The notes beneath the pieces were generated by a model, which worked only from the letters and a program-made list of their open reading frames with translations, did not search any database and was not told where the DNA came from. Made by a program: the position numbers and the translations under genes. Positions 1 to 32,417 of a stretch of 32,417 nt of DNA are shown here, piece by piece. Location: contig CALLMJ010000105.1 of the NCBI GenBank assembly GCA_938006875.1, forward strand, positions 1 to 32,417. Reading direction: 5' to 3'. This stretch comes from an uncultured Bacteroidia bacterium (GTDB lineage Bacteria > Bacteroidota > Bacteroidia > J057 > CALLMJ01). Position 1 is the first letter of the stretch. Every line of letters begins with the position of its first letter.

Positions 1-39
1 AGAATGGAAGCCAATTTATACTACGAAACTTTTAAATGA
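1..39 (+). CDS. C-terminal tail of an unidentified protein (partial)
   Basis: The first frame is open from base 1 and ends at a TGA at 37-39, encoding a tail that reads RMEANLYYETFK. It lies 19 bases upstream of the next plus-strand gene, so the two could be co-transcribed. Too little is visible to assign a family; the call rests only on the open frame and its spacing. Confidence 0.4.
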   Translation, partial: RMEANLYYETFK

Positions 40-58
40 GATAATTTACCTTGTATAA

Positions 59-934
59 ATGATTAAAATAAATGACATCGTTATTCAAACACTTGATTTT
101 TTAACTATTCAAAAGGTATTCAAAACTTCACAAAATATTCATATTCATATTATTAGAGATGATTTAATTCACCCTTTTATTTCAGGAAACAAATTTCGTA
201 AGTTAAAAGGATTTCTAAAAAAAAGCCAAGATTTTAGAATAAAAAAGTGGATAACATTTGGCGGGGCATGGTCTAATCATTTAATAGCTACAGCTTGTGC
301 AGGTGCAATTTATGGAATCAAAACCAAAGGACTGGTGAGGGGAGAAGCAGTTCAAAATCCTATTTTGTTTTTGTGTAAACAATGGGGCATGGAATTAGAA
401 TTTATTAACCGTTCAAAATTTAAAGATTTAACCCAGAATGTTTATACTGAACATAAAATAGAAAACGATACTTTATGGATACCTGAAGGTGGTTCCGATT
501 TATTAGCTTTTGAAGGCTGTTTAGATTTAATGAAATCAATTCCTTTGAATGCTAATTATATTTTTACTGCTGTTGGTACTGCGACTACTTTAGCGGGTTT
601 ATGTCAAATGGAGCATCCTTCAAAGATTGTGGGTATTCCTGTTTTAAAAGCTCAAAATATATTTGATAAATATGAACATCAAGTTAAAAATAAACCTATT
701 TTATTAAATGATTTTCATTTAAATGGATATGCAAAAACCAACAAAGAATACTTAAGCTTTCTTACGAATTTTTCTCAAAATACAGGAATTTTGTTAGACC
801 CGATTTATACAGGAAAAATGGTTTATGCTGTGAACCATTTAATTCATAACAATTTTTTTCAAGAAAATGAAAATATTTTTTTGCTTCATACAGGAGGATT
901 AACAGGAATTTTGGGAAAATGGGAAGAGTATTAA
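59..934 (+). CDS. PLP-dependent ACC deaminase / D-cysteine desulfhydrase family protein
   Basis: A 291-residue fold-type II PLP enzyme, close to the usual family length of about 300. The segment SGNKFRKLK (residues 42-50) holds the expected Schiff-base lysine, K45. GGAWSNH follows at about residue 69 as the substrate and cofactor loop, VGTATTLAGL near 171 looks like the PLP-phosphate loop, and the C-terminal LLHTGGLTGILG is typical of the family. Family members either open the aminocyclopropane-carboxylate ring or release sulfide and pyruvate from D-cysteine; sequence reading alone cannot separate these, so only the family is called. It is cytosolic (no signal peptide) and converges on the next gene with a 21-base gap. 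Confidence 0.85.
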   Translation: MIKINDIVIQTLDFLTIQKVFKTSQNIHIHIIRDDLIHPFISGNKFRKLKGFLKKSQDFRIKKWITFGGAWSNHLIATACAGAIYGIKTKGLVRGEAVQNPILFLCKQWGMELEFINRSKFKDLTQNVYTEHKIENDTLWIPEGGSDLLAFEGCLDLMKSIPLNANYIFTAVGTATTLAGLCQMEHPSKIVGIPVLKAQNIFDKYEHQVKNKPILLNDFHLNGYAKTNKEYLSFLTNFSQNTGILLDPIYTGKMVYAVNHLIHNNFFQENENIFLLHTGGLTGILGKWEEY

Positions 935-955
935 AAAGGGGAATTAGCAAAAGAG

Positions 956-1336
956 TTATCTAATTTCAAAATTTACGGTATCGATTTTATAGTTTCCTTC
1001 ATGGTCTGGAAAAATTTTTAATTCAAATTGGAAGAAGCCCTTCAAAGTATCTGGTGACCAAGTATAACTTTTTTGTAAACTTTTTGTATGAACATGTTCA
1101 TTTTGAATTTTGAGTTGATTTTTAACAGGTAATTGCAAAATTCTAAATTCGTAACCATGAATTTCTGAATTTGCAGTAGCTTCAAACTCAAATTCAATTT
1201 TTTCAGATTTATTAAAAATTTGGTTAGGAGTAGGCTTTTTGATCTTAAATTGTAAAGTGCTTGATGAACTCAAATGTTCTTTTTTACAAGCAAATAAAGT
1301 AATTAAGAAACCAATTAAAAAAAATATTTTTTTCAT
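956..1336 (-). CDS. small lipoprotein of unknown function
   Basis: A 126-residue protein starting with a short lipoprotein signal (two lysines, a hydrophobic stretch, then LFAC with lipidation cysteine C17). The mature part is beta-rich with alternating hydrophobic residues and resembles the Ig-like extracellular domains common in Bacteroidota lipoproteins, but I cannot name a family. Its ATG overlaps the stop of the upstream DUF962 gene by four bases (ATGA), so the two are translationally coupled and form an operon. The location is probably the periplasmic face of a membrane. Confidence 0.7.
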   Translation of the reverse strand: MKKIFFLIGFLITLFACKKEHLSSSSTLQFKIKKPTPNQIFNKSEKIEFEFEATANSEIHGYEFRILQLPVKNQLKIQNEHVHTKSLQKSYTWSPDTLKGFFQFELKIFPDHEGNYKIDTVNFEIR

Positions 1337-1638
1337 ATTTTGACTTTTCCGTTAAGAATATCCCAATACATAATAAAATCGGAGCAAAAACTATAAAGAG
1401 GGTATTGAAAAGTAGCAGGTTTATTTTTTTCAAAAAAGAAATGCCCTATCCAAGCAAATCCATATCCTGAAATAGGAATCATTAAAAAGTACCAGAAATT
1501 TAAAGTGTAAAGAAAGAACCCCAAAAAAATAAATACTAATGTAGTACCCAAAAAATGAAGTCTTCTACAGGTTAAATTGGAATGTTCAGACAAATAAAAT
1601 GGATAAAATTCTTTAAGACTTTGATACTTTTTTTCCAT
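1333..1638 (-). CDS. DUF962 / Mpo1-like membrane protein
   Basis: A 101-residue protein with the DUF962 hallmark near the N-terminus: YPFYLSEHSNLTCRRLHFLG at 12-31, which includes H19 and H28. Two hydrophobic segments follow (about 32-46 and 48-65), then WIGHFFFEKNKPATF with H66. The yeast relative Mpo1 is an iron-dependent dioxygenase acting in 2-hydroxy fatty acid alpha-oxidation. That activity is knowledge of the family and is not demonstrated here. It is first gene of a two-gene operon with the lipoprotein, with a well-formed promoter directly upstream. Confidence 0.85.
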   Translation of the reverse strand: MEKKYQSLKEFYPFYLSEHSNLTCRRLHFLGTTLVFIFLGFFLYTLNFWYFLMIPISGYGFAWIGHFFFEKNKPATFQYPLYSFCSDFIMYWDILNGKVKI

Positions 1639-1661
1639 AATACTTCTATAATACTTTTACG

Positions 1662-1692
1662 CAAATTTAGAAAATAAAATTGGATTTGTCAA
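1662..1692 (-). promoter_or_regulatory. Bacteroidota-type promoter for the DUF962-lipoprotein operon
   Basis: On the minus strand a TTG (1690-1692) is followed after exactly 20 bases by TAAATTTG (1662-1669), matching the -33/-7 pattern of the Bacteroidota primary sigma factor. The -7 box ends 23 bases before the ATG. Confidence 0.7.
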
Positions 1693-3081
1693 TAGAGTCT
1701 ATAAATAATGAAACGTTCATTTTCAAATTGCTTTTGATAGTTATCTAATAACTGTATATTTTCATTTTTTTCAATTAAAATCCATTTGCAACCATTATTT
1801 TGAATATTTTGTAAAAAATCATAATTTTTGAAATCCTCATCATTAGCATTCCAACCTTTTCTATGCGTAAAATAAATTAATTGTGGATTACCATTTCCAT
1901 TAGCAGCGATTAAATCATTTTTAGTAGAAAAACCATCAAAGATTTTTTCAAGTTCTAGTTTTGAGTATTCTTGTGGTTCAATAAAAAAATCATGTTGTTG
2001 ATTGGCAATACTTTCTAAAATCCCGATACATAAAATAAATATTTTTATTTTGGAATTTGAAGTTTTCTCTAAACCAAAACCTAACCATAAAGCCATTATC
2101 GGATTAAAAGGAATCATGTAATAATTATGATGATAAAAAAAATGCCCAGATTTTATAGCGTATAAAACAAAAACACCTGAATACAAAATAGTTATTAAAA
2201 TTAAATGGTTTTTTTTTGAATTTCAATATTAGAATAAATCCATAAAGGCTTAATCCAAAAAGAATAAAACTATTAAAAGAATGAAAATAAAAGTTTTCCA
2301 TAATTTTTGGTAGGTTATGAGAAAGCTCTTCAAATCCTTGTGAAAAACTTTTTCCTAAATTATACCAATTTCCATAATTTTCAGATAAATAAGGATTCCA
2401 TAAAAAATACCATAAATAAACTAAGATGCAAGTAAAAACCATAAAAACAGATTGAACCCACATGATTTTTATTGTAGGCTTCAATTTCCACCAAAAAAGT
2501 AACACAAAAGAAAATCCTATAATAGCAGGAATTTTAGCAAGGCTACCCAAACTTGTAAATAGAAAAAATAGAAGCAATTTTTTCCAATGTTTTTTTATAA
2601 GATATTGATAACCAAAATATAAGCCTATAAACATTAAAGCCATACAAAATGTATCAGGCATCATTTTTCTAGAAAAAACAAACCATGTAGAAGTTAAAAG
2701 ACCTATTGAACTATAAAATGCAAGATTTTCATTGAAAACAACTTTAATCAGTTTATAAAAATAAAAAATACCCAAGGAACTAACAATCAAGTTGATAAGT
2801 CTTCCGTACCAATGTTGATAACCAAAAATGAAACTTAATAAAAAATGTAAATAATTCAATATAGGGAATTCCATACCAATAATGCCTGTACCGCCATTGT
2901 TCTCATCTACTCTAGGAAAAAAAATATTAGAATCAATTTCTAAAAAGTTTCTTGATACCATTAAGCCAGTAATTTGCCTCCAATTATGTCCAGATTCTAA
3001 TGGTGGGTCTGTTATGCCCCATAATCTAAACATAAAGAATAGAAATATCCAAAATTCAATTTTTTTTAAATATTTTAACAT
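1689..3081 (-). pseudogene. GT39-type membrane glycosyltransferase, frameshifted at a homopolymer
   Basis: Two frames together form one roughly 464-residue multi-pass membrane protein. The 5' part (3081 to 2125) opens with a membrane segment and the loop DPPLESGHNWRQ, resembling the catalytic loop of GT39/ArnT-like glycosyltransferases that use lipid-linked sugar donors, followed by many transmembrane segments. After a run of nine A (minus strand; T9 at 2209-2217) this frame decays into 30-odd unconvincing residues. The other frame continues naturally with a hydrophobic helix and GHFFYHHNYYMIPFNP, then a soluble C-terminal part ending at 1689. Removing one A restores a single frame. It could be a real pseudogene, a phase-variable or slippage-expressed gene, or an assembly error. 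It follows the DegT aminotransferase gene by 25 bases, fitting a role in surface glycan synthesis. Confidence 0.75.
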
Positions 3082-3106
3082 TCAAGCAGTTATATTATGA
3101 ATTTTT

Positions 3107-4213
3107 TCAACTTCCATAATATGCTTGAATTTTTTCACAAACATATTCAATTTGAGAATCTGAAAGACCTGGATAAAGAGGTAAAGAAAGCATTTCATCT
3201 GCTAATTGTTCTGCAATCGGAAAGTCACCTTTTTGAAAATTTAAGTGTTGATAAGCTCTTTGTAAATGAGGGGGTACAGGGTAATGAATCAGTGTATCAA
3301 TTTCATTTTTCTTTAAAAAATCCATTAATTCATTTCTTTTTGGGCACCTAATCACAAATAAATGATAAACATGTGTATTGTTTTCAAGGGTTTGGGGTAA
3401 ATGAATATCAGATAGATTTTTAAGATTTTCAAAATATTTTTTTGCTAAACGATTTCTTTCTTGATTCCATTCTTGTAAATGCTTTAGTTTAATTAACAAT
3501 AAAGCCGCTTGAAGCTCATCTAAACGAGAATTATAACCAATCACATCATTGTAATAACGTACTTTTGAACCATAGTTCCTATACATTTTGATTTGTTCGT
3601 AATAATCATTTGAAGAAGTAGTAATAGCACCAGCGTCTCCAAGAGCACCTAAATTTTTTGAAGGATAAAAACTAGTTGCATTAATATGGCCAAAAGTGCC
3701 CGTCATTTGATGACTATGTAAAGCACCATGAGCTTGTGCATTATCTTCAATGACCATCAAATTATACTTTTTAGCTACGTTCATAATTTCGGACATGTTG
3801 GCGGCTTGTCCATACAAATGAACGGGTAAAATTGCTTTGGTATTAGCAGTAATTTTCTCTTCAATCTTTTGAGGATCAATGTTATAAGTAATAAATTCAG
3901 GTTCAACAAAAACAGGCTTCGCTTGAACATAACTAACTGCCAAAACCGTTGCTATGTAAGTATTAGAAGGAACAATTACTTCATCATTTTTACCAATATT
4001 TAAAATTCTTAACGCTAAATATAAAGCATCTAAGCCACTTGCAACGCCAGCACAATAATTTATATTATGAAATTTTGCATATTCTTCTTCAAATTCTTTG
4101 ACTTTATTGCCGAGTACATAATAATTAGAATCTAAAAAAGCCTCAAAAGCATTCAAAAATTGATTTTTTAAAGGTTGATGTTGAGCATCAAAATTTAAAA
4201 AAGGAACTCGCAT
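3107..4213 (-). CDS. DegT/DnrJ/EryC1/StrS-family sugar-nucleotide aminotransferase
   Basis: A 368-residue PLP aminotransferase of normal length. It starts VPFLNFDAQHQPLK, has the cofactor-binding EDNAQAHGA (D157, Q160), the Schiff-base lysine in SFYPSKNLGALGDAG (K186), and the substrate-side segment YNSRLDELQAALL. This family converts keto-sugar nucleotides to amino sugars for polysaccharides or glycoproteins; FdtB-type dTDP-3-amino-sugar enzymes are the nearest I recall, but the exact sugar cannot be read. The start abuts the yqeY-like stop with no gap, and a membrane glycosyltransferase follows. No other sugar-nucleotide genes are adjacent, so the substrate must come from elsewhere in the genome. 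Confidence 0.88.
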   Translation of the reverse strand: MRVPFLNFDAQHQPLKNQFLNAFEAFLDSNYYVLGNKVKEFEEEYAKFHNINYCAGVASGLDALYLALRILNIGKNDEVIVPSNTYIATVLAVSYVQAKPVFVEPEFITYNIDPQKIEEKITANTKAILPVHLYGQAANMSEIMNVAKKYNLMVIEDNAQAHGALHSHQMTGTFGHINATSFYPSKNLGALGDAGAITTSSNDYYEQIKMYRNYGSKVRYYNDVIGYNSRLDELQAALLLIKLKHLQEWNQERNRLAKKYFENLKNLSDIHLPQTLENNTHVYHLFVIRCPKRNELMDFLKKNEIDTLIHYPVPPHLQRAYQHLNFQKGDFPIAEQLADEMLSLPLYPGLSDSQIEYVCEKIQAYYGS

Positions 4214-4666
4214 TTAGCTTAATAGTTTTTTTATAAGTTCTGAAACCCATTTATTATCAGCTCTACCCATTATTTTTGGAGTTAAAGACTTCATTACTTT
4301 ACCCATATCTTTGATGGTTGTTGCATTTTCTTGTTGAATAGTTTCTTTTATAAGGGTTTCTAATTCTTCTTGAGTGAGCGGTTGAGGTAAATATTTTTCA
4401 ATGATTTCAATTTCTTCTTGTTCTACTTTTGCTAAATCCTCTTTACCATTTTTTGTGTAAATATCTAAAGATTCTTTACGTTGCTTAATGAGTTTTTGAA
4501 GCATAGCAATTTCTTCTTCGGTAGTTAAATCTTTTGAATTTCTACCCTCAGAAGTTTCAGCTATAATAATAGCCGCTTTTATAGCTCTTATTCCACGCAA
4601 CGCTTTTTCATCTTTTGCTTTCATTGCAACTTTTAAATCTTCATTAATTCTTTCTTTTAGCGTCAT
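4214..4666 (-). CDS. GatB/YqeY domain-containing protein
   Basis: A 150-residue protein with the complete YqeY layout: a basic helical N-terminus (MTLKERINEDLKVAMKAKDE), the RGIRAIKAAI helix, the KQRKESLDIY region and the C-terminal IKDMGKVMKSLTPKIMGRAD. It resembles the tail domain of GatB and is thought to be linked to tRNA or amidotransferase biology; the exact role is unknown. I place the start at the ATG at 4664-4666. The in-frame TTG 21 bases further upstream lies inside the TAAATTTG promoter box (4685-4692) and would add seven non-conserved residues. Confidence 0.88.
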   Translation of the reverse strand: MTLKERINEDLKVAMKAKDEKALRGIRAIKAAIIIAETSEGRNSKDLTTEEEIAMLQKLIKQRKESLDIYTKNGKEDLAKVEQEEIEIIEKYLPQPLTQEELETLIKETIQQENATTIKDMGKVMKSLTPKIMGRADNKWVSELIKKLLS

Positions 4667-4684
4667 AAAGCTTAATTTAAAAAG

Positions 4685-4692
4685 CAAATTTA
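4685..4692 (-). promoter_or_regulatory. -7 element (TAAATTTG) of the yqeY-like gene
   Basis: A perfect TAnnTTTG on the minus strand, ending 18 bases before the chosen ATG. I found no clear TTTG 20 bases upstream. The box decides the start codon, because the alternative TTG start is its last three bases. Confidence 0.5.
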
Positions 4693-4714
4693 CACTATTT
4701 TTTGATTACGTTAA

Positions 4715-5110
4715 TTAGTGGTAATCCTTTTTGATTTTAGGAAGAATGTTATTTTTCCAATTGGGGTCATAATATACAAAAAAACTCAAATAAATTGTAC
4801 GAGAAATTCTGAAAATTAATGGGTAAAGCAAAATTAAAGTAATCATTAAATAAGGTATAAAGAACCAAAGAGAAAGATTAAAAATAAAATAAAATAACAC
4901 AAAATTAGAGATTGCCCAACCAGCAGTCATACCGTAACTTACATACATGGCACCCCAATAAAAACCGGTTTCTAACTCAAATTGTTGCCCACAAGAATCG
5001 CAAAATTCTTTGGTTTCCATGCCTCCTTTGGCATAAGGATTAGAATTATTAAACATATCTCCTTCATGGCAACGAGGACATTTGGAACGCAAAATACTTT
5101 CAAGACTCAT
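4715..5110 (-). CDS. DUF983 family zinc-ribbon membrane protein
   Basis: A 131-residue protein with an N-terminal zinc ribbon made of CPRC (C11, C14) and CDSC (C37, C40), then FYWGAMYVSYGMTAGW and two strongly hydrophobic segments at roughly 60-100. This layout is diagnostic of DUF983. The function of the family is not established. The neighbouring genes are unrelated and the gene appears to be its own unit, with 159 bases separating it from the upstream SDR. Confidence 0.85.
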   Translation of the reverse strand: MSLESILRSKCPRCHEGDMFNNSNPYAKGGMETKEFCDSCGQQFELETGFYWGAMYVSYGMTAGWAISNFVLFYFIFNLSLWFFIPYLMITLILLYPLIFRISRTIYLSFFVYYDPNWKNNILPKIKKDYH

Positions 5111-5214
5111 AATACTAGAATTTGTGGTAAAAATATAAAAATTAAGTAAAAATTCTTGTTACAAATGTTACAAAAATAGAACAATGTTGATAAAGGTATA
5201 TTCACAACAAACTA

Positions 5215-5243
5215 AACAATCTTGAAATTTTTACAAGACTGTT
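5215..5243 (-). terminator. stem-loop after the dienoyl-CoA-reductase-like gene
   Basis: On the minus strand AACAGTCTTG and CAAGATTGTT pair over ten positions (one G-T) around a 9-base loop, 26 bases beyond the stop at 5270. No strong U-run follows, so this is a probable rather than certain terminator. Confidence 0.45.
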
Positions 5244-5269
5244 GAACTTAAATGTTTTACAAAAGGAAT

Positions 5270-6136
5270 TTATTTTTTATTTTTTTCTCTAACAGAACTA
5301 AATACCTGTTTAATTTGATCTTGAGAAAACATTTGAGCAAAGAAATTAAATTGACCATTTTGTAAATGCTCGCCACCATCAATGGTTACACATTCACCAT
5401 TTAAATATCTAGCCATATCGGACATCATAAAAACAGCTAAATTGGTTAATTCTTCATGTTCTCCATAACGTTTCATAGGTATTCTTTGAATATAAAACTT
5501 TTCAATATCTTTAGAGGGCATTAATCTATCCCAAGCGCCTTTTGTAGGGAAGGGACCTGGTGCAATTGCATTACATCTAATTCCGTAATTAGCCCATTCA
5601 AAAGCTAAGGTCATGGTCATTGCATAAACACCAGCTTTAGCACAAGCACTTGGTAAAACAAATGCACACCCAGATTGTGTATAAGTAGTAACAATATTTA
5701 AAATATCCGATTGTGGTATTTTATTTTCTATAATATATTTTCCAAATGCATGAGAACAATTAAAAGAACCTTGTAAAACAATTTCTGTTACAGCCTTAAA
5801 TCCATTGGGAGTTAGATCTTCAGCCATAGCTAAAAAATTTCCAGCAGCATTATTTACTAAACCATTTAATCCTCCTAATTCTTGAACACAATACTGAATG
5901 GTAGTTTTTACTTGTTCATAATCTCTTACATCACAAGAATGATATATAGCTTTGGAATCAGTGTTTTTTATTTCGTTAATTTCTTGCAACGCATTTTTTA
6001 ATTTTTCTTCATCTCTACCGCAAATTGCTACATCAGCACCATGAAAAGCAAAAGCTTTTGCCATAGATAAACCTAAACCGCTACCGCCACCTGTAATAAG
6101 AATTTTTTTTCCTTTTAATGTATCCTTTGAAAACAT
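5270..6136 (-). CDS. SDR family oxidoreductase, 2,4-dienoyl-CoA reductase-like
   Basis: A 288-residue short-chain dehydrogenase. TGGGSGLG (15-22) is the NADP-binding loop and NNAAG lies at 95-99. The place where most SDRs have YxxxK reads LPSACAKAGV, so the tyrosine seems absent. It is found earlier, as in mitochondrial/peroxisomal dienoyl-CoA reductases: TTYTQSG gives Y152, with K167 as the lysine. NAIAPGPFPTKGAWDRL also matches that family. The likely role is NADPH-dependent reduction of 2,4-dienoyl-CoA during oxidation of unsaturated fatty acids; no other beta-oxidation gene is adjacent. It is probably transcribed alone, with a 69-base gap to ispE that carries its own promoter-like element. 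Confidence 0.82.
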   Translation of the reverse strand: MFSKDTLKGKKILITGGGSGLGLSMAKAFAFHGADVAICGRDEEKLKNALQEINEIKNTDSKAIYHSCDVRDYEQVKTTIQYCVQELGGLNGLVNNAAGNFLAMAEDLTPNGFKAVTEIVLQGSFNCSHAFGKYIIENKIPQSDILNIVTTYTQSGCAFVLPSACAKAGVYAMTMTLAFEWANYGIRCNAIAPGPFPTKGAWDRLMPSKDIEKFYIQRIPMKRYGEHEELTNLAVFMMSDMARYLNGECVTIDGGEHLQNGQFNFFAQMFSQDQIKQVFSSVREKNKK

Positions 6137-6143
6137 AATGAAT

Positions 6144-6160
6144 AATTTTGCCGCAATTTA
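6144..6160 (-). promoter_or_regulatory. 17-base promoter element shared with pdhA
   Basis: The minus strand carries TAAATTGCGGCAAAATT seven bases upstream of the SDR ATG. The identical 17 bases occur ten bases upstream of pdhA (13797-13813, plus strand). The core TTGCGGCAA is an imperfect palindrome. It resembles a -7 box lacking one T (TAAATTGC), so it may be a promoter variant or an operator. Confidence 0.45.
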
Positions 6161-6205
6161 ATGTTTTTTTATTAATTTTAATAAAATGAAAGAAAAATAT
6201 AATGA

Positions 6206-6982
6206 CTACCTTTTAAACAATCCATAAACAGCACTACCAGAACCTGTCATAGATGCATAAAATGCCCCAGCTTCATATAAGCCATTCTTAATGGACTGAA
6301 GTTCGGGAAACTTCTGGAAAAGGGGTTTTTCAAAATCGTTTACTAAATGATTCTTCCAAGCAGTTCTATCTCCTAACAAAATGGATTTTAAGTCTTTATG
6401 AGTAGAACATTCTTTTAAATTTAGAAAGCTGTAGGCTTCTTTGGTATTAGAACCAAATGGGGGGACTATAATTTTTACATCATAATTGAAAGGAAAATCT
6501 ATTTCTTCAAATTCATCACCAATTCCTCTTGCAATTAATGGTTGATTTTTTAAGAAAAAGGGAACATCAGCACCAAGAGTACGTGCAAAACGATGTAAAA
6601 TATCAAAATTTATATTTAACTGAAAAAGCTCATTAATAATTAAAAGCATTTGAGCCGCATTTGAGCTACCTCCTCCAAGACCAGCACCCATAGGTATATT
6701 TTTATTGAGTTCAACTTTGATTCCTTTATCTATTCCAAACTCATCTTTAATTTTTTTCCATGACTTATAAATAATATTCTCATGAATGGGAACATCAATC
6801 AGAATTCCTGTTTGAATAAACTCAAAAGTATTTAAAGGATTTATTTGAACTTTTAAAGTGTCATAAAAATTTTGTACAGGTATCATTAATGTTTCTATTT
6901 CATGATAACCATCTAAACGCTTCGCCTTAATAAATAGTCCTAAGTTTATTTTACAAAAGCATTTTTTTTCTATGATGGACAT
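6206..6982 (-). CDS. ispE: 4-diphosphocytidyl-2-C-methyl-D-erythritol kinase
   Basis: A 258-residue GHMP kinase phosphorylating CDP-methylerythritol at the 2-position in the non-mevalonate isoprenoid pathway. KINLGLFIKAKRLDGYHEIET at 11-31 includes the conserved K11. The phosphate-binding loop PMGAGLGGGSSNAA is at 97-110, the catalytic aspartate is D139 in GADVPFF, and the C-terminal MTGSGSAVYGLF is the third GHMP motif. Length is slightly short (280-290 is common) but every motif is present. It follows the atypical SDR by 18 bases and is probably last gene of the operon beginning at 8529. Confidence 0.95.
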   Translation of the reverse strand: MSIIEKKCFCKINLGLFIKAKRLDGYHEIETLMIPVQNFYDTLKVQINPLNTFEFIQTGILIDVPIHENIIYKSWKKIKDEFGIDKGIKVELNKNIPMGAGLGGGSSNAAQMLLIINELFQLNINFDILHRFARTLGADVPFFLKNQPLIARGIGDEFEEIDFPFNYDVKIIVPPFGSNTKEAYSFLNLKECSTHKDLKSILLGDRTAWKNHLVNDFEKPLFQKFPELQSIKNGLYEAGAFYASMTGSGSAVYGLFKR

Positions 6983-7000
6983 ATTAAAATCCCGAAAATT

Positions 7001-7801
7001 TTACAAAGAACTGGTTCTGCCGCCATCAACAGGTAAATTGATGCCATTAATGTATGCAGCAAAAGGAGAGGCTAAAAATAAAACTGCGTATCCAATTTCT
7101 TCGGGATAAGCAAAACGACCCAAAGGAATCTCAGATTTCATTTCTTTTTTAATTTCTTCAACAGGGATACCTGTTTTTTTTGATTTATTTTGAATAATAC
7201 CTTCTAATCTTTGAGTTTTTGTGGCTCCGGGTAAAACGTTGTTCACGGTAATACCGAAATGACCTAATTCATTTGCTAAAGTTTTTGCCCAGTTGGCTAC
7301 TGCCGCTCTTATGGTATTAGAAACGCCTAAATTAGGTAAAGGTTGCTTTACAGAAGTTGAAATAATATTAATAATTCTTCCGTATTTATCGGTTTTCATT
7401 CCATCTATTACTGTTTGAACTAACAAATGATTGGTTAATAAGTGTTGTTCAAAGGCATGAAGAAATTGTTGAGTTTGAGCGTTTAAAATAGGACCCGGTG
7501 AAGGACCTCCCGAATTATTGACTAATATATGAATATTTCCTTTTTCTTGAATAAAATTCATAACTTTTTTTTGAGTCTCTTCAGGATAAGAGAAATCAGC
7601 ACAAATAAAATGATGTTTTTGTTGATAAGGAGTAGGTAGCTCTGTAACTAAATTTTCTAATGCTTCTTGATTACGAGACATCAAAACTACATTAGCACCA
7701 GCCTGTGCCATTAATATAGATGTAGCTAAACCGATACCTTGGGTGCTACCACCTACTAATGCAGTTTTTCCTTCTAAATTTCCTTTGAGTTCTCCAATCA
7801 T
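7001..7801 (-). CDS. atypical SDR, beta-ketoacyl reductase-like, without the canonical YxxxK
   Basis: A 266-residue protein with the SDR fold: GGSTQGIG (17-24) as dinucleotide loop, VNNSGGPSPGP at 94-104, and the C-terminal FLASPFAAYINGINLPVDGG. Where active SDRs have YSASKAAV, this one reads SNTIRAAV (161-168), so Tyr becomes Ser161 and Lys becomes Arg165. A known FabG-like subgroup lacks the normal tetrad in this way, so this is a subfamily trait rather than decay. The substrate is unknown. Nine bases separate it from the ccmD-like gene upstream and 18 from ispE downstream, so it sits inside an operon. Confidence 0.85.
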   Translation of the reverse strand: MIGELKGNLEGKTALVGGSTQGIGLATSILMAQAGANVVLMSRNQEALENLVTELPTPYQQKHHFICADFSYPEETQKKVMNFIQEKGNIHILVNNSGGPSPGPILNAQTQQFLHAFEQHLLTNHLLVQTVIDGMKTDKYGRIINIISTSVKQPLPNLGVSNTIRAAVANWAKTLANELGHFGITVNNVLPGATKTQRLEGIIQNKSKKTGIPVEEIKKEMKSEIPLGRFAYPEEIGYAVLFLASPFAAYINGINLPVDGGRTSSL

Positions 7802-7810
7802 AATTTATTT

Positions 7811-7990
7811 TTAATCTTGATTTTTGTCTTTGTTTTCTAATTCTTTAACTTTTTTTTCTAATAGGAACAATTTTACTAAAATCCCTATCCATATAATTAA
7901 AACAACGGATAAAACCGTATAGATTTTATCCGATGCAAATAAAAATTTTTCTGTATTTTGTGTTTGTAATAAAACTTGCAGAATTATCAT
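7811..7990 (-). CDS. CcmD-like small membrane protein
   Basis: A 59-residue ORF encoding a hydrophobic N-terminus, then ASDKIYTVLSVVLIIWIG (19-36), one membrane helix to about residue 44, and a charged coiled tail LEKKVKELENK. This is the layout of the Bacteroidota CcmD family: (S/A)xKIY, one helix, then a basic and acidic amphipathic tail. CcmD assists the haem-export ABC transporter in cytochrome c maturation. Its ATG overlaps the stop of the upstream PepSY-like gene by one base (TAATG) and it ends nine bases before the SDR. No other ccm gene is visible nearby. Confidence 0.75.
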   Translation of the reverse strand: MIILQVLLQTQNTEKFLFASDKIYTVLSVVLIIWIGILVKLFLLEKKVKELENKDKNQD

Positions 7991-8529
7991 TAATCGTGTA
8001 CTTCGTGTTTTGAGTGTTTTTTATAATCTTTTTCAATGATTTTTCCTTTCACGTTTACTTCTAGGTGTAAATATTTACGATGATGGTTATGATTTTCAAA
8101 AAAAAGCTTGTAAATGTCATCATCATCATCATTTTCTTTGTCTTCATCTTTATCTTTTTTATTATGTTTAAAAGCATGATAAATACGTTTAATATCCCAT
8201 CCTTGCTTGGTTTGTTCATCAATAACTTTTCTTACAGGCTCAGGAACTTTTTCTATTTGAGTAGTATGAATTTTTTCTAGTTCAGTACCATGCTCATCGT
8301 AACGAGCTTTAATATGATGCCCATCTTCTACTGCAGTAACTTTATAAAGTTCTGTTTTACCACTTTTTCTTAAACCCCAATGTGTATTTCTTGCATTAGG
8401 ATGTTGTTCATGAAACTTATCTACTAGTTCTTTAGGAACCTCAGTTTCATCAATGGGTGTCCAAAAACCTTGTGCATTAAGCAGATTTATTGATAAAACT
8501 GCAAATAATGTAATCCAAATTTTTCTCAT
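7990..8529 (-). CDS. secreted PepSY-like protein with acidic and histidine-rich C-terminus
   Basis: A 179-residue protein with a Sec signal peptide (MRKIWITLFAVLSINLLNAQ, cleavage near 20). The mature region VPKELVDKFHEQHPNARNTHWGLRKSG and a second block VPEPVRKVIDEQTKQGWDIKRIYH look like two copies of the PepSY-like (BLIP-fold) unit frequent in Bacteroidota periplasmic proteins. Near 124-142 is a low-complexity K/D/E segment with five consecutive aspartates, followed by HNHHRKYLH; a metal-binding role is possible but unproven. It is the first gene of the operon continuing to the ccmD-like gene, the atypical SDR and ispE. Confidence 0.75.
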   Translation of the reverse strand: MRKIWITLFAVLSINLLNAQGFWTPIDETEVPKELVDKFHEQHPNARNTHWGLRKSGKTELYKVTAVEDGHHIKARYDEHGTELEKIHTTQIEKVPEPVRKVIDEQTKQGWDIKRIYHAFKHNKKDKDEDKENDDDDDIYKLFFENHNHHRKYLHLEVNVKGKIIEKDYKKHSKHEVHD

Positions 8530-8549
8530 GCCTTAGTTAATTTTGTGGG

Positions 8550-8578
8550 CAAAGATAAACAAAATTTTATTATTGCAA
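8550..8578 (-). promoter_or_regulatory. promoter of the PepSY-ccmD-SDR-ispE operon
   Basis: Minus strand: TTG (8576-8578), an 18-base spacer, then TATCTTTG (8550-8557), a match to TAnnTTTG. The box ends 20 bases before the ATG. The upstream half overlaps the 3' end of lspA. Confidence 0.6.
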
Positions 8579-9187
8579 TAATTTTTTTTCAGCATCCAAT
8601 GAGTTTTCTTCTGGGAATAAACTTTTTTGAAACACAATTATAGCTACTATACCTACAGAAATTGCTGTATCTGCTATATTAAAAATAGGCCATAATGCCA
8701 TATAAGTACCTCCCCAAATGGGAATCCAATCTGGTAAAATTCCTTGATAAATATCAAAATAAAACATATCTACCACTCTACCGTGTAAGAATCCTCCTTC
8801 ATAATCATTCATCTTGGCAAACCAAATACCATAAAATAAACGGTCTATAATATTGCCAATAGCACCCCCTAAAATTAATGCTACCCAATAGGGTAAATTA
8901 GTTTTTTGGTCTTTAATTTTATACAAATAATACACAATTCCACCAACTAAGAACACAGAAAGCACACTTAATAGAGCCTTAGCCGTTTCCTCTGTAATTG
9001 CACCTAAAAACAAATTACTCAAAGTTACTCCAAATGCTGCACCTGGATTTTCTGTAAAATGTATTTTAAAAAAATCTCCAATTATTTTAATTTCTTCACC
9101 TAGATGCATATTCCACTTTACAACCAATTTAGTCAGTTGGTCTAAAATAACCACTGATAAAACTATTCCAATTAATTTTTTGTTCAT
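8570..9187 (-). CDS. lspA: lipoprotein signal peptidase II
   Basis: A 205-residue polytopic aspartyl protease that removes signal peptides from prolipoproteins. The LspA landmarks are present: VILDQLTK near the N-terminus (D16), ENPGAAFGV at 46-54, GNIIDRL with catalytic D115, and FNIADTAIS with catalytic D173. There are four predicted membrane helices. The loop between the two aspartates is long (GIWFAKMNDYEGGFLHG and onward), as is usual in Bacteroidota homologues. It is third gene of the ileS-dksA-lspA operon with a three-base gap to the dksA-like gene. Confidence 0.95.
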   Translation of the reverse strand: MNKKLIGIVLSVVILDQLTKLVVKWNMHLGEEIKIIGDFFKIHFTENPGAAFGVTLSNLFLGAITEETAKALLSVLSVFLVGGIVYYLYKIKDQKTNLPYWVALILGGAIGNIIDRLFYGIWFAKMNDYEGGFLHGRVVDMFYFDIYQGILPDWIPIWGGTYMALWPIFNIADTAISVGIVAIIVFQKSLFPEENSLDAEKKLLQ

Positions 9188-9190
9188 GAA

Positions 9191-9607
9191 TTAATCTTCT
9201 GAATCTTCGTGATGCTCTGATGAAGTGATAATTTGAGGATTTTTCTTTTGAGCTAATTTTGCTTCTATACTAATTTCTGTATGAGGTACTGCTCTTAATC
9301 TTTCTTTAGGAATTAACTTCCCTGTAACTTTACATTTGCCATAAGTGCCGTTTTCAATTCTGGTTAATGCTCTTTCAAGAGAATCAATAAACTTTGCTTG
9401 ACGCATCAAGAATAGTTCTAATTGTTCTTTTTCTTGAGTATCCGTTCCATATTCTGTAATATTATAACCATCCGCTGCATTTTCAGTGGTTTCTCTTAAA
9501 CTTTCTTGTAAAGATTTATATTCAGCTTTTGCTTTTTCTAATTTGTCTAATAAAAGTTCTTTAAACTCTTGCAACTCTTCTGCTGTATAATGTGTTTTTT
9601 CTTCCAT
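9191..9607 (-). CDS. TraR/DksA-family transcription factor, zinc-less type
   Basis: A 138-residue DksA-like protein that would bind in the RNA polymerase secondary channel. The long N-terminal coiled coil (about 8-85) is followed by the family signature GTYGKCKVTGKLIPKERLRA. Only C92 remains of the four zinc-finger cysteines, so the C-terminal domain is unlikely to bind zinc in the classical way, as in the DksA2-type and Bacteroidota forms. SIEAKLAQK at 113-121 matches the family end. It lies between ileS (five bases) and lspA (three bases), an arrangement conserved in the phylum. Confidence 0.88.
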   Translation of the reverse strand: MEEKTHYTAEELQEFKELLLDKLEKAKAEYKSLQESLRETTENAADGYNITEYGTDTQEKEQLELFLMRQAKFIDSLERALTRIENGTYGKCKVTGKLIPKERLRAVPHTEISIEAKLAQKKNPQIITSSEHHEDSED

Positions 9608-9612
9608 AACCT

Positions 9613-12600
9613 TTAATTTTTTATAATGATTGTTTTGCCTATAATATTATTTACTTCAATTTCATGTCCATTTTCTAAATAGTTAACCCATTCAATAGAT
9701 TTTGCTAAGGTTTCTGTTTGAATATAATTTTTCCATTCTTCTATGGCATCTTTCCATTCTTCTTGATTTTGAACGTGTATTAAAATGGTATCAGTTACAT
9801 CAAAATTTAAGTCTTTTCTTAAATTTTGGATTCTATTCACAAAATCTCTTGCTACTCCTTCATTTTCTAATTCTTTTGTAATTTGTAAATCAACAGCAAC
9901 TGTAATGGCATGTTCAGAAACTACTGCCCAACCGGGTATATCTTGATTGAATATTTCTACCTCATTGGGTTGTAATTCATAGTCCAATTCTCCAATTTTA
10001 ACATTCAAAGAATTTCCTTTTTCTAATTTTTTAATTTCCTCATGAGAAAGACTTTCTATAGCTTGTTGTGCAAATTTTAATTGTGCCCCTAATTTAGGAC
10101 CTAACAATTTAAAATTCGGTTTGATTTTTTTGATGATGGTTGTATCTTCTTCATTTGGAATTACTAATTCTTTGATATTCACTTCTGAAAGTATTAAATC
10201 TTTTGCTTTTAATAAAGCTAATTTCATTTTTTCATCAAGAGCAGGAATTAATAATTTAGAAAGTGGTAATCTTACTCTAAGTTGATGTTTTTTTCTTATA
10301 GAATGAACCAAAGAACATATCTTTTGAGCAATTTCCATTTGTTCTTCTAAATCTTTTTGGATATACTCTTTCTGAACCTTAGGAAATAATGCAATATGAA
10401 CAGAATTTTTATCATTCCATGAAGAGTAAGTTAAAGATTTATAAAGCCATTCCGCAGAAAAAGGTGCAATTGGAGACATTAACTGGGTTACCTTCAATAA
10501 ACATTCATGTAAGGTTTGATAGGCAGCAATTTTATCTTGGTTCATTTCTCCTTTCCAAAATCTTCTTCTAGATAAACGGACATACCAATTAGAAAGTTGG
10601 TCAATCACAAATTCTTGAATAGCACGAGCAGCAGTGGTAGGGTCATAGTCATTTAAAGCATTCTCAACTTTTTCCATTAAACTATTCAATAATGAAATTA
10701 TCCATTGGTCTAATTCAGAGCGATTATGATAAGGAACAAAATTGTATTTATCGGTAGTAAATCCATCTAAATTAGCATACAAAGCAAAAAAGTTGTAGGT
10801 ATTGAAAAGAGTTCCAAAGTACTTACGGATAGTTTCCTGCAAAGTATCTAAATTGAATTTTAAATTTTCCCAAGGTGGAGTATTTTCCATCATATACCAA
10901 CGAGTAGCATCTGCTCCATATTTTGATAAAGTTTCAAAGGGGTCTACGACATTACCTAAACGTTTGGACATCTTAACGCCGTCTTTATCTAACAATAAAC
11001 CATTGGCAATGACATTTTTAAAGGCGATGGAATCTTTATAAAGCGTAGCAATAGCATGTAAAGTAAAAAACCAACCACGGGTTTGGTCTATCCCTTCTGC
11101 AATAAAATCTGCTGGAAATACATTTTCAAAATTATCTTGACTTTCAAAAGGATAGTGAACTTGTGCATAAGGCATGGCTCCACTATCAAACCAAACATCA
11201 ATTAAATCATTTTCACGTACAAAAACTTGTTCATAGTTGGTATCGGGAATCAGCACAACCCTATCAATAAATGGTTTATGCAAATCAATTTGTTCAATAT
11301 TTAAATCAGATACTTTTTTTATCCAACCTTTTTTCAGCCAATCCTGAATAACTTCATTAGAATTAGGTGAATGACCAGCATTTGCCATTCCCATACTATA
11401 TTCAAGATATTTTGCTTTGGTACGTATAGATTTTGGGTCACCAGAAATGAGTTCTTGATATTTATGGTCAGTATTTTGGAAACTTGAAATTTCATTTTCT
11501 AAATCTGGGTTATTTTCTAAAATTTCATAACCTACTTTTTGGAGTTCTTGAATTGAACCAATTGAATATTGTTTATCATTACTAACCCAAACTGGTAGAG
11601 GAATCCCCCAGTAACGAGAACGGCTTAAATTCCAATCCACTAAATTTTCTAGCCAGTTCCCAAAACGTCCTGTACCTACGCTAGCTGGTTTCCAGTTGAT
11701 GGTTTTATTGAGTTCAACTAAACGGTCTTTATAAGCTGTTGTTTTTATAAACCATGATTCTAAGGGATAATACAAAATGGGCTTATCGGTACGCCAGCAA
11801 TGAGGATAGTTGTGTTCATATTTTTCTACCTTAAAAGCGCGGTTATTTTGTTTGAGATAAACAGAAATATCTACATCTAAATTTTGATAGTTGGGGTCAT
11901 TGGTATAATTTTTTACATAGCGATTACCAAATAATTGAATTTGTGAAATATATTTACCTTGTTTATCTACGATAGGTTCACCATCAAAAAGTACTGCAGG
12001 AATACCATTTTGTTTAGCTACGCGCATATCATCGGCACCAAAAGTGGGAGCAATATGCACTATGCCTGTACCATCTTCTGTAGTTACAAAATCACCAATA
12101 ATAACCCTAAAAGCTTTTTGGGCTTCTTCTGGATATGCTTTTGCCCAATCCACAAATAAAGGCTCATATTTTTTACCTTCTAAATCTTGACCCTTAAATT
12201 CTTCTAAAATTTGATAAGGAATAATTTTTTGTCCTGCTTGATATTGATTAAAATCTTGGTTTTCACCGTCTTTAGAAAAGTAAGCACCTAAACGGTCTTT
12301 TGCAAGAATAACTATAATGGGTTGATGAGTATAAGGATTAAAAGTTTGAACTTTTACGTAAATAATATTTTTACCAACCGCTAAAGCACTATTAGCAGGA
12401 AGCGTCCATGGAGTAGTTGTCCAAGCTAAAAAGAAAGTATTATCTGTACCATTCATTAAAAATTGAGCAACACAAGAGGTATCTTTAACCATTTTATAAC
12501 AACCTGGTAAATTCAATTCATGTGAACTTAATCCTGTACCAGCGGCAGGTGAATAAGGTTGAATAGTATACCCTTTATAAAGTAAATTACGCTGATGGAA

Positions 12601-13113
12601 ATTTTTTAAAATATACCAAACACTTTCTATGTATGCATTATCAAAAGTGATATAAGGATTTTTGAGGTCTACCCAGTAGCCCATTCTTTCGGTAAGTTCA
12701 TCCCATTTATCTTTAAATTTTAGAACGTCTTCACGGCAAGCTTTGTTATATTCTTCAACAGAAATAATTTTTCCAATATCTTCTTTGGTAATACCTAATT
12801 TTTTTTCAACTTGTAACTCAACCGGCAAGCCATGAGTATCCCAACCTGCTTTACGGTTTACTTTAAAACCTTTTATAGTTTTGTAACGGCAAAATAAGTC
12901 TTTTAAAGTACGAGACATGACATGGTGTATCCCTGGAAAACCATTGGCAGAAGGAGGTCCTTCATAGAAATTAAAAGTTGGAGAACCTTCTCTTTGAGAA
13001 ATACTTTCTTCAAAAATTTGATGGTTTTTCCAATAATTAAGAACTTCCGTTTCTATTTCAGGAAGGTTAAATTGCTTTTTGGTAGGATAAATTTGAGTTT
13101 CTACTTTACTCAT
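9613..13113 (-). CDS. ileS: isoleucine--tRNA ligase, type 2 (GXHH signature)
   Basis: A 1166-residue class I aminoacyl-tRNA synthetase charging tRNA-Ile. PPSANGFPGIHHVMSRTLKD (53-72) is the first ATP motif. Here HIGH is replaced by GIHH (61-64): the first histidine is glycine and the glycine is histidine. The second motif is KMSKR near 714, in GVKMSKRLGNVVDPF. A long CP1 editing domain lies between them and the anticodon-binding and type 2 C-terminal regions follow, without a zinc ribbon. Length fits type 2 (eukaryote-like) IleRS. Published work links GXHH in some type 2 enzymes with very high natural mupirocin tolerance. It is first gene of the operon with dksA-like and lspA. Confidence 0.97.
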   Translation of the reverse strand: MSKVETQIYPTKKQFNLPEIETEVLNYWKNHQIFEESISQREGSPTFNFYEGPPSANGFPGIHHVMSRTLKDLFCRYKTIKGFKVNRKAGWDTHGLPVELQVEKKLGITKEDIGKIISVEEYNKACREDVLKFKDKWDELTERMGYWVDLKNPYITFDNAYIESVWYILKNFHQRNLLYKGYTIQPYSPAAGTGLSSHELNLPGCYKMVKDTSCVAQFLMNGTDNTFFLAWTTTPWTLPANSALAVGKNIIYVKVQTFNPYTHQPIIVILAKDRLGAYFSKDGENQDFNQYQAGQKIIPYQILEEFKGQDLEGKKYEPLFVDWAKAYPEEAQKAFRVIIGDFVTTEDGTGIVHIAPTFGADDMRVAKQNGIPAVLFDGEPIVDKQGKYISQIQLFGNRYVKNYTNDPNYQNLDVDISVYLKQNNRAFKVEKYEHNYPHCWRTDKPILYYPLESWFIKTTAYKDRLVELNKTINWKPASVGTGRFGNWLENLVDWNLSRSRYWGIPLPVWVSNDKQYSIGSIQELQKVGYEILENNPDLENEISSFQNTDHKYQELISGDPKSIRTKAKYLEYSMGMANAGHSPNSNEVIQDWLKKGWIKKVSDLNIEQIDLHKPFIDRVVLIPDTNYEQVFVRENDLIDVWFDSGAMPYAQVHYPFESQDNFENVFPADFIAEGIDQTRGWFFTLHAIATLYKDSIAFKNVIANGLLLDKDGVKMSKRLGNVVDPFETLSKYGADATRWYMMENTPPWENLKFNLDTLQETIRKYFGTLFNTYNFFALYANLDGFTTDKYNFVPYHNRSELDQWIISLLNSLMEKVENALNDYDPTTAARAIQEFVIDQLSNWYVRLSRRRFWKGEMNQDKIAAYQTLHECLLKVTQLMSPIAPFSAEWLYKSLTYSSWNDKNSVHIALFPKVQKEYIQKDLEEQMEIAQKICSLVHSIRKKHQLRVRLPLSKLLIPALDEKMKLALLKAKDLILSEVNIKELVIPNEEDTTIIKKIKPNFKLLGPKLGAQLKFAQQAIESLSHEEIKKLEKGNSLNVKIGELDYELQPNEVEIFNQDIPGWAVVSEHAITVAVDLQITKELENEGVARDFVNRIQNLRKDLNFDVTDTILIHVQNQEEWKDAIEEWKNYIQTETLAKSIEWVNYLENGHEIEVNNIIGKTIIIKN

Positions 13114-13116
13114 TGA

Positions 13117-13252
13117 ATCAACGATATTTGTACTTAAAAAATTTTCGCAAATTTCGTAATTTTTTTAATACAAAATAAAATTTTAACGTACAAACTTTAA
13201 ATTTGTAAGATTAAATGGATTAATCTCCACTAGGGGTTTGTATTTTCGCTAT
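13117..13252. other. ileS upstream region with a small palindrome
   Basis: AT-rich stretch. A near -7 box GAAATTTG (minus strand, 13148-13155) precedes ileS but differs from the consensus at the first base and lacks a well-spaced TTTG. AGATTAA-ATGGA-TTAATCT at 13208-13226 is a perfect 7-base stem, possibly the end of a transcript from the decayed region to the right. I see no gene here. Confidence 0.4.
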
Positions 13253-13372
13253 TCACTTTGTTCTACCCTTTTCCCGATTTTTTAAAGTGTTCAAAGCAAG
13301 TGCTTTCTTAGCTGATATATTCTTCACATAATACTTAAAAGCCTTGCCTTTTGAGGTATTTCTATCAATTTT
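13253..13372 (-). pseudogene. short C-terminal protein remnant, family unknown
   Basis: A minus-strand frame with no start codon encodes a basic tail containing GKAFKYYVKNISAKK and ending KNREKGRTK before a TGA at 13253-13255. Composition looks protein-like rather than random, and it overlaps the end of the T9SS-domain remnant. It may be a fragment of another lost gene or a chance frame. I do not recognise it. Confidence 0.25.
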
Positions 13373-13789
13373 TTACAATTTTTTCAAAATATCCCTTTCC
13401 ATTAAAGAATATTTTAAAAAAATATATTCCTTTTAGTAATGTTTGGAGAGAAAATGATTTTTCTTGATATTCTTCATTTTCATAGATGATTTTTCCTAAA
13501 TAATCCGTAATGGTTAGTGAAAATGCTTCTTGCTGAAAATTTTCAAAAAATACAATACTTTTCAGTAGGATTAGGATAAATTTTAATATTAGATTTTTGA
13601 TTTTGAGAATTTTGAGAGGTCAGACTTAATTCTTCAACCAAAATAGGTAAACTATTTAAATTATTGAAATTAAAACTAGATTGATTTACTGAAAAAGTAT
13701 CAATTTGGAAGTTGGCATTGTGTTACCATTATTTACTAAACTTGTAGGAACAATTTTGGTAACTTGAATTTGTTTTTCAAATTGAAAAA
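13365..13789 (-). pseudogene. remnant of a secreted protein with a T9SS type A sorting domain
   Basis: Reading the minus strand in three successive frames gives one continuous protein end. The first frame has IQVTKIVPTSLVNNGNT. After a frameshift near 13720 the next has NANFQIDTFSVNQSSFNF and then IKIYPNPTEK. After a second shift near 13545 comes FSLTITDYLGKIIYEN, then LLKGIYFFKIFFNGKGYFEKIV and a stop. The IYPNP motif, the DYLGKxIY strand and the GIYxxKI...KIV end are the standard T9SS C-terminal domain that targets proteins for export and surface anchoring. No start or upstream body survives, because pdhA begins at 13824. The gene is dead and truncated. Confidence 0.8.
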
Positions 13790-13796
13790 ATAGTTA

Positions 13797-13813
13797 TAAA
13801 TTGCGGCAAAATT
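13797..13813 (+). promoter_or_regulatory. 17-base promoter element of pdhA, shared with the SDR at 6136
   Basis: TAAATTGCGGCAAAATT ends ten bases before the pdhA ATG and is identical to the element at 6144-6160 on the minus strand. The position suggests a core promoter or an operator overlapping the transcription start. Confidence 0.45.
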
Positions 13814-13823
13814 GTAACCACTC

Positions 13824-14834
13824 ATGGCAAAAAAATCAAACAAAATTTTAACTTACAGTAAAGAAACTGCTTTAAAATGGTATCATCAAATGATGCTTAT
13901 GAGAAGATTTGAAGAAAAAGCAGGTCAATTATATGGACAACAGAAAATTAGAGGTTTTTGCCATTTATATATAGGGCAAGAAGCTGTAGCTGCTGGTGTA
14001 GAATCAGCTATAACTCCTGATGATTATGTAATTACTGCTTATAGAGATCATGGTCAAGCATTAGCAAGAGGGGTACCAGCAAGAGCATGCATGGCGGAAC
14101 TTTACGGAAAATCTACTGGTTGTACAAAAGGAAAAGGCGGTTCTATGCACTTTTTTTCTAAAGAACATAACTTTTTAGGTGGGCACGGAATTGTAGGTGG
14201 GCAAATTCCTCTTGGTGCTGGTGTAGCTTTCGCCATTAAATATAGGGGTGAACAAAAAGTATGTATATGTTTTTTTGGAGATGGCGCTGCAAGGCAAGGT
14301 GCTCTTCATGAAGCATTTAATATGGCTATGATGTGGAAACTTCCTGTAGTTTTTATTTGCGAAAATAATTTGTATGCTATGGGTACCTCCGTTGAAAGAA
14401 GTTCTAATGTTACAGATATATGGAAAATAGGTTTAGCCTATGATATGCCTGCCGAACCAGTAAATGGTATGAGTGTTATTGACGTCTATGAAGCAACTTC
14501 AAAGGCTGTTCAAAGAGCTAAAAATGGTGAAGGCCCTACTTTATTAGAAATAAAAACCTATCGTTATAGAGGTCATTCAATGTCTGACCCCGCTAAATAC
14601 CGTACCAAAGAAGAACTAGAGCAATATAAAGAGTTAGATCCTATTGCTCATATCAAATCTTATCTTCTAGAAAATCAATTGGCAACCGCTGAAGAAATTG
14701 AAGCTATCGATGAAGAAATCAAAAATATTGTAGCAGATTGCGTAGAATTTGCTGAAAATAGCCCCTACCCTGACCCCTCCGAGCTTTACACAGATGTTTA
14801 TGCTGAACCTAATTATCCGTTTATAATGGAATAA
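13824..14834 (+). CDS. pdhA: pyruvate dehydrogenase E1 component, alpha subunit
   Basis: A 336-residue thiamine-diphosphate enzyme subunit that decarboxylates pyruvate and passes the acetyl group to E2. RRFEEKAGQLYGQQKIRGFCHLYIGQEA-type residues lie at 27-54, DYVITAYRDHG follows, and the ThDP/Mg signature runs from GDG (152-154) to ENN (180-182). YRYRGHSMSDPAKYR is the conserved phosphorylation-loop region. Length matches bacterial heterotetrameric E1 alpha. No E1 beta or E2 gene is adjacent, and a strong terminator follows at once, so it is monocistronic. A branched-chain 2-oxoacid E1 alpha is less likely given the close match to PdhA. Confidence 0.93.
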   Translation: MAKKSNKILTYSKETALKWYHQMMLMRRFEEKAGQLYGQQKIRGFCHLYIGQEAVAAGVESAITPDDYVITAYRDHGQALARGVPARACMAELYGKSTGCTKGKGGSMHFFSKEHNFLGGHGIVGGQIPLGAGVAFAIKYRGEQKVCICFFGDGAARQGALHEAFNMAMMWKLPVVFICENNLYAMGTSVERSSNVTDIWKIGLAYDMPAEPVNGMSVIDVYEATSKAVQRAKNGEGPTLLEIKTYRYRGHSMSDPAKYRTKEELEQYKELDPIAHIKSYLLENQLATAEEIEAIDEEIKNIVADCVEFAENSPYPDPSELYTDVYAEPNYPFIME

Positions 14835-14841
14835 ATGTAGT

Positions 14842-14882
14842 TTTTTCAGGATTTAGCAATTTAATTGTTAAATCCTGAAAAA
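14842..14882 (+). terminator. rho-independent terminator of pdhA
   Basis: TTTTTCAGGATTTA (14842-14855) pairs with TAAATCCTGAAAAA (14869-14882), and the stem continues inward through GCAAT/ATTGT, leaving a 3-base loop. This gives about 19 base pairs, starting seven bases after the stop codon. Its A and T flanks would let it work in both directions. Confidence 0.85.
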
Positions 14883-15029
14883 TATTCAATTGGGTTATAA
14901 AAACTTTTACAAATACTTCAACTTGAATAGAATTTTTTAATTTGAATAATCATGAATACATAATGTATAATCATAAACACAGAGATTTTCAAATCTGTAT
15001 TTTTTTATATTTACTGTTTTAAAAAGCTA

Positions 15030-16136
15030 ATGTTACCTGAAATTACTACAATTTTTTTTTGTTTAGTTTTTCCTTTTATAATTTATTTTTTTCGTGAAAC
15101 TCTACAAACATATTTAAAAATTGACAATATTTTGTTGGCTTATGGAACAGGAATGCTTTTAAAGCTTGTTATACAAGACTTTTTTTCTCAAAATATTTTG
15201 CAAGGTTTTATTTATGTAAGTATTCCATTAGCAATGCCTCTGTTAATTTTTCAAGCGGATTTTTTTTCATGGCTTAAAAATGCTCCTTTAACTGTTAAAA
15301 GTTTTATTATTGCTTGCTTTTCAACTGGTTTAATAGGTTTTTTATTAGGAAAATATTTTATTCAAGATGAAATTGGAAAAAAAATTATTGGAATGTTAAT
15401 TGGTGTTTTTATAGGTGGGACACCAAATTTGAACGCAATTGGGTTAAGTTTAAACGTTTCTTTTGAAGTCATTGCAATTGCTAATACCGTAGATTTAATG
15501 GCTAGCAGCATTTTTTTATTATTTATGCTTTTTTTAGCAAAACCATTATTATCTAAAATTTTACCATATCCATTTCCCTATAATATTATTCATAAAAATC
15601 AATCTTTTCAAGATTATCAAGAAAAATTTTACCAGAAAATTCTGCCTTTAATTATTTCTATTCTGATTTTAGGGTTATCTGCTGGATTAAGTTTTTTAAT
15701 ATTTAACGATTTAAAAATCCCTTTTGTTATGTTAGTGATAACCTTGTTAGGTGTTTTGGGTTCATTTAATCCCAAAATAAGAAACCTCAAGATGAGTGAA
15801 ATTTATGGAAATTTTTTTATTACAATTTTTTGTTTCTCAATGGGATTAGTTTTAGATGTACGTCAAATTTTTCAACATTTTGATACTTTATTTTTTGCAT
15901 CTTTTGGATTAATATTTATCAGTTTAGGATTACAAGTAATATTGAGCAGAATATTTAAAATCAATTCGGAAATAATGATGATTTGTGCAGTAGCATGTGT
16001 GATGAGTCCTGCATTTGTTCCAATGTTTGTTAAGCATTTTCAAAATGATGAATTACTTTTACCTGGTTTAACAACAGGATTAGCAGGTTTTGCAGTTGGA
16101 AATTTACTGGGGTTAGGAATATACGCACTTTTATAA
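15030..16136 (+). CDS. DUF819 family integral membrane protein
   Basis: A 368-residue protein with about ten hydrophobic segments. IGGTPNLNAIG (128-138) in the fourth or fifth helix matches the glycine/asparagine signature of DUF819 (YjcL-like), and a similar segment, LTTGLAGFAVGNLLGLGIY, closes the protein. The inverted symmetry suggests a transporter, but no substrate is known for the family. A small hairpin followed by a T-run (14979-15007) lies just upstream. It appears monocistronic, with a terminator at 16161-16181. Confidence 0.75.
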   Translation: MLPEITTIFFCLVFPFIIYFFRETLQTYLKIDNILLAYGTGMLLKLVIQDFFSQNILQGFIYVSIPLAMPLLIFQADFFSWLKNAPLTVKSFIIACFSTGLIGFLLGKYFIQDEIGKKIIGMLIGVFIGGTPNLNAIGLSLNVSFEVIAIANTVDLMASSIFLLFMLFLAKPLLSKILPYPFPYNIIHKNQSFQDYQEKFYQKILPLIISILILGLSAGLSFLIFNDLKIPFVMLVITLLGVLGSFNPKIRNLKMSEIYGNFFITIFCFSMGLVLDVRQIFQHFDTLFFASFGLIFISLGLQVILSRIFKINSEIMMICAVACVMSPAFVPMFVKHFQNDELLLPGLTTGLAGFAVGNLLGLGIYALL

Positions 16137-16160
16137 AAGAAGAATTCTCAAAAATGGTTT

Positions 16161-16181
16161 AATTTAGAATTGTTCTAAATT
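16161..16181 (+). terminator. terminator of the DUF819 gene
   Basis: AATTTAGAA-TTG-TTCTAAATT is a perfect nine-base stem with a 3-base loop, 24 bases after the stop, followed by a T-rich stretch (16185-16194). Confidence 0.7.
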
Positions 16182-16214
16182 ACATTTTTATTTTCAAGTT
16201 TAGAATACAAAATT

Positions 16215-16222
16215 TACCTTTG
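16215..16222 (+). promoter_or_regulatory. -7 element of hemA
   Basis: TACCTTTG matches TAnnTTTG 41 bases before the hemA ATG, the longest leader among the protein-gene promoters I located here. No clear TTTG lies 20 bases upstream. Confidence 0.5.
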
Positions 16223-16263
16223 CATTTGTAATAAAAACCCTATTTAAATTGTTATAATATATT

Positions 16264-17520
16264 ATGGTTCCATTAAAAGCCATTGTTTTAAAACATCAAA
16301 ACGCGCCTGTAAATATCAGAGAATTATTACATTATGATTCTGCTCAAATCGATAATTTGTTGCTGAAAATTCAGGAATTACTTGGTCTTAACGAGTTTTT
16401 TGTTTTAAGTACTTGTAACCGAACCGAAATTTACTATATTTCAGAAAATCCTCTTGATAAAGAATTAGTTTCCATTTTATGCCATCAAAAGGGAATTTTT
16501 GAGATTAGTAATTATGAAAATTATTTTACGTTTTATCATGATGCTCATGAAGTTTTAAGCCATTTATTTTCCGTTGCAATAGGTTTAGAATCCGTTGTAT
16601 TAGGTGATTTGCAAATTATACATCAAGTCAAACAGGCTTATATTCAAGCTAATCAATATAAATTGGTAGGTCCATTTTTTCATAGAATGTTTCATGCAAT
16701 ATTTCATGCAAACAAAAGAGTTCAAAACGAAACAGAATTAAAAAATGGTTCTGCTTCTGTTGCATACGCAGGTGCAGAAATATGTTATGAATTAATCCAA
16801 AATTTAACTCAACCTAAAATACTAGTTATAGGACTTGGAGAAATTGGTAAAAATTTATTAGAAAATTTGTTAGAAAATTTTTCTGTAAATCAAGTTTTTG
16901 TTTCTAATAGAACTATTGCTAAAACTTTAGAATTTGCACATAAATACCCTGTTCAAGTGATTCCATTTGAACAACTACCCAATGAAATTGAACAATTTGA
17001 AATTATCATTAGCGCAATTAGCGTAAAGGAACCATTCATAACTCCTAATTGGTTTCAAAATACTCCTAAAACCTATAATTTTATTGATTTAGGTGTTCCA
17101 AGAACTATACACCCTGATTTAGAAAAATTAGGCAACATAATTTTTAACATTGACGATATCCAATATCGAGTAAATGAAGCTTTAGAAGGTCGTAAAAAAT
17201 CTATTCCCCTTGTTAAGCAAATTATTGAAGAGGAAGTACATTCACTCATAGAATGGTCAAAAGAATTAAATATATCTCCTGTAATTCAAAAAATTAAAGA
17301 ATCTTTAGACCAAATTCGTAAAGAAGAATTATCAAAATACATGAATAAAGTAGATGAGCAATCTATGAAATTTATGGAAGAAATCACACAAAGCATGGTA
17401 CAAAAAATTATTAAGTATCCTGTTCTTCAATTAAAAGCCGCTTGCAAAAGAGGAGAGGAAGAAAATTTAATTGAAGCCTTAAAAGAACTCTTCACAATTG
17501 AAACAAAAACTAAGGTTTAA
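16264..17520 (+). CDS. hemA: glutamyl-tRNA reductase
   Basis: A 418-residue enzyme reducing glutamyl-tRNA to glutamate-1-semialdehyde, the committed step of C5-pathway tetrapyrrole synthesis. The catalytic cysteine is C51 in LSTCNRTEIY (48-57). GLESVVLGDLQIIHQVKQAY is the tRNA/substrate region. The NADPH-binding VIGLGEIGKNL starts near 189, and a dimerisation domain with long helices follows to the end. Length and order are canonical. The usual Bacteroidota neighbours hemC/hemD are not here, so it is transcribed alone and converges on the photolyase-like gene with a 17-base gap. Confidence 0.96.
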   Translation: MVPLKAIVLKHQNAPVNIRELLHYDSAQIDNLLLKIQELLGLNEFFVLSTCNRTEIYYISENPLDKELVSILCHQKGIFEISNYENYFTFYHDAHEVLSHLFSVAIGLESVVLGDLQIIHQVKQAYIQANQYKLVGPFFHRMFHAIFHANKRVQNETELKNGSASVAYAGAEICYELIQNLTQPKILVIGLGEIGKNLLENLLENFSVNQVFVSNRTIAKTLEFAHKYPVQVIPFEQLPNEIEQFEIIISAISVKEPFITPNWFQNTPKTYNFIDLGVPRTIHPDLEKLGNIIFNIDDIQYRVNEALEGRKKSIPLVKQIIEEEVHSLIEWSKELNISPVIQKIKESLDQIRKEELSKYMNKVDEQSMKFMEEITQSMVQKIIKYPVLQLKAACKRGEEENLIEALKELFTIETKTKV

Positions 17521-17537
17521 GGAATTTTCATAATCAT

Positions 17538-18944
17538 TTAAGATTGTTTTTTTATTTCCCAAAGTTTTTTTACTAATTTCATCGGGTGTTTTTCAATATT
17601 TAGGATAGGTTTAGGATAATTTTTCCCTAATTCAAAATTTAACCATTGGTTTTCTAATGAATGAATTTTCCAAGGTTCATGTGCATAAGTTAAAGGGACA
17701 TCTTTAAGTTGAGGTAACCAGGTTTTTATAAACTCTGCATTTGGGTCTTTTTCGTAACTTTGCTTAATCGGATTATAAGTTCTGATAATATGAACACCTG
17801 TAACTCCTGCTTGCATTTGAAATTGTGGATAATGTATTCCGGGTTCATAATCCAAGAACAATTTTGCTAAATGGTAAACTCCCAATTTCCATTCTATTTC
17901 TAAATAATGGCATAAAAACGAAACCAACATGGCTCGCATTCTAAAATTAATCCACCCTGTTTGAATTAAACATCTCATATTAGAATCTATTATAGGAATT
18001 CCAGTTTCCCCTTTTTTCCAAGCCTCTAATTTTTTTTCATCATTCTGATAATCAATATTTTCAAATTTTGGATTGATACACTCATTCTCGTAATAAACAT
18101 TTTTTTCAAGTTTCTGTATAAAATGATTATTCCATTTAAGCCTTGCCAAAAATGCGTCAAAAGATTTTTGGTTTTTTTTATAGTTTTTGTTTTTTAATAC
18201 TTCCTGATAAACTTGACGTATGGTAATATTTCCCCAAGAAAAATAGGGAGAAAGTCTACTACAATGATAACGACTTTCAAGAGGCCTGCCAATCATCTGA
18301 AAATATTTTTGTCCTCTTTCTTTAATAAACGAATCCAAATATTTCCATGCATATTTTTCCCCAGCTGGTTGAAACTCTTTTGGATAATCAGTAATTGAAG
18401 CAATGAATTTATCAGGTAATTGAAATGGATTTTGTAGATTTTGAATGGAAGAATTTTGTTGAAAGTTATTTCTTATAACTGGATTTTGAATGTATTTTTC
18501 AAAATTTATATTCCAATCTAAAAAAGCAGATTTGAATCCTCGTAAAATCGCATCTTTTGGAAACTCTTTCCATAAAATACCTTTGTTTTTGAAAAATTTT
18601 TTTAGTTTTAAATCTCTATGAAATGTATGGTATAAACCTGTTTCTTGATAACTTAGTACTTGATAAATTTCAAATTGTTGACTTAAAAAATCAAATACCA
18701 TTACTGCTTCTTGATAAAATATTATAACTTGATGGTCAAAAGGTTTTAAAATTTCATTAATTCTTAGAACAGAAAAATATTGAAATTGAAGATGTCTTAA
18801 AGAGGTATCGGGGTATTGAATGATTGAAGGTTCAAAAATAAAAATAATTAAAAAAGGTAATGGAGATTTCAAGGCATAGTGAAGAGGTTCATGATCTTGG
18901 GTTCTTAAATCTCTTTTTAACCAAACAATATTGATTTTTTGCAT
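17538..18944 (-). CDS. cryptochrome/DNA photolyase family protein with altered FAD-site sequence
   Basis: A 468-residue flavoprotein. The N-terminal antenna-binding Rossmann domain begins INIVWLKRDLRTQDHEPL. The FAD-binding helical domain includes KGETGIPIIDSNMRCLIQTG and NFRMRAMLVSFLCHYL. Where class I photolyases have the NNGGWQWAASTG segment with the flavin-proximal tryptophan, this reads DYEPGIHYPQFQMQAGVTG from D365, so that tryptophan position aligns with M377. RTYNPIKQSYEKDP follows as in photolyases. The most likely role is light-driven repair of pyrimidine dimers, with a photoreceptor or another lesion specificity possible. A terminal TKTWLP-like segment and the length are normal. 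Confidence 0.87.
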   Translation of the reverse strand: MQKINIVWLKRDLRTQDHEPLHYALKSPLPFLIIFIFEPSIIQYPDTSLRHLQFQYFSVLRINEILKPFDHQVIIFYQEAVMVFDFLSQQFEIYQVLSYQETGLYHTFHRDLKLKKFFKNKGILWKEFPKDAILRGFKSAFLDWNINFEKYIQNPVIRNNFQQNSSIQNLQNPFQLPDKFIASITDYPKEFQPAGEKYAWKYLDSFIKERGQKYFQMIGRPLESRYHCSRLSPYFSWGNITIRQVYQEVLKNKNYKKNQKSFDAFLARLKWNNHFIQKLEKNVYYENECINPKFENIDYQNDEKKLEAWKKGETGIPIIDSNMRCLIQTGWINFRMRAMLVSFLCHYLEIEWKLGVYHLAKLFLDYEPGIHYPQFQMQAGVTGVHIIRTYNPIKQSYEKDPNAEFIKTWLPQLKDVPLTYAHEPWKIHSLENQWLNFELGKNYPKPILNIEKHPMKLVKKLWEIKKQS

Positions 18945-19091
18945 GCCGAAAAAACATATAAATTGTGAAAATTAGTTTCATGATGGAATTATTTTAAAAA
19001 TAAAAATCTGAATTACTCGGAATTTCAAATAAATTTCTTGCTATTACATTCAAAAAATGATTTTTTTATGATTACTTAGTTGGGGTTTCAC

Positions 19092-19099
19092 TAATTTTG
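19092..19099 (+). promoter_or_regulatory. -7 element of the ABC permease gene
   Basis: TAATTTTG, a perfect TAnnTTTG, ends 23 bases before the ATG at 19123. The -33 position (near 19068) has only a weak resemblance to TTTG. Confidence 0.5.
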
Positions 19100-19122
19100 T
19101 GTTTTATCGTCTGAGTTAATCA

Positions 19123-20334
19123 ATGTTTTTTATTAGTTTTCTTGCAAAAAGAATTAGTTTTCAAGGAAATAAAAGTGTTTCTAAATTAGTACTTTATTTA
19201 GCGGTTGTTTCCATTGCTTTTGGTGTTGCAGTCATGGAAATTGCAATTGCTGTTGTAAATGGTTTTGAAGAAGAAATTCAAACCAAATTAATTGGATTTG
19301 CTTCTCATATTCAATTAGGTGCATATTTACCAGAAGCCAACTCCGAAGCTAGACCTTTGCAAAATAATGCTGAATACGCAAAAAAATTGATTAGTTTTCC
19401 TAATGTTAAAAAAGTGGCACCTTTTATTCATTTACCGGCATTATTAAAATCTACAGAATCTATTGATGGTATTGTCATTAAAGGCGTTGATTCTACTTGG
19501 AACAAGGAATTTTTCCAAGAATATATTAAAGAAGGAAAACTGCCTGATTTAACTAAAAAAAATCCTTATCAAGTTTTGATTTCTCGTAAAATTGCAAATA
19601 CTCTACAACTAAAAGTTGGGGATAAATCTAAAGTTTATTTTCTTGGGGAGAATACAAGAGCAAGAATGGTTCAAATTGCTGGAATTTATGAAACGGGTTT
19701 AGCTGAATTTGACCAAAATATTATTATTGCTTCTATTCTTTTAAATCAACAAATTTTGAAATGGGACACTACTGAAATAGAAGGTTATGACGTTTTTTTA
19801 AATACACATAAAAATTTACAGGAAATAGCACAAGAATGGGATAAAGATTTGCCTATGGAAGTTCGTGCAAGACCTATCCAACAACTTTTTCCTGAAATAT
19901 TTGATTGGATTAAATTACAACATCAAAATGTTTGGTTTATTCTCTTTTTATTATTGAGTATTTCCATTATTAATATGTCGGCTGCATTAATTGTTAGAAT
20001 AGTAGAAAGAACTTATATGATTGGATTACTTAAAGCTATGGGTATGAAACCTTTGAATATACGCTTAATATTTATTTACAACGCTTTTTTTATTATTGTT
20101 TCAGGTGTTTTTTTAGGCAATATTTTAGGATTAGGTTTATTAAAACTTCAAGAAACTTTTCAATTTATTACCTTTGACCCTGAATCTTATTTCGTTTATA
20201 CTGTTCCTATTCAATGGGCTTGGTGGGATTTTTTGATTTTAAATTGCGTAGTAATTGCAATTTGTACTTTATCAATGTTTTTACCTACATGGGTTATACA
20301 ACAAATTAAGCCTGTAAAGGCATTAAAATTTTAA
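19123..20334 (+). CDS. FtsX/LolE-type ABC transporter permease (lipoprotein-release family)
   Basis: A 403-residue permease with the MacB/LolE layout: one N-terminal membrane helix (about 24-46, ending in VVNGFEEEIQTKL), a large periplasmic domain (about 50-265), then three C-terminal helices. The coupling segment IVERTYMIGLLKAMGMKPLNIR would contact the ATPase. In Bacteroidota such proteins are annotated as lipoprotein-releasing permeases, extracting lipoproteins from the inner membrane for the outer membrane. The partner ATPase is not adjacent, so it must be encoded elsewhere. It converges on the glutathione peroxidase gene. Confidence 0.88.
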   Translation: MFFISFLAKRISFQGNKSVSKLVLYLAVVSIAFGVAVMEIAIAVVNGFEEEIQTKLIGFASHIQLGAYLPEANSEARPLQNNAEYAKKLISFPNVKKVAPFIHLPALLKSTESIDGIVIKGVDSTWNKEFFQEYIKEGKLPDLTKKNPYQVLISRKIANTLQLKVGDKSKVYFLGENTRARMVQIAGIYETGLAEFDQNIIIASILLNQQILKWDTTEIEGYDVFLNTHKNLQEIAQEWDKDLPMEVRARPIQQLFPEIFDWIKLQHQNVWFILFLLLSISIINMSAALIVRIVERTYMIGLLKAMGMKPLNIRLIFIYNAFFIIVSGVFLGNILGLGLLKLQETFQFITFDPESYFVYTVPIQWAWWDFLILNCVVIAICTLSMFLPTWVIQQIKPVKALKF

Positions 20335-20362
20335 TTTTGAATAAATCCAATTATCTAAAAAA

Positions 20363-20929
20363 TTATAGCAAACTTTTGATAAACTTTTTATGATTTTCAT
20401 GTAATATGGATTCTGACGGTGCAATGGATTTTACGACTTTTCCATTTTTATCCACTATAATTTTTTGAAAGTTCCATTTGATTGGGCAATCTAAACTTCC
20501 ATTATGTTTTTTTTGTGTTAAAAACTGATACAAAGGGTGGCAATCACTCCCTCTGACAGAGATTTTTTCAAACACAGGAAAAGTTACATTATATTTGGTA
20601 GAACAAAATTGAGCAATTTCTGTATTAGTGGCTGGTTCCTGCCATAAAAAATTGTTTGCCGGAAATCCTAATATTACCAAATCTTGATTTTTAAATTCCT
20701 GATAAAATTGTTCTAATTCTTTGTATTGAGGAGTAAATGCACACTTAGAGGCAACATTTACAAAAATTAATACTTTACCTTTGAGTTCAGAAGTATGAAA
20801 TGGTTTACCATCAATGGTTTTGAGTTCAAATTCGTAAATATTTTTTTGCGTACAAGGATTTTTGTAAACAGTTTTGCAACCGAAAAATGTCAAAATAGAA
20901 GTAATCATAATCCAATATTTAAAATTCAT
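20363..20929 (-). CDS. glutathione peroxidase family lipoprotein (thioredoxin-dependent type)
   Basis: A 188-residue cysteine GPx. The lipobox LTFFGC gives C18 as a lipid anchor. NVASKCAFTPQY contains the peroxidatic C63. FPANNFLWQEP supplies Q97, with the usual FPCNQF cysteine here alanine. WNF supplies W152 and N153, completing the catalytic tetrad. C109 in IAQFCSTKYNVTFP sits where the resolving cysteine of thioredoxin-dependent GPx enzymes lies. The role is reduction of hydroperoxides at the cell envelope. It is monocistronic or read after the lipoprotein gene upstream, but the terminator at 20973-20998 argues for separation. Confidence 0.93.
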   Translation of the reverse strand: MNFKYWIMITSILTFFGCKTVYKNPCTQKNIYEFELKTIDGKPFHTSELKGKVLIFVNVASKCAFTPQYKELEQFYQEFKNQDLVILGFPANNFLWQEPATNTEIAQFCSTKYNVTFPVFEKISVRGSDCHPLYQFLTQKKHNGSLDCPIKWNFQKIIVDKNGKVVKSIAPSESILHENHKKFIKSLL

Positions 20930-20972
20930 GTTTTAATAACAAATCAAATTCTAGTAAAGTTCTTAAATAAAT

Positions 20973-20998
20973 AACCCCCGCTTCTTGAGCAGGGGGTT
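20973..20998 (-). terminator. GC-rich terminator of the 296-residue lipoprotein gene
   Basis: AACCCCCGCT and AGCAGGGGGTT pair with one bulged base around a TCTTG loop, 22 bases beyond the stop at 21021. On the minus strand a T-rich stretch follows. It is one of the most G+C-rich patches of the window and would be a strong stop. Confidence 0.85.
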
Positions 20999-21020
20999 GA
21001 AATGTTAATACAAAAATTTT

Positions 21021-21911
21021 TTAATATAAGACTTCTAACGATAATGAAGTTTGAGACGTTGCGGTAACTTTGGCAATCCATTTAATACCACCCGCATCAA
21101 TACCTAGGAATTGACCAGAAGCTAAATTATTCGCTCTTGTACCAGCAGGATTATTAGAATCAGCAACGGTTTTAGTACCCGCATTAAACCAAGTTACTAA
21201 TTGAGCTTTATCTTGATTTTTAGCCGCTTGGAACTCAGAATCAGTAATACTTAAAGTTCTGAATTCAGCGGAAGCAGTTGCCCATGGTGCATAAATTGGT
21301 GTAGAAGAATATCCAGCAGTTGCTAATTGTGCTCCAGAAATTAAAGTCGTTCCTGTTGAAGTACTATTAAAATATCTGAAATAAGCAGTACTTGGAGAAG
21401 ATTTTGCGGTTGTTGTATCTATTACTGAGCTTCCATTAAAGAATACTAACGTACTTGTAAAGTTTAAAGTAGTTACTGTGGGTTTGGTAATGGTGGGACC
21501 CGCGTTGATAGTAAATTTAATGGTTTTAGTAGCGGATTTACCATCTTTGTCTGTAATAGTGAAAGTTAAGGTAGTAGGATTTGTAACGATAGCACCCGTA
21601 TAAGTGTAATTGAAAGTTTCATCACTTGCGGAAGTCAAAGTAGAGTCAACGAGGGTTTCGGTTGCTCCTGTAACCGTTTTAGTAGCTTTAAACATTTTCA
21701 ATTTAGCACCATCTTTTCCTTTTTGTGCAATAATTTTTACTTTTACAGTAACTCCAGAGTCTACTGAAGCGTCTGATACATAGAAACCCGGTCCATCACT
21801 TGCAAAGCTGATAGTTGGGTTTAACTGTTTTTCTTCATTATCTTTGCTACAGCCAACAAAGATAGTTGCAATGATTGCAAATAAAACTAAACTTAATTTG
21901 ATAGATTTCAT
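21021..21911 (-). CDS. threonine/serine-rich lipoprotein of unknown function
   Basis: A 296-residue protein with a lipoprotein signal (MKSIKLSLVLFAIIATIFVGC, C21). The first mature domain (about 25-145) has the Ig-like look of Bacteroidota surface lipoproteins, with TITDKDGKSATKTIKFTI at its end. The second half (about 150-296) is Thr/Ser/Ala-rich, with WIAKVTATSQTSLSLEVLY at the C-terminus; I do not recognise it. The ATG at 21909-21911 is chosen because the longer TTG start is the end of the TAAATTTG promoter box. Base composition is visibly less AT-rich than the neighbours. With a consensus promoter and strong terminator, high expression is a reasonable inference. Confidence 0.75.
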   Translation of the reverse strand: MKSIKLSLVLFAIIATIFVGCSKDNEEKQLNPTISFASDGPGFYVSDASVDSGVTVKVKIIAQKGKDGAKLKMFKATKTVTGATETLVDSTLTSASDETFNYTYTGAIVTNPTTLTFTITDKDGKSATKTIKFTINAGPTITKPTVTTLNFTSTLVFFNGSSVIDTTTAKSSPSTAYFRYFNSTSTGTTLISGAQLATAGYSSTPIYAPWATASAEFRTLSITDSEFQAAKNQDKAQLVTWFNAGTKTVADSNNPAGTRANNLASGQFLGIDAGGIKWIAKVTATSQTSLSLEVLY

Positions 21912-21932
21912 ATATGTTTGAAATTTGGTTTG

Positions 21933-21964
21933 CAAATTTAATATGTATTTTTGAATAATCCAAA
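21933..21964 (-). promoter_or_regulatory. consensus promoter of the 296-residue lipoprotein gene
   Basis: TTTG (21961-21964), exactly 20 bases, TAAATTTG (21933-21940) on the minus strand. This is a full match to the Bacteroidota pattern, ending 21 bases before the ATG. Confidence 0.75.
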
Positions 21965-22032
21965 ATTTTTTACTTTTTCATAGTGCACAAAAATTATACC
22001 AAAATATTTAAACAAAAATTAAAATAATTGAA

Positions 22033-22040
22033 TAAATTTG
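22033..22040 (+). promoter_or_regulatory. -7 element of the panC-gtrA-MBOAT operon
   Basis: TAAATTTG ends only 12 bases before the panC ATG (22053), implying a leader of roughly five to ten bases. The TTG at 22038-22040 could be mistaken for a start codon. No clear -33 TTTG is present. Confidence 0.5.
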
Positions 22041-22052
22041 CCGTTATTTTCA

Positions 22053-22922
22053 ATGAAGGTTCTTCAAAAAATTGCTGATGTAAAGCAAATTATCAATCAT
22101 TTAAAACAAAATCAAACAAAAATTGCCTTTGTTCCTACTATGGGTGCTCTGCATCAAGGACATCTGGAATTACTCAAAATTGCTAGAAATTATTCGGATT
22201 TTGTTGTTTTAAGCATTTATGTAAATCCTACCCAATTTGGTAAAAATGAAGATTTTGATAAGTACCCAAGAAATTTAGACCAAGATATTTCCAAAATTCA
22301 ACATCAAAATATTTCTATTGACTTAATTTTTGCACCGACTAACCAAGATATCTACCCATTTCCTGAATCTCAAACTCCTATACTTACTTTCCCATTTTTG
22401 AGCCAAAAATTATGTGGTATTTCTAGACCTACTCATTTTGATGGTGTGGGTTTGGTAGTTTTAAAACTTCTAAACATCGTTCAGCCTGATTATTTAATCA
22501 TGGGGCAAAAAGATTTTCAACAAACTGTTATTATTCAAAGACTTATTGATGAATTTTTTTTAGACACAAAATTAATAACCGTCCCAACTGTCCGGGAGAA
22601 AGATGGTTTAGCTTTAAGTTCTCGAAATATTTATTTAAATAATGATGAAAGAAATCAAGCTCTTATTCTTTTTAGAAGTTTATCCGAAATTAAAAATCAT
22701 TTACGAGTGGGTATCTCTGACAATGAAATTCAAAAAATTTTAAACCTTCATAAAGATTTAATAAACCAAACCCCAAACTTAAAAGTAGATTATTTAGAAG
22801 TATTAAATGCAAAAGATTTACAACCCGTCAAACAGATTGAAAAAGGAATGAAAATTGTTATTGCTATTGCGGTTTTTGTTGGTAAAACTAGATTAATTGA
22901 TAATTTTGTACTTGAATTTTAA
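22053..22922 (+). CDS. panC: pantoate--beta-alanine ligase (pantothenate synthetase)
   Basis: A 289-residue enzyme joining pantoate and beta-alanine with ATP for coenzyme A synthesis. PTMGALHQGH (28-37) holds the HIGH-like histidines H34 and H37. SIYVNPTQFGKNEDFDKYPR, GxxRPTHFDGVGLVVLKL and the FGQKDF-equivalent MGQKDFQQ follow in order, and the KMS-like loop is REKDGLALSSRN. Length is standard. Transcription starts with it; gtrA follows after three bases and the MBOAT gene after a further 12, so a vitamin gene heads an envelope-glycan unit. Confidence 0.96.
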   Translation: MKVLQKIADVKQIINHLKQNQTKIAFVPTMGALHQGHLELLKIARNYSDFVVLSIYVNPTQFGKNEDFDKYPRNLDQDISKIQHQNISIDLIFAPTNQDIYPFPESQTPILTFPFLSQKLCGISRPTHFDGVGLVVLKLLNIVQPDYLIMGQKDFQQTVIIQRLIDEFFLDTKLITVPTVREKDGLALSSRNIYLNNDERNQALILFRSLSEIKNHLRVGISDNEIQKILNLHKDLINQTPNLKVDYLEVLNAKDLQPVKQIEKGMKIVIAIAVFVGKTRLIDNFVLEF

Positions 22923-22925
22923 ATT

Positions 22926-23342
22926 ATGAAAAAATTAAAAAAACAATTTTTTAAATATTTAATTGCTGCTGGCTCCGGAATGTCAGTGGACTTAATCGCT
23001 TATACCTTGCTTTATCATTACATTTTATTTCATTTACATTTACCATCATTCATTATTAGTTTTGGTTTAGGATTAATTACCAACTTTATGGTTAGTAAAT
23101 TTTTTGTTTTCTCTGATTCAGAACTAAAGACCCAAACTCAATTTAAAAGATTTTTTTTGATAAGTGTTGTAGTATTTTTTGCTAATTTCGGATTTATGCA
23201 AATTTTATATGCCCAATTACCCAAAATCTCGGAGACTATTCCAAAAATTCCATTTTATGGCGGTTTTGTGAGATTGATAGCCGGTGGTACTATTGCAATT
23301 ATTAGTTTTCTTTCTCATAAATTTTTATCATTTGAAGCATAA
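22926..23342 (+). CDS. GtrA family membrane protein
   Basis: A 138-residue protein with four membrane segments. It has the GtrA/DPMS signature FKYLIAAGSGMSVDLIAYTLLY near the N-terminus, then LGLITNFMVSKFFVF and a closing segment GGTIAIISFLSHKFLSF. GtrA proteins are thought to flip or present lipid-linked sugars for O-antigen or teichoic-acid modification. It is three bases after panC and 12 before an MBOAT acyltransferase, which supports a role in modifying surface polysaccharide. Confidence 0.88.
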   Translation: MKKLKKQFFKYLIAAGSGMSVDLIAYTLLYHYILFHLHLPSFIISFGLGLITNFMVSKFFVFSDSELKTQTQFKRFFLISVVVFFANFGFMQILYAQLPKISETIPKIPFYGGFVRLIAGGTIAIISFLSHKFLSFEA

Positions 23343-23354
23343 ATTTTTAAACTT

Positions 23355-24752
23355 ATGCCCTTTTCAGAACTATTTTTTATTTACATTTTTTTGCCGATTT
23401 CCTTAATTTTTTATCATCTCTGGGATAAAACTACTTTCAAAAACATTGTTTTATTAATTACCTCCTTCATATTTTACGCTTGGGCTGAACCCATTTATGT
23501 ATTGATTCTTTTTGCTACTGCTTCCATAGATTTCTTGCTTGCCCAAAAAATGCAAAGCAATCCTACGAAGTCAAAATTTTATTTGCTTACTTCTTTATTC
23601 ATCAATCTTGGACTTTTACTTTCCTTTAAATATTTACCTTTTCTCTTATCAATTCTAAATGCGTCTTACTTACTACAAAATACTCATTGGTGGGTACCCT
23701 TAGGAATTTCTTTTTATACTTTCAAAATTTTGTCTTATCAATTTGATGTTTATTATGAAAAAATAGATGCTGAAACTTCTTATCTCAATTTTTTAACTTA
23801 TGCCTTTTTATTTCAAAATATTATGGCAGGACCCATTGTTCGCTATATAGATGTTCAAGAACAAATTCAAAATAGAAAATTTAATTTTTTACAATTTTTA
23901 GAAGGTATTCAACGATTTGGTATTGGGTTATTCAAAAAAGTATGGATTGCAGATATATTTGCAAATTTAGTAAATCAATTTATTATCCCACAAAATGAAA
24001 ATGCAAGTATTCTTGGACTTTGGTCAGGAGCTGCATTTTTTGCATTCCAAATTTACTTTGATTTTTCAGGCTATTCTGATATGGCATTAGGAATAGGAAA
24101 AATGTTTGGTTTAGATTTCAAAGAAAACTTTAATTATCCATTCATTTCAAAAAGTACTTCTGAATTTTGGAGACGTTGGCATATTAGTTTATCAACATGG
24201 TTTAATGATTATGTTTTTTTACCGCTAAACCTAAATTTAAGAAATTATGGAAAAGTAGGTTTAGTTTTAGGGATTATTATAACCTTTTTTTTATCGGGAT
24301 TTTGGCACGGAGCTGGCTGGAACTATATTTTTTGGGGTACCTTCTTTGGGATTACCATTTCTTTTGAAACCTTATTCCTAAAAAAATATTTAGAAAAATG
24401 GGCGTTTTTAGGTCATATTTATTTAATCATAAACATTGTTTTTAGTATGACCTTATTTTACTTTACCGATTTAAATCAATGGTTTTTGTTTATGTCAAAA
24501 GTTACTGATTTTTATAATGTTCCATTATACAACGAATTTTTATTGTGGGCTTTGCAAGAAAATTTATTTCTTATTCTATTTGCTATTATTGCATCAACCC
24601 CTATATTTCAACTATTTATACAATACCTTCAAAAAATTTCTAAAAACACTGAAACTACATTGACGACAAGCCTTGCTATAATTCTCATTTTTTGGTCAAC
24701 GACTGGTTTATTAAATCAAACTTACAAAGCATTTTTGTATTTTCAGTTTTAG
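23355..24752 (+). CDS. MBOAT family O-acyltransferase (AlgI-like)
   Basis: A 465-residue polytopic protein with the AlgI/DltB hallmarks. FWRRWHISLSTWFNDYVF-type residues lie at about 275-292, and the catalytic histidine H318 sits in FLSGFWHGAGWNYIFWG. About ten membrane helices are visible. Relatives transfer acetyl or alanyl groups to exported polysaccharide. The usual SGNH-fold partner (AlgJ/AlgX or DltD-like) is not next to it, so the acceptor is unknown. It is last gene of the panC-gtrA operon and converges on the DCC gene. Confidence 0.92.
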   Translation: MPFSELFFIYIFLPISLIFYHLWDKTTFKNIVLLITSFIFYAWAEPIYVLILFATASIDFLLAQKMQSNPTKSKFYLLTSLFINLGLLLSFKYLPFLLSILNASYLLQNTHWWVPLGISFYTFKILSYQFDVYYEKIDAETSYLNFLTYAFLFQNIMAGPIVRYIDVQEQIQNRKFNFLQFLEGIQRFGIGLFKKVWIADIFANLVNQFIIPQNENASILGLWSGAAFFAFQIYFDFSGYSDMALGIGKMFGLDFKENFNYPFISKSTSEFWRRWHISLSTWFNDYVFLPLNLNLRNYGKVGLVLGIIITFFLSGFWHGAGWNYIFWGTFFGITISFETLFLKKYLEKWAFLGHIYLIINIVFSMTLFYFTDLNQWFLFMSKVTDFYNVPLYNEFLLWALQENLFLILFAIIASTPIFQLFIQYLQKISKNTETTLTTSLAIILIFWSTTGLLNQTYKAFLYFQF

Positions 24753-24806
24753 AAAATATACTTCATGCGAAGCTTGCAAATTATATCAACAAGTTAAACA
24801 CTTTAA

Positions 24807-25202
24807 TTATAAAAATCTAGTTTTTTCTTCTGGCGTAGGCATTCTACAGGTTTCTTTTTTCCCGAACCATTTATAACGATTGGCAGCAAATTGAGTATAT
24901 AAAAAATCTCTAATAAATTTAGGAATAATAAAAAATATTACAGATAAATTCCAAGGGAAACCCATAATTTTTGCAGTTTGTATTACAGCAGAGCTTTTTG
25001 TGTATGAATGGTTTTTATGTATTAAAACTACTGTTGAAAGTTCATTAGAATTTAAACCATACTTTTCTAATAGTTCTTTTCCATTTTCTGACTGCAAAGA
25101 AGCAAACATTATACTTTTTGATTTATCATTTTTCAATACAAAATCTACAGATGCATTGCATACATTACAAACACCATCAAATAATAGAATAGGTTTATTC
25201 AT
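24807..25202 (-). CDS. DCC family thiol-disulfide oxidoreductase-like protein (DUF393)
   Basis: A 131-residue protein beginning MNKPILLFDGVCNVCNASVDFV. The DGVCNVC motif (9-15, with C12 and C15) names the family; it is followed by FASLQSENGKELL and the C-terminal RYKWFGKKETCRMPTPEEK. The fold is thioredoxin-like and function is undetermined. It lies 24 bases after the antiporter stop and probably shares its transcript. Confidence 0.88.
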   Translation of the reverse strand: MNKPILLFDGVCNVCNASVDFVLKNDKSKSIMFASLQSENGKELLEKYGLNSNELSTVVLIHKNHSYTKSSAVIQTAKIMGFPWNLSVIFFIIPKFIRDFLYTQFAANRYKWFGKKETCRMPTPEEKTRFL

Positions 25203-25226
25203 AATTTCAAAGAGGAATTGAAAAAT

Positions 25227-26477
25227 TTACATCATAATTTTATCATCTTTGATTTCGACTTCTTTTTCAACACCAAAAACTCTTTTAAGAATTAAGGGTG
25301 TTGATATTGTAGTAAAAATACCCATAATCACTAAAATAGAAAAAATTTCTGTGGAAATGAGCCCATTTTTATAGGCTATATTAGCAATTACGAGTTCCAT
25401 AATACCTCTTGCATTCAGACCTACTCCTAAAATTAAAGAAGTTGATTTATCTAAGCCAGCAATTGCACCACCAATCATTCCGCCTAAAATTTTGGAGATA
25501 AAAGAAACGGCAAGTATTGCAGCTAACAAACCCCAATTATCAATGGTTTGAAATTGAAACTCTAAACCAATACCCGCAAAAAATATAGGAGCTAAAAATC
25601 CCATAGCCATATTACTAGTGGTGGTTTCTATGGAGTGCATATATTCTTTACCAATGAGTTTTTCACTTAATAACATAGAAGCAAAAAATGCTCCTACAAT
25701 AAAATGTAACCCCAAAGATTCGGTAAAAGTGGAAAACAGTAAAATAAAAGCAAAGAAAATAGCAAACAAAGGTTCTTTACCTTTTAGAATAGATAAAATT
25801 TTGGTTATGGACTCTTCAATATAATTTCCACGATTTAAAATACGTCTAATAACTAAGTAAACCCAACTTAACAAAACAATAAAAACAATAAGTTTTAATA
25901 AGGAAATACCAGTAGCATTTAAAATAGAAGTGATTGACATATCAGTATCTTTAATATTCAATAAAATACCTAGTATAGTTAAGGCTATAACATCATCTAA
26001 AATCGCAACAGAAATAATTTTTTGCCCAACTTCTGAGTTAATTTTGCCTAAATCCATTAAAATACGAATACTAACAGGCAAAGCAGTAATAGCCACACAA
26101 AGACCCACGAAAACCATTGTCATTACAGGCAATTGAAAAGCATATCCCACAGCCATTCCACTAAACATAGGTAAGAAAAAAGCCATCATAGAAATGATTA
26201 TACTTCTTCCTTTCATAGATTTTAAAATATCCTCTATGTTGATTTCAAGCCCAGCAATAATTACTAATAAAAATATACCTAATTCAGAAATAACCTTAAT
26301 ATCTTCTGAACGATGAATTAAGTTAATAAGACTAGGACCCAAAATAATTCCTGCAATGATTTCTCCAATCATAGCAGGCTGTTTCATTCTTTCAAAAAGT
26401 TCACCAAAGATTCTAGCAGAAACTAAAAGAATCAATAAATTAGTAAAAAATGGCAGCTCAAAATGTGGTTCCATCAT
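25227..26477 (-). CDS. CPA2-type cation:proton antiporter
   Basis: A 416-residue membrane transporter with 12 or so helices. ERMKQPAMIGEIIAGIILGPSLI (about 30-52) and GIFLLVIIAGLEINIEDILKSMKG identify the KefB/NapA superfamily. SVAILDDVIALTILG contains the paired aspartates (DD) expected for electrogenic Na+/H+ exchange rather than K+ (Q-D/ND) types. The protein ends shortly after the transport domain, with no RCK/TrkA nucleotide-binding module, so regulation differs from KefC. The ion is inferred, not shown. Confidence 0.87.
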   Translation of the reverse strand: MMEPHFELPFFTNLLILLVSARIFGELFERMKQPAMIGEIIAGIILGPSLINLIHRSEDIKVISELGIFLLVIIAGLEINIEDILKSMKGRSIIISMMAFFLPMFSGMAVGYAFQLPVMTMVFVGLCVAITALPVSIRILMDLGKINSEVGQKIISVAILDDVIALTILGILLNIKDTDMSITSILNATGISLLKLIVFIVLLSWVYLVIRRILNRGNYIEESITKILSILKGKEPLFAIFFAFILLFSTFTESLGLHFIVGAFFASMLLSEKLIGKEYMHSIETTTSNMAMGFLAPIFFAGIGLEFQFQTIDNWGLLAAILAVSFISKILGGMIGGAIAGLDKSTSLILGVGLNARGIMELVIANIAYKNGLISTEIFSILVIMGIFTTISTPLILKRVFGVEKEVEIKDDKIMM

Positions 26478-26514
26478 TAAATTATTAATAGCGCAATTTT
26501 AAAAGCAATTTTTG

Positions 26515-26545
26515 CAAACATATTAATTAATTTTTAAATACCCAA
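26515..26545 (-). promoter_or_regulatory. promoter of the antiporter-DCC operon
   Basis: TTG (26543-26545), 20 bases, TATGTTTG (26515-26522) on the minus strand; the box ends 37 bases before the ATG. The -33 element overlaps one arm of the terminator stem that closes the upstream operon. Confidence 0.65.
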
Positions 26546-26579
26546 TTTTTTTTATTTTTAACCTCCAAAATTGGGTATT
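26537..26579 (-). terminator. terminator of the OMP-haaO-ppk2 operon
   Basis: AATACCCAATTTT (26537-26549) and AAAATTGGGTATT (26567-26579) form a 13-base perfect stem with a 17-base loop, 19 bases beyond the PPK2 stop. Confidence 0.75.
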
Positions 26580-26598
26580 GGTAAAACTATAATTATCC

Positions 26599-27342
26599 TC
26601 AAAATTGAGAAGGTGGGTAACTCAAATTCATATCTTCTAAGGTTTTCAATACTTTTTTGGCTATCAAATATTCCTTATAAAAGTTGTGGTCAGAAGGTAT
26701 AATTTCCCAAGGAATTACATTACATTTCTCAAAAACATCTTCATAACATTTTCTGTAATCAGGCCAGTATTTAGCTTCTTCCAAATCTTGCTGATTAAAT
26801 TTCCACATTTTATTGGGCATAGTTTGGCGTTCCAAAAAACGTTTTTGTTGTTCTTTTTCAGAAATATGTAAATAAAATTTTAAAATTGCGGTTCCTCTTT
26901 CCTGTAAAAGTTCTTCAAAGCTATTAATAAAATCAAAACGTTTTTTTATGGTTTTTTCATCTACCCACTTATGTACGCGAACAATTAAAACATCTTCATA
27001 ATGAGAACGATTAAACACATGAATCATTCCTTTTGGAGGAACATTTTTATGAATACGCCATAAAAAGTCATGGTCAAGTTCTTCTTCTGTAGGTTTTTTG
27101 AAAGAGATTACACGAATTCCCATAGGATTTACTCCAGAAAATACATCTCTTATTGCTCCATCTTTTCCTGAAGCATCCATTCCTTGTACAATAACCAACA
27201 AACTTCTCGAATGGCTAGCATACAGAACATCTTGAAGTTCCCCAATTTTTTTTACTATTTCAGCAGTTTTCTGCTTAATTTCTTCTTTATTAATTTCTTT
27301 TGGAGAACGTGTATTAATATCTTCTAAATTAATTTTTGGCAT
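26599..27342 (-). CDS. polyphosphate kinase 2 family protein
   Basis: A 247-residue PPK2. Walker A is GMDASGKDG (54-62), and NRSHYEDVLIVRVH (111-124) contains the lid/Walker B-like segment. FKKPTEEELDHDFLWRIHK and the later SEKEQQKRFLERQ complete the family signature. These enzymes move phosphate between polyphosphate and nucleoside mono- or diphosphates; the single-domain length fits class I or III, and the class cannot be set by eye. It starts three bases after the 3-hydroxyanthranilate dioxygenase stop, so it is co-transcribed with a gene of NAD precursor metabolism. Confidence 0.93.
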   Translation of the reverse strand: MPKINLEDINTRSPKEINKEEIKQKTAEIVKKIGELQDVLYASHSRSLLVIVQGMDASGKDGAIRDVFSGVNPMGIRVISFKKPTEEELDHDFLWRIHKNVPPKGMIHVFNRSHYEDVLIVRVHKWVDEKTIKKRFDFINSFEELLQERGTAILKFYLHISEKEQQKRFLERQTMPNKMWKFNQQDLEEAKYWPDYRKCYEDVFEKCNVIPWEIIPSDHNFYKEYLIAKKVLKTLEDMNLSYPPSQF

Positions 27343-27345
27343 AAA

Positions 27346-27870
27346 TTATGAATCTTTTTTTAAAAAATGAGAAGGCGGTTCAAAAACATTACCACAATTT
27401 TTACAAGTTCTCAGTTCTTCATTTTCATAAAATTCTTTGAGAATAGGCTGTAATTGAGTGGTTAAATTGGTGAGAAATAGTTCAGCATGATAAAGTAAAT
27501 GATTACAATTTTCGCAATACCATTCCAAAGCATCGTTAGATTGTCTAGTTCTTTCAATAACCATGCCTATTGTATTTTCTTTTCGTTGAGGTGAATGAGG
27601 TACGTTCGGAGGTAAAAGAAAAACTTCCCCTTGTTTTATAGGTATATCTTTAATTTTTTTATTTTCATCAAGGATTCTCAGAACCATATCACCTTCAATT
27701 TGATAAAAAAATTCTTCTGTTGGGTTTACATGAAAATCTTTTCTTGCATTAGGACCTCCGACTAAGGTAACCATAAAATCTGTATTTTCCCAAATAAGCT
27801 TGTTACCCACCGGAGGTTTTAATAAATGACGATTTTCTTCAATCCATTGAAATAAATTTATGGGTATCAT
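27346..27870 (-). CDS. 3-hydroxyanthranilate 3,4-dioxygenase
   Basis: A 174-residue cupin enzyme opening the ring of 3-hydroxyanthranilate in the kynurenine route to quinolinate and NAD. The active-site iron ligands are H47, E53 and H92 (in FHVNPTEEFF and VPHSPQR). Substrate-binding arginines are R43 and R96, and E107 is the catalytic acid in VIERTR. A rubredoxin-like second iron site is present as C119/C122 and C156/C159. Length matches bacterial NbaC/HaaO. It lies between an outer-membrane protein gene (ten bases) and ppk2 (three bases); other kynurenine genes are not in the window. Confidence 0.95.
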   Translation of the reverse strand: MIPINLFQWIEENRHLLKPPVGNKLIWENTDFMVTLVGGPNARKDFHVNPTEEFFYQIEGDMVLRILDENKKIKDIPIKQGEVFLLPPNVPHSPQRKENTIGMVIERTRQSNDALEWYCENCNHLLYHAELFLTNLTTQLQPILKEFYENEELRTCKNCGNVFEPPSHFLKKDS

Positions 27871-27880
27871 ATTTATTTTT

Positions 27881-28678
27881 TTAGTTTGTCAAGTAAAATT
27901 TAAAACCTAAATTGAAACGAAGGGCACTATATGAGGACATTTGAGATTGTGATTCCCCTTTTTCTAAAGTAGTATATGTATCAACAAAAATTGTTTCATA
28001 AGTATTACCAGTTTGCCCCCAATCATTATATTTATCTTCTCCAAAAACTTTATAAGCCATTACTTTAGAATTTTTGGATTTAATGTGTAGCAGTAGCATC
28101 TGAACTTCTGATGTTAAAGCAAAATTCTTCGTAAGATTATATTCAAGCCCGAGTGAAGTAAAGGCTCCTATATTAAATTTACCAAAAGTTTTTATTTTTA
28201 AATACACAGAATTATCAATGGTTGGATTCATTATATTTTTTGAGGAAATTAAGGCTTCTGTAATTTGAAATCCACCTAATGGAACTACGGGACCCAATTT
28301 TCCAATTACGTTTAATTTTTCCGAATTAGATTTTGCAATAAACATAGGAGTAGCCATAAACATTCTGGCATAATCTGTTCGATATTCCGTAAATCCTTTT
28401 TTTAGGTCATTCGTTAAAGTATTTTTTCCATGAACATAATTGAACATTAACTCAATTCCAATATAGTCATTAAACAAATAACCACCACCTAAATTAAAAT
28501 TAGCACCTGCACCATAAGTACCGTAATTCAAAGTAGTACGGTTAGATGTATCTACTTGATAACCCAATAAAACCTTCATAAAGGGCATTCCATAACCATT
28601 ATTCGTTTCAATAAAAAAATTTTGAGATTTTGATAATTGAAAGCACATTAATAGAAAAATTAGTTTAATATAATGCAT
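27881..28678 (-). CDS. outer-membrane beta-barrel protein
   Basis: A 265-residue protein with a signal peptide (MHYIKLIFLLMCFQLSKSQ) and alternating hydrophobic strands typical of a small barrel: GAGANFNLGGGYLFNDYIGIELMFNYVHG, then ALTSEVQMLLLHI, and the closing strand ALRFNLGFKFYL with a C-terminal aromatic pattern. No specific function is visible. The start is the ATG at 28676-28678, since the upstream TTG is part of the promoter box. It is first gene of the operon with the dioxygenase and PPK2. Confidence 0.75.
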   Translation of the reverse strand: MHYIKLIFLLMCFQLSKSQNFFIETNNGYGMPFMKVLLGYQVDTSNRTTLNYGTYGAGANFNLGGGYLFNDYIGIELMFNYVHGKNTLTNDLKKGFTEYRTDYARMFMATPMFIAKSNSEKLNVIGKLGPVVPLGGFQITEALISSKNIMNPTIDNSVYLKIKTFGKFNIGAFTSLGLEYNLTKNFALTSEVQMLLLHIKSKNSKVMAYKVFGEDKYNDWGQTGNTYETIFVDTYTTLEKGESQSQMSSYSALRFNLGFKFYLTN

Positions 28679-28696
28679 GAGTTCCTGATATTTTTG

Positions 28697-28728
28697 CAAT
28701 TTTAATTTGTTTTTTTTAAAACTCCAAA
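28697..28728 (-). promoter_or_regulatory. promoter of the OMP-haaO-ppk2 operon
   Basis: TTTG (28725-28728), exactly 20 bases, TAAAATTG (28697-28704, one mismatch to TAnnTTTG) on the minus strand. The box ends 18 bases before the ATG. Confidence 0.6.
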
Positions 28729-28810
28729 CAAATTAAACTTTTTTTCAAAAATTGTTTATAAGGAACTGATTTTCAAACTATCAACTAACTTAATTGTTTA
28801 GAATAGGAAA

Positions 28811-30148
28811 TTATTTTTGATAAAATGTGCTTAGAATTTCTCCGGTTGATTTTTTTAAATCCACAAATGCTGCATAAGTTTCTAAAAGTGTGTTATAGTA
28901 GTTGATTTGTGCTTGTTCTAATGCAGTTTGAGCTTGAACCAATTCTAAATTAGAACCCACCCCTTTCTCATATTTTTGTTTAGAAACCCTAAAAACTTCT
29001 TGAGCCAACTCTAAATTTCTTTTTTGTATTTCCAAAGTAGTTTTAGAATTGATAAATTGGGTTTCTGCATTAGTAACCTCAAAATCAACAGCTTGTTTAA
29101 AAATTTTTAGATCTTGCTCATAAGTATATAAACGATTTTTTTCAGCTTGTATTCTATTGTGAGCCACTAAACCATCAAATATAGGAACTTTAATTTGAAT
29201 ACCTACTAAACCAAAACCAAACCATTGTTTTTTAGTGTCCCAAAAATTAAATTCGTTTCTTTGTGCTTGAGTACTTAATGAAGCATAACCATAAATTCCG
29301 GGCAGTCTTGCAAATTGGTATCGTTGAATATTCTTTTTCTGAAGTTTGATTTGTTGTTGTAATAAATCAAATTCAATTCTTTTAGAACCGTTCGTAGAAA
29401 TACTGGCACTAAGAACTTCTGAAATTTTTTGGTCTAAATTATCGGTTTCTAGTTCAAAAGATTGTTTTAGGTCCATACCCATTTGAAATTTGAGTAAATT
29501 AAAACTTAAATCCACCAATTTTTTAGCTTTTTCTAATTCTGTTTTTAGGTTATTATAAGATACTTGAACCCTATCCACGTCAATAGATTCAGCCATGCCA
29601 TTGTTTTTTAAGGAAGTTAAAATTTTGATGGTTGTATCCAATTGAGATAAATTGGAATTCAGAATGTCTAACCTTTTTTGATTAATAATTACTGCATAAT
29701 AAGCTTTGGCAATATTACCTGCTAAATCTTCTTGAGTTTTTAGGATTTGTTTATCTAAAAGTTGATAATAAAGCTTAGAAGCTTCAATTCCTACAAAATA
29801 TTGACCATCAAAAATCAATTGAGATAATTGAATATTTGCTTGAGCGTTATTTTTGGTACCAAATTTTACTGGAATAAAGACACCCGGAGGACCTCCAAAA
29901 GCTGCAGCAGGAATTAAAGAAGTTGGTAACTCTACAAAATGACGTACATCTAAATCTGCATTCAATTGAGGTAAACCCATACCTACTGTTTCACGCATTT
30001 GATACTTGCCAATTTGTTTCTCTAATTCTGCTTTGGTTACATTAGGATGATTTTTTAAAGCATAATCTATACATTGTTGTAAGGACATTTTGTTTTGTCC
30101 GTATAAAAAATGGCTTAAAAATAGAAGCCAAAGTACGTTTTTTTTCAT
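28811..30148 (-). CDS. TolC family outer-membrane efflux protein
   Basis: A 445-residue protein with a signal peptide (MKKNVLWLLFLSHFLYGQ) followed by MSLQQCIDYALKNHPNV, the standard TolC opening. Two repeats of long helices and barrel strands follow, ending with RVSKQKYEKGVGSNLELVQAQTALEQAQINYYN, the classic second-repeat signature. It forms the outer-membrane exit duct of tripartite pumps. The membrane-fusion protein and inner-membrane pump are not in the window, so it is an orphan here. The start is the ATG at 30146-30148, because the upstream TTG belongs to the promoter. Confidence 0.93.
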   Translation of the reverse strand: MKKNVLWLLFLSHFLYGQNKMSLQQCIDYALKNHPNVTKAELEKQIGKYQMRETVGMGLPQLNADLDVRHFVELPTSLIPAAAFGGPPGVFIPVKFGTKNNAQANIQLSQLIFDGQYFVGIEASKLYYQLLDKQILKTQEDLAGNIAKAYYAVIINQKRLDILNSNLSQLDTTIKILTSLKNNGMAESIDVDRVQVSYNNLKTELEKAKKLVDLSFNLLKFQMGMDLKQSFELETDNLDQKISEVLSASISTNGSKRIEFDLLQQQIKLQKKNIQRYQFARLPGIYGYASLSTQAQRNEFNFWDTKKQWFGFGLVGIQIKVPIFDGLVAHNRIQAEKNRLYTYEQDLKIFKQAVDFEVTNAETQFINSKTTLEIQKRNLELAQEVFRVSKQKYEKGVGSNLELVQAQTALEQAQINYYNTLLETYAAFVDLKKSTGEILSTFYQK

Positions 30149-30163
30149 GTTGAAATTTTTTTG

Positions 30164-30195
30164 CAAAATTGTATAGAAAACTATGGAAACTCAAA
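30164..30195 (-). promoter_or_regulatory. promoter of the tolC-like gene
   Basis: TTTG (30192-30195), exactly 20 bases, CAATTTTG (30164-30171, one mismatch) on the minus strand; the box ends 15 bases before the ATG. Confidence 0.6.
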
Positions 30196-30269
30196 AAAAG
30201 TTTCAAGTTTCCTAAAAATTTTTTCTTAATGAATTTAAGAAATACATGATATTTTTTAGTTTCGTTTTT

Positions 30270-30402
30270 GGGTGTGCCCCTTGCTACGCTGCGGTCCGGG
30301 CTTGCTTCGGATTTCCCTTCGTTTCAGCAATCCCTTTTCAAAAGCATCAAAAGGCAGTGCCACTTTGTGTCCTCTCATGCTCTATCGTGTACTTTTTTAC
30401 AC
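30270..30402. repeat. GC-rich island, probable dispersed intergenic repeat
   Basis: In the divergent tolC-ruvA gap, 30271-30300 contains 22 G or C out of 30, against a very AT-rich background. The island includes GGTCCGGGCTTGCTTCGG, the small palindrome GGCAGTGCC (30353-30361), and ends with GTGTA-CTTTTT-TACAC (30387-30402). The style is that of GC-rich elements scattered between genes in many Bacteroidota genomes. Only one copy is in this window, so repetition is an inference. A 66-residue plus-strand frame across it has no protein-like features. Confidence 0.5.
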
Positions 30403-30433
30403 AAAAGAACGAAGTCTAAATAATGAAAATTCG

Positions 30434-30465
30434 TTTGAATTTTATGGAAAATTTTTATATTTTTG
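30434..30465 (+). promoter_or_regulatory. promoter of ruvA
   Basis: TTTG (30434-30437), exactly 20 bases, TATTTTTG (30458-30465). The box ends only nine bases before the ATG, so the transcript would be almost leaderless. Confidence 0.7.
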
Positions 30466-30474
30466 TAATTAATT

Positions 30475-31068
30475 ATGATTGAATATTTGAAAGGCAATTT
30501 AGTATTAATTGAGCCTTCCTTTATGATTTTGGATTGCAATGGTATTGGATATGGATTAAAAATTTCTTTATCCACTTATGAGGATTTTCATCAGCATTTA
30601 CAAAAAGATATAAAGGTATTTACATATCTCCAAATTCGTGAAGATGCACATATTTTATATGGTTTTTCTTCTGAAGAAGAAAAAAAAATCTTTTTAATGC
30701 TATTATCAATTTCAGGCGTTGGAGGAAACACTGCTTTAACAATTTTGTCTGGTTTATCTGTTCAGGAAATATACCAAGCCCTTGAACAACAAAATGTTAT
30801 CGCTTTCAAATCCATTAAAGGAATTGGCGAAAAAACCGCTCAAAGAATTATTTTAGAACTCAAAGATAAATTCAAATCTTTAAAGTCAACCAACACATTT
30901 GAAAAAATGAATGAGCAAGAACAATTAAAATTAGACGCCATTCAGGGTCTTGTGAATATGGGATTGAAAAAACAAGATGTTGAAAAAAGAGTTGAAGAAC
31001 TTCTAAAACAAGGTATTAACAAAATTGACGAAATAATAAGAGGTGTTTTAAAACTTAATAAAAAATAA
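30475..31068 (+). CDS. ruvA: Holliday junction branch migration protein RuvA
   Basis: A 197-residue protein that binds four-way DNA junctions and loads the RuvB motor. Domain I begins MIEYLKGNLVLIEPSFMILD with VFTYLQIREDAHILYGF near 48-64. The two helix-hairpin-helix motifs are SISGVGGNTALTILSG (78-93) and IKGIGEKTAQRIILELKDK (114-132). The C-terminal domain III (about 150-197) that contacts RuvB is present. Length is standard. ruvB and ruvC are not adjacent. Confidence 0.97.
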   Translation: MIEYLKGNLVLIEPSFMILDCNGIGYGLKISLSTYEDFHQHLQKDIKVFTYLQIREDAHILYGFSSEEEKKIFLMLLSISGVGGNTALTILSGLSVQEIYQALEQQNVIAFKSIKGIGEKTAQRIILELKDKFKSLKSTNTFEKMNEQEQLKLDAIQGLVNMGLKKQDVEKRVEELLKQGINKIDEIIRGVLKLNKK

Positions 31069-31086
31069 TTTTAATTTTGGATTTTT

Positions 31087-32052
31087 ATGGAATATTTTTG
31101 TACATTATTTAATCAGTTTTACCTTGCTCGTGGACTTACCATGATAGAATCTTTATTTCAATATTGCTTAAATGCAAATATTTATGTTTTTGCTTTTGAT
31201 CAAGAAACTTTTGAATATTTATCATCCTTAAATGACCCTAGAATTATTCCCATAAGTCTTCATGAATTTGAAGATGAAGAGCTTCTAAAAATAAAAAAAA
31301 GTCGTAGCTTAGCAGAATATTGTTGGACATCCACCTCTTCTACATTGCTATACTTGTTTAAAAAGTATAATTTACCTCAATGTACTTACCTTGATGCTGA
31401 TTTATTTTTTTATCATTCTCCTGAAATTTTAATTCATGAATTACCCCATAAAAAATCTGTTTTACTTACAGAGCATCATTATACACCAAAATACGATACT
31501 TCTCAAAAAACAGGGAGATTCTGCGTTCAATTTATGACATTTAAAAATAATGAGGAGGGTGTAAAAGCTTTGAAATGGTGGCGTGAACAATGCTTAAATT
31601 GGTGTTTTGCTAGATTTGAAGATGGAAAATTTGGTGACCAAAAATATTTAGATGACTGGGAAACACGCTTTCCTTTTGTTCATATTTTAAAACATTTAGG
31701 AGGAGGTGTTGCCCCTTGGAATATCCAACAATATGATTTACAAGAAGATAATTTTATACTTCATGATTCCGGAGAATCCTATCCCTTAGTTTTTTATCAT
31801 TTTCACTATGTAAAATTTTATAATGAGTTTTTAGAACTCGGAAGATATAAACTTTCAGAAGAAGTTATTCTGCAAATTTATAAACCTTATATTCAAAAAC
31901 TACTAGAAAAAGAGAAGGTTTTACCTAAAAACTTAAATGTAAATGGTAAAAACCCTTATCCATTCACATGGAAATTTCCTTTTGTACAAATAAAAAGAAA
32001 ATGTAAAGGAGTAAACTACCTTTATAGATGGGAAGATTGGAAAAATTTATAA
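31087..32052 (+). CDS. glycosyltransferase-like protein, GT-A fold
   Basis: A 321-residue cytosolic protein. It begins YFCTLFNQFYLARGLTMIES, typical of GT-A transferases that act on sugar nucleotides, and has the metal-binding DxD in CTYLDADLFFYH (D103 and D105). WRIHLGG-like and HFHYVKF segments fit the acceptor side. I cannot assign a GT family or acceptor. It lies 18 bases after ruvA and just before the rRNA promoter, with no terminator I can see, so read-through into the rRNA leader is conceivable. Confidence 0.7.
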   Translation: MEYFCTLFNQFYLARGLTMIESLFQYCLNANIYVFAFDQETFEYLSSLNDPRIIPISLHEFEDEELLKIKKSRSLAEYCWTSTSSTLLYLFKKYNLPQCTYLDADLFFYHSPEILIHELPHKKSVLLTEHHYTPKYDTSQKTGRFCVQFMTFKNNEEGVKALKWWREQCLNWCFARFEDGKFGDQKYLDDWETRFPFVHILKHLGGGVAPWNIQQYDLQEDNFILHDSGESYPLVFYHFHYVKFYNEFLELGRYKLSEEVILQIYKPYIQKLLEKEKVLPKNLNVNGKNPYPFTWKFPFVQIKRKCKGVNYLYRWEDWKNL

Positions 32053-32144
32053 TTTTTTTCTACGAAAGGGGTTGGGTTTTTATTGGTATAAATACTTAGA
32101 TATATCAGTAAAAACACGTAAAAATAAAAAAATTGTAATAAACA

Positions 32145-32176
32145 TTTGGATAATAAGAAAAAGGTTTATAATTTTG
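32145..32176 (+). promoter_or_regulatory. rRNA operon promoter
   Basis: TTTG (32145-32148), exactly 20 bases, TAATTTTG (32169-32176). This is the full consensus, about 122 bases before the predicted 16S 5' end. It is the expected main rrn promoter. Confidence 0.75.
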
Positions 32177-32298
32177 CAGTCCAATTTGATTTGAGGTTTT
32201 GGGTTATAGTGATTAATTAGAAAAGATATTTGACACGAAGGGCATTAGTTGAAAGTAATATTAAGAGGTAAGGTAAAAAGAGGGGGAAAAAAGGAATT
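32177..32298 (+). other. 16S rRNA leader
   Basis: The transcribed spacer between the rrn promoter and mature 16S. It includes TATTTGACACGAAGGGC near 32226-32242 and a purine-rich stretch (32262-32298). It would hold processing and antitermination signals, but I cannot identify a boxA or the pairing partner, which lies beyond the window. Confidence 0.5.
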
Positions 32299-32417
32299 GA
32301 GGATGAAGAGTTTGATCCTGGCTCAGGATGAACGCTAGCGGAAGGCCTAATACATGCAAGTTGAACGTGCTTTTAAAGAAGTAACGTAGCGGACGGGTGC
32401 GTAACGCGTATGAAACC
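32299..32417 (+). rRNA. rrs: 16S ribosomal RNA, 5' end (partial)
   Basis: The universal 27F segment AGAGTTTGATCCTGGCTCAG is at 32307-32326, followed by GATGAACGCTAGCGG, then AGGCCTAATACATGCAAG, as in Bacteroidota. The mature end is set by analogy, eight bases before AGAGTTTGATC. The gene runs off the right edge of the window. Confidence 0.97.

Follow-up and report, generated by a model that had tools for sequence, protein, structure and literature searches.

Genes whose frames change at a run of As have been described in several bacteria. In Blochmannia, whose genome is AT-rich, frameshifts in poly(A) tracts trace to a single indel in genes that are otherwise in frame, and their rescue by transcriptional slippage was argued from conservation between lineages together with earlier demonstrations (PMC3017870). 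The tssM1 gene of Citrobacter rodentium is interrupted past an A11 run, its canonical protein is longer, and transcriptional frameshifting by insertion of As was shown there experimentally (PMC4256274). Transcriptional slippage on A9 or A10 at the frame transition of dnaX is treated for Thermus by Antonov et al. (2013, PMC3711429), who already describe two-ORF dnaX genes with 10 As.

The locus considered here is a membrane glycosyltransferase gene that breaks at an A9 run. The window is the whole contig of 32,417 bases (29.4% GC), part of a draft genome of 2.87 Mb in 185 contigs. The explanation given a rather better than even chance is a recent, non-programmed one-base slippage mutation, real in the organism, which truncates an ordinary single-frame PMT_2 gene.

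One gene in two frames

The features of the window that enter into the argument are the following.

1333..1638, minus strand: downstream neighbour, an open frame for an Mpo1-like membrane protein (PF06127, E 1.2e-39)
1689..2222, minus strand: second frame, coding for the last third of the protein, HHNYY loop and conserved C-terminal region included (open-frame translation)
2125..3081, minus strand: first frame, the N-terminal two thirds of a PMT_2 / GT-C glycosyltransferase (ORF and PF13231, E 1.8e-11)
2209..2217, minus strand: A9 run (T9 on the plus strand) at the frame break (exact run match in the sequence)
3107..4213, minus strand: upstream neighbour across a 25-nt gap, a DegT/DnrJ/EryC1 aminotransferase gene (PF01041, E 1.9e-113)
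15052..15060, plus strand: control T9, coding strand of an uninterrupted DUF819 gene, 15030..16136 (ORF and run search)
30680..30688, plus strand: control A9, coding strand of uninterrupted ruvA, 30475..31068 (ORF and run search)

The first frame runs from an ATG at 3081 to a stop at 2125 and encodes 318 aa, ending 27 codons past the A9 run. The second occupies 2222 down to its stop at 1689 (177 codons plus the stop), and its last upstream stop lies just 5' of the run. It has no internal stop in these 177 codons, a region in which the other two frames have many, and the earliest start codon in it, TTG at 2186, falls within the homologous region. Both frames are open together across 95 nt alone (2222..2128), with the A9 near the beginning of this overlap. 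Of random 95-nt intervals placed in the window, 0.96% meet a run of at least nine, so that break and run are unlikely to coincide by chance. A script applied to the window's runs of at least seven flagged only two as possible switch points, both in the overlap of this gene: the A9 and a T8 (2135-2142). The frame shift is placed at or adjoining the A9 and not at the T8, because second-frame residues straight after the A9 already match relatives. The aminotransferase gene and the glycosyltransferase are probably carried on the same transcript.

An earlier note, made from the sequence, had put a T9 tract (A9 on the coding strand) at 2209-2217 at the frame junction, and this is exact. It had also proposed a single gene for a membrane glycosyltransferase, divided by one base in a homopolymer, a proposal that full-length relatives back. 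The read-through protein, of approximately 463 aa, aligns through the junction with all 12 chosen relatives (one of them, L027, with a 3-residue insertion nearby), and none of the 12 ends at the first-frame stop. The same-genus ortholog (genome G001) is a single 464-aa ORF, with 67% and 66% identity to the first and second halves, respectively. Matches to the second half were found in 62 of 395 searched genomes, own genome counted. Among the 63 matches in other genomes, 61 lie within one open frame of at least 466 aa; the exceptions are in G296 (335 aa) and G048 (311 aa, with one internal TAA). Homologues stopping where the first frame stops had been named as the finding that would tell against a split gene, and with 61 of 63 in long frames the proposal holds. 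A scan of contigs, from which records of this or a very near genome may be omitted, brought up the same-genus genome along with two loci that are more distant, but not a second genome of the species.

Columns invariant in all 13 aligned sequences lie on both sides of the break. In the second half they include H318, Y320, Y321, P324 and P327, which bear out the impression that the HHNYYMIPF loop is conserved, as well as N360, Q361 and W410. Compared with its full-length homologs the frame is interrupted, as that of a pseudogene is, and automatic annotation would report two pieces of what is a single enzyme in the family.

To what family does the enzyme belong? The first frame matches PMT_2 with 44.9 bits against a curated cut-off of 26.1, and all 13 aligned members match PF13231 at E 0.01 or better. 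The second frame alone gives no Pfam match above the curated cut-off, and NCBIfam at E 0.01 yields no family for the protein. The nearest solved chain is ArnT (5ezm/5f15), which the family profile matches at just E 0.55. For the same-genus ortholog, AlphaFold2 run on a 4-row alignment gave a model with a pLDDT of 53.6. The candidate CAZy families are GT39 and GT83. The description 'GT39-like' stands at the superfamily level but not as GT39 proper, as the evidence stops at PMT_2. Judged by its sequence, the gene is filed as a putative member of the PMT_2 / GT-C class, not of GT39.

Has the second half decayed? Among columns invariant in 11 outgroups, none of 39 before the break and none of 17 after it is changed, with the identical result in the same-genus ortholog. 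Second-half identity to these outgroups is 0.347-0.438 here vs 0.333-0.460 in the ortholog, and is lower here in 3 of the 11 comparisons, the largest gap being that with L023 (0.383 vs 0.440). The further disabling changes or relaxed constraint of a pseudogene are therefore not seen in this part, there being no stop in 177 codons and no change in the 17 invariants. An undecayed second half leaves three options for the break: a recent origin, rescue, or no real break at all.

A runs at the junction and elsewhere

At the junction the same-genus ortholog reads CGTAAAGAGAAATCT, in which the longest A run is A3. The homologous place has A7 in L023 (genome G241) and A4 in L020, and A9 is present there in none of the 20 relatives' loci (L003, L004, L020-L037). 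Relatives are rich in K and R here (RKEK, KKEK, ERKK); the A9 is thus plausibly a by-product of Lys codons in a window of 29% GC. As the relatives' junctions lack it, the A9 is not a programmed site that these genes conserve.

The earlier note had offered four causes: phase variation, transcriptional slippage, a new pseudogene and a sequencing error. Conserved programmed slippage is argued against by the A3 of the ortholog, the 20 loci that lack A9 at the junction and the long open frames of 61 of 63 matches. Phase variation finds a slippage-prone repeat within the frame, the A9 at the break, and is backed by this run alone, the tract not being kept in the orthologs (A3 in the same genus, A4 in L020, A7 in L023). 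This leaves a recent indel or a consensus error. Ribosomal +1 frameshifting was also considered and set aside, a conserved site being wanting. As a separate observation, an in-frame T9 lies at another position of the intact same-genus gene (L003 2141-2149), which seems to have different neighbours.

How unusual is a broken frame at a long run in this genome? The run survey covered 20 stretches (375,998 of 2,868,732 bases), in which ORF tables were judged by eye for 19 (L050 has no run of at least nine), and the window was treated by script. A frame switch was taken to be two same-strand frames meeting at a run, so defined that a break concealed near an ORF end might escape. The 20 stretches hold 55 runs of at least nine As or Ts, of which 14 were counted outside genes and 41 inside longer ORFs. 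Three of the 14 (L053 909, L055 4204, L060 13979) fall in short ORFs (68-82 aa) with longer ORFs overlapping them on the opposite strand; these short ORFs were taken as spurious. The 41 in-ORF runs, 26 of A and 15 of T on the coding strand, include one at a frame switch. With the window added, 42 of 44 in-ORF runs of at least nine are uninterrupted, which speaks against an assembly that is weak at homopolymers in general; the two breaks are in dnaX and in this glycosyltransferase gene.

Within the window, A9 matches number 3 vs a mean of 34.2 in 100 dinucleotide shuffles, overlapping matches counted. Codon shuffles of the window's 32 chosen ORFs (2000 shuffles) give 7.2 +/- 1.8 coding runs of at least nine vs 3 observed, with 1.2% of shuffles at 3 or fewer. 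Coding runs of 8 number 24 vs 18.5 expected, and 5% of shuffles reach 24. The threshold at nine is sharp, with longer runs depleted and runs of 8 slightly over. It is what selection against slippage would give, the sample being small (compare PMC1088944).

Other runs and overlaps came to light in the survey. In L044, an A12 (10674-10685) lies two bases past the ATG of a 1834-aa ORF (10669-16173, plus strand), a possible N-terminal slippage or expression feature. Two same-strand ORFs of L046 (18644-19165 and 19075-19734, plus strand) overlap by 91 nt with no run of at least nine, and may represent a further frame break. An A11 in L060 (13979-13989), 5' of a 169-aa ORF (14048-14557), is probably intergenic.

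The break in dnaX (L042 4470-5639, minus strand) is at an A10 at 4479-4488 (G000:C1:24479-24488). The gamma frame stops right past the A10, and the open frame goes on as tau would, the continuation having been read in G000. Strong dnaX matches were found in 24 of 26 genomes, and 16 were inspected as loci. The run is A10 in every one of these (G000, G001, G002, G004, G005, G006, G008-G013, G015-G018). Four of the 16 (G004, G006, G010 and G012) have a long open frame of 625-733 aa, and in the remaining 12 it is short, at 373-422 aa, which makes a neat natural comparison of in-phase and out-of-phase arrangements. Going by the conserved A10, slippage on A runs is probably in use in this lineage, and this keeps rescue of the glycosyltransferase among the possibilities.

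Origin of the break

How did the break arise? In the preferred reading, a recent mutation, a gene of approximately 463 codons would have carried a run of As in its Lys codons, and this run would have slipped by one base in the assembled allele. Slipped-strand replication at the run may have thrown the frame, in a direction judged from homology. Translation would then stop 27 codons on, to give a 318-aa product from which the HHNYY loop and all of the conserved C-terminal third are missing, a loss that very probably leaves it inactive. The genome has four other PMT_2 genes with open frames of 504-619 aa, and a paralog of this kind could mask the loss of the split gene.

Several points weigh against a recent mutation. 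The missing decay equally fits an error or a rescued gene. The genome has mutS and mutL, so mutation at the A9 is not necessarily frequent. Identity to the ortholog (alignment A1) is lower after the break (113/176, 64%) than before it (203/287, 71%), although the identity of both same-genus species to most outgroups also drops past the break. Antonov et al. (2013, PMC3711429), in their treatment of frameshifts confirmed by homology, expected singletons to be sequencing errors and not genuine indels.

This expectation equally favours the main rival, next after the recent mutation though distinctly less probable: a sequencing or assembly consensus error, with the gene intact in the organism and the run miscounted in the contig. 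The undecayed second half and the fragmentation of the draft into 185 contigs are in keeping with such an error, as is the depletion of coding runs of at least nine in the window with runs of 8 slightly over. But the 42 of 44 in-ORF runs that show no break, and the flagging of only two runs of at least seven, both in this gene, speak for a low error rate at such runs.

Could the run be a switch? Phase variation would make it a reversible ON/OFF control of a surface-glycan enzyme, caught by the assembly in the OFF state. A slippage-prone run inside a membrane glycosyltransferase gene, adjoining a DegT-family aminotransferase gene, is the kind of setting in which this could be looked for, and the preserved downstream part and the A7 at the homologous place in G241 are compatible with it. 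It is nevertheless improbable, given the orthologous junctions described above, the occurrence of runs of at least nine also in ordinary genes (ruvA, dnaX), the open frames of the four other PMT_2 genes, the shortness of the run and the presence of mutS and mutL.

No better placed is rescue by RNA polymerase slippage at the A9, whereby a leaky gene would give a mix of short and full-length enzyme, as in genes of Blochmannia and Buchnera, Citrobacter tssM and Thermus dnaX. In its favour, this genome retains the A10 at the dnaX gamma/tau junction, a run shared by all 16 inspected loci, of which 4 have the long frame in phase and 12 do not, and decay is missing past the glycosyltransferase break. 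The window is depleted in runs of at least nine, as is expected where polymerases slip (Baranov 2005, PMC1088944). Yet rescue needs the loss of one A or the gain of two, where dnaX is satisfied by one inserted A, and PMC6260861 reports no deletion rescue by E. coli RNA polymerase on poly(A) runs, whose lengths may differ from A9. Also against it, the two-frame layout is absent from the aligned relatives, and a long A run needs no function, as 25 other A-coding runs of at least nine in the sample and the ruvA run are in uninterrupted ORFs. In a related version, the A9 would be tolerated because the RNA polymerase of the lineage slips on long A runs (compare the conserved dnaX A10), and short and full-length glycosyltransferase would come from one fixed template; this is marginally more doubtful still. 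Phase variation and slippage rescue are each rated low because nothing measured calls for them, and the tests for a conserved tract and for a two-frame layout were negative.

Two separate functional proteins from a long-standing split can be practically dismissed: both frames are open, but no aligned relative stops at the first-frame stop, conserved columns lie on both sides, and the first start of the second frame falls inside the homologous region.

Comparison with described systems

The glycosyltransferase locus is filed outside both programmed slippage and proven phase variation. With the Blochmannia genes it shares a single indel in an A run, an AT-rich genome and a gene otherwise in frame; the argument there drew on conservation between lineages and on earlier demonstrations, whereas here there is one genome, no conservation, and a break known from DNA alone. 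Like tssM1, it is interrupted past an A run and has a longer canonical protein, but the Citrobacter tract is an A11 with insertion of As, and the A9 would need one A lost or two gained. With dnaX it has in common an A run at the frame transition; the dnaX A10 is conserved (16 of 16 loci), whereas the A9 is not. The case would matter more only if reads or RNA gave both lengths, since slippage at the A10 of dnaX is probably at work in this organism. Single-base slips in A runs are a familiar way in which genes of AT-rich genomes become broken or leaky, and the present case adds a new instance of this familiar event.
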